Origin: Nannochloris sp. 'desiccata'
Taxonomy: Eukaryota; Chlorophyta; Trebouxiophyceae; Chlorellales; Chlorellaceae
Assembly (NCBI GenBank): GCA_019044685.2
Contig: JAGTXX020000011.1
Coordinates: 1,674,001 to 1,738,000 of the forward strand
Direction of reading: 5' to 3'
Length of the DNA: 64,000 bases
Positions 1 through 64,000 of this stretch are shown here, piece after piece (positions within the stretch are counted from its first letter, which is position 1; each line of letters starts with the position of its first letter). The notes below the pieces were generated by a model. It was given only the letters and a program-made list of their open reading frames with translations, was not told the DNA's origin and did no database searches. Position numbers and translations under genes: made by a program.

Positions 1-460
1 ATTTTGCATGGAAACTTGGTATGATGGCGCACTTACTGTTCATAACATCATCTTGTTGGTTATGCTATTCTGCATTATCAGTGATCGCCTATACTAACTA
101 TGAAAGGCGGCCTTGTTTGGCAATCGGCATGCAAGCTTAGATAAATTCAAAAAGCTTTGTAATCTTAAATACTTTTGCCATTCTGATGTCGATCTTTATT
201 TACAAAGTGTGTTGATGTTACTCAAAGCTGGTGGTTATGCAGCAAAACTTATCTGGAGAGATTGAAAAAGAGGAAGAAGGCCAAAGAGGTCGGCAAGAGA
301 GGTCAAAGCTGTGAAATAAACGCCGATGAACACACCTATCAATTCATATTATCCTTAAAAAGTTATTTTTGTTGCGCTCATGCGTGTGCTCTAGTGCCCA
401 TTGCAAAGATCAGTTGTTTTGATCAAAATCATTCACACGTTATAGTAAAATCTTGCAGCC
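1..460. other. Left edge, upstream region of the TML gene
   Basis: No gene is assigned here. The stretch is the 5' region of the TML gene that starts at 461. A short reading frame at 237-314 preceded by a CAG could be the last exon of a gene lying left of the window, but nothing in it is recognisable. Confidence 0.5.
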
Positions 461-2362
461 ATGCTTGGAACACAGTTAGCAATAGTGCTACGTGCCAAGG
501 GGGGCAACTTTATGATCCAAACGTAAGTGCTACATCGGCAGGCCAATTTTTAATTGTTTAATCATGTGATTTGCAGTATTTTTGTGATATTCGCTCATTC
601 CTCTTTCTTCTCTTTAAATCTACACAGCAATGGCATCTCTGGAAAAGCAGTTCAAGAGGCATCAGCAGAAGCTCTGACATTGTTAAGTCGGCAGACAGCT
701 GAAGGATCAAATTCCCAAATCTCGCTCGAAATATCTGGCGACGCTGCACCAAACCTTGCCCTTGGCCAAATCGCCGTCCTTCAAGGCCGGTACCTCGTCA
801 CATACAGAATGATCCACTCCATCCTTGTTATGCTTATTAGTGAACCTACAGCCAACGCATTTGTATGTCTACGCCTTTTAGATGCAAGTGGCAAAATTTT
901 AGTAGGAGCGTGCAAGGGAGTTGATGTTACACCGGAGCGACTTTCTAAAAAATACGCGGATGTTCATTCGTGTCTAGATGGTCTTGTATCAGGGGGTCTT
1001 ATGGCGCTTCCACCAGCGTTTACGCACGCTTCAGCGACGGACGGGAAGCTTCTTGCTGTGCCGTTATCAACTGCCGACGCAGCCAGGAGACTAAAGAGAG
1101 CTCAAGGGGCTCTTGGCGGGAAAGTTTTTACAGCAGAAAAAGCTGGAGAACCGAGCGAGAATGAACCTACACCGCTGCCAATGCCGGAGACGCCGTCAAA
1201 GAAGGATGGAAAGCAGTTTACAGTTGATGGAGGGGACCCTCTTCGGGGAGTTGAATTCCATATTCCTGCTGATGCTCTCCCCCCGCCACCAGCACGAGCC
1301 ATGGGAGCGAAACGTAGACCTCCTTCTCCACCACGTGAAGCACCATTTGTTCCACCCGCAGCCTTCAAGGGAGCCATGGAAGAAGAGGCCAAGGGTCCAG
1401 AAGAGGCGGAAGGCTTTGGAGCGTTTGGCGAGGTGGAGGTCATGGAGGCGGAAAAACAAGAAGAGGCTGAGAAAACGAAATCTGGAGAATGGGAAGCTGA
1501 GTTTGCAGCTGAAGCTGGACCTGCAGGTCCCTCTATTAGTATTAAAGATCTACAAGAATCGTTGCAACTAGTTGAAATATACCGTGGTCAAGTGGTTGCC
1601 GGTCTGCTTCACCGGGCTACCATTGACGGTGCAGTACGTCGACGACTGGCTCCATTTGGATTAGAAACAGCTAAATTTAGACTGCTTCCATCGTCTACTC
1701 TAGTAACGAATGCGTGTTTACAAGTAGCCACGAGGAATACGGCTCATGCGAGTGAAGTTGATGATAATTTTGGATTTACAGCGAGATTGACAGGTGCTCC
1801 GATGGATTGTTCATATATTAAATATGCATTACCATCTGTAGCATGTTTACCGCCATTACAAATCGACCTTGCGGTAGCACCACCTTCAGGCACAGGTGCC
1901 CCACCGGCTTCTCTCGGTTGGGAAGGGCTGATTGTTTTGCGTTATGTCTCGAATCCTGAGCTTCCTGGTCCATTATTAGATGTCATTGTAGAAGTAGATT
2001 TAGCTCCTGAGCTCGCTGTGTTAGTAAAAACCTCCCCCTCAGCACAATGGAGTCCAGATGAGTGTCGATTAAAATGGAATTTAGGAAAGATTTCACCAGG
2101 TGAGTGTGGAATAGCAAGAGCGCTGGTAGGCGCAAAGCCTGGAACTGTGTCTGATCGTGCTGAAGTTGCATTGAAAGAAGAGACCAAAGCGCGGGTACTG
2201 TTTACTGGCTGGCCGGGGAAGTCATTGTCTGGGGCTGGTTTTGAGGTGGCGATGCCGGCGATGCATGAAGAAAAGAAAGAAGAGGGGGAGAAGGAGAATA
2301 AGAGTGATGAATATCATAAAGGGAAGGCTGTGTGGTTTGGTGAATTGCTCGTAAAGCCTTGA
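461..2362 (+). CDS. TML: TPLATE-complex muniscin-like protein (TML), mu-homology domain
   Basis: Two exons, 461-522 and 628-2362, split by a GTAAGT...ACACAG intron of 105 bases; about 598 residues. The spliced start reads MLGTQLAIVLRAKGG and joins in frame. The N-terminal third has a longin-like region containing VDVTPERLSKKYADV and a LDGLVSGG segment. Then comes an acidic, proline-rich linker with a GFGAFG motif, and a C-terminal muniscin mu-homology region with VLRYVSNPELPGPLLDV and WNLGKISPGE. This order is that of plant TML, the cargo-binding subunit of the TPLATE endocytic complex at the plasma membrane and cell plate. The family call is from remembered motif similarity to plant TML. The alternative is another muniscin/AP-mu-like protein. 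TGTAA follows the stop at 2480. Confidence 0.72.
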
Positions 2363-2542
2363 TTTCAATTATGTTTTATTGCCAGTGCATAGCCTATGTG
2401 TATATCATATGATATGCTGCGCAGGCCATGGTTTGCCGACGGCAAGGGACAGGTTAAGATCAATCGATTCACTTTTTTCTGTAATTTTATTTTGACTGAA
2501 TTATATATTGCATCAAAGTGGCATTAGTACAAGCTATTTAGG

Positions 2543-3221
2543 ATGGGAGGTTCACTTCGCAGACATAAAAGACATAATCCCAAAGTCAGAAAACGCAAGC
2601 ATAAAAAGCCTGCGACAAAGTCTTTACTTCCAAAAGAGGTGACGGCACAATTGCCAGACATCAAGAAAAAACTGGGCATTGAGTAAGACTTTCTCATGTT
2701 TGAATGCATATAAAATCGCCCCATCGCATGCCAGATTCTTAAACTCTCGTGTTTTCTCCTCTATTTTACAACCATGCGTGATCATTGAATCAATACATAT
2801 TCTTTGCAGCCCAGCGTGGAATCAAGCAGGAAATATTGAGAGTAATTATGAACACCTAGGATTTGCCGCCGATGTCAACGCAGGCACTGGCCGAAACCGT
2901 CGCTCTGATATTCTAGCAAACAAGGTACCTCAAATTCCTGATGACCAATTAGACGCATCTTTAGACGAAGATCTTAAAGTTGCTATGGCACAGCAACGTA
3001 ACTCAGGCAAAGCCCCACCAAAACGACCAACGCCCCGTCAACGCCAACTAATTGAAAGGTTGCTTGCCGCTCATGGGAGCAATGTAGCAGCAATGGTCAG
3101 AGATAGGAAATTAAATGCCATGCAGCACAGTGAAGGAGTATTACAGTCTCTGATTGAAAGCTGTGATTATTGGAGAGGAAACACTGGCGTTGACTTTAGA
3201 GCGCCAATAAAATCAATCTAG
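2543..3221 (+). CDS. NOP16: Nucleolar protein 16 (60S ribosome biogenesis)
   Basis: Exons 2543-2682 and 2810-3221, intron GTAAGA...TTTGCAG of 127 bases; 183 residues. The start is MGGSLRRHKRHNPKVRKRK, the basic N-terminus typical of NOP16. It is followed after the splice by a W-N-x5-NYEHLGFAADVN segment and GRNRR, matching the conserved WD...NYxxLGLxxDxNxxxGR core of the family. The C-terminal part carries PTPRQRQLIERLLAAHG and ends in a basic/aromatic segment (YWRGNTGVDFRAP). Known role: nucleolar assembly factor of the large ribosomal subunit. The gene lies tail-to-tail with DAHP synthase (194 bases between stop codons). Confidence 0.85.
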
Positions 3222-3414
3222 TTAATTATTACTTGTGACAAGTGATTTGTATTCTTTGTACATGTGTTAAAACATATCAATGTTTCTACAACATTTAAAC
3301 AGGGACGGAGCACTAAAACGACTAACGGCCAATTTAATAATTCAAATCAACAATATTTTCTTACCACCAACAAACTGAACAAACTATAACTTAGAAAGAA
3401 AATGAATGATTGGC

Positions 3415-5185
3415 TTAGTACAAGAGCACCCCACGAGGATTTTTGAGATTTGCCTGTGTTTCTCTCTCAATCCTTTCTTTCCTTTGCCTTAACCTCGATG
3501 CCACATAAAAGGACATCTCCAACGCCTGCTCAGCATTCATTCTAGGGTCACAGTGAGTATGATAACGTGAATTTAAATCCGTTTCGCCAACCGCAGACCC
3601 CCCACCAATACACTCGGTCACGTTATCTCCAGTCATTTCAAGATGAATTCCACCAGGAACAGTGCCCATCTGTTCATGTACATCAAAGAATGCTTCAACT
3701 TCAGCACGGATGTTATCGTACCTTCTCGTCTTGTAACCATTAACGTCTTCAGTGTTGCCGTGCATGGGGTCACAAACCCAGCATACAGTCTGTCCAGCAG
3801 CCTCTACAGCTTCAAGCAACACAGGGAACTTTTCCCGAAGTTTGACTGCACCCATACGGACAATCACAGCCAGCCTTCCAGGGGTGTTTTCAGGATTCAA
3901 GGTGCTGATCAAAGCTACGAGCTCCGAAGGATCCATCTTGTCTGACACTTTAACTCCAATTGGATTACCAATACCTCGCATATATTCAACATGTGCGTTA
4001 TCAAGCTGTCGTGTACGTTCTCCACACCATAAGAAATGACCAGAGCAGCCATACCATAACCCAGAGGTAGAGTCCTCGCGGGTTAACGCTTGCTCATAGT
4101 CCATTAATAAGCACTCGTGTGAAACATAAAATTCAGTTTCCTTCATGACATTAGAGTGCATATCCAATCCGCAGGCGCTCATAAAGTTAATGGCTTCATC
4201 GACACGTTTTGCCAATTCAACATAGGCTTTTCCTTCGTCAGACTGAGCCATAAAATCCAGGTTCCATTGGGTGACCCGATCGAGGCCGGCATACCCACCA
4301 GTGGAAAAGCCACGAATCAAGTTGAGAGTCGCAGCAGATTGGTTATAGGCCTTGACAAGACGCCAAGGGTCAGGAATACGTGCTTCAGGCGTGAACTCTG
4401 GGGCGTTGATGATGTCACCACGATAAGAAGGGAGCGAGACCTCACCTTTCTTTTCAAGATCAGAGGAGCGGGGTTTAGCAAACTGCCCTGCAAGACGGCC
4501 AAGCTTGACAACTGGAACACCACCTCCGAACATGACTACGATGGACATTTGGAGGATAAGGCGGAACAAATCACGAATGCGATTGGCGTTGAATTGAGAG
4601 AAAGCTTCAGCGCAATCCCCGCCTTGAACGATGAAAGCTTCACCCGCAGCGGCAGCAGCTAGGCGTTCTTGTAAATTGCGGCATTCACCGGCAAACACCA
4701 AAGGAGGGAAGCCGGCAATCTCCGCAACAGCTTTTTCCAGCTCAGCCTGTAAGAGAAGCAATAGAAAGGGATGGGATGATTTGTATGAGAGATGCAAGTT
4801 TGCAAGTTGGATATCGATGGCGGCCACCCAGCCGCAGTCAACTTGAACTTAGATAATAGTTATTTGAATTAACGTTTCTACACTGCGGGGATGCAAGGAG
4901 AAGAGGTGGTAGTACCTTGTCTGGATAATTTGGCTGCTGTAATGCTGGGTAGTTTCTCCAGGAATCGTGAGACCACTTCTTCAAGTGATCAGAGTCTCTT
5001 AAGAAGGGTACAGATGTAGGGGGCTCAGCGATAGCTTTGACAACTCCAGCACGCTTAGGCATCCGAAGAACACCATGCTTGCTAGAGCTGGCCAAAACTG
5101 GCTTACCAGCCAGGGCGCTCTTTGCAGTTGCCAATTGGCAGTGGTGCATGTTTACAATAGAATTAACTGCGAAATAAAGCAGCAT
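3415..5185 (-). CDS. 3-deoxy-D-arabino-heptulosonate 7-phosphate synthase, class II, plastid
   Basis: Condenses phosphoenolpyruvate with erythrose 4-phosphate, the entry step of the shikimate pathway in the plastid. Exon 1 runs from 5149 or 5185 down to 4916; exon 2 from 4746 to 3415; intron of 169 bases. Exon 2 is strongly conserved: [12 protein letters not shown], the manganese-binding Cys segment, [59 protein letters not shown] and [13 protein letters not shown] are all present, so the catalytic and metal residues look intact. The N-terminus is a basic, Ser/Ala-rich transit peptide followed by [19 protein letters not shown]. Two in-frame ATGs occur (5185, MLLYFAV; 5149, MHHCQLA); the second gives the more typical transit peptide. 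Promoter shared with the divergent gene at 5372. Confidence 0.93.
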
Positions 5186-5371
5186 GCTCTTGGGTTTATA
5201 GATCTTCGGTATGTTCTTCCTGGGTAAGTGGGAAAACTCGAAGAGCGGGATAAATTCATCAAATGAAGCACATTGCGCTATCTACTATATTGAATGCAAT
5301 CTTTGATACCTGGTGCATCTTAGAATAAAGAGCAAAGGTCCCTAAAGGACCCTTTATGAAGTTTTTGTGCA
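5186..5371. promoter_or_regulatory. Divergent promoter, DAHP synthase / coiled-coil gene
   Basis: 186 bases separate the outermost start codons of two head-to-head genes, so both promoters and 5' leaders must fit here. No specific factor site is recognised. Confidence 0.5.
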
Positions 5372-6181
5372 ATGGGTGACGATCCAAGAAGTCTTCAACC
5401 TGTACCTCAGAAACAGCAGCTGGCAGACCTTCTCAAGGTAGTGTTTATTCAATATTGTACGATTTTACGTATGGAAAGAGCATCTATTCATCCCTACTTT
5501 CCTTCTTGATACAGGATTATCTAAACGATTACCGGCTTTTCACCGCTGCCCTCGAGGAACTGCAAGGCCAACTCTCGAAAATAGAAAGCGAGCTCTCTAA
5601 ATCAAAATCCAAACCCTCTAAGCTGATGAAAGTGGTTTCAGAAAAGGCCAACACATTGAAATTTAAGCAGTATATAGAAGGTTCTCTACCATCACCTCCA
5701 CAACCCAACTTGGCGGCAGGGATAGATGAGAATATTAGGCTGCTGAGCGTGCTGTGCTCTGAAATGAGTAAATTTGTAGACCGTATAGAAATTCTACAAG
5801 ATACTCTAAAACTGAAATTTAAACATTCTTCAGAAATGCAAAGCGAATTGCAGCAAGAAGAAGAAGAAGGAGGAAAGCATCATGGCAGCACCTGGGAGCA
5901 AGCAGCAAACGACGCTTTGCTGGCAGCAGTGACTGTCGATGCCCTAAAGCAAGACCTTGTTCTCATTGTGAGTTCTATGTTGCTTTTCCCACGCCTTCAA
6001 GGAAACACAAAGCTCAAAAAAATGTTCCTTATTTTCAATTTTTTCTTTGCAGAGAAAGGTGGCAGAGACCGTCTCTATTCTCACCCCAAGCGCAGAGTTA
6101 TCTTCATACGTTTTAATACTAAATGTTCACCCACATTTCTCGACAAGTCTACTAGAAGAACTCTTGAGCTGGAGGAGGTAA
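5372..6181 (+). CDS. Coiled-coil protein of unknown function
   Basis: Three exons, 5372-5437, 5515-5967 and 6053-6181, joined in frame by introns of 77 and 85 bases (GTAGTG...ATACAG and GTGAGT...TTGCAG); 215 residues. The N-terminal half (LFTAALEELQGQLSKIESEL, then SKSKSKPSKLMKVV) is predicted coiled coil. A Pro-rich hinge (SLPSPPQPN) is followed by a second helical block and an EEEE stretch. The third exon encodes KVAETVSILTPSAELSSYVL and ends SLLEELLSWRR. I do not recognise the family; a cytoskeletal or kinetochore/augmin-type small subunit is conceivable but not supported by any motif. The third exon could be missed because the frame also reads into the second intron. Confidence 0.7.
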
Positions 6182-6692
6182 AGCAGCACATAAAGTTTTC
6201 TTCGAAAGTGGGTACTTACTAAGTATATATAAGTTATATAAATAAATAAATCTTCAGAGCCAAACCCTGGGTTTAACCCACAAACAATGGCATGGCCATG
6301 CCGAGCGTTCTTAAAGTATAATATAGAACGTGTAACTATCACTTTTATTACTCAAAATAAGATTACAAGTATCAATAGTACGATACATGGAGAGAGAAAA
6401 TAAATCTCTTCTGCAACCGCTGCTGCCAAAGGTTACAGCCATGAAGGTGGTCTGAGAGCAGGCATCGTTCGATTTCCAAGGTCCGCTGTGCTCCTCTGAG
6501 TATCAAATGGATTTAAGACACACTTAAGGGTGTTTCCCACTGTCAAACAGCCATTCTGCAACGCTTGTTTGGCGCCATTTTTTTCTGCACGTGGGTTTTC
6601 TTTCTCGAGTTGGGTTTGAGGAAACGCAATCTTTTTGGTCCACAGCCTCCGCGTAATATATATTTAAATTATTAGAGTAATATTAGTAGAGT
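6182..6692. promoter_or_regulatory. Intergenic, upstream of ZIP4
   Basis: About 510 bases without a supported gene: 3' UTR of the coiled-coil gene followed by the promoter of the meiotic gene. No repeats or structured element seen. Confidence 0.45.
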
Positions 6693-9600
6693 ATGCGGAA
6701 TATCCCAGACGCTGGTATGCTTGCCGAGGGCCTTAGTGGAGTCGCTTTACGTCAGCTTGGGAGCCTCCTCTCGGAGGCTCAAATTGCCTATGCACCCGCT
6801 GCCCTGCTATCTGCACCCACCGCAAGCTTATCACCGCTTTTGATGCATCTTGAAAAAGTCGTGGAAGACGTGCTGCAGGCTGCGGTGTGCGGAGGTAGCC
6901 GAGAAATAAGTTCGCAGGCAACAAAAATAAAAAGCTTAACTTTTGCTCTTGCGTCTTCTGTGGGGCACGCAAGGCTTGAAAATCAAGATGAAGATGTTCT
7001 ATGGCAGCTATCAAGTAAACTATTTGTAAGCGGGATTCCTTGTGTTTTCGTTTTCTAAAAAAATAACGTAAAAATCTCCCATGCATTTCTCAGCTCAGCC
7101 CTGCCTTCCTCTCTTCTCAGCCTTCTTCTAAAACCTTTCCCCCTTTTTTTGCTTTGTGCAGAACGCGAGTCTAGCTCTCTACCAGTCTTCTGAAGATGAG
7201 AAACCCACGGCAGATCTTCTGCACTCCCTGGGCAGCGATATTTTCCAAGTTATTAATAACGACAATGCAGCTCAGCACGTTAGTCAATATATTGAGTTTC
7301 TCTGCAAAATGGGGAGAGAATGGGATCGCCTAGGCAACCACACCCGCTCTTCTTGGTGCATAAGCCACGCTGTAGGGTATGCAAAGCGTCTAGAAGCTCT
7401 CATGTGTGCACAAGAGCTGCCAGCTACTGTTCGAGAACAGTGTATTTTGCAACTTTTTGATCTTTATTTACAAGCTGCCAGAGAGTCTAGCAAATCTATG
7501 CAGCAATCTTTAGCTAATAATATGCTTGCGAAAGCTCTAAAGCTGAGTAAACAAGAGGTTGTGCTGCCTTCAACCAAAGCAGCAATGTTTCTTGGCCTGG
7601 CAGGGCTGCAGGTAGAGCAAGCGCGATCGATGCCTAAATTTGAAGGCAATGCTGCAGCTCTGGTCCTTTTTGCAGCAGCTGAAAAGCACGTATCTGACGC
7701 TTTATCAGCTCTGGAAGAATGTGAAGCTACTAGTAATACAACATCTGACCAACATCAGCATCTTAAGACCAAGGCTGAGCAGATGCACGTGCAGGTCCTC
7801 GTAGCAACAGCAAAAGCACACCTTGCTGCAGGAGACGCTCTGGTAGCTTTGAGAAAATTAGATGGCTTGAAAAATTCTTCGTCATTTTCTTCTTCAGACA
7901 TCTGGTTTTGTACTGTAGGCTGCCTTTTAGTAGAGAACTACCTAGCTCTAGAGGATGTCCCACCAGCAGCACATATTCTTTGTGAGAGTGCCAGTGCTGC
8001 TTTAACTAATATTCCTCCTCACCCTCACTGTCACTCTGAGATGTTTAAAACTTGGATGAAAAGCTTTCAAGCTATGCTAGATGCCATTCCTACTACATTT
8101 AATTCTGTTTCTGAGTTTGTCGTCGCTACTGCTGTGGCTGATGCAGCGCTTGCGGCTATTCATTCTGCTGCGGGCGCAAAACAGTGGAGTCATGTCGAAG
8201 CCTTGTTAAAGTGTTTGCTTGGAAGTGAAGGGAAAGAAAATATTGGATTAAAAGTACTGGCAACGGATGATGTTGTTGCCATTATTTTAGCAGTAAGTTA
8301 TTCATTTCACTCTTGTTTTGTTTACAGTTGTTCAACATTTTGAAAAATAACCCGCGCTCTCTTTGTTTCTTTCTTTCTTTCTTTTTACAGGACAACAAGC
8401 TGCAATCTACGTGCTACTCTATGCTCCGCACTCTTGCATCTCGGCATTTTGTAGACTGCGATTTTGAAAACTGCGCTTCTCTTCTTACAGCTGCCCTGCA
8501 ATATGCACCTCAAAATTGCAAAGCCAAAACTGCAGACCTCCTTTCGGCCACCCACGTCAGATTAAATAACCACCAAAAGGCACTAGAGTATTTGGAAATT
8601 GCTTTTAAACATGAAGGAGGACATTTTTCGTCGTTAGGTGCTTTGGTGGAGATGTCTGCTGCTTTCTTTACTTCGAATATTGCCCTAGGCCAGAAAGCTT
8701 TGCACCACCTCAAAGTATCTCCTGATTTTCATATAGAAACCGCTCGAGCTGCTGCTCAAGTAGCCAAAATTTCTTCATTTGAACCTGGCAGCGAAGCTCA
8801 AGTTACTGCAATGTCAGTAAACTTACTCATTCCCCAGGGTAATGAACCTAGTACTGTGGCACCAGGTCAAGAATGTGCCCTTCTTTCTTCCTGGATACAC
8901 GCTTTGCTGCGCCATGTCTTGGATTTAAAAAATAAAATGAAAGAAAGCAACGACAAGAGCAGCATCAACGAAAATGCACAGCAACCTTTGTTAATTGAAG
9001 CAACAGATTCTTTAGTCCTTGCTTTGAAACTATCTACAAAGCGACTTAAAGCTATTGGCGTGGAAAATTTTATTGGTGGCAAGATTAGCGGCGCCAGCAG
9101 TCGTGATGAAGGCGATGGTGGTCATGGTATGACTAAATTAGTTAATCTGGCTCAGCAAGGGTACAGAGCGTGTGTAGAAGCTTTAGAACTTGGTTTATAC
9201 GATCAATGCGTCACTATGTCTTCTTCTACATGTGTCCTATTAGAGGATCTCGTCCCGTACAAGGGTGATGAAATACACGCCTTGCAATCAAATGTGCTCT
9301 TACTTGCTGCACAGTCCCTACTCTCTGCTTTTCGTGGCTCTCTTCCCACCAGCACTGGTGTTCGTACGAAAGATTCTTCTCGGTTACATTTAGCTATCAA
9401 GCTGCTCAAAAAAGCTGCAGATAAGGCAGCGAATGCTGGACAATATAGTCACCAAGTTCTCCACCCCGCTGTTTTTATTATTATGCTTTTGACAGTCGCT
9501 GCCCTCCAGGGCAACCAAGCTGACATGGTGGACTATTTACAAGCATTAACTGAAGTTTCTACCTGCACTTTAACAGATTTACAAATAATTACAGTGATAC

Positions 9601-11012
9601 ACGCCGTGTCAGCAGCCCCTTCAAGAGTCAAATCAGCTGCATGCACCGCTTTGTTGCACACCAACTCCACAGCTGGCGCCCTTTCTACGGGAGTGCTGGG
9701 AGAGCTTCTGACCCTTGCACAAGGCAGTAAACAGAAGTTAGAAGTTATTCAACAAGCTCTGGAGTTAGATACGAACCTTCATACCCTTAATGGTGTTCCC
9801 ACTGGTGAGCCGGGCAGTGCTACGAGCCAACAGCAGCTTCTTCAACAGCAGCAGCAGAGGTGGCTGGCAGCAGAATGTTATAATACAGGCGTTCTTTATT
9901 CTCAATCAAATCCACGCAATGCAATTCCTTTTTTTGAAGTCGCGTGTGACTTGGATTTTCGTTTAAAGCAGGTTTGTATCGCCGCATTGGAGAAAATGAG
10001 AACTGCACCATCAAAGCAGCCACCGTCACTGCCCCTGCTTGCCGAGCGACCAAAGAAGAAGGAGAAGAAGAAACCAGCAAGTCAGATAGTTTCGCAGCCT
10101 ATTGCTCGGGGCGATGGCCTTAATGGCCGTGCATGTTCTTATTCACCTTTACCTACTGTGGGTAAAAGAGGGTCTGCGGAAAAGGAGAATGGTGTAGAGC
10201 CGCCTGTGGGGAAAAAAGAGGCTGAGAAAATTTTGAAACCGTCGCCGCCGCCGCCGTCGCTGTCGCCTCCTGGTCGAACTAGGGAAGATCTGGAGCCCGA
10301 GTTATCTACTGCTTCATTGATAAAAGTACCGCCCAAAGGACCTGAGAGTGCGTTGAAAGGGAGACAGAAGCACACGCAAATGGCGGAGCAGCTGGTCAGA
10401 GCAGAGTCGACGGCTGTGGCACCTCTGTCAGTACCTGATGGCAGTGCTTTCCCTTCTCTGTCTTCTCCTCTTCCCACAAAGTCTATACTGCCTCTTCATT
10501 CCGGGGTAATAGTACCTTCCAAAGACATACGTGTTACCTCTCCTCTTCCTCCCCCTTTGTTACCAGAGCTCAAGAAAGAAGCTGACTCTCTCGTGGTGCC
10601 GTTTGCTAGAAATAATGATGATGATGATGAGGAAGAACAGGTTCTTCCTAAGCGGCAGAAAAGGGAAGCACCTCCTGCTGCTGCCACTGCTGTACCGCTA
10701 CCTGTAGCACCTCCTCCTTCTCGTCCTCTCTCTAAGGTTATAGCCCCAAAACAAATTTTACATCAACGAAAGCAAGCTCCTGGGTGGCTTTCTTCCATGC
10801 TCTCTGCTCAAGGGAAGGCCTCCGGGGGTGCCAGTGCGGGTAACGGTGGTGGTGGTGGTGGTGCATCTGCAAAACGCAAAGCAGGCTCATTTATTCCCCC
10901 GAGGCCTACTGCAACCGCTGCTTCTCCTGATCCCCCTTTTGTGTCCGCCCCTGTGATGGTGCGAGATACAGCTGATGCTTTGAGCCTTGACAGTGGAGGT
11001 GATCTGTTTTGA
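6693..11012 (+). CDS. ZIP4: SPO22/ZIP4-like meiotic TPR protein with long disordered tail
   Basis: Exons 6693-7025, 7162-8292 and 8391-11012, all joined in phase 0 (introns GTAAGC...TGTGCAG and GTAAGT...TTTACAG, the last with a CTTT-repeat tract); 1361 residues. Three landmarks align with plant ZIP4: LWQLSSKLFNASLAL near the N-terminus; a TPR block with DFENCASLLTAALQYAP and NNHQKALEYLEIAFKHE; and a late TPR beginning WLAAECYNTGVLYSQ. ZIP4/SPO22 is a component of the ZMM group that promotes class I crossovers at meiosis. From about residue 1030 a further 330 residues are low-complexity: Pro-rich, with an acidic DDDDEEE run, basic KRQKRE and a poly-Gly stretch before KRKAGSFIPPRP, plausibly nuclear localisation signals. 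That tail is not in plant ZIP4 as I know it. Confidence 0.72.
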
Positions 11013-11496
11013 AAATCCCCGTCATCTAATCTTGAAAAATAAGTATGTATGTATCTTGATGAATCATCTCAACGTATAGCCCGCTTTGTTTCGAAATATT
11101 AAATGTTAACAAGATAAGGAAAACATCATTCATCATCATTCTTGTGTATTCTTCTTTTACCAACACAAGAGCATTATGTATGCTGTCCTTATTGGAAAAA
11201 ACAAAGTGCAGATATAAAAATTAAAAAAGAAAGGAAGACGCTTTTGCTGCGTTATCGAATGCAGAGGGGAGGGAAAGTTAAGGGAGAAAATTCGTTCGAA
11301 AATAGACTTTGTGCATAAAATACCAAACAATAGCCAGAAAATAAAAAGGACGAGAAATATGGCAACACCGTTTGGTGCTACAAAAAAATCATTAGGGCGA
11401 GAGATTAAATTTAAATTCAAAATAAAACAGAGATTAAATTTTAATTGGCTGATCTTCTCAAAAAATACCTATAGTAGAGTGGTTGTTGCATACCGT
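11013..11496. other. Convergent 3' UTR region, ZIP4 / starch synthase
   Basis: About 480 bases between two convergent stop codons. AT-rich, with A-rich runs around 11,190-11,450. No gene or repeat supported. Confidence 0.5.
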
Positions 11497-14055
11497 TTAA
11501 GCCTTCTTGGGGGCAGCACGGGCAGTTGTCTTGGGGGCAGCAGCAGCGGGGGCAGCAGCCTTGGGAGCAGCAACAGGCGCGGCGGCCTTAGAGGCAACAG
11601 TTTTGGGAGCAGCAGCCTTAGGGGCAACAGTCTTAGGAGCAGCAGGGGTAGCGGCAGCTTTAGAGGCAACAGTCTTAGGAGCAGCAGCGGCGGCAGCCTT
11701 GGCCTTACCAGCAGGGCTGGCAGCAGCCTTGGCCTTGGCAGCGGCAGTAGCAGCATCGACAGGCATGGGCATATCATTGGCAGTCGTCTTGGCAGCAGCA
11801 TCAGCCGTAACTTTGGTGCTATACGCAGTAGGGCTAGGCTTGGGGCCAGTCGCCTTGAGAGCAGCAGCAGCAATCACAGCGGCAGGGGAGGTAGGTGGAG
11901 CGGCAGCTCCAAGCTTAGGGGCAGCCATTGCAGCAGCAATGTCAGCAGGCTTGACGGCACCAGCAGAGGCAAAGGCACCAGGGTTGTTCAGCTTGGCAAC
12001 TGGAGTGGGCACGGCAGCCTTCTCCTGAGCAGCTTGGGAAGCATATGACTCACCAAACTTGAGCTCAGTCAATGTAGCTTCCCACTTTTTAGCAGGCAAA
12101 GCCCACGAGAGATCTTGAGAGATGCAGGCATCACGCATTTTAGCATAGGCAGGTGTGCCAAACACCTCAGCCGCACGAGCCATAGTAGCGGCAACACCTT
12201 CAGCATCAGCCTCGACAAGACCATCAGGATCCATAGCACCCATTTGGAAACCAGTCACGCCTTCCTTGACTGTGTCTACAAGGCCACCTGTAGACGAGAC
12301 CAAGGGCACCGTACCGTAGGCCATAGCATGGAGCTGGATAAGTCCACAAGGTTCGAATCGGGAAGGTACTACCATGAAATCAGCACCAGCAGTTATCAAA
12401 TGAGCAACAGAGTTGTTGAATTCAACAACACCGACAGCGACATTAGGGAAACGGTTGCTTAAATTGCGGACTTCAGCCTCTAAAGCAGGCTTTCCTGTGC
12501 CGAGGATAGCGACCTGTACAGGTGAATCTTTAGGAAGCTTATCTAAAGCAGCAACAAGGATGTCAACACCTTTTTGTTCTTCGAGACGGCCGATAAACCC
12601 AAACAGAGGGGCAGAGGGGGTCACAGGAAGACCAACTTCTCTTTGAAGGGCAGCCTTGGCGTGTCCTTTGCCAGCTTCGACGGTTTCAGCATTGTACTTG
12701 AAAGCAAGGAACTTGTCGAGAGCTGGGTTCCAGTCTGCTACATCCATTCCGTTGACAATACCCTCGACACCTTTTGATTTAATCAAAGTATCAAGTTCCA
12801 CACCAAGCTGGGGTCCAGAGGCGATTTCAGTAGCATAGTGAGGAGAGACAGTGAGAAGCTTGTCGCAGGCGGTGATACCAGCCCGAAGCCAGTTGAGCTT
12901 AGCGAATCTTTGTCCAGGGGCAGCGATAACGGGGGAGCGACCCTCAGCATCAGCGGGGCAGGTTTCGTCAAAGACGGTAGGGTAGCCGTCTTCGAAGGAG
13001 AAGCGACTGCGAGAGGCTTCGGGAAGGCCAAGGTCACCAAAGGTTTCAGGCCAGAAACGGCCCTGGAAGGCAATGTTGTGGACGCAGAGTGCAGTGGGGG
13101 TATTGAGAAAACGTCCAGAGGGTTTGTAGACATCCTCAAGATAGACGGGAATTAAAGCAGCGTGCCAATCGTTAGCTACGATGACAGCGTCCTCACCAGG
13201 CATAAAGGGAAGGGCAGTCATGGATTCAAGAGCGGCTTTGCAGAAGAGACCAAAACGCTTGGGATTGTCAGAGTAGTCAGCACCGGAGATGGCGCCATAA
13301 AGCTTGCTGCCGGTAGGGCCCCAGACTTTTTCTAAGAAAGCAGGGTGATCGATCCAAACGCGGTGGACTCCTTGCTTAATGGTGTGGAAGAAACCAACAG
13401 ATTCTCCGTCGATTTCACATTTGACGCTGGTATCCCAAGAGTCAGCAAACTGATCGAATCTAGGGGCGATACTGTATACATTGTGTCCTCTCTTACTGCA
13501 AAAATACACAGAGGAACGAGGAAGCAGAAGAAGGGTTAGTCGGTTGACAAGCCATTTAATCAATGGGTCAAGAGAGAGCAAGATCGTGAGTGAAATTGAC
13601 AAAAAAATGGCATCCTTTCAACAAGTTAAAGTGCCAGCTTTGACTTTCACGGTTGGAGTATTGCCCTTAAAATATCAAAGCAGCCCTCAAATGCCAATGA
13701 CATGCTAGCAGCCTAAACTTCGCATGCTAGATCAAACTGGCATCTTGCCCCCAACTTACGCAAGTTCTACCGGCAAACTGCCCACAACATCAGCAAGACC
13801 ACCAGTCTTACTCCAGGGGGCGACTTCAGCGGAGATAAAGACAATATCCATAGGTTTGGCGGCTTTAGAACCAGGAGCGCTAGTGGTGGTAGCAACAGGG
13901 GATGCCACAGCTGCGATGGTCTTCATGACCTTCCTCTGGCTCTTAACAGCATATCTGTGAGTCTTGGCAGCCTTGAAAGCGGGCAAGGCACGGGTGGGAC
14001 CGCGCACAGCGAACTGCATTCCCACCTTAGAGGCAGTGCGATTATTGAGCTGCAT
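11497..14055 (-). CDS. Granule-bound starch synthase (GBSS I) with Ala/Lys-rich tail
   Basis: Elongates amylose inside the plastid starch granule from ADP-glucose (GT5 family). Exon 1 14055-13760, exon 2 13495-11497; intron 264 bases (GTAAGT...TTGCAG); 764 residues. Residues 1-65 form a transit peptide (basic, Ser/Ala/Thr-rich). The ADP-glucose site KTGGL lies in [22 protein letters not shown]; after the splice [17 protein letters not shown] follows. [28 protein letters not shown] and [13 protein letters not shown] mark the C-terminal GT-B domain. The catalytic part ends near residue 580 with [10 protein letters not shown]. The last 185 residues are a repetitive Ala/Lys/Pro tail ([20 protein letters not shown] units), encoded at 11500-12050. 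A candidate 5' UTR intron is at 14060-14261. Confidence 0.93.
11500..11780 (-). repeat. Degenerate tandem repeat coding APK(T/A)VA(S/P)KAA units
   Basis: The 3' end of the starch synthase gene consists of imperfect repeats of about 30 bases rich in GCAGC/GCTGCC, coding Ala-Pro-Lys-Thr-Val-Ala-type units several times in succession. It stays in frame with the synthase and has no stop codon until 11499. Confidence 0.7.
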
Positions 14056-14059
14056 TTTT

Positions 14060-14261
14060 CTAAAAGCCTTTCTTCTGGGGATAAGGGGTTCTATCTACTT
14101 GATCTAATGTGTTTAAGGTACCCTTGTGCAGACTGAAGGGTTTGTAACTCAAAGAATTGCTGTTGACTGGGGCTGAATCCTGAATCAACCCCGCCAATTT
14201 TGGTCGCAACATTTGTCCAAAATTTAAATCTTGCAAGAGAAGAGATACAAAATGCACTTAC
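14060..14261 (-). other. Candidate 5' UTR intron of the starch synthase gene
   Basis: On the minus strand AAG|GTAAGT at 14262/14261 and CTTTTAG at 14060 would remove 202 bases lying just four bases upstream of the ATG at 14055. The donor matches the consensus used by other genes here; transcription across it is inferred. Confidence 0.45.
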
Positions 14262-14262
14262 C

Positions 14263-15375
14263 TTCACTTGCCCACAATTGCTGGATTATGCAGGAAGTTT
14301 CGGTGTGTAGGTGTCTAGAGACGCTGGTTGAATTGCCTATTTGTGATTTGGACCGAGATCTCTACCTAAAATTACTAAAAAAACTGACAGAAAAAAGATG
14401 TTGAGGAGCCTCGCCTGAAATTTTTTAGAAATCCAAAGAAATGAGAGGTTGTTAGTTCATCCCAAGTGAGAGTTCGGCAGAAACTCTCGGTCTTAATAAG
14501 AATTCAGGTGAGCAGCGCTGGGCTAAAGAGCGAGGGAGGCAAAATTATCAGCGGATCCTGAAGAAGAAAGGCTGGAGAAAAAGAAGGAAAATATATAGCG
14601 CCTCGCATTCAATTAAAGGGGAAAAAGCAGAACACATCTCTACACTTCACCCACGAGAATGATTGCATTGCGACAGAGATAGTAAGCGCCGCAATTGAGG
14701 TGAAGAGGCTCCTAACAGGCTTCTTCCATTCTCTTTCACCCACACCTTGGCGGCTCTTCCAGTTTCCTCACCCTATAGATTTTGTTTTGGAATCTTAAAT
14801 CAAACGATTAATTAGGACAGGTAACAAATGCTGGTAGTAATTAATAAATTCCTATTATTAATATCTTAATAGAATTAATCGAATGGTGTACTAGCTCGAA
14901 CTGCCTGCTAACTCTGGAAAGATGAATTTTCCGGTGCGGACGAGGGAGAAATAAAATGAGCAAAATTCAAAACGCAAGACAGAAAAAGAAAGAAATCAAT
15001 TCATTTTCAATATTCCTATTGCGTCTGAAAAAACGGGAAAGGGGGGAAAAGTGAAATGAAATGCAGGATTCTCTGGGAAGAAAGAGAGAATAAGAAAATA
15101 AATCGGGAAAATGGAAAAGATAGAGGGGATTTGTTCTGGTTTCTTTTAAGATTGATTGAAGAGAGTAATTCATTCATGCTAGCTGAACGGGGAGGGAGAA
15201 AAGCAAGTGCTAAAACGCGTACGCTTGTTTTCAAAGCAAATAGGGAAAAAAAATCAATTAAGAATGAAAGAATAGGAAATTTGAATCTGCCCGCCAGAAT
15301 TTTTCGGAAAATACTCCAGGCCACAAACAAAGAAGCAAGCAAACAGAATCAAAACTTAAAAAGAGTAGAGTAGAT
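14263..15375. other. Long intergenic region, starch synthase promoter and RBP 3' UTR
   Basis: About 1.1 kb without a supported gene. The left part should hold the promoter and leader of the starch synthase gene (minus strand). The right part (14,930-15,370) is purine-rich on the plus strand, i.e. pyrimidine-rich 3' UTR of the minus-strand RNA-binding protein gene. No repeats with duplicated flanks were found. Confidence 0.45.
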
Positions 15376-17217
15376 TTACTCCATTTTATCTTCTGCAGAG
15401 GCGTTATTCACTTTATGATCAGCAAATTTTACCACCAGTCTCTTAGCAGCACCCACAAGGTGCCCATGCAACGCAGAAGTAGCATGCAGGGCTTGTTGCT
15501 TCGTTGCATACGTTAAGAATGCACACCCCTTCGACATGCCACCAGATCGAAGCACAGCAAGCTCGAGAATATCACCAAATGGAGCAAACATATGCCAAAG
15601 ATCCTGTTCTGTCGCTTCAAAAGGTACTTGGCCTACAAAGAGCTTGTGAGCGTATACTGTGGGATCAACGACGCCGCGGCCAATTTTTTTCCCGGGACCG
15701 AGAAGAGGTCCTGTTTGCTGATGCATCATAGGGTAGCCCATGTATGGCGCAGCAGGCATAGCATGCATGTATTGATGATGCATTGCGTTGTTCATTTCAT
15801 GCAAAGAAATCATTTGGTGGTGATGTTGGGGGTTGAAAGGCAATCCATTCACACTCCCAGCAGCATTGTTCGCAGCTGCAGACGTATAGTGACCAACATC
15901 AGATCCATCAGAAGTATTTGCCAGACTATCTGAAGACCCGTTGGTTACACTGCTACCCATACCTCCACGACGAGAGCTCTGAGCGCCGACGCTGCTACCT
16001 GTTCCGGCCGTAGCCTTCCCTCTAATCCTGCCACGGCCACCGCCATGAGACAGGCCACCATTACTGTTATGTAGTAAGCCAGGGACGCCAGGTAACCCTG
16101 AAAGAGGAATACCCATTGCTGCTGTGGCGTGGTGATGATGATGTAAATACGCTTGCTGCTGACCATGCTGTTGCATCATGTGATGCGCCAACTCAGCAGG
16201 ATGACCTATGTATTGAATCATCCCTGTATGTTGAGGATGGTGGTACTGCTGCTGTGCAGCTCCTTGCATAGCATAGTGCATACCAGTGTTACCGTTGTTA
16301 TTATTAATATTATTATTATTCCTCTTGTTGTTGTAGCCATAACTGTTGCTTGTGTATCCATTTCCAAAAGAATTTCCGCGTTGGTGGTGGTGGTGATGGT
16401 TGTGTGCATGGCTCTGTGTACTGTCGCTCGACCCTTGTGGGACGTTCGGTGAGCTAGGAATAGTGTAGGCAGGAGAAGAAGAAGAATCGTTGCTACCGCC
16501 TCTATTACGAGACGATGGTGTTGCCAGGGAGACTTCGACAAATTTGAGTTGTAATGGTGAATCACAACCGGGCATTGTGTGTTTGTTGTGCAACATGTCA
16601 AGGGCATTTTCGCAACCAGCCCATTTCTTATACTGAATTAAAGCACTTTCCTGTGTAAGATTGATCGATTCAACTTCGCCATGGACGCTAAACACTTCTA
16701 AAACCTGGTCTTCGGTGCAGTCGTGAGAAAGACCGACAACAGAGAGCTTGCGTGGTGCAATTGCAGTCTCTCCAGGAGTAGACATGATAGATCCTCTCCT
16801 AGGGTTAGCGAAATTGACAACTAATGCTCTACTTTTGTTGCCTTCAAGGATAGTACTACCATTTAAACCCTCCATTGCAGACTCTGCTGCGGACCATTTC
16901 CTAAATTGCACCATGGCACAACCACGGCTTTTCTGATCAGGGCCCTTGACGACTTGGATCGTCTCTACATCCCCATATTTCCCGAATATTGGTAAAAGAT
17001 CTTTCTCTTGTAGCGTCGTGGGGACCTGACCAACGAATAGTCTGGGCTGTCCAGCGACAGCCTGCAGAATCAAGGGGAAAAGTAATGTTAGTGTTGGAGC
17101 AAAAATGAGAAAGTTGAGGAGAATTTGAGTGCCGGTTTGAGTCGTTTTGCGTTTTATCTCGCATATGCTACGCACCTGTGGCTCTTGCACTGCTTTTTGT
17201 CCAGAAGCTCTGGTCAT
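15376..17217 (-). CDS. CELF/Bruno-like RNA-binding protein with three RRMs
   Basis: Exon 1 17217-17176 codes MTRASGQKAVQEPQ; after an intron of 114 bases (GTGCGT...CTGCAG) exon 2 runs 17061-15376; about 575 residues. RRM1 starts at RLFVGQVPTTLQEKDLLPIF (RNP2 LFVGQV, RNP1 RGCAMVQF). RRM2 has LSVVGLSHDCTEDQVLEVF with a weaker RNP1 (SALIQYKKW). RRM3 near the C-terminus has KLFVGQVPFEATEQDLWHMF and KGCAFLTY. The 2+1 spacing of RRMs with a long divergent linker is that of CELF/Bruno proteins, which regulate splicing, mRNA stability and translation. The linker is low-complexity: Asn, His and Gln runs, a (H)4-5 tract and an RGRGRIRG segment. Head-to-head with the GTPase gene at 17628. Confidence 0.82.
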   Translation of the reverse strand: MTRASGQKAVQEPQVRSICEIKRKTTQTGTQILLNFLIFAPTLTLLFPLILQAVAGQPRLFVGQVPTTLQEKDLLPIFGKYGDVETIQVVKGPDQKSRGCAMVQFRKWSAAESAMEGLNGSTILEGNKSRALVVNFANPRRGSIMSTPGETAIAPRKLSVVGLSHDCTEDQVLEVFSVHGEVESINLTQESALIQYKKWAGCENALDMLHNKHTMPGCDSPLQLKFVEVSLATPSSRNRGGSNDSSSSPAYTIPSSPNVPQGSSDSTQSHAHNHHHHHQRGNSFGNGYTSNSYGYNNKRNNNNINNNNGNTGMHYAMQGAAQQQYHHPQHTGMIQYIGHPAELAHHMMQQHGQQQAYLHHHHHATAAMGIPLSGLPGVPGLLHNSNGGLSHGGGRGRIRGKATAGTGSSVGAQSSRRGGMGSSVTNGSSDSLANTSDGSDVGHYTSAAANNAAGSVNGLPFNPQHHHQMISLHEMNNAMHHQYMHAMPAAPYMGYPMMHQQTGPLLGPGKKIGRGVVDPTVYAHKLFVGQVPFEATEQDLWHMFAPFGDILELAVLRSGGMSKGCAFLTYATKQQALHATSALHGHLVGAAKRLVVKFADHKVNNASAEDKME

Positions 17218-17627
17218 GCTTGGTTAAATATCTGAGAGTTCCTCGAACCAGTAAGCTAAAGAGTTACTGGCGATTGCAATAGAATAAATTAAAATAGCTC
17301 CACGCGTCCGTGGATGATCTTAATGGAGCTAAAAGCAGTTTCTGTCACTGGCCCTGGGGATGTAAGAATTGCTCGATCGAAGGCTGATACGGCCAATGTG
17401 AACGACAATTGCGATTGATCTAGGGCGCTGTGACCGTTACTTTCTAATCATAGATTGAAATGGACCTCTTCTGTGAGGTTCAGCGATTGATGAGGTTTGC
17501 AGCAACACTAAAATATCTCGCCGAGGTCGAAAAATCTGAGGCTCAAAAACTAAAAATATCCAAAACCAAAGTTACATTATATTAATAAAAACAAATATTT
17601 GCCTGTATCTAGACCACTAATCGCCCA
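17218..17627. promoter_or_regulatory. Divergent promoter, RBP / GTPase
   Basis: 410 bases between two diverging start codons. No specific site recognised; the GTPase side (about 17,540-17,600) is very AT-rich. Confidence 0.5.
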
Positions 17628-18836
17628 TTGGCCATTTTTTGTTTCAAGGCGAAATTCATTTTCGCCATGCATGCTCACTTGACAACTCAAAGTTGCCTAG
17701 GGCCCTCGAAACCCCTACCAACAACACTGCCCCAAGCACTTGTATTAAGTCCATTTGCTGTCCGGCCATTCCCCCACTCCCACCGCCGTGGAACGTTGAC
17801 TACCACAAGTGCCGTCGCCCCGCAGCACTCGTCCCCTCGCAACCGTGGCAAAGCCTTATTGCGAGGCAATCTCCGCCCTTTAGAGGCAGATGACATTCTT
17901 GTTAGTCAGATAGTTGACGATTTGACTGCTACCTACAATCCCAACAACCCGAATGCTGTTGAAGCCGTTGCCATGGTGCAGTGGTACCCTGGCCACATTG
18001 CCAAGGCAGAACGAGCTTTGAAAGAGCAGCTTAAAGCAGTTGATATTGTCCTTGAAGTTCGTGATGGACGCATTCCTATGTCTACCCGGCACCCTCAAAT
18101 ACCTTCGTGGATTGGCAGCAAACCTCGTGTCTTGGTGTTAAATCGACGAGACATGGTATCTGATGCTTCCGCCAAAGCTTGGACTCAATTTTTCACATCA
18201 AGAGGCCATGGGGTCATCTGGACAAACGCACATCGAGGAGAAGGCGTCTCGGGACTAGTCCAGCAAGCGTTATCAGTCTCTGAATCAATGAATGAAAAGA
18301 GATTAAAAAGAGGTCTCCGCCCCCGTCCTGTCCGTGCCGTCGTTGTTGGATTCCCAAATGTCGGGAAGTCGGCGTTGATAAATAGATTGCTCGGTAGAAG
18401 GATGGCGGATAGTGCACCTAGGCCTGGTGTGACACGTGTGCTGCGCTGGATGCGCATCGGAGGTGAGTTAGATCTCCTTGATGCGCCAGGCATTATTCCT
18501 ATGTCGTTTAAAGATCAATTAGCTGCCCAGCGGCTAGCCATGTGCAACGATATTGGCGAAGCTTCGTACGTAGCATCTGCAGTCGCTGCAGCGCTGCTGA
18601 GTACGATGAAAAAATTACCAGAAGGTGCTACAATAATGAAAAAAGTAGAAGCGAGGTACGGGGTTAGCTTCAAGGGAATAACAGAAGAGGAATTTGTACA
18701 TAAAGTAGGGGATAGAATGTTTAATAATGAGCCTGAACGTGCTGGACAGAGGATTTTGAAAGATTTTAGAGCGTTGGTATTTGGGAAAGTGTGTTTAGAA
18801 ATGCCTGATTATTTTGAAAATTACAAAGACGTGTAG
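17628..18836 (+). CDS. Circularly permuted GTPase, RbgA/YlqF family, organellar ribosome assembly
   Basis: Single exon, up to 402 residues. About 85 N-terminal residues (Ser/Pro/Arg-rich) look like an organelle transit peptide; an alternative ATG at 17667 would shorten it by 13 residues. The family hallmark MVQWYPGHIAKAERALKEQL follows. Motif order is permuted, as expected: G4 (LNRRDM, an NKxD variant) comes first, then G1 (GFPNVGKSALIN), G2 region (RPGVTR) and G3 (DAPGI). Relatives: bacterial RbgA, which matures the 50S subunit, and plant plastid DGP1 / mitochondrial SIN2. The plastid or mitochondrial destination cannot be told from sequence. The C-terminal RbgA helical segment (RAGQRILKDFRALVFGKVCLE) is complete. 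Confidence 0.88.
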   Translation: MAIFCFKAKFIFAMHAHLTTQSCLGPSKPLPTTLPQALVLSPFAVRPFPHSHRRGTLTTTSAVAPQHSSPRNRGKALLRGNLRPLEADDILVSQIVDDLTATYNPNNPNAVEAVAMVQWYPGHIAKAERALKEQLKAVDIVLEVRDGRIPMSTRHPQIPSWIGSKPRVLVLNRRDMVSDASAKAWTQFFTSRGHGVIWTNAHRGEGVSGLVQQALSVSESMNEKRLKRGLRPRPVRAVVVGFPNVGKSALINRLLGRRMADSAPRPGVTRVLRWMRIGGELDLLDAPGIIPMSFKDQLAAQRLAMCNDIGEASYVASAVAAALLSTMKKLPEGATIMKKVEARYGVSFKGITEEEFVHKVGDRMFNNEPERAGQRILKDFRALVFGKVCLEMPDYFENYKDV

Positions 18837-19093
18837 AGATTTTTTTTTTTAATAATATATCAATGGTATTAGTATTAGATAGTATTTATTTAATTCAATC
18901 TTGAGTGGACAGAATAAAACTCAAGTTTTGTTCCCAGTATCCTTTATGCTTGTATATACATATTTATGTAGATATTCAATATCTATAATGATTATAGCGT
19001 TTCCTGTTGTGAAATTCGTAGTTTCTTTTCTTCTCTTGCTTCAATGAGCAACAGCCACCGCGAGCTTTATGAGAAAAGAAAGTTATGGTTTCT

Positions 19094-20070
19094 TTAAGCT
19101 GCTGCTGTTGAAATTTCTGGAGAACATGCAGTCAAAACACCAAATGTATTTCTCAAGCTTGGACTTTCATTTTGTTCCTGCTGCGCATGCTGGGCTGATG
19201 ACCTTGCTGATAACGCATTCTTTCCCTCAGGCGTAGTAGCTCCTGCAGTCATAACTTTGGAGGCGAGAGGAGTAGAAGAACGGCTATTAATCCTGTCTGT
19301 AGGAGTTGTATAAACAGAGGACGCGGCTGTGACGTCAACATTTCGCCGTGTTTGAGGAGATACTGCTGTATTTTTACCAGCCCCATTCGTTTGTGACAAG
19401 CCATCAGTTGCCACCACGACGGCACCATCTCCAGGCACTGCCTCTTGATTTTGATGTGGGTCTAGACGGAGGCATTCCGACGATGAAATCACAGCTGCGG
19501 TGGTGGTAGGGAAGCAGATCTTAGTTTCTTCAGTGCAGGTGGCAAATACCGAGCTCATGGAGCCAGTTTCAGTCAGCTTCGCCAACAACGACGCACGAGG
19601 GATAGAGGCACAGTTGAGCGCTTCCATCCAGGCTTTATGAACTTCAGGGGTAGGGGCTAACAGTACGTAGAATGGATATTTAGCAATGTAGGCGTGCTGG
19701 ACGTGGAAGATAATTGTGATGCAGAGGCTGTAGATTGTTTGAGCGCTGTTGCCCAAGTAGCCAGGTGGAGGTCCACTTTGAACGCGAGCGCGCTCTAATG
19801 GAATGATTCCATGCAAGGCTTTAACGTTCTTCCTGTTCTTGAAGTAATACAAGATGGATCCCTGAGGGAGAGAAGGAAATGAATGGTGAGATGAGTGAAA
19901 GGTGATGAGCGGCCGGAGAACCTAGGAAATTGGAGAACTGTAATTTTCAGTACCTTCAGAACAAAGAATCTCTCTTGCCACCCCCCAACCCGCCCATGAG
20001 CATGTTTTTTGAGAGTTCCTGCTTGATCAGGGTTTGCCCAGAGGCATTGTAAATCGGTTGGCAAAGGCAT
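19094..20070 (-). CDS. Pleckstrin-homology domain protein
   Basis: Exon 1 20070-19954 (MPLPTDLQCLWANPD, 39 codons) and exon 2 19861-19094, joined in phase 0 across an intron of 92 bases (GTACTG...CCTCAG); 294 residues. The splice reconstitutes a PH domain: AGTLKKHAHGRVGGWQERFFVLK | GSILYYFKNRK, then GIIPLERA, and the C-terminal helix EVHKAWMEALN. PH domains bind phosphoinositides, so a membrane-associated adaptor is likely. After the domain come 150 residues of Ser/Thr/Ala-rich linker with no recognised motif. The intron sits inside the PH domain. Its promoter region, shared with EFR3, has been invaded by a hAT element. Confidence 0.78.
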
Positions 20071-20339
20071 TGTGTCAGGGAAGATGTAAGATGTTTTCAA
20101 GGGACAAAAATTAAATTGATTACGAGTTTGTTGTTATTACAGCGCAATTTACGTCTAAAAGTGAGAGTGACTGAGTTTAAGACTAAATTGAGAATGCAAC
20201 AGACCCACGGAAGGCTGGTAAATAAGAGAGGATCGCCCACCAGCCTACCAGTCAACGTCGACGAAGAAAGGCATTCTATTTTCCCAGGAAACCAGTAGAA
20301 CGCTAGGCTATCCCGACCAGTGCTTCGTTTAGCCGGCAT

Positions 20340-20500
20340 ATATGCCGAAAATGCCGGAAAATGCCAATTTTCCGGCATTTTCAGGCGCAGGAACAGGAAA
20401 AAATGCCGTGCAAAAAGTGCCGGAGCGGAGCTCCGGCGGGCCAGAAATGCCGGGGGAAAATGCCGTTTTTTTTCGAAAATTTTGAAAAAATGCCGGAGAT
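20340..20500 (+). repeat. Left-arm subterminal AAAATGCCG repeats of hAT element 1
   Basis: ATGCCG preceded by A-runs recurs six or more times here, with some copies inverted (CCGGCAT). A second cluster of five to six copies, in the same orientation, is at 20954-21055 in the right arm. Confidence 0.85.
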
Positions 20501-20568
20501 TTAGGCCAGTTTTAGAGTACTAAATTAACAAAAGTTCATTTGTAAGAGGTTATTCTCTCATTATCACT

Positions 20569-20872
20569 ATGGATACCACTCGGCAGACCAATGATCAGGA
20601 CTTAGTCCGAACTTTGGTTGCCCAGATCTTTGATCGAGTCATGGCTGTCCAGCACTTGCAACAACCCATTGATTTGACTTCTTCTCCGTTCAAAGAACCT
20701 GCTTTGAAGGTATGTGATGTCATCTGTATGCTTAATTTCTTAAAATAAGCCACCCAAATTCAAATCTGAATTTTCTTCCTTGTTGCAGAAGAGGAAAAAA
20801 GGTATGGAAGGCGAAGAAAAAGCGTCGTGGAGCGCATTTGTAGTTCCTTGTTTTGCTTTTTTAAAGATGTAA
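20569..20872 (+). CDS. Small two-exon ORF inside the hAT element
   Basis: Exons 20569-20709 and 20789-20872 (intron 79 bases, GTATGT...TTGCAG) give a 74-residue protein starting MDTTRQTNDQDLVRTLVAQ. It contains PIDLTSSPF, similar to a SUMO-interacting motif, and after the splice a basic KKRKKG stretch like a nuclear localisation signal, ending in a hydrophobic tail. I do not recognise it, and it is not hAT transposase. It is either a host gene fragment captured by the element or a short element-borne gene. Evidence is limited to the intact frame with plausible splice sites. Confidence 0.4.
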
Positions 20873-21241
20873 TCTAAAGAAATTCCAGCCATGTTTCAAT
20901 AAGGCGCATCTGCGCTGCTCAGAAATAGTGCCTGATGCTGTCAAGAAAAAAAATGGAAAAAATGCCGGGGCAGAATCCAAATATGGAAAAAATGCCGGGG
21001 CAGAATGCCGAAAAACAGGCCAGGGACGAAAAAATGCCGGGAAAAAATGCCAGGCCAAAATCCTTAAACGAAGCACTGATCCCGACTGATCGCAACAAAA
21101 AAAAATGCTGCTGTTGTATTTATAATATCCTAACATTGCGTTGAGCTCTTAAACCTGTGGCACTAAAGTGATCAAAAGAATTCATTATTGGAGTTTCAAA
21201 GAAATCCTGTATTAAACCATATATAGGCAAAAAAGTCTGTT

Positions 21242-24033
21242 ATGGATTGTAATTGCAGCTGTTTAGGTCCTACGGCAGCAGCCAAAGTGCCTGTCAAGAG
21301 GTATAATCTACTAGTTCCAGCGATCTTCCCTGTCACCGAACCCAACTGGACAAAGCCCCTGGGAATTTCTACTGAGAAAAACATTAAACGACTCTCAGAG
21401 TATTTGGAACGCAACGAACATCGCATCCCCAAGGTGATCAATTATTGCAAATCATCCAAGAAAACTTCTGCTCCCTTCCGTCCTCTCCTATTTTTCATAT
21501 ACCAAATGTTCTCTTCATCGTATATTCAACGCCTTTGCCCTCTATATATCTACAGGTATCAAGAAGATTAGCACGCCGGCTTCATTATGACCTCTCTAAG
21601 AACAGGCTCGGCTTTGTCCGCGTTGCTGTCGCCGCCTACACACATCTCGCCACCACAGAAAGTGGCCGCTTTGCTCGCCTTTACTCCAAAGAGCTGATCG
21701 TTCGATATCCTACAAAGAAGAGATACCTGTGGGGCCTAGTAAGTCCACGCCCAGCAGCATCTAATCTGCCCCCATCCTCTGCTCATCTTGGCAGTGTTGT
21801 TGGCGCTCTTATTTCTTCACCTCAACCTCCTGCTCAGCAATGGGGGCTAGAGTTACTCACTACACTGTTAAAACAGCAAGAAACGGCAGAGTTTATTGGT
21901 ACATTTGAAACATTAGTACCTCTTCTTTGCTCCAAAGCGTGTAGCTCCACATATGCCATTACTACTGTGAAAACTAGGAATGGCAAAAGAGAAGGAGGAG
22001 GTGGAGAAGGTGTTGCCGAGGACTCCGACACCGCTGTTGTAACTGCAGTGCCTACAGCTGATGGGGAACGAGATCCTGCCAATCTAATCGCCTCTTTAAG
22101 CCTGCAAGCACTATTAGAACACCTACGCTTATGTTTCCGTCTCTCCTACGTATCTTTTCATTTAGATTCAATCACATATGCGGTCTTAAGTATTATGGAA
22201 GCAGCAGGGGCTGCTACGGGAATTGATTACTCGACCGCTTCTAAAGCTGTTGCTGCTGGAGTTTCCCTGCCGTTATCATCATTAGCCAGAGAGTCTGTCG
22301 GCGCGAGAGTAGGTGCGTCTTCTCCTGGTTATGCAGCTCTATTGGTCTATCAGGAGTTGGGTCAAATGACGAGAGATGCCGCTGAAGGAAAGAAAGTGCT
22401 TGAATTTCTTTTTAGGTACCTCGATCAAATGCCAAAACGCTGGCTTGGCGGTCCTGCACTTGATGTCGGTCTAGGTGTGATGAGGGATGCATGTTCTCAG
22501 GAACATCAGAGATTTCTATTGACTACGGCTTTGATTGTCCATGTTGGAGCGGCAAAGGGGTTGAATGAAACTCAACGGGTGGCTGTATTAGAGCAAGCTA
22601 TGAAGGATGCAGCTGTTTTAGAAACAAGTATGGCACCGTCTGCGTTGCTTCAAGCTCTCCAAGAACTTCCAAAGGCGCTAGCAAGCGTCCGAGATTTAGT
22701 GCAGACAGAACAAAGCGAATTTGGAAAAGCTGTGATCACTGCAGTTCGTTCTTTAGCTGGACAGGTTGGCACACGGTTACAATTGACCTCTGCACTTGGA
22801 GCAGCAATGACCAGACTTGGTGGACCTTCAGCTCCACTGTCCACGGGCACCTTGCAATGCTGTGCAGCAGCCTCTAACGCATACTCTACTCTGCCGCCGA
22901 GAGCTCTTGGGGCTTCCGCAACACCGCACTTACCCAACGTGCTCTTACGTTCAGCCCTAGGTATTTGCTTAAGTTGGAACCCTAAACAAAGGCTATTAGC
23001 ACATCAGATTTTGAGAAATGCGCTTACTGGGGTACCACAAGGATCCTATATGACCCAGGTGATGCTCGTACTTTCATCTATATGGCATGAAGTAGCTCTA
23101 GTGGAGAATACACCAGAATGCTTCAAGGCGATGGATGCTACATTAGGCGCGGTAGTGTCTGCTTCTAGTGGGGCGGAAGAACAGTTGAGAGCCTGTCAAG
23201 TGGCATTATCGTTGCAAAACGAAGTCCTCTTGTTGTCCTCGCCTTCTTCGTCTTCCACTGCCGCTGCAAGACTGGGTAATACCCAGCCAGCGCAACTGTG
23301 GGCTATTCTTGCATTAAGTGCAAGTTTATTACACCGTGTAGCCCACAGAGTAATTTCTCCTAGTCTCCAAACTTTAACTGTGCTGAACTCTAGCAGTAAC
23401 GACAATGCTATTGGTCTTCCTAGTTTGATTTTAAGCTCTACAACAGGGCTGGAAACGCCTGGTTCTACCGCTATTTCACACTTTAATGAAGCTGATCACT
23501 TTGTAGCTCGCCAAATTCTGGCTTCGTTACCACAGCAACAACAAGAAGATGCAGCGGCGAAAATTCTAGCGAGCATCTCTTCTTTCAAGTCACTATTACC
23601 TGGGCCAAGCACTCAGTCTTTGGCGTTTGTTCCCTTGCCACGCGCTTCTATTGCTCCTCCAATCACCCTCGCTGCGCCTGTATCAGCTGCTGATGGTTCA
23701 GAAGCACCCCCCAGTCCTAGAGCAAAGAGATTGCAAGCAGCATTTTCAGGTGCTGCGTCAACTGGTGGCGGTGGCAGCATCTATAACGAAGGAAAGTCTG
23801 TTCAGAGTGATGATGCTGTAGCAGGAAGTAGATTCGCAGTAGATACGAATGGGACTGATGGAGGGGAGAGTATGGAAGGACGTAGTACCTTTGCGACAGA
23901 GTATAGTGGCAGTCATGGCGGGGGTGGTGACGGTCACTCTAACAAGGCAGGCAGCTTCAAGCAGCTTGCGCCGTCGTTGACGGAGGTGTTGGCAGGTGTT
24001 GAAGCAGCTCTTGTTTCTGTAGGTAGTAACTAA
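21242..24033 (+). CDS. EFR3-like plasma membrane ARM-repeat protein
   Basis: Exon 1 21242-21433 (64 codons) and exon 2 21556-24033; intron of 122 bases (GTGATC...TCTACAG); 889 residues. Matches EFR3 in its most conserved N-terminal part: VPVKRYNLLVPAIFP, an acidic/basic KNIKRLSEYLERNEHRIPK, then after the splice a basic RRLARRLHYDLS segment. The very N-terminus MDCNCSCLG places three cysteines at positions 3, 5 and 7, the kind of palmitoylated cluster that anchors EFR3. The rest is helical repeats, with a low-complexity C-terminus (TGGGGSIYNEG, SHGGGGDGHS). EFR3 scaffolds phosphatidylinositol 4-kinase at the plasma membrane. The C-terminal half has little that can be recognised. Confidence 0.75.
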
Positions 24034-24395
24034 TCGCTGATTTGACGTCTATAAACCTGTAACAAAGCTAAAGTGAGGGTAAGTGCATCTTAAAAATAGA
24101 GCCCCTGCCAGTTTAACTGCTGGCTGCTGTGGGGAAGAAAGAGCGGCCATAGACAGCACATTGGAATTTTTTTCTAAAGATCAGCTAATCCCACTAAAAC
24201 CCGTCTATATTTTGATTCTTATATTTTACAGTGAAAGTTAGTCTCCCCCCAAAAGGATTTGGTTTCCTCCTTGGTATTTACTTCCCGCCATCACTAGAAG
24301 AATTCACAGAATATTACCCCTAGTATTTTGTTGAACCGGCAAGCTGATCTGGTCTTCAGAACGCCGTTAAATTCCAGAGGGTCGACTTGAGTTGG
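24034..24395. other. Intergenic, EFR3 3' end to GATA gene 5' region
   Basis: About 360 bases; TGTAA at 24058 is the probable EFR3 polyadenylation signal. Nothing else recognised. Confidence 0.45.
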
Positions 24396-26689
24396 ATGAT
24401 TGAGGCGGTAGACTGCGCGATGGGCGCTGGAGAATTTCCAATTATGTTTGAGGGCAAAACATTGGAGCGAGACTTCATATTCGAGGTGAGTAAAGCGGCT
24501 GGATCTCACTTTTTGGGTTCATAGGAAGTATCGGGAGCGAGGAGCCGCCAGTTTCGAGGAATATTTCGCCAAGATTCCAATGTCTCTCGAATGCATCTTT
24601 GCGGTTGGCAAACATGCCCCCGTTTGATAGTAGCTGGACTTAGCATATTATTTGTGGAGTGGTATTGTGTATCTACTAGCTCTCTGGAAGCCTTAAACCA
24701 GTGTTCATGGGCGACATGCACATTTTCATCACCTTTTCGATCGTGCGTGAAAGCTGGTTTTTAGCGGCTCCAAGCCGGGGGGCCTATCTTGGAGGTGGCG
24801 CAACGAGCGATTTATCGCCGCTGTTCAGCCAAGGGCCTTAGTTTGCTGTCTTGCCTAACTTCGAGGCCACACGCAGTGAAGAAGCCCAAGAGACGTGCAC
24901 CTCTGTATTAAAGCTTTGGACGCTGGTTCTCTTCTGTTTATGTCCTAAAATTACGTTGTATTTTGATATTTTCGCGCTCAGTGATGCCCTGGCTTCCAGC
25001 CTTTGCTTCATTTGCGGGGCAATGCTCGTCTCCTTTCGATGAACATTTGGTGTGGCCTGGGGCTCCTTCTTTTACCCATTTTACAATCTCAGGGCAGGGT
25101 TCTCTATCATGTATCGTTTTACCTATTTAACCACCAATTTTCTTTGTTTGCAGGATTCTCTTCTTGGTGATGGTTTCCTTGCCGGAGCATCTGGCTCCCC
25201 AAATGGCTTGTGTGCTCTCTACCCAGTACCCCTGCCAAGCTTCCCCTGTTTGGCAGATGAGATGGAAGAACAAGCCAAAGCTATGGAATACGACTTTGTT
25301 TCTAGTGCAGCAGCTCAAGATCCATTAAAAACACATCAACAAAATATCCCTGCCCTGAGAGCTCTTCGTAGCAGTCTGGAGGAAGGCGCCCAGCAGAGAA
25401 TGATGGTCCCTATAAACAGCCTTTACCCTGATGGACCTCGGACTGCTGGTGGACCTTCACACCTTGAAAATCGTCAGCAGCAACAAAAACAGCAGCAGCA
25501 GCAAACACTCGCAGCAACCTTGCAGCCTCCAGCGTCTGCGGGTGGAAGCGCCCCTTTGGCAGCAGCTCTGCACAATGCAGACTGCATTCGATCAGGATTC
25601 AGATCCCCATGGACCGGTGGATGGCTTGGATGCAGATCAGGACCCTGGTGTAATAGAGAAAGGGGTCATATTGGACAGTGTAATACACGAGCAACCATTC
25701 CTGGTCTTAGCGCCTACTTGCCTGAAGAGCTAGCCGCTGTTGGACTACCAGCAGTAGTAGAACTTACCGCTCCTTTACCCCCTGCTGCAGCTGCCGTTGC
25801 ACTTGCCGCTGCAACTGCGGCAGCGACGGTGGCTAGTCGAGGAGCAGCAGCTATGGATGTGATGGCAGGTCTTAAAAGGAGGAACGTTGAGTTTGGCGCT
25901 GGTGGTACTGCAGCAACAGCCCTTAGTAGCGGAGATAGCCTTACAGCCAGCGATAATAACAGCTACAATGATGGCGACGAGGCAGAACAGCAGGTTCAAC
26001 TTATGGGAGGTCAGGGGGGCAAAGCTTCTGCTCGAACAAGCAAGAGGAAAAAAGGTGCTGGCGGCTTTGAACTTTTGCTTACTGGAGCAGGAGCCGCTTG
26101 TGGTGAGCTCATGGATGGTGGAGCGAATACAGATAATGAAGCTGTCAGTGAAGAACTTAAATCTTCAATGACTGGGGAAGCCAAGCTGCGTTCTGTGGCC
26201 ACCCCGACTGAAGCAACCAAGTTTACTGGCAAGAAGCAGCATGGCCGCAAAGGAAAAAAGTATAACAAAGGGCCTCGTAAAACTGCTCTACCCACGAGTG
26301 TGCATTTCGCAGCAGATCCTTCTGCTCCTATTATGATCTCCTGCGATGCTCAGATGAGCTCCCAAATGCCCACCATCATTACCCCTGCGGTACCCGTGGC
26401 TGCAAATGCCACTGGTACCGGGGGAGCAGCAGCAGCAGCGGGACCCATCTCCAAGAGTCTTCTCCCCCGTGCTCCCAATGGTCGCCGCGCTCCACAAGTA
26501 TGGATTTCAGGCGAGTGTACCGATCCACGCACTGGCATGCTGGTGTCTTATGTCCCTCCAGCGTCTTTCTGCACCCAGTGCTCTGCGACGAGCACCCCTG
26601 TTTGGAGAGCTGGGCCGTTTGGGCACAAGACGTTATGTAATGCGTGTGGAGTTCGCTGGATGAAGGTGGCACCAAGATCTCGTAAATAA
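24396..26689 (+). CDS. Plant-type GATA zinc-finger transcription factor
   Basis: The main exon is 25154-26689 (acceptor TTTGCAG). A matching first exon is 24396-24485 ([14 protein letters not shown]...), ending GAG|GTGAGT in phase 0; the 668-base intron is long for this region and may hide a further exon. About 541 residues. The C-terminus is a single GATA finger, C-TQ-C-x18-C-NA-C ([20 protein letters not shown] then [13 protein letters not shown]); the 18-residue spacing is that of plant class B-type GATAs. Preceding regions are Gln-, Ala- and Gly-rich, with a basic SKRKKG and [10 protein letters not shown] stretch. Around residues 180-215 there is an extra Cys/His cluster (CIRSGF...[20 protein letters not shown]). 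Role: nuclear DNA binding at GATA sites; targets unknown. Confidence 0.85.
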
Positions 26690-27672
26690 TTCAAATAGAG
26701 ATATATCTACTTAGTAACCCTACGTTTACTTCTTCTTTCTTTCTCTTTTATCGTCAGTCAGTCATTTAGTAGAGAGTATCATTACATATTATTATCACTC
26801 GGAGCACACTTATATAAGACGCAGGTGCAGGGTCGTTCGAGCCTTCTAGTAAAACACCCAATCAACAAAACATTCGATTTCTTCGTTTCCCTTTTTTTTA
26901 TAAAAATTTTTGCTCCCTTTTTTCTCGTTCTTTCTTTTGTTCATTTCTATCTGACTTTTGGTCAATAAAATTTCCTTCCCAAAAATTGAAAAACAGGTGT
27001 GTGTCTATGCGTGTGTGTGTGTTCTTATTTCTTTTATTAAGTGCTAGCCATGCGTCAGAAGTAGAAGGCCACATAACAAACCACACACTTGTCGCGCATC
27101 ACACACACTCTTGCCTCATTTTCAATTTCAGCCTTTATTTGAGACTTGTCTTTCTCTCGTCTATTCAGCTTCGTTTATTTTTTCCTCCTCCTTGATTTTC
27201 TGCTCATTCACTTTATTAATTACATGTACCTCCCTCTATTTTCTAAAAAAATAAAAATTGTTTTGTTTTCTTTTTTGGTCCCTGCTTCCGTGTTTCTCCT
27301 AGATTTGTTCAGAAGCTCTTTTTTTATTCTATAGATACTTTGAAAATTCTTCTTTCACTTGCTTTTTGATCTACATATATCATACCGCACTTTGGTTTGA
27401 TTGATAGATTTGCTGGAAAAATAAAGCTTCCTCCATTCCAAATAGTACAACTAAAATTTATGGTGAGCAAGCGTTTTATTTTTGCTACTCGTCGACACGC
27501 AATGCATTTTCAGAAGACTCTACTTTTTACCTTTTCCTAACGTATGATCACTGTAATCGAATCAATTAAACAGCAAATTTTAAAAACCGAATAGAGAGGA
27601 GGTAGGGTTTGAGAGGGAACTTCGGAAGAAAGAAATTCCCCTTGCTAGCGCTGCTGAGAGAAATAGTGGCTG
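26690..27672. other. Gene-free T-rich intergenic region
   Basis: About 1 kb. Pyrimidine-rich on the plus strand (26,720-27,460), compatible with a long GATA 3' UTR, with a short TG repeat near 27,000-27,020. No supported coding sequence, tRNA or element with duplicated flanks. Confidence 0.45.
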
Positions 27673-27685
27673 AACCCTAACCCTA
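27673..27685 (+). promoter_or_regulatory. Telo-box-like AACCCTAACCCTA upstream of small gene
   Basis: The string AACCCTAACCCTA lies 23 bases before the ATG at 27708. In plants the telo box (AAACCCTAA) is a promoter element of ribosomal-protein and other growth-related genes. It may equally be a remnant of telomere-type repeat. Position argues for a 5' UTR or promoter element. Confidence 0.4.
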
Positions 27686-27707
27686 CAGCCAGATATATCC
27701 TTATACT

Positions 27708-28434
27708 ATGCAGTCAATTATTCGTCTAAGAAGCAGCTTTGTCGGTTTGGGAAGAGGGTTCGCAACTGGTTCTAAGGAGCTACTATCGCAACTGAAGAGT
27801 AAATTGGTGAGATTAAGATCAGATTCTTTGATTTTGCAAAAAGGAAAAATTTCAGCGAAATTTCAGCGAAAGCGGCGCTCTATTTAAATAAATTGCAGGA
27901 AAGTGCATTGGAGATGGCTAGAAGCGTGGACATGAGCGCAGGACAACTTATGCTAGAAACAGGTGAGATGTGAGCAAGCGGACAAGATCTCACTTATCTC
28001 TAAAGACACCGTGTTACCTTGCATTTTCACTTAAGCATTCATGAATTCTTCTGCACAACCCAACAGATCCTTCAAATCGCCAGCCGCGATCCTTTTACGT
28101 CCTTCGCTACCTAGATTTTGCTGATGTCCAGCTATCCTCTGCGCTCGAGGAAGTCACGGCAGCGGAAGGAGAGTTAGGTACAAAGACATGGAGAGAAACC
28201 CTACAAACTAGCAGAGATTTGGCTATATTGATCGCAGAGAGTCGACTCGCGCGAGATCAAGTACAAGCAAGTATTAGGTATGCATTATAGAGCTTTTACT
28301 TATCTTATATTATTAAGATATTATTAAAAACAAAATGTTCATCGTCCGTTCACTTATTCAAGTCTTTAAAGTTTATTTGTTGCAGAGAGACGCGTGCAAG
28401 AAAAGAGTCAAATGAAATTACATGTCCCAATTAA
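27708..28434 (+). CDS. Small four-exon gene, possibly mitochondrial, family unknown
   Basis: Four exons, 27708-27806, 27899-27962, 28067-28277 and 28386-28434, all with GT-AG borders (GTGAGA...TTGCAG, GTGAGA...CAACAG, GTATGC...TTGCAG) and phases 0, 1 and 2 that join without a stop to give 140 residues. The start MQSIIRLRSSFVGLGRGFAT is an Arg/Ser-rich amphipathic presequence typical of mitochondrial import. The body includes SVDMSAGQLMLET, PRSFYVLRYLDFADVQ and a charged helix (LIAESRLARDQVQASIRETR). I do not recognise the family. It is the most finely split small gene in the window and is easily overlooked because no exon exceeds 211 bases. It overlaps the 3' flank of polyprenol reductase (convergent, 46 bases apart). 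Confidence 0.65.
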
Positions 28435-28480
28435 CATGATGTATGTCACTTATTATGTATAGCACTGGGTTGTTCCTCCT

Positions 28481-29792
28481 CTAGTAAATATAAGGTATTA
28501 TTGCCCTTCGCCGTTTAGGGTACGTCTTGAAATGCTCCTGATACCAGTGATGCGTTAAGCCAGCAGCCAGAACTAAATTAGCAACCTGAATAGTAATAAT
28601 AATATAAAAAAAGAAGACATGTAAGTAGTTTGTAATAGCTTTCCTATTTAAGCAAAAAGAAAATACTTTTCAAATAATATCGTACCACCCATACTAGCAC
28701 CAGCCAGGGTCCTGTAACGAGCCCTCCTGTAAGCACAACCAGTCCTAAATAAATAACAATCTCGCCCAAATAATGGGGACACGAAACGTAATCAAAGCCT
28801 CCACCACGAGGAATGCGATACCGAGGGGTAGTCGTCTTTTTGGTACCTGTAGGGATACTGGTAGACCGCCTCCTACGAGGTGACTTGCTGCCGATGCCAC
28901 TACGAGCTGCAAGACGTGCCAGCAAGTAGTGAGAATGGGACTGCAAAGCACTTCCTAGTAAAAATATACCCACACCCTATAAAAATTTCTCAGAAACGAC
29001 AGATTAGCCAAACGCATGTATGAAAAAATAAATTTTGAAAAATAAAAGCCTGTCAAAACTCACCAACTTATTTCTTAAAGAAAGCAGATGCAGTAAATCC
29101 TGCCCAACCTTCCCTGCAGTCCCTAACGCCGCTCCGTGTACCCCTTCCATCTTAACGTCAAACTGTGCTATAGACTCAAATGCATCATCGGGTAGTACGG
29201 TCAAAGGCAATACCAGATAGTACACTACACCAAAAAGGTAGGCGATACCATGCATGCGAGCTTGTTCTGGATATCTCATTAGCCCTACTGTCTCCAGGAA
29301 TCTTCTAACGAGATGGAATTCCAATAAAACTAACACCATGAGGTATACTGCCTCGTGAGTAGGGTCTAAAGAGTAGTAAAGAGGGGAAGAAAGGAAGAAA
29401 AACGTGATGACTGTGTTCCAAATGGCGCCAATGGCGTAAAAGTGGGCAAACCATTTTTGAGGGACAGTCCAGTCTGAAAGAGGGCCTAATGCATGTGGGG
29501 GCTTGATTTCCATCAGTTTACCACGGCATGCTGAAAGAAGGACAGCATTTCTGTAAGAAGGAAGGGAAGGTGAGGTAGGTTCGTCAAGAATGAGAGAATT
29601 TCTCTTTTTTAGAGAGCGGTGGCGGTAAGGAAACCGGAGTGTTGTGTGATAATAAAAATTTTGTTTGCTAGATTCTTACCTGAAACCTTGAGCGAATGGG
29701 AGGGGTATCAAACCAACTAGAGCTGCAAATGTAGCTAGAATCCAGAAAGATCTGATCAATATTGGTAGCGAAGCTGCCAATTGAGTCAACAT
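28481..29792 (-). CDS. Polyprenol reductase (SRD5A3/steroid 5-alpha-reductase family)
   Basis: Four exons read on the minus strand: 29792-29680, 29550-29064, 28976-28686 and 28585-28481; phases join cleanly to 331 residues. Reduces polyprenol to dolichol in the endoplasmic reticulum, needed for N-glycosylation. Start MLTQLAASLPILIRSFWILA is a membrane segment. Exon 2 has VPQKWFAHFYAIGAIWN and several membrane helices; exon 3 has SHSHYLLARL and IPRGGGFDYVSCPHYLGEI; exon 4 has NLVLAAGLTHHWYQEHFKTY and the family C-terminus YPKRRRAIIPYIY. The PHYxGE and THxWY motifs are the NADPH/substrate signature of the family. An inserted basic stretch (KSPRRRRSTSIPTGTKKTTT) splits exon 3. A DET2-like steroid reductase is less likely given the C-terminus. 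Confidence 0.88.
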
Positions 29793-30166
29793 GTGGAACA
29801 AGTGATCAAAATCTATTGCCAGAAAATATGTTGCCTTGGACGACCGCTAGAGCGGAATAATGTAAAGGTGGGGTATTTGATTTGCACAAACTAAAAGTTG
29901 TTGAAGATTCAAGCAGCAACAGGGAGCAGCATTGCCTTATTTTGGTTGATGACAGCGCGCTGTTGCAAAAAGTTTTGGAACACGACGCAACCCAGGGTTT
30001 CAGATTCATGAGGAATGCTAGCTTAAATGCCAAGCGTGCGTTATTTTATGAATAAAGTTAATGCCACATGCAAATCCTGTGCGATTATGATGGTTTAAGG
30101 AAGCACGAGAACCATTTCATCAATCGTTTGGATTTCTAATTATAATTATCGAGTTCTTCTTCAAAC
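29793..30166. promoter_or_regulatory. Divergent promoter, polyprenol reductase / MRS2
   Basis: 374 bases between diverging start codons; no recognised specific site. Confidence 0.5.
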
Positions 30167-31897
30167 ATGGCAGGTCGGTACAACGAAGACCTCTCTGAGC
30201 CTCTTCTAAACATTGGCCACAATGATCTCAATGTCGCCGAAGAAGGACAATACAACCAGGAAGGTCCACCGCTAGCACACTCAGATGCAGGCTCCATGGA
30301 ACCAACGCCCTCGTGGCTTTCTGAACGTCAAGGCCCTCTTCAAGACTCCCCTGGCGTATATCAAACAATTGGAATAGGTAACATGATACCACCTATGCAA
30401 GAGCGTATTATAGAGAGACCATATATCCCTAAGTATTCCCGTTCAAAACGTCTCGCCCCCGCTCGTGCCAGGCGACAACCTTGGATTGTAATTGATGAAA
30501 CAGGTCGACGTTCTTTTCTACACGCTGATAAGCGTGCTATCATCCATACAACTGGTCTCAATATCCCTATTCGTGATATGCGGCTTCTAGATTTCAACTT
30601 AGGTGCTTCTGACTCTACAATATTAGTCCGAGATAATGCCCTGATTGTTTCGATGGAGCACGTGAGATTCATTGTCACAGCGGATAGAGCTATAATTCCT
30701 AGAGAAGGGACAGACCAAAACCCATTAACAGCTCGATTTGTTGACATATTAGAAGATACTATTGGAGACTGGACCCGGCAGAAGAAAAATTTCGAAGAAC
30801 AGCAAGCTCATGAATACTCATCGACCATGGGGGCAGCGGCAGCGGCGGCGGTAGCTGCGGTGGGAGATGGCGGAGCGAGCAGTGCGTCTGGGGAACCTTT
30901 TCTTGGTCCTGGTACTGTCTCTGATTACGATGAAACATCCTCTATGCACCACGAACTTCAACAACCACTCCCTTTTGAACTTGTGGTCCTGGAGGCAGCA
31001 TTGAAGGAAGTCGTCGCCTCACAATCCCTTCAAATTAAAGAACTTGAAGGTGTTGCATTACCTGCTTTAGATGCACTTACCCGAACAATAAACTCTGCCA
31101 ATTTAGAGCTGACTAGAAAAGTTAAAACACGGCATCAGCGGTTGACATTGAGGACGGAAGCACTACGAGATGAACTTCAAAGATTCTTACAGGACGATGA
31201 TGATATGGCAGATATGTGTTTAACACGCAGGAAAGAAATAGAAGAAACGGCGAAAGCAGTCATGGCAGGGTCATCTGGTGATATGGGTGGTACTGGTGGT
31301 GTTGGTGTTGGTCAAGAAGAGTATACCCCGCCACCTGCCACAGCCTTTGCTCCCAGTTCTTTGACTCGACGTGGTAGTTTACACCTGGCGCGATTTCAAC
31401 ACCATGTTGGAAGTCCACCACGCTTAGCCTCTGCCCTTCCTTCTAGAGAAGTCTTTCTTTCAATGGGGAGGGCAAATAGCAGCGGAGGCCCACAGGCAGC
31501 AGCGGCAGCCGCCGCCGCTGCCGAGGAAGATGCAGATGCAGAAGCCCAGCAAGATGTAGAAAATTTATTAGAATCGTACTACATGCAGGTAGATGGCTTG
31601 TACGATAAGCTTGTTTCAGTAGGAGAGTATATCAAAGACACTGAGGAATATATCAATATTGAGTTGGATAGTTCCCGAAATAGATTAATTCGCTTTGAAA
31701 TCGTTCTATCTGTTGCCACCTTTTCCATTATGCCATTTAATTTACTTGCTGGTGTGCTAGGAGAAAACTTAATCATTCCTGAGCAAATTACTGGCAGTGT
31801 GAGTCAGTTTTTTGGAGTGAATATTGCTGCAACAGCATTTTGTTTCTTTATTTTTAATGCTATTACCTTGTACATGCGCTACACAAAACTAATCTAA
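30167..31897 (+). CDS. MRS2/CorA-type magnesium transporter with altered GMN motif
   Basis: Single exon, 576 residues. The N-terminal domain has RQPWIVIDETG, LGASDSTILVRDNALIVSMEHVRFIVTADRAIIP and the long helix starting LPFELVVLEAALKEV, all typical of eukaryotic MRS2. A tract of Ala, Gly and Glu (residues 215-240 and 430-460) is inserted. Two C-terminal transmembrane helices follow: FEIVLSVATFSIMPFNLLAGVL and the FFGVNIAATAFCFFIFNA segment. Between them the pore signature should be GMN, but the DNA reads GGA GAA AAC, i.e. G-E-N (LLAGVLGENLI). MRS2 proteins conduct Mg2+ into mitochondria, plastids or vacuoles. No clear organelle presequence is seen, and the N-terminus is acidic. Convergent with ACX4. 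Confidence 0.85.
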   Translation: MAGRYNEDLSEPLLNIGHNDLNVAEEGQYNQEGPPLAHSDAGSMEPTPSWLSERQGPLQDSPGVYQTIGIGNMIPPMQERIIERPYIPKYSRSKRLAPARARRQPWIVIDETGRRSFLHADKRAIIHTTGLNIPIRDMRLLDFNLGASDSTILVRDNALIVSMEHVRFIVTADRAIIPREGTDQNPLTARFVDILEDTIGDWTRQKKNFEEQQAHEYSSTMGAAAAAAVAAVGDGGASSASGEPFLGPGTVSDYDETSSMHHELQQPLPFELVVLEAALKEVVASQSLQIKELEGVALPALDALTRTINSANLELTRKVKTRHQRLTLRTEALRDELQRFLQDDDDMADMCLTRRKEIEETAKAVMAGSSGDMGGTGGVGVGQEEYTPPPATAFAPSSLTRRGSLHLARFQHHVGSPPRLASALPSREVFLSMGRANSSGGPQAAAAAAAAAEEDADAEAQQDVENLLESYYMQVDGLYDKLVSVGEYIKDTEEYINIELDSSRNRLIRFEIVLSVATFSIMPFNLLAGVLGENLIIPEQITGSVSQFFGVNIAATAFCFFIFNAITLYMRYTKLI

Positions 31898-32130
31898 ACA
31901 GGGAAGTAAAATGCATTCTCTATTGTTTTTTTTTGTTCTTATTTCGTTTTTGGGAAACAAAAACACTGTAAAATCTTGTCTCTGTAGAAGGAAAAGAAAA
32001 AATAACTGACGAACAAAACGGTCGACTCTCTATATATTATTTTATATATTCATTTCTATCTGATAAAGATTCTAATCGTAATGATAACCACTAGATTGCT
32101 TTACCACTCGTATATTATTCAAACACCCGA

Positions 32131-33599
32131 CTAAGCTTGAACATTGGGTCTACTACCACGCTGAGGAGCTGGTTTAAACGCCGCCAGCCCAGTCACCCCT
32201 CTGCCAGCTACCAACGCATTAATTTCATAGGTGCCTTCATACGAATAATACGCTTCTAAATCACAGAATGCCTTGGCAACCAAGAAATCTGACAAGATAC
32301 CATTACCCCCTAAGAGTTCTCGACCGAGGGCAACGACTTCCCGGCCCTTGGCCGTATTCCAAGCTTTCACCAAAGAAGCTTGCTCATGAGTCATGCCACC
32401 TTCATCATGGAGCTTCGTAAGCCTATAAGCCATCAACCACATCGCTTGTGCAGTTGCCAACATTCTCTGCAGCTTTTCTTGAACCAATTGGAAGGCTGCG
32501 AGTGGGGCGCCAAATTGTTGCCGTTGACCAACGTACCTTAAAGCTGCGTCGTACGCACCGAATGCTAAGCCTACAGGCTGCCAAGCCACCATGATACGAC
32601 TGATTGCAAGCACTTTATTCGTATCAGCGAAAGATTCAACACCGGGAAGGCGATCAGAATCAGGAACAAAGGCATTATTCAACTCGATATCTGCATTCTG
32701 GACACACCGGAGGGCTATCTTATTCTCAATTTTAGTTGCTTTAAAGCCTGGGTTACCCTTTCGAACAATAAATGAGTTGATTTGTTTGGTTTCTTCGTTA
32801 CGGGCCCAAATAATAATCACATCAGCAAAGGTACCATTACCAATCCAACGTTTACGGCCGTTTAAGACCCACCCTCCTTGGGTGCGACGAGCGGTACAGG
32901 TCAGCGCGGAGGCATCACTTCCATTGGAAGGTTCCGTTAACGCCCAGCATCCGACTTTTTTAAACGTCGCCATGTCGGGTAAGAACTCCCTTTTTTGGCT
33001 TTCACTGCCAAGAAGACCAATGGTCAATGCTCCAAGAAAGGTGTGGACTAGGAAGAAAGTAGAGACACTGCCATCGACACGAGCGAGCTCGACACCAGCC
33101 ATAGCGCATGCCATTAAACTATTTCCTTGGCAACCATGTCCTGTAAGGTTACCACCTCCAATACCCAAATTTTCAAACGCAGGCACGAGTTTGAATGGGA
33201 ACTCGGCTCGCTCCCAGTAGTCGGCAATGATGGGCGCCACCTCTTTTTCTGCAAAAGCTCTGCAACGTTGCTGAACTGCACGTTCTTCGGGGGTGAGAAG
33301 CTCACTAAGTCCAAGGGCGTCGTGCTTAGCAGGAGGGAAGACCGTCATGTTTTGGGCGAAAGAGAATTCAGAGGTCAAGCCGGTGCCAATAGCGAGCGTG
33401 GGATTCAACATTCCCAAGGAGGAAGCGCCCGAAGAAGTGTCGGCTGCATATTCAGTACAAAGGACGAAATATAAGGACTGTTTCCAATGAAATTCAAGGC
33501 AACTTGAAGCCGAATGGGTGAGGGTTGCTTACCATCTTGTTCCTTGCCAATGAAATGTTGAGCAATAATAGCAGTGCGTCTTGAATGAGAGCTCGCCAT
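32131..33599 (-). CDS. ACX4: Short-chain acyl-CoA oxidase, ACX4 type
   Basis: Exon 1 33599-33533 and exon 2 33443-32131 (intron of 89 bases, GTAAGC...ATGCAG); 459 residues. Very close to plant ACX4: [118 protein letters not shown] and [23 protein letters not shown]4 does the first step of beta-oxidation of short acyl-CoAs in peroxisomes, using FAD and O2. The catalytic Glu lies in the YEGTYEIN segment. The C-terminus is RPNVQA, not the PTS1 SRL of Arabidopsis ACX4; the N-terminus instead carries RTAIIAQHF, which resembles a PTS2 nonapeptide. Mitochondrial acyl-CoA dehydrogenase activity cannot be excluded. Confidence 0.9.
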
Positions 33600-34281
33600 C
33601 GTAAAAACAGGTAGGGATCCAGCTGTTAAAATTTAATGGACATATTATTTTTAAGGGTATCGGAAAGAGGCGGCATGTTCCGTTTTAAAAGGTCAGCAGG
33701 CTCTTTTTTGGTTTTTGACAGCCGCTGATGTGTCATCTGCTGCTAAACAGGATGTCTTTGCAAGTCATACGGGAAAGCCTCTTCTGATTTACTAGCCGCC
33801 GGTATTATGATGACTTGGTCAAGACAATGCGCTTAGCAGGACGCTCTCTGAGGGAAAACAATTCCGCCCCCGCCCGCCTTGACGTCACCGCCGCCTCACT
33901 TGAATAATTGAATCCTGTCGCCAGACCGCCGCTCTCTCCTCTCCCAGAGTGCCTTCTACGCTCTTGGATGCTGATCAGCAAGGTTATTCATCTTCATTTT
34001 TATATACTCGGACTTAGCATTGGAAGGCTGACCTGTCGAGCCACTGGCTGGCAGCCGTGGTGCGAAATTTCGTTTCAAAAGAGAGCTTCGGTCTTCTTGC
34101 AAGCATTAAAGTATAGAACCACATTATTCCTTGTTGTATTATGGTTTCTTGTACTAGCTATCACATACAGGATGCCAAAGAGTGCTTGATCACCCTTAAG
34201 TTAACTGCCTAAACATTTCGAATTTGCTACTCTTCCACATTTTGCCAAACATTTAAATAGGTTAAAGAAAGGAATTCAAAT
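33600..34281. promoter_or_regulatory. Divergent promoter ACX4 / PPKL with CRE site and possible SNARE-like ORF pieces
   Basis: 682 bases between diverging start codons. A perfect TGACGTCA (CRE/bZIP site) is at 33880-33887. Reading frames at 33794-33900 (DDLVKTMRLAGRSLRENN) and 34069-34189 (KRASVFLQALKYR then a 17-residue hydrophobic tail) are described under findings; they do not join into a supported gene. Confidence 0.4.
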
Positions 34282-37174
34282 ATGTCCCTGGATCAGCCGG
34301 CAACACCGACGACGTCCACGACAAGCCAGGGCTCTGATGCTGAGGTGATGCCTGCGCCAAGGGTCCGGTCGTTTCCTCTAGTGGGCGCCAACCCTGGACC
34401 AAGGTTCGTATAGTGCCAGTTGTTTTATTTTAGGATATGCATTTTGCAGCGTGCCTGTTTGTTGACACCTCAGTGATCGTTTTCTTGAATTACAGATGTG
34501 GGCACACTTTGACAACCATTCTCGGCCCTGAAGGAGACCTTGGAACTGCCAAGCTGGTGCTATTTGGTATGCATTATTGTAACACCTAAGCACAAATCGC
34601 ATCCTTGCTGCTTGCCTCCCACCCGTGCCCCTAACCTCCCTTTCTCCTTGATTTTTTTCCCCCGTAGGCGGTGCGACTGCTCTTGAAGGCCAAAATCGCG
34701 CTGGCTCCGACGCTCCCCCTTCTCCAGGCCCTTCCGCAACCGGCATACGATTAGCAGGAGCTACTAGTGATGTCCACATCATGGATGTCCGCTCAGGGCA
34801 TTGGGAGAAAGTAGTCCCACAAGGAGAGCCCCCATCCCCTCGAGCAGCTCACGCTGCCGCTGCTGTTGGCAACATGGTTGTCATCCAAGGAGGTATCGGT
34901 CCTGCTGGTCTTGCTACTGAGGATTTACACGTATTAGATTTCACTGAATTTGATCGACCCAGGTGGCATAGAGTGATGGTCTCAGGGCCAGGACCCTCGG
35001 CACGCTATGCTCATGCTTTGTCCCTTGTAGCCAACAGATTTTTGGTAGCAATAGGTGGAAATGATGGGAAACAAACACTCAATGATGCATGGGCTCTAGA
35101 TACTTCAGAAAAACCTTATCAATGGCGTCGAATCACTGATAGCGGAGAAGAACCTCCAGCCAGAATGTATGCCACTGCGGCTGCTCGCTCCGATGGGCTA
35201 TTACTACTCTGTGGAGGCCGTGATGCTTCTGGTACACCTTTAGCTGATGCATTTGGTCTTGCTCGTCATCGCGATGGTCGCTGGGAGTGGGCTGCTGCTC
35301 CTGGATGCATGCCAGCTCCTCGTTATCAACATGGTTCAGTCTTTGTCAATGCTAGGTTACATGTACTTGGTGGAGCTGTAGGGGGCGGGCGTATGATGGA
35401 CGAAGCGAATGCTGTTGTTGTTTTAGATACTTCAGCAGCACAATGGGTGCAGCAAGCTTCTCCAGGCTCAGAGGGCGATTTAATGAGACGATGTCGCCAT
35501 GCTGTAGCTTCCGTTGGACCCTATGTATTTATCCACGGTGGCCTCAAAGGAAGCGCTCTTTTAGAAGATTTCTTACTTGCTGATGATTCTGTCGGTGCTG
35601 GTGAGCTTTCTATATGCGATCCGCGTTCAGAAGCATGGCAACAATGGATTTCTGAGACCCACGGCATGGAAGCGGCAGCGGCCTTGGCTACAGCGGCAGC
35701 TGAAGAGGCAGCAGCAGCGGAAGCATTAAATATGCGTAGAATCAACAATGCAGATGATTTGAGGGAATTAGACGACGAGCTGCATGTGAATGGAGGAGCT
35801 GGGGGGAGTGCAAGTCCTAGGTCGGTGACGCTTGGACAACGCTCTCGAGGGGAATTCCCTATAGGACGGGATATGCCTACCCCTGATGTACGATTGTACC
35901 ACAGAGTCGTGGTCGTAGCCCAAGATGTGAGTGGTCAGCTCCGAGGCCTTGTCCGTCAGCTGTCTATAGATCAATTTGAAAATGAAGGACGAAGAGTGTC
36001 AATGGCATCTGACGCCACCACCGCTCGTGCTAAAACTCCTTTATTAGATCGTTCCTTATCCTCTGATCACGGTATTCAGCGTAGTTTCTTGAGATTATTG
36101 CAACCTCGTGCGTGGAGGCCTTCTGAAGATAGAGATTTCTCGTATTCATATGAGGAAATTGCTGCTCTATGCGACCGGGCAGAAGATGTATTTCAACGAG
36201 AACCTACGGTACTGAAACTCAGAGCGCCAGTCAAGATATTCGGTGATCTTCACGGTCAATTTGGTGATTTAATGCGGTTATTTGAAGAATATGGCGCTCC
36301 ATCAACTGCAGGAGATATCACGTATATTGATTATTTGTTCCTAGGTGACTATGTTGATCGTGGCGCTCATTCTTTGGAGACAATTTGTCTTCTGTTAGCA
36401 TTAAAAGTAGAACATCCAAATCATGTGCATTTAATCCGTGGCAACCACGAAGCTGCAGATATCAACGCTCTGTTTGGTTTCCGTTTAGAATGTATCGAGC
36501 GTCTTGGAGATGCCGCAGGCGTGAAAGCTTGGCAACGATTAAATGAGCTGTTCAATTGGTTACCTTTAGCTGCATTGATAGAGGATAGAGTTTTGTGTAT
36601 GCATGGTGGTATTGGTCGTTCAATCACATCGATTGAGCAAATTGAGGCCCTTCAAAGACCGGTCACCATGGAAGACGGTGGCCTGGTATTAATGGACTTG
36701 CTCTGGTCTGATCCCACTGTGAATGATGCTGTAGAAGGTGTACAGCCTTCCCCACGTGGGCCTGGTCTTGTTACATTCGGTCCAGACAGAGTGATGGAAT
36801 TTTGCCGTGCAAATGGATTACAGATGATCGTCCGAGCACACGAGTGTGTAATGGACGGCTTTGAAAGATTCGCTCAAGGGCACCTCATTACCCTGTTTTC
36901 TGCTACAAATTACTGTGGTACGGCGAATAACGCCGGTGCTATCTTAGTTCTAGGTAGAGATCTGGTTATGGTGCCGAAATTAATCCACCCACTGCCTCCA
37001 CAGACACCTGGCGGTAGTCCTGCACCGCATCCAAGCGAAGGAATCGAAGAGGACCCACCGACACCTCATCCTGGTGTGAATATTATAGATACATGGATGC
37101 AGGCTGTGAATGAAGAGAGGCCACCGACACCTCCACGTGGTAGATCAGGATCACAGTCACTTGCGTTTTTCTAA
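34282..37174 (+). CDS. Kelch-repeat PP1-like phosphatase (PPKL / BSU1-like)
   Basis: Exons 34282-34403, 34496-34566 and 34668-37174 (introns GTTCGT...TTACAG and GTATGC...CCGTAG) splice to 899 residues. The N-terminus MSLDQPATPTTST leads into CGHTLTTILG and a Kelch propeller whose blades show HAAAAVGNMVVIQGG, ARYAHALSLV, LLLLCGGRD and MRRCRHAVASVGPYVFIHGG. The C-terminal half is a PPP-family Ser/Thr phosphatase with all metal motifs: GDLHGQFGDL, GDYVDRG, RGNHEAADIN, LLWSDP and HGGIGRS. PPKLs occur only in Viridiplantae and alveolates; plant members act in brassinosteroid signalling (dephosphorylating GSK3 kinases). Brassinosteroid signalling is not expected in algae, so the substrate here is open. 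The linker contains TPPRGRSGS-type proline motifs at the tail. Confidence 0.95.
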
Positions 37175-37361
37175 GAAAGTTATATAGAGATTCTATTGAT
37201 TGACGGGATGGATATTTGATAGATAGATAGCCATGAAAATTTAGTTAGTTTACACAGATCTTTCTGGGCAGTATCCTTTCCTTTGATAAAATAAATCCTT
37301 TTCTTAATTCCCTCTTTATCTTCTGTCATAATGTAAAACTACGTTCAAGATATTACTACAG
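37175..37361. other. Convergent 3' UTR region, PPKL / pfkB
   Basis: 187 bases between convergent stops. TTACA (37253, minus-strand TGTAA for the kinase) and TGTAA (37332, for PPKL) are present, so the two 3' ends likely overlap. Confidence 0.4.
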
Positions 37362-38751
37362 TTAAAGTAATGCAGCAGCTAGATCATTTCGGAAAGGTAA
37401 TCCAGGTCGAGCCCCCAGGGCAGTGCATTTACGGGCAGCCACCACAGCTCCTAGTCGTTGAGCATGCTGCGGTGACTTTCCAGTTGCGATACAGTATAAA
37501 ACTGACCCTATGAACGCATCCCCTGCTCCTGTGGTATCTAACACAGCGTCATCAGGGAGATGTGCCGCTTGAGAGACAGTGACGATAGCTTCCGGAGGCT
37601 GAAAAGGAGCAAGTTGAGAAGCATAGGCGGCGCTATTTCCAGTATCTGCATTTGCCGCCGCTGCTGCCGCTGCCGCAGCTGCATTGGATGCAACTACATC
37701 ACTATCTTTTTCACTAATACCTTGTTTTAATAATAATCGTATTGCTGTTGTTGTTGTAGCTACTCCCCCAGCGAAAATCTCAGTACCATCGGCACTAGTA
37801 CATCCTCGAAGCGTTTTCTCTTTTCTTGGGCTTCTTTTTTCTTCTACTTCTGCGAATAAATTCTTAAACACATCCTCTGCAACACCTTCCTTGATACTAT
37901 TAGACTCGCCAGTAGTACCAGTATTATCAGCTCTCCTCTCTAATAGTATACTCCCGTTCTTTCCCAAAGTTGTGATCATCCACTTCACCTTGGGCAGCCG
38001 AGCAAAAGTTTTTATTATTGCATTTCCTTGGCATTCCTCCCCAGTCCAATTGCTTGGGAAATGCGCGGAAGTGACTACATAATCTGCTTCTTGTAATAAG
38101 TCTTCTAATCCAGGGCGCAAGCGCTCTCCTTCCGCAAGAACAGGTATGCCACGACTACGGGCTGCTTTTGCTAATAGAACAGCTGCTTCTGTTAATCTAC
38201 CATCAAAATAAACCAACGCAGCGTCATTTAAAGCGTTATTTATTAGCTCCAGGGTCAATTCAGAGGGGTTGAAGACTTCTCCAGGGGTGTGAATACACGT
38301 TCTCGTAGCGCCTTCTCTGTCGACAATAATATAAGTAAAAGGGGAGGGAGCACCGGGGGCACGCAGAATACAGTCAGTAACCACGCCATCGCGTTGAAAC
38401 TCTGAGATAATGCCATCCCCTAAGCTATCATCGCCGATTTTCGTGACGATCCAAGGGGACAGACCGAGGCGGGCGGCAGCAGTAAGAGCGTTGCCGCAAT
38501 TGCCACCTCCTTGTGCTTCAAGACGCTCTGTGCGGAGTTTTTCATCTGGTTTTGGGTACGATGCGACTTGTGCGAGGTAATCAATGCCTGCACTGCCCAT
38601 GCCAACGACCTTGATTGGATTCGGCAACGGGCCACCCTGTGGCGTTACAGACAAGACCATTGGAAATTGGTAAGTTTTCAAGCTATGAGAATGCAATGAC
38701 ATCAAATACGCGAATATATTATTATCTGTATTATACTTACCGCCATTGCAT
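37362..38751 (-). CDS. pfkB-family carbohydrate kinase (ribokinase-like)
   Basis: The main exon runs 38682 to 37362 and codes KVVGMGSAGIDYLAQVASYP, then the pfkB signature 1 region (GGGNCGNALTAAARLG) and signature 2 DTTGAGDAFIGSVLY near the C-terminus, with the catalytic Asp in GAGD. Family members phosphorylate ribose, fructose or nucleosides; the substrate cannot be assigned. About 85 residues of Ser/Glu-rich sequence plus a poly-Ala run (residues 340-360) interrupt the lid-to-signature-2 region. The start is uncertain: an ATG at 38660 (MVLSVTPQ) suffices, but an upstream ATG at 38751 (MQW|R) fits in phase 2 through a 58-base intron (38740-38683, GTAAGT...CATAG). Confidence 0.82.
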
Positions 38752-39040
38752 CGACGAACACTACTCTCGAGCGAGTTCTGATTGGAAATTGTTGTCGTTT
38801 TGATTGATCGCTAATTACAAGCGACCCCAGTTTCTGTGATAGCATCGCAGCTGTACAGCGCCTATAAAACTACTTGAACAAAATTTTAACAAAATGAATA
38901 TATGTAATCTGACAGAGAAATCAAGGATTTTAATCTTCCAAAAGTGACAGGACCGTCCACAAAGTGTGACGCCGCCCCTGCTCATCTGCTCCTGAATTGC
39001 ATCAAAGCTCAAATACAAAAAAAGCAAGGAAAACAGATAT

Positions 39041-40273
39041 TTATAAACATTTTAAAGCAGCTTCTAACAAAGAATGCCGATACCCAGCCATCTTCTCCCT
39101 CTTTGCTGTAATCTCCACCCTTAACTGCTTCAAAAGAGGCACATCGGAATCTCTCGTAATATTTCTTTGCGCGTATTGAAGACCATTAAGCACCTCTCTC
39201 TTCAATTGAACCAGCGTCTCCATGCACTGCTTCGCTTTCACCTGTCCCTCGGTATTTCCCACGAAATCTGGGCGCAAAATAGATGCAAATATGCCTGTAC
39301 GAGCAGATTCAATTAGTAAATCATCATTGAATGGCAGTACAGGAAGCAGCTTCCTGGCAGTGCACACTTCCTCAGCCACCAATTGCAACAATTCATTCGC
39401 CGCTTGGATGGATTGTTTATGTTTGGGCTCTAAAATTAGGGCTCCACGTCTAAGAATGACGTTTCTACGACTAGGATCTCCAGAGAATTGAAAGAGATCC
39501 ATGACGCCTGTGACACGGAAGTCTTGCATTGCATGGTAGATTTTCTCTTTAGAAGAAGTGAGAACCTTATATGTTTTGCAATAGGGACCATCATCATTGC
39601 ATTTAACAGCAGCTTGTCGCTCTAATTCTTGAATTTCTTGGCGTAGGGGAGCTAAAATTGGGTCTGAATTCCAGAGTGACTGTGCAAACATCCGCTCAAC
39701 GAGCGCATTTTGATTGCATCGGGCTAGAAACAAGTCACTCAGGCGAGAACGAAGAGAATGCTGTTCAGATTCTGCATCATTTAGACACGTTTTAGCAGTT
39801 TCAAACTCCATATAGGCTCTATTTACTGCAGCGAGGGTGTAGTCTAGTTGTTGCTGGCACTCGATGCGTTTAGCTTCTTGCCGGGCAGCACCTCTCTTAC
39901 CAGTAGGAAAGAGCTTACCTAGATTCCATTTATCAAGATCGTCTAGTAGTTGTTTTGCCTGTAATTTAGAAGCTTTAGCGTTACGCCACTTTTCGCATGC
40001 AGCGTCACGTTGAATCGCTGCCCGCTCGATTACCAGCGGTTGAGCTTTGGCGAGAGCCTCCAAATTCTGGTTTTCTAGATTTGATACGGTAGTGCAATAG
40101 TGTTTGTATTCTATAAGATCGGTTTTAGAGAATTGAGGTTTTGTTTCTGATTGGGCGGGGCTAGAGTTGGGAGTGAGCGGACAATCAATAGCAGCAGTGC
40201 TGTCGGCCATGACGGCGACAATGCCCGCCTTCTTTGACTGCATAGTTGATAACGTTGCGGACTCCGGGATCAT
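39041..40273 (-). CDS. Helical coiled-coil protein, family unknown
   Basis: Single exon, 410 residues. After a short disordered N-terminus (STAAIDCPLTPNSSPAQSE) the protein is almost wholly alpha-helical and charged: ALAKAQPLVIERAAIQRDAA, KASKLQAKQLLDDLDKWNLG, QEAKRIECQQQLDYTLAAVN and LVQLKREVLNGLQYAQRN. A less regular middle holds VMDLFQFSGDPSRRNVILRR. No signal peptide, membrane helix or nucleotide-binding motif. I do not recognise it. In the coiled-coil sense it resembles cytoskeletal or vesicle-adaptor proteins, but no family motif supports a role. It lies downstream of, and on the same strand as, the propeller-hydroxylase gene. Confidence 0.7.
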   Translation of the reverse strand: MIPESATLSTMQSKKAGIVAVMADSTAAIDCPLTPNSSPAQSETKPQFSKTDLIEYKHYCTTVSNLENQNLEALAKAQPLVIERAAIQRDAACEKWRNAKASKLQAKQLLDDLDKWNLGKLFPTGKRGAARQEAKRIECQQQLDYTLAAVNRAYMEFETAKTCLNDAESEQHSLRSRLSDLFLARCNQNALVERMFAQSLWNSDPILAPLRQEIQELERQAAVKCNDDGPYCKTYKVLTSSKEKIYHAMQDFRVTGVMDLFQFSGDPSRRNVILRRGALILEPKHKQSIQAANELLQLVAEEVCTARKLLPVLPFNDDLLIESARTGIFASILRPDFVGNTEGQVKAKQCMETLVQLKREVLNGLQYAQRNITRDSDVPLLKQLRVEITAKREKMAGYRHSLLEAALKCL

Positions 40274-40807
40274 GCTTGGCTGTTTCTGTCTGCAGATAAG
40301 CTGAAATATGTGGAGAGAAGGTTAGATACTGAGGGGGGGCTTGGTCCTTGTATTGGGTCTCTACAGTGCATTGCCAACAATAGCAGGCCCTGGTGCGGAG
40401 ACTTGGAGCCCTGCAATTTACATCGCAGGGTCCAAAAAGAACTCACAAATCATCAGTGATGCATGCAATAGCTTCTATTGAAGACTTCGAGGGTGTTTTT
40501 CTCTCACTCAAATTTTCATTTGAGAATCAGGCCGGCCTAGATACGGAACAGAAATTATCAGTCTTTTGACTCCTACAGCTACTGAACTATTAGAGCAAAG
40601 CAGTCTGAATACATTTAAACTAAGCTAATGCGTTAGATCAGCGGTTAACTAATTCAAGGTTCTAAAAATCTCCCCAAATGTTGACCAAATACTGTGTGCT
40701 ACTAGCACGGGGGAAGCGTGGACCTCCACGCAAGGACGCGGCTTCAATTGCAATTTATTGGCTGGATTGGTTTATTGTTTACACTAAGTTGGGTATAGAT
40801 TCCTACC
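40274..40807. promoter_or_regulatory. Intergenic between two minus-strand genes
   Basis: 534 bases: promoter of the coiled-coil gene and 3' UTR of the hydroxylase. TTACA at 40779-40783 is TGTAA on the minus strand, 25 bases past the hydroxylase stop. GCGTGGACCTCCACGC at 40717 is a short palindrome. Confidence 0.45.
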
Positions 40808-42943
40808 CTAACATTCAATCCTCCCATTAAAATACCTACACACCTGCCCTTTCTTCAATATCGTCCTTGTTCGTGCACTCTCAGCTATGTCAACCACCAA
40901 ATGAATTCTCGGCATCGAACCATTGTTATTGACATAATGCTCTAGCCTATTATTCAATTCAAAGACAAGACCTTCATCCACATGAAGAGGAACACAGACA
41001 TTATGTTCACAGACATCAAACTCTACCATGGGGGAAGACGCCACTACTAAATGAATGCGATGCCCGGTGGCAGAGTACCCCCCTTTGTCGACATGTCGTT
41101 TGATGTGAGTATTGCCTGGCATCAAGGCAAATTGCATCCGAATAATGTTAGCTACATCCGTACCAAGAAGTTGTTGGACCAGTGGTTCTAAGAAAGTTGC
41201 GAATCTTTCTTTATACCAAGGAAATTCGTACACGTTGTCTCCTTTTTGATCTGAAAAGATCAGATGAATGGCGTGGGTGCCCGGCTTGAATTGATTTAAA
41301 TTTCCTTCACGGCCAGTAAGCCAGGCGTTGCTTTTACGTGCTGCTTCTTCACTCCAGTCTGATAATGGCAAGCCTAATAAATAGTCACGGAGTTTGACTT
41401 GGTTCCAACGGAAGAGAGGCAGTTGTGCTCCGCTCGAAAGACCATGAGCTTTGTCCTTTGCAGAGTTGTCAAAGCGAGGGTATCCACTCGCCCATCGGCC
41501 ACCTATTAACGGAGGGTATTTACGCAGAGGATCATACGTTTCTAAAGGTTCCAGGTCTAATAGGGTCTTCTTTCCTAAAGAAGAAAGGTCATCTTTATTA
41601 ATAATATTTTGATCGCCTTGTCTTACTTTCATAGTAGCACGACGTTGTGCTGCCAGAGCAGAGATTTCTTCGCCTTCTTTACCAGGAATAGTCCCTTTAG
41701 CAGCAGCGAGATGTTTTGCATAGCTATCTGTCGCACGATAACTCTCTGCCGGGTCAGACATCCAAACAGCATGGGAAGTACTCTCTACTTGAAGATGAGG
41801 CGCAGATAAAACATTTAATAAGCCTTCTGTTGGGAGTTGTCTACGCCATAATAACACCCCTTCTATCAAATCATATGCGCCAATCTCACAGTTTAATTCA
41901 CCGCTATCTCTTCTCTGACGTTCTTGCGCCTTGGCAATACCAAAAAATGCTACATCGTCAACGACACAGAGCCCTTTCAAATACCGCTTTTCGCGATTAT
42001 CTTGCCAAAGCTGCTCTGTACGACCGGTTTCAGTATTTACCTTCATTAAAGCAGCGTTATCAGAGTTCAATGAGATAATAGATCCACGCCATTGAACTGC
42101 ACCGTGAGACTTGTCGCCGATATTGGGTAAGCGGCGAATTTCTCTACCTGCGTCCAAATCAATTTCTGCAAGGATACTCGGCCCTAGGTTGTGCAACATA
42201 GCCCACAATGTTCCATTCCCAGTAGGTGATAAGGTATTCACATGCTCTTTAAGAGTAAACAATTCCATTCGGCGTAAAACATTCATTGATGGGAATTCAA
42301 GTTCTAAAATATGTCCCTCTCCACAATCTGCGGCATAGACTCTGTTCCCGTACCGAACGGTATCGTGCGTAAACCGAGACGGAATAGGTTCGCGATGCTG
42401 TACCTCCCCTGTAACAATATTAATTTCTAACAACCATTCTTTTGAAGTAGTGGGCTTCCAATTATGAGGTCGGGAAATCGCCCAGACTGTCTCTGGAACC
42501 CCTGCTAAATCGATTTGATCACCTGAAAAGCCGCCATAATAAATACCTTCACCTTCGTGAATGATAGTGAAATGATCTAATTCATAATTATACCAAGCAA
42601 GTTTAGAATGAGTCGCGACAAGAATTCTACGAGCGTCATCTTGGGCGGGGAAAGTAGTAAGGCCAGGTGCAGGGGCGCCCAAGGCACTTGATTCTAAGTT
42701 TGATAATGCAACATTGTTTCTAATTTGTTCTTTGAGGTCTCTACGGCTGGAACCCCGGCTGCTGGATCCGTTTAAAGAAGGGAGAGCGTTTACTATTCGT
42801 GAGCCACGACGCCATCCAGCATAGCCAAGGAAGCAAAAGGCAAACAGCAGAAAGGTGCCTGCTTTGCCTTGCCACCAAGAGGTAGTTTTCCTTTGGTATT
42901 TTCTACGACGCTGGTCTGGATATGTGGTTGGTAAAAGCGCCAT
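40808..42943 (-). CDS. Membrane-anchored beta-propeller / aspartyl beta-hydroxylase-like fusion
   Basis: Single exon, 711 residues. Residues 1-22 are basic (RRRKYQRKTTSWW), 26-45 a single membrane helix (AGTFLLFAFCFLGYAGW), so type II topology with a lumenal body is likely. Residues 80-350 are propeller-like repeats (RRILVATHSKLAWYNYELD, TVWAISRPHN, RFTHDTVRYGNRVYAADCG, LWAMLHNLGPSILAEIDLD). The C-terminal 160 residues match the AspH/proline-hydroxylase fold: NIIRMQFALMPGNTHIKRHVD, GHRIHLVVAS, LVFELNNRLEHYVNN and PRIHLVVDIAE. The H-x-D after R (RHVDKGG) and the distal H (LEHYV) are the expected Fe(II) ligands and R in PRIHLVVD the 2-oxoglutarate anchor. It would hydroxylate Asp, Asn or Pro side chains in the secretory pathway. 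Confidence 0.75.
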   Translation of the reverse strand: MALLPTTYPDQRRRKYQRKTTSWWQGKAGTFLLFAFCFLGYAGWRRGSRIVNALPSLNGSSSRGSSRRDLKEQIRNNVALSNLESSALGAPAPGLTTFPAQDDARRILVATHSKLAWYNYELDHFTIIHEGEGIYYGGFSGDQIDLAGVPETVWAISRPHNWKPTTSKEWLLEINIVTGEVQHREPIPSRFTHDTVRYGNRVYAADCGEGHILELEFPSMNVLRRMELFTLKEHVNTLSPTGNGTLWAMLHNLGPSILAEIDLDAGREIRRLPNIGDKSHGAVQWRGSIISLNSDNAALMKVNTETGRTEQLWQDNREKRYLKGLCVVDDVAFFGIAKAQERQRRDSGELNCEIGAYDLIEGVLLWRRQLPTEGLLNVLSAPHLQVESTSHAVWMSDPAESYRATDSYAKHLAAAKGTIPGKEGEEISALAAQRRATMKVRQGDQNIINKDDLSSLGKKTLLDLEPLETYDPLRKYPPLIGGRWASGYPRFDNSAKDKAHGLSSGAQLPLFRWNQVKLRDYLLGLPLSDWSEEAARKSNAWLTGREGNLNQFKPGTHAIHLIFSDQKGDNVYEFPWYKERFATFLEPLVQQLLGTDVANIIRMQFALMPGNTHIKRHVDKGGYSATGHRIHLVVASSPMVEFDVCEHNVCVPLHVDEGLVFELNNRLEHYVNNNGSMPRIHLVVDIAESARTRTILKKGQVCRYFNGRIEC

Positions 42944-43406
42944 TTTTGTGTAGGAGCAATAGCAACGATTGATAATTATTAATTAAAATTTAGCACACGG
43001 GGTGGTGTTATCATCTTCAAATCACCGCTCGCAGAATTTATTTAGATACGTGTTATTGTGTAATATACGATTAAATATACACGTGGACTCCTTGGTTTAA
43101 TGGGCTTTGACCTTCACGTAGCCCTCTGTATTTTTGCTGATCAGAACTTTCCTCGTCCGACGGTCTTAACTCTGATTAACGTCTGTGGCTTTATTTGAAA
43201 TGTTTAAAAACCGGCGGGCCCAAACTATATTGCAATTTCTTAGAAATAGTATAGTATTGACTCTAAAGAGCGCAGAGCTCTATAGATTTGCTTAGCAACG
43301 GCTATTTGCAACAGCAATTTTTAAAACATTTCAAAATTTAAACTGCGATCGGGTTAAGTTATAATCATTACTACGGATACTTAGATATAAAAACACATCA
43401 AGGAAG
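42944..43406. promoter_or_regulatory. Divergent promoter, hydroxylase / ATAD2
   Basis: 463 bases between diverging start codons; AT-rich with no recognised site. Confidence 0.5.
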
Positions 43407-46400
43407 ATGTCTGGGCGCAGTAATAGAGAAAGGCGCAGTCTGCGGTCCGCCGCAGACCTTCAAGATCATCATGAAGATGATCAGGAGGTAACCACGTTCG
43501 TTTCAACCACTATTAGTTATTGCAATTTCTATGCTACAAATTTCCAACTTCTTGCCATTGATTCTGCAGATGGAGGACGATCCTCTTGCCACAGAGCCTG
43601 GGTCTCGCACTCGGAGACCTGCTGCCACAACCGCCACCGCTGGTGCTGCTACTGCTACTGAGCACGCCTATTTAGAGGATGAGCACGACGACGATGATGC
43701 TCCCGAAGAAAATGTCTGTGAAAGCGACGCTGAAGATGACTTGGAGCCATCAGAAAGCTCTGAAGAAGAAAAAGAAGAAGATGAGGATTATGATGAAGAT
43801 AATCACCGCTACAGCCGCCGTGTTCGCCAAACAGTCCAGCGCTTCACCCCTGGACGACCTAAGGGTGAAAACCGCCGCAGTGGAAGACATCCTCGCTCAT
43901 CTTTAGACGATATTGGGCAAGTAGCACAGCCTGGTGAACATTTTTCTCAAAGATATTCCTCTCGTCACCGCCGCACTGTCGATCGATTCAACCCTGTGGA
44001 AGGGCAACAGCATACTGGCGGTGGTGGTGGTAGTGGTGGTAGAAAAACCAGCAGGAGTCGCAGAGACAGCTCCCGTGCTGCGAAAAGAGCTCGTAGAGAA
44101 GGAGATTTTGGCTCCAGTGAAGAGGAAGAAGATGAAGATGATGGATCCACTGTGAGCGATCTCGATGTAGAGGATGAAGATGTCGTTGGTAGACGTACCT
44201 ATTCATTCCGTGATCGTGCTCAAGTAACCATCAAACCTGAGAAATCTGCTGCTCTTCAGCAACCGCAGGGTAATGGTGGTGGTGGTGTTGGTGGTGGCGA
44301 TCAAGATAGATTCGGTGGAGATAGAAGAAGAAGAGATCATCCTCGTCGCCGGACTGGAGGTGGCGGTGGCGGCGGAGCTCGGAATAGATTTAATGATGCC
44401 GATGAACTGCCATTTGCTCAAGGTTTCGGTGTTGGTACTGGTGTAGCTGGTGGCTTCGGGGCAGTTAATACTCCTGGTGGTGCAGTAGCAGCACCATGGG
44501 TCGTTGCTCTTAATGCTCTTGGCCTTGGCCCAGGTGCTGCTACAGGTGCCGTTGGTGGCAACGGTATTCATCCTTCTACTCACCCCAATGCAACCATTGC
44601 AGCAGCAGGGGGTGTGCGTGGTGGCCCAGGAGGTGGCCCAAACAACGCAAGTCTTGAAATTACCCCTCTGGAGGTAGACCCTAGTGTCTCCTTTGATCAT
44701 GTCGGGGGCTTGGAGCACTATGTTCGAGCGTTAAAGGAAATGGTCTTTCTTCCGCTTGTCTACCCAGAGTTATTCGAAAGATTCCACGTTACCCCTCCTC
44801 GTGGTGTCCTTTTCTATGGTCCTCCTGGTACAGGAAAGACTCTGGTCGCTAGAGCATTAGCTGCACATGCTTCAAAGGCGGCCGGGGGGCGTAAGGTCTC
44901 CTTCTTTATGCGCAAAGGAGCTGACGTTTTATCCAAATGGGTGGGTGAATCTGAACGACAATTACGGATGCTATTTGAAGAAGCACGTCGTCATCAGCCT
45001 TCGATTATCTTTTTTGATGAAATTGATGGCCTTGCACCCGTTCGGTCATCCCGCTCAGATCAAATTCACAACTCCATTGTGTCTACTTTACTTGCTTTAA
45101 TGGATGGATTAGATCCCCGTGGGCAAGTAGTTATTATTGGCGCGACCAATCGTGTTGATGCTTTGGATGGCGCTCTTCGTAGGCCTGGTCGCTTTGACCG
45201 AGAATTGCTCTTTCCGTTGCCTGGGCAGCAAGCTCGTAATGAAATTTTAAAAATTCATACAAAAAAATGGAGTGATCCACCTAGTAATGAGACTTTGGAA
45301 GAGCTCTCTGGTGCCTGCGTGGGCTATTGCGGTGCTGATTTGAAAGCCTTGTGCACGGAAGCGTCTTTGGCTGCTCTGAGAAGAAGGTACCCTCAAATTT
45401 ATGATTCCGAGCATAAATTGATGGTGGATCCTGGTCAAGTCAAGGTAGAAAAGACTGATTTCTTTACTGCGTTTCGCAATATCACTCCAGCATCACATCG
45501 TGCTGCTGCATCCTCTGGCCGGCCACTGCCGGCCAACGTGGCTCCAGCGTTACTTAGTCACTTGCAAGCTGCGTTAGGGCAGCTTCAAAGGGTTTTCCCA
45601 CCTGCTGCAGCGTGTTTGAGGGATGGCGGAGGTGCTAGACCTGGTGGTGCTGCAAGAGCAGTAGGTGGTTTGGCATCATTGTGCTTGCAGCGCCCTCGTC
45701 TACTGATTGCTGGCCCACCTGGCTCTGGTCAAGCTCACCTCGGCCCTGCATTGCTGTACGCTTTGGAAGGTCTGCAAACCCATTCTATTGGTTTGCCTTC
45801 TCTCCTCTCTGATGTGGGAGCACGCAGCCCTGAAGAAGCACTTGTCCACGCTGTGGCTGAAGCCCGACGCGCTGCGCCTGCTGTGCTCTACCTCCCCCAC
45901 TTGCAAGCCTGGTGGGATACCGCTCCTGGCTCTTTACGTGCTACATTATGGTCTCTTTTGGTTGACTTGCCTCCCGATTTGCCTCTTCTATTATTGGCAA
46001 GTGCGGATGTGGAGCCTTCAGAACTTGACAACGAGGCACGTGCTCTCTTTGGAGGAGCTGCTGGAGACGGAATTTATACTTTATCTGCTCCTACACACGA
46101 CCACCGCATTAAGTTTTTCGAACCCGTTTCAGCAGCTCTCATCATCCCTCCTCCTGATGACGAGACCACCAATACGGCAACAACTTCTGCACCTCAAGAA
46201 GAAACTTTACCTTTGGCTCCTGAAGCCTTCGCCGCAGAAGAAGCCGCTCGCCGTGAAGCTGCCGCTCTCTCAGCACGCAAAGCATACGAAGAAGACCAAG
46301 CCACGCTTCGAATTCTTCGTATGTCTTTGCGTTGGGTCCTCGATCGATTACTTCAAACCCGTCGATGGGAATCTTTCTATGAACCTGTGGACCCTTCTGA

Positions 46401-47427
46401 AGACCCTCAGTACTGGAAAATAGTCAAACAACCCATGGATTTGAGTACTTTACTTTCTCGGGTAGATCAAAGGAGGTATTCAACCCCTGCTCAGTTCCTT
46501 GCTGACGTGGCGCTCATCCCCGCGGGGGAACGACAATACTGGGCAGACCTTCCTGCTGGTGTAAAGCATATCAGTAGAGCCTGTGCTTTGGAAGATGAAG
46601 CCAGGGCTTTAGTGGATAGTGCAGTTTCTGCTGAGTTACGTGCGAAATTGGAAGGCATTTTGGCGAAAGGAGGACCTGCACCTGCGCCAGAAGGGTTGCA
46701 CGTTGCCATGGGCTTGCTCGAGGACGGCACACTGCCGCAGCCGCAGCGACAAGAAAGGCGTGGTAGTGGTTCAAACAAGAGAGCTGAAGAAAATGGAAAT
46801 ACTCGTAGAACCACAGCTCGGTTAGCTGGTAATGAAATTGATGCTCGGATTATCCATGTTGACCCTGAAGCGCAATTGAGAAGAATTAAAGCTTTGAAAA
46901 GAGGAGAAACAGCTGCTGCCAATGCCGCTGCTGCCGCTCAAGAGGCGGCTGAAGCTGCTGAGGTTGGCGGTGGTGAAGGTGAATGTGCTGCCAACTCTAA
47001 TGAACAAAATAACGAGCGGCTTCAAGGTAAACAATCTGTAGAAGCAGGTGCCCCAGTTTATAAAGTATTAGCTCCTCTCGACAATGTGGTGCAAGAAGGC
47101 GAGGGCGGTGCCATCTGCAAGCCTGTTGAAGAAACCTCCACTGCCGCAGATGCACAGGCTGTAAGCAAAGAAGCAACTATCTTGGTCCCTGCTGTCTCTG
47201 GAAAGCTTGCGATTACCGCAGCGCAAAAGCAAAGGATAGGGATGTTGCAAGCACTGTTCGCCGACCAGACTGACGGTGTATCTTTGGAGTCTTTGGAGGA
47301 AATTAATGCTCAGCTTGGCAGAATAGCATGGGAAAGACGTGGCGATAAAGATCGTGTGTCAGTGGCGGAGGCAGCAATCCGCGTTTCATATGACCTGAGT
47401 CGCAGACTTCAAGCGTCTGCTCATTAA
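43407..47427 (+). CDS. AAA+ ATPase with bromodomain, ATAD2/Yta7 family
   Basis: Exon 1 43407-43487 (MSGRSNRERRSLRSAADLQD..) and exon 2 43570-47427 (intron 82 bases, GTAACC...CTGCAG); 1312 residues. The N-terminal third is acidic (EEEKEEDEDYDED) with RRVRQTVQRF repeats and Gly-rich tracts, as in ATAD2 and Yta7. AAA1 is complete: GPPGTGKTLVARAL, IIFFDEIDGL (Walker B), GATNRVDALDGALRRPGRFD. AAA2 is degenerate: GPPGSGQAHLG lacks the Walker A lysine. The bromodomain (WVLDRLLQTRRWESFYEPVD, IVKQPMDLSTLLSRVD) has RQYWADL where the acetyl-lysine-binding Asn should be. The family removes or reshapes histone H3-H4 on chromatin. TGTAA lies 50 bases after the stop; convergent with SUVH. Confidence 0.92.
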
Positions 47428-47579
47428 AAAAGAACATCGGTAAAAAAACAATATTTGTTTTTTCTTTTCTTAAAGTTGTAAAAAGGTACAGTACGCATAT
47501 TTACAACTCATTAAATCTAGATTTTCCAAACCCCATCAATGAGTCAAGTAATCAATAAATTTTAATTAAGGTACCTCTT

Positions 47580-49841
47580 TTATTCTCCTAGCACACCTTG
47601 GCAATTCTCTGAGCCACACGCACATGGGACTACCTGACCACCTTCCTTGAAAAAATACCTCTGCCCATAATTATAACACAGTTCTACGCCCGGATCTATT
47701 TCTTGCACAGCCACAAACGCCACCCTATACCTCAGTGCACTACACCCTTGTGTTAACACGGGCTGCACCATCACATTGGGTGAACAAGAATGATTAAAAA
47801 ACCGCCCGATGTTGCCGCGAGTTTTGGCATCGAGAACTAGATGAGGTGCTTCTGGTGACTCCAAAAAGTCAATAGCGCTGTTTCTGTCATTGCATGAAGT
47901 TGTTCTGATGGCAGACGCAGGGACAGGAGGCAATGCTGCGTGTTCTTGTGGTGTCGTCGTCGGATCGGCCTTGATAATCAAAAAGTGATCTAGATCGAAT
48001 AAATAGGACTGATTATCTTTTCTAAGCTCTGCTTCAGCATTGGTCACAAGTTCCCCTTCATAGGTGGCGATGAGTTGACCGGGATGGAGTGTCTGCATGC
48101 AGCGGACACCCCACCCGCGACCGACTGTTCTGAAAATTTCAAGCGGAAGATTGATGCCGTTCGTCACCACTCTGTTCCCGGCACATTGGCTACTTGAACA
48201 AGCCAAAATCGTACTGCTGCTAGATGTACCAGCACCACTGGTAGTACCAGCAGCTTCTCTAGTAGTGCAGCAGCATTCCCACACCCCAAATGCATTTGTC
48301 GCTAACAAAAATCCTTCTCTATTATAAGAGTTCCACAAATGCTTTGGATGTTGTGCAGCGTATCTAATTCCGCACCACTGCCCATGGCCCGGCATCACAT
48401 TTAAAGCCGCCTCTGCGATTGCTTCAGCCCCCTTTGAGTCGAATACTTTAGATTCTTTGATAAATTGGAGATCTGTGGGTAGTACTGCACCATCTGCAGT
48501 TTCGTTGAATACTGGGATGGGCCAAACTTCGACCCCGGCAGCGAGATCTTCTATTAAAAGACCTTTTCTCGATCGTATCTCTTCCAGATATTCTTCTCTG
48601 TTTGGAGGACCAGGGATCGAAACTCCGTCAGCATCATGTTTTTCTGAAGATTTAGTAGTACTACGTTTCCGTTTTTGAGCAGGAGCAGATTTGGTTTTTG
48701 AAGGCGCTTTTGAACCTTTTTTCAACGCTCGTGGTCTACGTTGCCTTGGTTCTCCAACACTAGACTCTCTACCAGCAAGTTGAATGCTTTTAAAGCCACG
48801 TACGGCTAAGAATGTCACTTTTCTACATGCCTTGTAATGGCCAGGGATACCAACCATTGCAAATTTACAAACGAGTCGGCCACTCCTTCCCGGCATCAGC
48901 TCAGCCGATGTAACACAATACAATCCATCATAGGTGTATGAAATCTCGCCCTCTGGGCTTTTGGCACCACGCATGACACGTACAGGCACTCCTAGTTCAA
49001 AATTTCGTTTTAAAGCAGCGTTTCCAGAAGATTCAAAGGTTTGATCTTTGGCTTGCCGAACACCGCCTTCTACACGTCCTCCTTCTCCTGTGTAGTGTAA
49101 ATAATCCCCATGATCGTCATCATCTTCGTATTCACCGCTGAGGACGATAGCATACGCTGGTGCTTTCCCAGCAGCGTCAATTCCGCGGAAATATTGCTGA
49201 TGTGCCCCTGTAAGCCATAATTCCCCTCTGCCAATAAAGGCGTCACCTGGTTTGATCCCGGGAGGGTGGCCATGCTGACGTAGCCAAACAGGCCAGTTTG
49301 GGTACTGGGATTGCAGCTGTTTTACTGCTTTAATGTCTGGTTTGGCTTTAACGAGTGGTTTTTGGCGGGCGAGTTCAGTGTGGTAGAGTGTGCTGCGATG
49401 TTGGGCCGCAGCAGCGTCCTCGAGGCTAACCTCAAGTGGTGAAGAATAGGTGGTGAGGAGAGGCGCAGGGATTTGGGAGCGTAGAGATTCGAGCACAGCC
49501 GCTGGATTAGTTAGGTTCTTCATAGGGGGAAGTGGATTTGGTTGTTGCTGTGCTTGCTGTTGTGGTGGGGCTTCTTCTGCAGCTGACGCTTCGGCACTGG
49601 TTACCAACTGCTCCACTATAGAAGCAATATCAGCATCTCCATTTTCGGCAACTTCATTTTCCACACCATTCTCTGTATCAGGCACGTAGTTCATGAATGT
49701 CTGCGGCGGTGGTTCTTTCTGTTGTGCCGCGGCAAGACCGGCAACACTGGCAATTGAAAGGATACATTCTAGGGAGGTCTGCTCCCGCTCAGGGAGGTTG
49801 TTACGCACAAGGCCTCTGGGCAAATGAGAATATTCGCCCAT
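47580..49841 (-). CDS. SUVH-type histone H3K9 methyltransferase (SRA-SET)
   Basis: Single exon, 753 residues. An SRA/YDG domain at about residues 195-345 (GDAFIGRGELWLTGAHQQYF, YAIVLSGEYEDDDDHGDYLHYTGEG, VRVMRGAKS, TYDGLYCV) binds methylated DNA. A SET domain at about 545-745 has the cofactor motif GWGVRCMQTL, YEGELV, RFFNHSCSPN and the catalytic region VELCYNYGQRYFF. The post-SET CACGSENC is intact. Between SRA and SET the nine-Cys pre-SET is reduced to a few cysteines (WECCCTT..., CSSSQCAGN) in a Ser/Thr-rich stretch. A basic block (KKGSKAPSKTKSAPAQKRKR) precedes it, likely a nuclear localisation signal. N-terminus acidic and Gln-rich. Family role: H3K9me2 coupled to DNA methylation. Head-to-head with the ABC transporter gene. 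Confidence 0.9.
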   Translation of the reverse strand: MGEYSHLPRGLVRNNLPEREQTSLECILSIASVAGLAAAQQKEPPPQTFMNYVPDTENGVENEVAENGDADIASIVEQLVTSAEASAAEEAPPQQQAQQQPNPLPPMKNLTNPAAVLESLRSQIPAPLLTTYSSPLEVSLEDAAAAQHRSTLYHTELARQKPLVKAKPDIKAVKQLQSQYPNWPVWLRQHGHPPGIKPGDAFIGRGELWLTGAHQQYFRGIDAAGKAPAYAIVLSGEYEDDDDHGDYLHYTGEGGRVEGGVRQAKDQTFESSGNAALKRNFELGVPVRVMRGAKSPEGEISYTYDGLYCVTSAELMPGRSGRLVCKFAMVGIPGHYKACRKVTFLAVRGFKSIQLAGRESSVGEPRQRRPRALKKGSKAPSKTKSAPAQKRKRSTTKSSEKHDADGVSIPGPPNREEYLEEIRSRKGLLIEDLAAGVEVWPIPVFNETADGAVLPTDLQFIKESKVFDSKGAEAIAEAALNVMPGHGQWCGIRYAAQHPKHLWNSYNREGFLLATNAFGVWECCCTTREAAGTTSGAGTSSSSTILACSSSQCAGNRVVTNGINLPLEIFRTVGRGWGVRCMQTLHPGQLIATYEGELVTNAEAELRKDNQSYLFDLDHFLIIKADPTTTPQEHAALPPVPASAIRTTSCNDRNSAIDFLESPEAPHLVLDAKTRGNIGRFFNHSCSPNVMVQPVLTQGCSALRYRVAFVAVQEIDPGVELCYNYGQRYFFKEGGQVVPCACGSENCQGVLGE

Positions 49842-50195
49842 AACCCAAGACCAATAGTTTATCAGGTAGGCATAAAATCCTCAGTATTTCGAATTCTTAT
49901 AAAAGATTAGAAACCAGATGATCTTTAAAGACGAGATGAAACCTATGTATCTTATCTAGGCTCCACAAGTGATATGATCCAATTATCTAGGGTTAGTCCA
50001 GGTACTAATTATTTGATCAAAAATAGGGAAGGTTACGATGCTCTATGTTTCTTTTTCAAAAATAAGCTTTTCAAAAACTGAACTACCACCACAACCTCAA
50101 CTTTTATTGCTAAAATTGCCACACATTCCATCTCATACTAATTCTATGTAAACCCGCATTTAACAAGTTGCTAATTTTACCAAAACATTGCGAAA
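49842..50195. promoter_or_regulatory. Divergent promoter, SUVH / ABC transporter
   Basis: 354 bases between diverging start codons; nothing specific recognised. Confidence 0.5.
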
Positions 50196-52292
50196 ATGTA
50201 TACTTTGCAGAGAAATGGCATAGCGATTATGAAATGCCATGCCCATTGTTCTCCATATTTGCCATATAAATTGCCCACTGTTGGTCTTAAAACATCCACC
50301 AGCAACAATGTATTAAGATTAGCTAGCAGGCTGCCGCGCGGTGTTAGAAGATGTGGTCTTCCATCCATCCCGCCCCTGGCGGCAATAGCCTCTAGAGCAA
50401 AAGCTACCGCCACTGTTCTAGCTGCTTCCTACCAATCGAATAGTGATGAAGAAGTAGAACAGCTTGCCACTGAATTAACATGGAGAGATTTATGGGATTT
50501 GATGGCCCCAGACTGGCATCTTATTGCTGCCTGCGCACTTGCTACTGTTGTTTCTGTGGCCACCTCCGTCAGCGTCGCTCCTGCTCTAGGCCGTGTTATT
50601 GACGTCATTAGCGCACCAGGATCTACTGGAAGACAATTATCAACGTCTGTAGGAATTCTAGGTGCGATTTATATTACTTCAGCGGCTACATTAGCAGCAC
50701 AAGTTGCGCTGGCGACAGCGACAAGCGAGTCTCTTGCTGCTCGCCTTCGAAATAGACTCTTTCGCGCTCTTTTAAGTCGTTCTGCTGCATTTTACGATAC
50801 TGCACGTACTGGAGCGATGACATCATGGCTAGGACAGGATGTAGAAGTACTACAAACGACAGTAGCAAAGGTTTTAGGCTCGAGAGGACTCCGTTCAGTA
50901 TTGGAAACGGTCGGAGTCATAAGCGTCTTGGCCTGGCTTTCCTGGCCACTCGCTTTAGTGCTATTACTTGCAGCCCCGTTAATAGGTCCTCTCATAGCCG
51001 ATGTGACCATTCGTATTCGTGGTGCGTCACAGGAATCTCAAATTGCCGCAGCTGCTGCCGCTGCCGCTGCTGATGAAGCGGTTGAAAATATGCGAATTGT
51101 GCGTGCATTTGGAGCTGAAAGACGGCAATTAGAACGATATCAGAAGCTTATAGATGCAGCGTATGCCAAAGCGATGCGTGTCGTTAGATTACAAACTGTA
51201 TTAGATGTGTCAGGCAGAGCAAGAAACGCTCTTTGTGTTTTAATAACAATCGCCCTGGGTTCTCATTTGGCTTTAGCTAGTGAAATTACAATCGGGGTGT
51301 GTTATTCATTCTTTGTGTACAGCTTCACCTTTGCATTTGCATTGAGCAACGTGACAAGTACACTTGGTGAGCTCAGTAGGGCTGCAGGGACTGTAGCCAG
51401 AACGCTCTGGGTGCTCCGCAAATGTGAAGAGAATGATGATGAAGAAACTCTTGAAGGTTCCAATACTAATAAAACTATACCAGAAGCTAATTTTAACGGG
51501 GAAATTGAGTTTAAAGACGTTTCCTTTGAACATCCCGGAGGGTGGACAATGCAAAATATTAATTTTAAAATTCATGCTGGATCGACTTTGGCTTTGGTTG
51601 GACCTTCCGGAGGTGGCAAATCTACTATTGCAGCATTATTACTTGGTCTGTATGTACCCAAATCTGGTCAGATTTTAATAGATGGTGTTTCTTTGAGTGA
51701 TCTAGACATTTCTTGGTGGCGGCGGCAAGTAGGTGTTGTAGAGCAAGCGCCTGGGTTACTCAGTGGCCGTGTAGATGATGTGATTCGATACGGAAAGCCT
51801 GATGCGGGTGAAACAGAACTAAAGGAAGCATTAAAAGACGCACAGGCGACCTCTTTTGTCAACACTCTGCCCAGTGGCGGAAGCACCTTGCTCGGCGCTG
51901 GAGGTGTTGAGTTGAGTGGAGGGCAACGGCAACGTTTAGCGCTCGCTCGCGCACTGCTTTTACACCCTAAAGTCTTGGTATTAGATGAAGCAACATCTGC
52001 GTTGGATGTGGGCACTGAAAATGCAGTTGCTGAGGCTTTAGAAAGAAAGACGGAAAAAACAACGACACTGGTGATTGCTCATCGTTTGAGCACTGTACGT
52101 AGAGCAGATTGCATTGTAGTTGTTGCTGATGGACAAGTAATAGAATCTGGTGCACCTGGAGTGCTTGCGATGCGTGAAAATGGTGTGTATGCTCGCATGC
52201 TGGCTAGGAAATTTGAGAGGAGCTCCTCTGCGGGTGGTGAGATTGATGAAGATGGGTTGTTGGCTCAAGTAGTTGCTGTTGGGAATAATTAA
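50196..52292 (+). CDS. Half-size ABC transporter (ABCB/TAP type), likely plastid
   Basis: Single exon, up to 698 residues; ATGs at 50196 and 50229. The first about 85 residues (Arg/Ser/Thr-rich, few acidic residues: LKTSTSNNVLRLASRLPRGV) look like a plastid or mitochondrial transit peptide. A type I exporter membrane domain with about six helices follows (WHLIAACALATVVSVATSVS, YITSAATLAAQVALATATSE, VLAWLSWPLALVLLLAAPLI). The nucleotide-binding domain is complete: GPSGGGKST (Walker A), Q-loop VGVVEQAPGLLSG, signature LSGGQRQRLALARAL, LVLDEATSALD (Walker B, D-loop) and AHRLSTVRRA (H-loop). It should act as a homodimer. Plant relatives: ABCB26/TAP-like plastid proteins. Cargo unknown. Confidence 0.9.
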   Translation: MYTLQRNGIAIMKCHAHCSPYLPYKLPTVGLKTSTSNNVLRLASRLPRGVRRCGLPSIPPLAAIASRAKATATVLAASYQSNSDEEVEQLATELTWRDLWDLMAPDWHLIAACALATVVSVATSVSVAPALGRVIDVISAPGSTGRQLSTSVGILGAIYITSAATLAAQVALATATSESLAARLRNRLFRALLSRSAAFYDTARTGAMTSWLGQDVEVLQTTVAKVLGSRGLRSVLETVGVISVLAWLSWPLALVLLLAAPLIGPLIADVTIRIRGASQESQIAAAAAAAAADEAVENMRIVRAFGAERRQLERYQKLIDAAYAKAMRVVRLQTVLDVSGRARNALCVLITIALGSHLALASEITIGVCYSFFVYSFTFAFALSNVTSTLGELSRAAGTVARTLWVLRKCEENDDEETLEGSNTNKTIPEANFNGEIEFKDVSFEHPGGWTMQNINFKIHAGSTLALVGPSGGGKSTIAALLLGLYVPKSGQILIDGVSLSDLDISWWRRQVGVVEQAPGLLSGRVDDVIRYGKPDAGETELKEALKDAQATSFVNTLPSGGSTLLGAGGVELSGGQRQRLALARALLLHPKVLVLDEATSALDVGTENAVAEALERKTEKTTTLVIAHRLSTVRRADCIVVVADGQVIESGAPGVLAMRENGVYARMLARKFERSSSAGGEIDEDGLLAQVVAVGNN

Positions 52293-52366
52293 TAGCCCTT
52301 CTACTTCTTTATATTTGATTTTTTAAGTGATTAAAACGTGATTGTAAAAAGAGAAATGGCATTAAA

Positions 52367-53223
52367 ATGGAAGGTGGAGGTCTAGAACTGACTGGTTACT
52401 TCTCTCAAGTGAGGGGAAATGCCGTCGGGAGGCGGCGATGATAAAACTTTTCAAGGTTCCCAGCCTAGAGCGGCAGAACACAGATGGATCAAAAATAGCG
52501 CGATATACGCAGGTTTAGAAGTTACTTTGGGGAAAATCTCGGACAGGTTGAGGGAGATGCCATGTGACGATGTTCAACGATGGCATGCTCAGCTTAGGTT
52601 TTTACATGTAGCCCCGCCCACCTAGCCGCTGAGATTCAACTGCCATGAGTACAGCCGACCAAAAATGTAAAAAAAAAATAGATGTAGATAGACGGAAGCA
52701 TACAAAGCAGAAGAAAATTATGGCACGATTGAAGGTGCCACCTCCAAACAAACGATCCTTCTCCTTTGCAGTTGGTTACATAGCTATACACCGCCAGCCG
52801 GCGGCGTCTAAACACTTTTAAAGCTTCCCAGCTTGGTGCTGTAGAACACAATCCAAAAAAAAATGAAAACGACGAATTTTTTAAAAATTTATGAAACTGG
52901 TCGAATGAAAACTGCATCGTGGGCGAAATTTACGAAGATTTGTCTGCTATTTCGAAAGAGCATGGGTTCGAACCCCATCGTGATCAAATCATTCGATCGC
53001 GTGGCCGAGTGGTAAGCTATTGACATTCTATCGTCACCTCCCGTTCAGCGCCTATGGTAACTTTGTCGCTAACATGTATTCTTCACTTTCCCAATTTCAG
53101 GTTATGGCGGTAGCTTCAGGTACAATCTTTTTTACACTTTTCACTGGCTATACTATCCATTCTGGGTCGAGAGTCGTCTATCGAACAAGCTGGTTCCAAG
53201 CCAATCCATTAGTCAGAAAATAG
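52367..53223 (+). CDS. Small single-span membrane protein, tentative two-exon gene
   Basis: The secure part is the last exon, 53101-53223, after a good acceptor (CCCAATTTCAG): VMAVASGTIFFTLFTGYTIH (one membrane helix) then SGSRVVYRTSWFQANPLVRK. A first exon 52367-52408 (MEGGGLELTGYFSQ) ends at CAA|GTGAGG in phase 0, giving a 54-residue protein with one helix and a basic tail. The intron would be 692 bases and would contain the tRNA-like locus. An alternative short intron at 53057-53100 also preserves the frame. The shape suggests a small mitochondrial or plastid inner-membrane subunit; no family recognised. Confidence 0.4.
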
Positions 53224-53714
53224 TTCAACACCATCAATGCCGTCGCCCTGCCGGCGGAGCAGGCGGTTCCCCCCTTCTAAAACTTTCCTATCGCCTGCTC
53301 GTACACTTAAGGACCATGATGAATATCGATCAACATCATATTTACATCCCATAATGCAGCAGCTCTAGTGCACTAGTAGGCGCTACCACGCGCACCTACC
53401 CTCCACAGCTTTGGGAATATTGCTAGTTTTCTGGTCATAGTTTAGGTGCTGTGATGCTATAGCGGATGTTGAAGGGTAGTGACAGTATCACGTCTGGCCC
53501 GGGCAGAGCACTTTATCTCCCCCGCCTACCAATTTTAAAAATATTGAAAAATATTCAACGCCACTTTCTTTTAGTTCCTTGCCTGTGCTACTGCATTCTG
53601 ACTCGCTTTTATTCCAAACTAGATTTTTACCTACGCATTACATCTATCTTTACATTTTTTGTTCACCGAGTTGGGAACCTGTGAGAATAAAGAAGACGCC
53701 GCCGGCTGACGGCG
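52789..53714. repeat. Imperfect 21-bp GC-rich inverted repeat pair
   Basis: 52789-52809 and, inverted, 53694-53714 match at 19 of 21 positions, sharing CAGCCGGCGGCGTCT. They bracket the tRNA-like locus and the small-protein exon. No target duplication is visible outside them, so transposon ends are not established. A further GC-rich palindrome lies at about 53243-53266. Confidence 0.4.
52958..53023 (+). tRNA. Candidate circularly permuted tRNA gene (type II, Leu/Ser-like)
   Basis: The 3' half comes first. GCTATTTCGAAAGAGC can form a variable-arm hairpin, followed by a perfect T arm, ATGGG-TTCGAAC-CCCAT (52963-52979, canonical T loop), then CGTGATC and A. Nine bases further on GATCGCG pairs over seven positions (one G.T) with CGTGATC as an acceptor stem, and is followed by TGGCCGAGTGGTAAGC, a Leu/Ser-type D-arm start and A box. 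So B box, acceptor 3' strand, spacer, acceptor 5' strand, A box: the permuted order known from red algae and prasinophytes. I could not fold a convincing anticodon arm, and the D stem lacks one expected G, so it may be degenerate or hold an extra intron. Confidence 0.5.
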
Positions 53715-54021
53715 CATGGCTGGGTAAATAGGTCATGCCAGGTGTAACGATGACTTCCCCTGGCCCTTGAACGCCATTATCACCTTCTATTCGCGAAAAA
53801 TTAAACAAAAATGGGCATCGTCTAGTAGATAATGGTCATTTTCTGAAGAAACTAGAAGAAGATTACTCAAGATGCCTTGTCTTTCACAGATGGCAGTGGC
53901 AGGTGCGTGCTGCTTCCTCTTCTTTCCTCCAGCTTTTTTTTTATCACCAACGATCTCCTAGGATGGAATGTCTGAGGACCTCCAGGGGGCTAGAATCTCC
54001 CCTAATTCCTTGGCTGCCAAT
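53224..54021. other. Gene-poor region left of TRIP4
   Basis: About 800 bases with no supported gene: 3' flank of the small-protein gene and the 3' UTR of TRIP4 (minus strand). Short open frames around 53,860-54,080 have splice-like borders but no recognisable product. Confidence 0.4.
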
Positions 54022-55245
54022 TCAAAAGGATCTGTACGTAAAGACGGGACATTTATCAGGATATTTTATCACGTAAAAGTAATCAGTCAAATACTCTGCT
54101 CTTTTCTCTCTGTACCTACCGTCATGCTGCAACCGCTCCACAACCGGTCGGTCTTGCTGTTTCTCCACTCCTCTAGCTCCTTGACTGCTTTTCTTTCCAC
54201 CTTTTTTACCTCCTGTGATGAAAATGTATTTATTACAACCTCCGCTAGGCATCATCCTGGCATTATTCATGTTCGTGCTATTAAAAACACAGACAGCACT
54301 GCCACCGCCTTGCGGTTTTTCTGCCGCTGTTGCTGCCATCGCTGCCTCGATTGCAGCACTGGTATCGTCGATTAGCAAGCTATCCTCTTGACTGGCGCCA
54401 TCCATAATTACTCTGCGTCCCAATAAATCGACAGTTACCGTCATTCTTTTCTTTGCCGCTTCTGCTGCCGCCTCGGCTTCGGCCTGTCGGCGTTTCAACT
54501 CAGCCCGCTCTTCATCAGAGAGCCATGCATTGGAATCTATAGCGAAATAATCACTTTGATCGTCTATTACTGTGGTACGCTGTGCTGCTTGCCGGTCAAA
54601 TTCTACGAGGCGATCTCGTAGAGCCTCGGCTTCCTCCCGGGATCGTTCCAAAGAAATGTCGGCTTCATTCTCATCTAATGAACCATCATCATGATTAATA
54701 TTAATGATATTGTCAACAGCTCCATCAATTAGTTTCTCCACCTCATTTGTCGATCCATCAGTATAAATTAACCTCACTCTATTTCCACAGTATGTACAGC
54801 AACCACCTGCACCCAAAAACCGCATTGCGTCCCCATTTGGTTGGCGGCAATCAAAAATTCTGCCACATTTTAAGCAGTTAACTACTTTTTTAGCCAACAC
54901 TGGGGGAGCTTTATCTCCAGTATTAGCTGTATTAATATTGCTGCGCTTTTTCACTGTGGTCTTCACATTGACTCCCATGAAGACAGAGGCCTTCAAATCT
55001 TCATCACTTACTGCCGGCGGCCCTGCCACCGCCGCTCGCCTTTGATTCGATGGAAATCTGGCCGCAGCAAAATATCCAACGACTTTACGTGCCTGCTTTT
55101 CCGATGCAGGGATGTAATCTTTCAGGATAGTGTCGATTTCAGCAAGGCTAGAAGCTTGTGTTATTGCGGCTGTCACACCAGCTGCAACATCAGCATCCCA
55201 ATTGAGGAGGGATACCAGCTGATCACGTAGCTCATTGCTGTCCAT
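54022..55245 (-). CDS. TRIP4/ASC-1-like zinc-finger protein
   Basis: Single exon, 407 residues. N-terminal CUE-like helical segment (ELRDQLVSLLNWDADVAAGV, EIDTILKDYIPASEKQARKV), then the C2HC5 zinc finger of the TRIP4 family at residues 123-156 (NCLKCGRIFDCRQPN then GGCCTYCGNRV: Cys 124, 127, 133, 149/150, 153). A helical region rich in Ala and Glu follows (ERAELKRRQAEAEAAAEAAK), then MTVTVDLLGRRVIMD and a lysine-rich HGRYREKRAE end. TRIP4 is the zinc-finger subunit of the activating signal cointegrator complex, which in animals couples transcription and resolves stalled ribosomes. The ASCH domain of animal TRIP4 is not seen; plants likewise have a short form. The promoter is shared with the KH gene and interrupted by hAT element 2. 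Confidence 0.8.
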   Translation of the reverse strand: MDSNELRDQLVSLLNWDADVAAGVTAAITQASSLAEIDTILKDYIPASEKQARKVVGYFAAARFPSNQRRAAVAGPPAVSDEDLKASVFMGVNVKTTVKKRSNINTANTGDKAPPVLAKKVVNCLKCGRIFDCRQPNGDAMRFLGAGGCCTYCGNRVRLIYTDGSTNEVEKLIDGAVDNIININHDDGSLDENEADISLERSREEAEALRDRLVEFDRQAAQRTTVIDDQSDYFAIDSNAWLSDEERAELKRRQAEAEAAAEAAKKRMTVTVDLLGRRVIMDGASQEDSLLIDDTSAAIEAAMAATAAEKPQGGGSAVCVFNSTNMNNARMMPSGGCNKYIFITGGKKGGKKSSQGARGVEKQQDRPVVERLQHDGRYREKRAEYLTDYFYVIKYPDKCPVFTYRSF

Positions 55246-55294
55246 CGTTGTATGCTACGTAAGTTTTTAGACTCTCCAAGAAAACAAGTATTTA

Positions 55295-55723
55295 CTCAAA
55301 TGCAGTGTTTTTATTAAGGATTTTGGGGTGACGAAAAATTTCGGCGAATTTTCCTCCTGTCGCAAATTTTCGGCGAATTTCTGCCCGGCGATTTTCTGCT
55401 CAAAGCTGGCCTTGCCGGCGGCTCAAAATTTTCAAAGTCTGGAGGGGCGCCTGTGTAACTAGTAATTATACAGAAAAGAAGAAGCAATATGGATCAGAAG
55501 CTCATAAACTGGCACCTCGACGCTCTTTTGCTTTCCACGCAACAAATGCCAGCCAAAAGTTGAAAATTTGAAAATTTTACCTGCAGTTGATCCGGCGAAA
55601 TTTGTCGCCGTCGCTGCGCGACGGCGAAATTTTGCCGGCGAATTCTAGGCTTCAAAAAATTTCCGGCGAACGAATTCGGCGAATCCCGGCGAATCGCCGA
55701 CTAATAAAAACACTGCTCAAATG
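55295..55723. mobile_element. Non-autonomous hAT transposon (413 bp) with 8-bp target duplication
   Basis: Element 55303-55715. Left end CAGTGTTTTTATTA (55303-55316) is the exact reverse complement of the right end (55702-55715): a perfect 14-bp terminal inverted repeat starting CAGTG. It is flanked by CTCAAATG at 55295-55302 and 55716-55723, a perfect 8-bp target duplication. The arms carry about ten copies of a GGCGAATTT/GGCGAAATTT subterminal motif. No coding capacity. It shares with element 1 the CAGTG start, 14-bp TIR length and repeat-array design, but the motif and remaining sequence differ, so it is a separate family. Confidence 0.93.
55340..55700. repeat. Subterminal GGCGAATTT repeats of hAT element 2
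   Basis: GGCGAATTT/GGCGAAATTT-like motifs recur in both arms, left at about 55,340-55,395 and right at about 55,595-55,700, including three closely spaced copies next to the right terminus. Confidence 0.85.
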
Positions 55724-55935
55724 TGTTCTCGCAAACTTCCGATGAAAAGTTCAAACTTTGCCGCAAATTGCCAATGGTCTCACGGTCCCTTTTTTCTCTC
55801 TCTCGGTTCCTAAAGACTGTCCCACCTCCTTCCTATCGCATCCATTTCTTGAAATTATAAAACCCCATTTACAATCAACTGGAATCTTTAAAACAACGCT
55901 TGGGGTAAAATAAAAATAATAATCTTGGGGAAAGG

Positions 55936-57204
55936 ATGGAAGGAGAATTAGGTGCGGTCAATGGGATGGTGGACGATTCTGACGTCCAAGTAGGAAATGA
56001 AAATATTGGTGGAATAATGGGAGAGGAGGCAGCGGAAGGCGCTGCTGGTTTAAATGCAAGTTCAGATGATGGTGTCGATGGCGAAGAGCCCACCGGAGAA
56101 GTGCGTCAGGAACGCGTTGTGGTAAGTGAAAATGCAGATCGAATGATAATTGTGGCACTTGCGGCGTCATCGCGTATTCCGGGAACTCTAGACGCCTGCA
56201 TCTTGATTGATGGTCAGAATTTAATATTTTTACCTTTGCAGGTTAAATTTTTAATCCCGAACGCCGCTGCTGGCAGCATTATCGGTAAAGGAGGTGCACA
56301 TATCTCCGAAATCCAAACCCAGTCTGGTGCAAGGATGCAGGTATTTGTTGTGAACAACTTTTAAAATCTCTTCACCTCGCAAGATTTGACGGCCTTCCTA
56401 TGAATGTTAATCTAACCAACCCTTGCTCTTCTTCTGCAGCTATCAAAATCTGGAGAATTCTACCCTGGTTCTATGGAAGGCCAAGACCGCATCTTACTTG
56501 TATCAGGTACAGTAGATCAGCTCCTCACTGCATTACACCTTGTTCTCAGTAAATTGATGAGCGAGCCTACTGCCCTTCAGTCTGTCCAATCAAAGGAGGG
56601 AGACAAACTGCAATTAAGGATGTTGGTTCACACACGATTATGTGGCACGTTAATTGGTAAAGGTGGAGCTACAATTCGATCTTTTAATGAAGATAGTCAT
56701 GCTGCATTCAACATCTCACCACCACCATCGTTACCAGGATTAACAGAACGAGTCGTCAGAATTTCTGGTGACTTGGACGGTCTTATGCGTGCTGTAGCAC
56801 TGGTTGTTACAAAACTATCGGAGAACCCTGATTACCATCTTCTTACAGATGCAAATCTCAGTTATTCTGCTAGGTTTGGTGGTGGGCATAGCGGTGGCGG
56901 CGGAGGACGCTACGGAGGCGACGATCGCCAAATGGGTGGACATAGCAGCGGTGCTGGAGGATTTGGGGTACATACAACAACTATGACATTGGCTATTCCT
57001 GAAGACCGTGTGGGTATGGTTATCGGTAAACAAGGTGCTGTTATCAATCAAATCAAAGATCTTGTCAAAGTATCGATTCGAATCAGTAAGCGGGGAGAAC
57101 ATCTGCCCGGGACAAATGATCGAGCTTGTGAGATAACCGGTGCACCTGATGCTGTAGAACTGGCACAGCGTCTCATCATGCAACGTCTGGTGGGTAGGAA
57201 TTAA
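55936..57204 (+). CDS. Triple-KH RNA-binding protein, BTR1/Nova type
   Basis: Exons 55936-56121, 56242-56340 and 56440-57204, all phase 0 (introns GTAAGT...TTTGCAG and GTATTT...TCTGCAG); 349 residues. An acidic N-terminus (MEGELGAVNGMVDDSDVQ) precedes three KH domains. KH1: VKFLIPNAAAGSIIGKGGAH, completed across the intron by LSKSGEFYPGSMEGQDRILL. KH2: VHTRLCGTLIGKGGATIRSF. KH3: MTLAIPEDRVGMVIGKQGAV. All keep the GxxG RNA-contact loop (GKGG, GKGG, GKQG). Order and sequence match plant BTR1 and animal Nova proteins, which bind YCAY-type RNA and regulate splicing and RNA fate. A Gly-rich linker separates KH2 and KH3. Its promoter, shared with TRIP4, contains hAT element 2. Confidence 0.88.
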
Positions 57205-58248
57205 ACCAAAAATTTTGTTTTTGTTTAGTTTTTTTCCCCTACGCAGAAAAAAAAAAATCAATCGTCTGATGGACACCGTCACCCCCTTAATAAAAAAACA
57301 TAATTATTCTTTCCTTTTTGATTCTTCATCTTTTTGTTTGACTGCTGTTCAAGCTTAAAGTTAACCTAATCTCACCTAAGTAACTTTCTTTCTCTCTTTC
57401 CACCATTTCTTCTCCTTCTCCTTAAAAAAAGTGATTTTACGTTTAGGTTCTTTCGCTTTTTATTCTTCTCGTTTTCCTTTCAATCTTACCTTGGGAACGA
57501 TGCTGCAAGTTCTCTTGCGCACCATTCATTTTTGTGTTCTTAAACCCACCTGTTTTTATTTCTATTTCTGCTGTTCTTTCGTATAATTATCGTGCTTAAA
57601 AATCAAAACTCTCAGTTTTTAATTTGTCGGCCCAATTACACAGGTTCGGTAATTTTTTTTATCGTTATTTAACAATGCGTAAAACAACAACATACATATT
57701 GGGCGTAGAGAGAACAGTGGAATACAGCATAAACCAGGTCTTTTAAAACCTAGAGTGCAATAGGGTGGCCGAAAGTGAGGTTAAGAGGTGATGATAAAGA
57801 AAGAGGTAAAGGTGGCGGCTGAAGCGGGGAAAAGCAGAAGAGGGAAAGACATAGGGGGGGTAAGAATGGAAAAAGGGGGAAGAATCTCTGTGTGGGGGGT
57901 AGATGAATGAATATGGGGGCGGGAGGGGTATAAGAAACGTGTTTTTTATTATTATTATTATTATTATAGAGAAAAACAAATAAAAAATCAAGCACGATCT
58001 TAGGAAAAATCAGTACTTTCAATACGAGGGGGTCTAGAGAGGGGGGGCGGTGATATTTTTTTCTATTCCTTCTTTCTTTTCAATGATACACTATTATTAT
58101 TATCAGGAAACACACAATTTCTTCGGTTGCTGATTTGAAGAAGATTAGTTTTTAATAGTACCAACGAGGAGAAGGGGGAAGAAAGATTTTCATATTTTCT
58201 TTCTCTTCTCTCCCATCAGGAAAAAATCAGTTTTTGTTTATATATTTT
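57205..58248. other. Convergent 3' region, KH / CCCH genes
   Basis: About 1 kb between convergent stops. Pyrimidine-rich to 57,660, then purine-rich with a TTATTA microsatellite at about 57,947-57,966. No supported gene. Confidence 0.45.
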
Positions 58249-59511
58249 TCAAGAGGAGGCAGCCAAAGCAAAGTCCTCTGCAGAATCTGCATATGCAGAT
58301 CCTCTAAAGCCATCACCGCTCCTCACAGCACGTGCTGCAGCATCAGCAGCAGCCTCAGTGACCGTTGCTGCAGCTTCGCCGACGCCAGCTACAGCACTCA
58401 TGGCCCTTGCCCTGTCCACTGCGGGGGAAGCCCGAGGCGGAGGCTGTCTCATACCACCACGGCTCCCGCCACGTGGTGGCGTGCCTCTAGGCCCTCCCCC
58501 TGGTGGCATCATCATCATCATTTGGTGGGGGTGAGGAATGCCCATGCCAATGTCATGCCCTGGTCCACGCAAGTCTTCATACCCATGAGCAAAAGTACAG
58601 GTGGTACCCTTGGAACAGAAACCCGTTTGCATGAATCGAATGCAAAGTCTTGTTTTATAGCGGAGCTGAGGATTATTACGGGAATCACCTCCGTCAGCTC
58701 CTTCATCTCCGACACCTAGTCTTTCTTCATTCATTTGCTGCTGCTGCTGCTGCTGCATTGGGGGGAACTGTTGGAAATTATTTTGTTGCTGCGGCGGCTG
58801 CGGCGGGCCGGAGGCGCCATGACCACCGCCGCCTTGTTCTTGCATGCGCTGTTCTCTTTCCAAGTGCGCCAGAAGTTCCGGTGGGATGTACCGTAGCTCG
58901 TGCTGTCCATGCGCATAGGTGCATTTGTCTCCAAAGGGGCAAGAACCTGATCGCCACCTGTGAAAAAACAAAGTTGAAAAAAAAAAGTGCGGTGAATTTT
59001 TAATGATCCATGTAGCATTAATTCTTGGTAAATGAACTACTTTTATTTCAGTAACCAATATATTCTTTGAACATTATATCATTTGCTTACTTGTTGCATA
59101 GCCTAGTTTTGAAAAATACGTTGCTACCTCGGCCACCTGCAGCCGACTGTGCGAGCATCTGTGTCAGCTGTGGAGTTACCCCCATAGGTGGCCCAGGCAT
59201 TTGCATCATGGGACCTGTTTGCATCATCATACCAGGATATGGAGCATAAGGCGATGGCATCATCATCGCAGGCACGGGCATACCCTGCATCATCAAAAAG
59301 TGAAACAAAAAGCAAACTATGAGTACAATATAAGAACACGCTGTTCTTATCCCACTCGTTCCCAAACAATATGGAAATGATTTTTCCATTTGATATGACT
59401 TTATACGAAACTTGCCTGGCCCATTTCAGCCGGCACTTGCATGCCCATCAAGTAAGGAGGACCAGGTTGGCCGGGAGGCCTTGGATACATCCTCTGTTGC
59501 CCTCTATCCAT
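58249..59511 (-). CDS. Tandem CCCH zinc-finger RNA-binding protein
   Basis: Three exons on the minus strand, 59511-59416, 59284-59091 and 58957-58249; 332 residues. The first intron has a GC donor (CAG|GCAAGT...ATGCAG); the second is GTAAGC...TCACAG and falls inside finger 1. N-terminus is Pro/Met/Gly-rich (MDRGQQRMYPRPPGQPGPPY). Finger 1, C-NKWRSGS-C-PFGDK-C-TYA-H, has C-x7-C-x5-C-x3-H spacing; finger 2, C-IRFMQTGF-C-SKGTT-C-TFA-H, is the classical C-x8-C-x5-C-x3-H. The tandem fingers with KTRLC lead-ins resemble TIS11/TTP, which bind AU-rich mRNA elements and promote decay. The linker has Gln runs and the tail is Arg/Gly/Pro-rich then Ala-rich. Head-to-head with PsaG. Confidence 0.83.
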
Positions 59512-59698
59512 CCTCTAGCATACCAACAAGTAATTGATAGGGTTCTTGCAGTTTGGGTTTGATGAGAATAGGCGGCAGTTTGTCACTTGTACCTCATGAG
59601 GTACATTTTGTGAAAATCGAGCTTAGCTAAAAGTAAATCGAGCTGTGATAAATGCTGAAACCCTCCCACGCCTATCAATTTACAATAAATATCCCAAG
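59512..59698. promoter_or_regulatory. Divergent promoter, CCCH protein / PsaG
   Basis: 187 bases between two start codons must serve both genes; PsaG should be light-responsive and highly expressed. No specific site recognised. Confidence 0.5.
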
Positions 59699-60286
59699 AT
59701 GGCCTCCGTAATGCAGTGCAAGACTATCCTGGCCCAGCGCCCCGCTCAGGCTTTGAAGGTAAGATTAAGAAATGCCAAATCAGCCTCTCGACAAAATAAC
59801 AAACTGCTCAAAATTGTGGACATTATATCGTGCTACTCTAGTAGTGATCAATGCGATTTCGACCCTACTTTATCCAGATAAATTTCAAAATCCTGACTTT
59901 TTCTCCGATTTCCATAAATTCGATCGCAGGTCCAAAGGACCTCTGCCGCTAAGCCTATGGCTCGCTCCCGCATGGTGACCAAGGCCCTCTCCGACACCAA
60001 CCTCGTTATTGGTGGAGCCACCGTCGCTGCTTTGGCTCTCGGCCGCTTCGTCGTCCTCCCCTACCACCGCCAGTCTCTTGCCAAGGCCGGTCTGCCCATG
60101 CAGAACGGACAGACCCACTTCCAGGCTGGTGACCGCCTCGCTGAGGAGGTGTCTTTCATCACCAATACCAACGACCCCGCTGGATTCACCATCGTTGACG
60201 TTATGGCCTGGGGCGCTCTCGGCCATGCTGCCGGTTTCTACCTCCTCGCCACCAGCAGCTTGGAGAAGGCTCCCATCCCTTTCTAA
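59699..60286 (+). CDS. psaG: Photosystem I subunit PsaG, plastid precursor
   Basis: Exon 1 59699-59758 ([20 protein letters not shown]) and exon 2 59930-60286; intron of 171 bases (GTAAGA...TCGCAG); 138 residues. A green-lineage PSI subunit that binds chlorophyll and helps dock the LHCI antenna. Mature part: [20 protein letters not shown] (helix 1), [21 protein letters not shown], the diagnostic [22 protein letters not shown] and [19 protein letters not shown] (helix 2). The first about 45 residues are the plastid transit peptide, split by the intron. Codons in exon 2 are strongly GC-ending (GCC, CTC, ACC, GTC), unlike all neighbours, which marks high expression. TGTAA at 60385. Confidence 0.93.
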
Positions 60287-60487
60287 ATATAATAATAGCG
60301 CATTTTTTGGGGGGTAGAATAGTAAAATACTGCTATGCGTTGCTGAAGACTTGAGATAGCCTACTAGCTGAATATTTTAACTTTTGTAACGCACCTGTAC
60401 TTCAAGAGATTTATTTTCACACCACTTGCCCCAATAAGAAAATCATCTAACACTATAAGATCAGAGAATAAAAGAAGTGAAGACATA

Positions 60488-62028
60488 TTAAACAAACTTT
60501 GCAGCACGTATCCACCTTGTAGCAATCCATTTCTCCCCCTCCAGCACAGGGCACCCGCTATGCAACGCTTCTTTCACTGGGATCCCAGCAGGCTCAGCAG
60601 TACCATTTGTGTACGAACCACGTGGCACATTACTGCCAGGCACATAATCCCAAAATAATGTCGCATCTCCTGGGCCTGGGTTCACACCTAAAGTATCTTC
60701 ATGGCAATAAGACACATCATCTTCGTCGCCGCCTTCTTTCTCGGTTTCTTCGACATAGTTGTTTGTATCGTAGATTTTTTTACTAGGAAAGACGGTACGG
60801 CCACCCTTTGTGGGTGCTGCAAGGTGGAGGATAAATGTAGCAATGCGGTCACCGCATGAATCTCCACCTGCGCCAGGACCGCAATCTGGGCCGCCAGAGC
60901 GCTTTAAGAACCCGATGCAAGACTCGTCGAGTTGCGATGGGATTTTGCCTTCTATAAGATCAACACAGTTATCATTGTGGCTGCATCATTGATTAGGCAA
61001 AAAGGAGGACGTAATGAAAAAGTATAGATAGACACACGTTAATATATAGAGTAAATTAGACTTAAAGACAAAGAAAATGGACAAAATTTGAAGGAGAGAA
61101 CACAGAAATAAGATGATCGACATTGTTTTTTCGCCCTTCATGATCAACTTACGCATCATATTTTTGGCCTAATTTATAGTTTAAAACATATAGATCCTCC
61201 CCAAACGACTTAGGAATGCCTACAATTCTATGAATCCTTTCATTTACAGCATCTAGAATCTCATCATGAGGTGGCCATGCTCCAAAAGATGTCCTTGCAC
61301 TGTCAACGACATCATCCTCGGTAGTCGACAGCACATGAGAACGCACTAAATTATCCTTTGCAACTGCTATTATATGCCCTACTTCTTCTGGAGTCAGAAA
61401 TGATTTGAAGACTACGACACGGGGTTTCTCCCAATTGGCTACTGTCGCCCCTGGGTGTCGGGCAGCGTAGTCGTAAACTGCATCGGTAAATTTCCAACCA
61501 CCCTGCGAAAAGAATAAAAAAAGCAACAAATTGTATTTGACTGTAAGAAGTATTTAAGATTAATTCGGTATTAATAACAGACTAAGAGATGCATAAGATG
61601 ATTGACCAAAATATAACAGGTACAGCACTTCAAAGACTAGTTTAAGCCATTATTTTGAAAGGTCTTACTTTCTCCTGTTCTTCTGTGAGGCGCTGTAGAG
61701 GCGGCAGGTCTGCATATAATTCATGGTGCATAGGGTTAAATGCAGCCTCAGCTAGTTTTTGAATAGGTATATCTTCTCTATACGTGGGTGCTGTGGGTTC
61801 TAATGGATTGTCAAGGTGAACATCGTCTAGGGTGCCTTCTTCTAAGAGGCTGCGGGTGGCAGTTTGTCCACTGGCATCGCCATTGGACATACTTCGATGC
61901 CGTGTATACAGAGCACAACTGCTTGAAAACAGGAGCACGATGAGGAGACCCCATGGTGTATCAGCCGTTATTGGTTTGCGGCCTTTTTTACCAGCAGTAT
62001 AGTCGTCAGAGTCGTATGAAGGCCGCAT
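60488..62028 (-). CDS. Prolyl 4-hydroxylase, membrane-anchored
   Basis: Exons 62028-61669, 61502-61153 and 60980-60488 on the minus strand; introns GTAAGA...CGCAG and GTAAGT...TGCAG; 400 residues. A basic N-terminus and one membrane helix (WGLLIVLLFSSSCALYT) give type II ER/Golgi topology. The catalytic domain shows PRVVVFKSFLTPEEVGHIIA, RTSFGAWPPHDEILDAV, YVLNYKLGQKYDAHNDN with the H-x-D iron ligands completed across intron 2, and the distal H and 2-oxoglutarate Lys in HSGCPVLEGEKWIATRW. So it should be active, hydroxylating peptidyl-proline of cell-wall glycoproteins. Acidic and Cys-containing insertions (EEGGDEDDVSYC, SGGPDCGPGAGGDSCGD) enlarge the domain. Promoter shared with the PP2C gene. 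Confidence 0.87.
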
Positions 62029-62316
62029 GTTAAGATATCTTATTGAAAATTCAATGGGGCTAAGAATGCCTCCACATTGGTGGCCAAGTGGCCGATTATC
62101 TGGTAGTACTGGGTAGTTTCCAGAAATCTATATATAGTAAATTAGATATTAGTGAGGTTAGAAGCTGGCATTGAAGTATACGCGGCCTTCTGCCTGCCTG
62201 CTGCCGCAGTTCAAAGTTTTGAAAGAAAATCTGGTTTTGGATGTGGTTTTATGGTGAATCAAGGGCCTGTCTGTCACATTCTCGCATATTCTCTAAAAGA
62301 ATAGACCACAGAGAAC
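62029..62316. promoter_or_regulatory. Divergent promoter, prolyl hydroxylase / PP2C
   Basis: 288 bases between diverging start codons; nothing specific recognised. Confidence 0.5.
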
Positions 62317-63460
62317 ATGCAGAAGAGCGTGCTCTCTAGCCAGCGGGCCTCCTTGGTCGCTCCTGGACTCGGCAAACTTGCTCCTCGCAGATGCCTCTCT
62401 ACCCCTCGCAGAGCAGCCCTTGCACCACCCCAAGCCGCAGTTGCTACCCAGGGTACAGAACTCATCAAAGAAGCCGGCATTGCTTCCAACCAAGGCACTG
62501 CTAGAAAGCAAAATGAAGACCGCTTCAGTTTAGATGTCGGTGATCTTGTCCTCTCTTGATCAACCTTATTTGAAATATTATAATCTACCCACTAACTTTC
62601 TCATCCTATCTTCATTCTCCATACAGGTTCAAGCTGAATCTAGCCCAATAGCCTATGCTGCTGTCTTTGATGGCCACGGAGGCTTTGCGTGTGCTGAATG
62701 GCTTTCTAAAAATTTTACTGCTTACGTTAATAAATACTGGGAAGGAGGTGCTGCCCCAATTGCGGCTATGAGCGAAGCCTTCCGTGCAGCTGATAAAAAG
62801 ATCCTTGCACCCAAGCAAGGCATTTTTGGAGCCATGGGGGAACGTGGGATCGGTGGCAGCAAATGCGGCGCCACAGGTGCCGTTGCGCTGTGTTATAGAA
62901 ATAAAGAAGGAAAGCCTTGCATTCTGGCAGCTAATGCCGGTGATGCTCGGGTTATTTTGGGTCGTAAAGGTGGTAAAGCTGTGCAGCTTACTATTGATCA
63001 CGTGCCTGATAGTGAGGAAGAAAGAATCCGTATTGAAAGACAAAATCCAAATCCAAAATCCCCTCTTGTTCGATATGTGGGCGGCACGTGGCGAGTTGGT
63101 GGTTTATTGGCCCTTTCCCGTGCCTTTGGAGACGCATTTATGAAAGGAACTGGTCAATTTGAAGGTGTTACAGCTGGGAGTGATGGATATAGCTCTGGTT
63201 TTGGTGTTATTGCAGAGCCAGATGTGAATGTTGTTGAATTGACGAGCGACGATTATTGGGTTGTAATTTCTTCTGATGGATTGTTTGCAAATGAAGAGCG
63301 TGGCGGTGGTGGTGGATTAACGAACGAAGAAGTGATTCAAATGTGTGATAAACTGTCTGCAAAGTCGTGCAATGAGATTGCAAATGTGTTGGCAGAGAAG
63401 GCAGTTGAGGCAGGGACAACTGACGATGTCACTTTAATTGTTTTGAAATTGTCAACTTGA
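62317..63460 (+). CDS. PP2C-type protein phosphatase, plastid or mitochondrial
   Basis: Exon 1 62317-62535 and exon 2 62627-63460; only the donor GAT|GTCGGT keeps the frame, giving 350 residues. Residues 1-45 are a Ser/Arg/Ala-rich transit peptide (MQKSVLSSQRASLVAPGLG). Catalytic motifs: ARKQNEDRF, YAAVFDGHGGFACAEW, GSKCGATGAVALCYRN, ANAGDARVILGRKGG, ALSRAFGDAFMK, VVISSDGLFANEE and TTDDVTLIVL; all Mg/Mn-binding Asp residues are present. A Ser/Thr phosphatase of the PPM family in an organelle, possibly of photosynthetic proteins, but the specific plant orthologue (PPH1/TAP38 or another) is not clear from motifs. TGTAA 96 bases after the stop. The GTCGGT donor is weaker than others here. Confidence 0.85.
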
Positions 63461-63711
63461 GAGAAGATAAAAATTAGTAATGAAATCGATTTGATGTGCT
63501 GTTTCCAGTTAATTTCTTTTGTTCTTTTTAGACCTGCATTCTTGTTTGTTTCTCCTGTAAAAAAATGAAATTTGGAAACTGGTGTGTGTGCAGCGGAGTG
63601 TGCAGTCCAAAACTAATCAAAGATCAACTTTGTGTTCCTCATATCCTGTATAGAAACTTCTTAATTTGAAATTCTAGAAATATCACGTCGCGAATAGTGG
63701 GAATAAGCGAG

Positions 63712-63923
63712 ATGGGGTCCCATAGTGGGGATAAAGCTCCATCTTTTAGACTAAATGATCTACACGCACCAAACATATTACCCATTCTTGGCGTTCCAAC
63801 GGTCCCACCCCCACCCCGTGACTTCTATGAGGATGAGGTGGACCCTACTGGCTCTGAAAAGCCCAGTGCTGCCACCCTGGATGCGGTGATCAACTTGTTA
63901 GGAGAGGCAGATGTTAGCAAGCT
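63712..63923 (+). CDS. First exon of a gene running off the right edge
   Basis: ATG at 63712 opens 70 codons (MGSHSGDKAPSFRLNDLHAP, then a Pro-rich PTVPPPPRDFYEDEVDP) and reaches a strong donor CT|GTGAGT at 63924 in phase 2. The reading frame itself runs to a stop at 63925-63927, so the donor is needed for continuation. No family can be named from this part; the tail (AATLDAVINLLGEADV) is a helix. Partial. Confidence 0.5.
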
Positions 63924-64000
63924 GTGAGTGATATTTTCTTATTGTTTTAGTATCTAAGGTCCCTAGCAACACTACGCATTGCTAACTCGGACGATTTACT

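Follow-up and report, generated by a model that had tools for sequence, protein, structure and literature searches.

Transposons of the hAT superfamily have terminal inverted repeats (TIRs) of 10–25 bp and, when autonomous, lengths of 2.5–5 kb (PMC3942097). The Ds-del class of the maize Ac/Ds system comprises non-autonomous elements that derive from the autonomous one by simple internal deletion, and no chromosome-breaking double Ds is reported in B73 (PMC3260210). In rice, the short hAT element nDart1 (607 bp in nDart1-3) is moved by the separate autonomous element aDart1, and its activity has been demonstrated (PMC4585910). Mar of Drosophila willistoni is described as a group of internal-deletion hAT MITEs with two recent amplifications (PMC3517528). 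Among trebouxiophytes, work on Auxenochlorella UTEX 250-A describes potentially active hAT elements with insertions that are polymorphic between haplotypes, and gives the published assembly of Nannochloris sp. 'desiccata' as 21.6 Mb with 45.0% GC (PMC12633428). Here we describe a hAT family in the latter alga, based on one copy in a stretch of 64,000 nucleotides (the window) and on a search of 21.55 Mb of genome in 18 contigs. The window copy is very probably a non-autonomous cut-and-paste hAT transposon, produced by one internal deletion of an element like a 3,245-bp copy found elsewhere in the genome (L009) and putatively mobilised in trans.

The element spans 761 bp (20318–21078, + strand) and belongs to the type termed A below, as comparison of the genomic copies indicates. 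Direct reading and script comparison agree that it is bordered by two copies of the 8-bp target site duplication (TSD) ATCCCGAC (20310–20317 and 21079–21086, + strand), and that its TIRs, CAGTGCTTCGTTTA at 20318–20331 (+) and its counterpart at 21065–21078 (−), both with genome matches, are 14 bp long and perfect, with identity stopping at base 15 (GCCGG... versus AGGAT...). The perfect 14-bp TIRs and perfect TSD claimed in the initial annotation are thus borne out. When the window was scanned for perfect 12-mer inverted repeats lying 80–5000 bp apart and bordered by a perfect 8-bp direct repeat, two of 52 inverted pairs qualified, namely this element and another at 55303–55715, and such structures numbered zero in total across 100 dinucleotide shuffles of the window. 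The reversed window also yielded two, and it is not an independent control because reversal preserves inverted and direct repeats. Hexamer counts give six ATGCCG and two CGGCAT in the left subterminal region (20334–20495, +; element positions 17–178) and four ATGCCG in the right one (20962–21039, +; element positions 645–722). The 12 occurrences of ATGCCG on both strands compare with a mean of 0.24 and a maximum of 3 in 2000 mononucleotide shuffles, and with 27 in the remaining 63,239 window bases.

Between these regions lies the beginning of a transposase gene. Exon 1 (20569–20709, +; 47 codons from ATG to splice donor) is identical in L009, with splice sites inferred from the reading frame, and is followed by a putative intron 1 (GT...AG; 20710–20788, +), placed by the frame and by the protein models P0001 and P0012. 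Comparison with the full element places an internal deletion junction at 20801–20805 (+), where GGTAT is common to both sides and about 2.48 kb of the gene is gone; the 5′ region, exon 1, intron 1 and the 3′ end are retained. The initial annotation had called this a miniature transposon; that it is a hAT element stands, while the label is loose since the copy is a simple internal-deletion derivative. Exon 1 is also the start of a remnant gene in the public annotation, the 74-aa hypothetical protein P0012 (NADE_002141; 20569–20872, +), which probably represents transposon sequence taken for a gene of the host. By a strict definition, MITEs lack coding capacity. The element sits between open frames. 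Its right end is 163 bp from the ATG of a frame at 21242–21571, and its other flank has two overlapping minus-strand frames (19094–20100), one of which weakly matches a PH domain (20.6 bits, against a cut-off of 25.1). The adjoining gene at 21242–24033, which gave no Pfam match in a profile search, bears a resemblance to the EFR3/SRL2 type.

Genome searching with the element, which also returned fragments and relatives, recovered at least 27 bodies of the 761-bp type at 25 loci (746–761 bp, 98.7–100% identity), so the further copies that the initial annotation had proposed looking for do exist, in a number that is modest for a MITE. The 14-mer end CAGTGCTTCGTTTA has 59 genome matches against 0 for its reversed control, and 58 of them are ends of this family or of its close relatives L016 and L017: 46 are both ends of 23 single copies, three belong to a composite locus (L010), four to a nested one (L011), two to the long element L009, two to a 382-bp variant (L017) and one to L016. 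The lone remaining match, at C10:101533, has no detectable element sequence beside it. Perfect 8-bp TSDs directly border 24 of the 27 bodies, and the other three sit in L010 and L011, where the outer TSDs resolve them, giving 26 of 26 inferred insertions with TSDs that are all different. With L009 and L017 included, the TSD is perfect in 28 of 28 family insertions examined; the older relative L016 has one mismatch. Two further older relatives, L013 (C15:943528–944433, 906 bp) and L014 (C15:313818–314739, 922 bp), are 97.3% identical over 1376 alignment columns, with interiors of largely different sequence that contain CAACAG repeats. They are probably one insertion duplicated along with its surroundings, because they share the TSD CCAAAGAG and have similar flanks. 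Such duplications therefore exist here, yet chance likeness of an ordinary intergenic repeat, or of a segmental duplication, to a transposon is a vanishingly improbable account of the 761-bp copies and is rejected, given their differing flanks, the 26 distinct perfect TSDs and the empty shuffles.

The bodies fall into two sequence types. Thirteen (type A, the window copy included) are identical save for one run of seven or eight T; another ten full bodies and two without the first 9 bases (type B) are likewise identical save for a T run of seven or eight, and L045 is type B plus one extra A. Within-type comparison of A and B together gives 0 substitutions in 18,772 bp, which fits a very recent origin. 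At the marker positions L035 agrees with the full-length element, and the 6 bp deleted in type B are present in it. The simplest order would start from a full element that underwent one internal deletion to give an L035-like form, with two separate bursts thereafter. The initial annotation had argued for recent insertion from the identity of the TIRs and the TSD, which says little; the age itself is upheld because the bodies of many copies are identical. On this sequence evidence the element moved recently, and it may be mobile even now.

The 3,245-bp L009 shares the termini of the 761-bp copies and encodes an intact-looking hAT-type transposase in three inferred exons (854 aa), so the search proposed earlier for such a gene with the same ends has succeeded, with autonomy putative. 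The nearest derivative, L035, has its left 487 bp and right 279 bp in common with L009, overlapping in GGTAT, and the shared parts differ by two substitutions, both in intron 1; because of these differences, L009 is closely related to the parent but need not be that parent. With 97% of the query aligned, the family transposase matches a Nannochloris sp. 'desiccata' protein at 100% identity, and proteins encoded by 761-bp copies are annotated in that species too. Its matches to the hAT dimerisation domain PF05699 (24.6 and 23.3 bits, cut-off 21.4) align with profile positions 37–81 of 84, and the candidate for an N-terminal BED-type zinc finger, a zf-C17orf113 match (22.0 bits), is below its cut-off of 29.5, in a part of the protein where model confidence is mixed. 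The predicted structure, which is only moderate in quality (pLDDT 61.6, pTM 0.54, from 5 sequences), suggests a Hermes-like fold with an RNase-H-like core and a hAT insertion. hAT transposases have catalytic D, D and E residues with CxxH and RW motifs, for which candidates in P0001 are D276, D347, C375/H378, R438-W439 and E772. Both the 14-bp TIRs and the length of the transposase-bearing L009 fall within the superfamily ranges, and the derivatives, with an internal deletion and both ends in common with L009, are of Ds-del type. The 8-bp TSDs, a transposase gene sharing the termini and the dimerisation domain support the earlier assignment to hAT.

Together these observations suggest how the copies could have formed and spread. 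One deletion of about 2.48 kb, with 5-bp GGTAT microhomology, would have occurred in an element like L009; an L009-type transposase would then act in trans on the 761-bp copies, its N-terminal zinc finger putatively binding the repeated subterminal ATGCCG and its RNase-H-like core cutting at the 14-bp ends, with insertion at an 8-bp stagger. The splicing of the L009 gene and present activity of the family are likewise putative. A variant of this explanation, which has the same anatomy and is not exclusive of it, is that the bursts have ended, the family is now silent, and the copies are alike through gene conversion or because the population was recently founded, not through continuing transposition. 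It is possible, though doubtful: the single full-length copy found to match the exon-2 protein speaks for silence, against which stand 13 and 12 substitution-free bodies at scattered loci and a full copy whose gene, spliced as proposed, is free of stops and frameshifts. Gene conversion would also be expected to mix the types, whereas only L035 has intermediate markers, which fit an ancestor or a recombinant equally.

Mobilisation of the 761-bp copies by some other hAT transposase, from a sister family or another hAT-domain locus, is improbable. The genome does contain nine hAT-dimerisation matches above the Pfam cut-off, and one locus, L047, holds a complete element of 3,109 bp, which has perfect CAGTGTTTTTATTA ends and the TSD TTCAGAAA on both sides and encodes P0002 at 100% identity in two exons, a protein 37% identical to the transposase of the first family. 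However, its TIRs and subterminal hexamer are different and it has 413-bp derivatives of its own; among the loci examined, which take in four of the nine hAT-domain matches, full ends plus internal sequence in common with the 761-bp copies are found in L009 only. The other five matches are at C1:408169, C10:664012, C8:112561, C8:143470 and C3:73950. Another locus, L049 (C11:1851080–1852182), consists of two transposase fragments of about 33–37% identity in opposite orientation, with their inner ends meeting. The CAGTGTTTTTATTA end has 15 genome matches (control 0), of which two lie in L047, ten belong to five derivatives of 413 bp, each bordered by a perfect 8-bp TSD, and three are at one-ended loci where family sequence is present at two and absent at L056. 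One 413-bp derivative is the second structure from the window scan (55303–55715, −; TIR CAGTGTTTTTATTA, TSD CTCAAATG), also recovered by the end search. It holds 11 TCGCCG on both strands, where shuffles average 0.15 and never exceed 3; the remaining 63,587 window bases have 26, and the 761-bp form has none. L047 has a single ATGCCG, which is internal, and its 12 TCGCCG are confined to the outermost 160 bp on the left and 90 bp on the right. The first hexamer positions nearly coincide in the two families, at 17, 25 and 34 in the 761-bp family and 17, 24 and 34 in the sister family. Each transposase may read its own hexamer, ATGCCG or TCGCCG.

Evidence on how ends are used comes from two unusual loci, whose A and B bodies differ from one locus to the other solely in T-run length. 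At L011 (C7:459639–461161), a type-A copy interrupts the left end of an outer type-B copy, whose bases 10–17 (GTTTAGCC) are doubled around it and which is flanked by its own TSD, ATTCAGAG; the insertion spot is uninterrupted in the other full bodies, which amounts to an empty site inside the family. At L010 (C9:479267–480774), an A copy precedes a B copy from which bases 1–9 are missing, and a single TSD, CATTGGGG, flanks the pair. The simplest reading is that the donor of L010 was a nested locus like L011, in which the inner left end and the outer right end were paired; nested and composite copies thus suggest natural use of mixed ends. A 100-aa hypothetical protein, P0011, has exon 1 repeated, as if spliced across a composite. 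A broader proposal, tentative though not far from an even prospect, is that the alga may have two parallel working two-part hAT systems (L009 with the 761-bp derivatives and L047 with the 413-bp derivatives, with 12 hexamers in the ends of each full element), in which transposase and hexamer have co-diverged, cross-mobilisation does not occur, and nesting produces mixed-end composites that jump as a unit. The altered end of the sister family, with its hexamer at matching positions, offers a testbed for such co-divergence. The underlying transposition mechanism is ordinary; an intact-looking enzyme gene with more than 20 nearly identical short copies makes the family a candidate both for natural mutagenesis and for use in gene tagging in the alga.

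A literature search for the 14-mer end found no paper, which fits the earlier remark that no hAT family with these ends had been described, and a search on hAT transposable elements in Nannochloris gave two versions of the Auxenochlorella work and nothing else. The ends are undescribed within the literature searched, the Sanders et al. 2022 genome paper aside, a statement that reaches no further than that. Among known systems, the algal family resembles the Ds-del class of maize in 8-bp TSDs, short TIRs, hexamer repeats in the terminal 200 bp and simple internal deletion (PMC3260210). The Ac TIR, C/TAGGGATGAAA, differs from the algal TIR and, unlike Ds in B73, the alga has one direct nested pair and one composite. 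nDart1/aDart1 is likewise a hAT pair with promoter-region insertions; its activity is demonstrated in rice, whereas that of the algal family is putative, and the two are likened by description (PMC4585910). The potentially active hAT elements of Auxenochlorella UTEX 250-A, in another small diploid trebouxiophyte genome, are also compared by description (PMC12633428). Structural alignments with house fly Hermes (PDB 4d1q and others) give 11–14% sequence identity, and the ends differ. The nTnnnnAn preference given for Hermes (PMC10368747) is only weakly suggested in the alga, where T2 and A7 occur together in 6 of 28 TSDs; in symmetrised TSDs, T2/A7 reach 26 of 56 (p 0.012, uncorrected for the positions inspected), and T3/A6 equally 26 of 56. 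Such TSD patterns are a weak guide to whether the family belongs with Ac, Buster or Tip. The Mar MITEs resemble the algal family in internal-deletion origin, two recent amplifications, CAG-type ends and 8-bp TSDs, but their Buster-type TSD consensus, nnnTAnnn, is not seen in the alga, where three of 28 TSDs have a central TA; full-length Mar copies are relics, whereas the algal full copy looks intact (PMC3517528).
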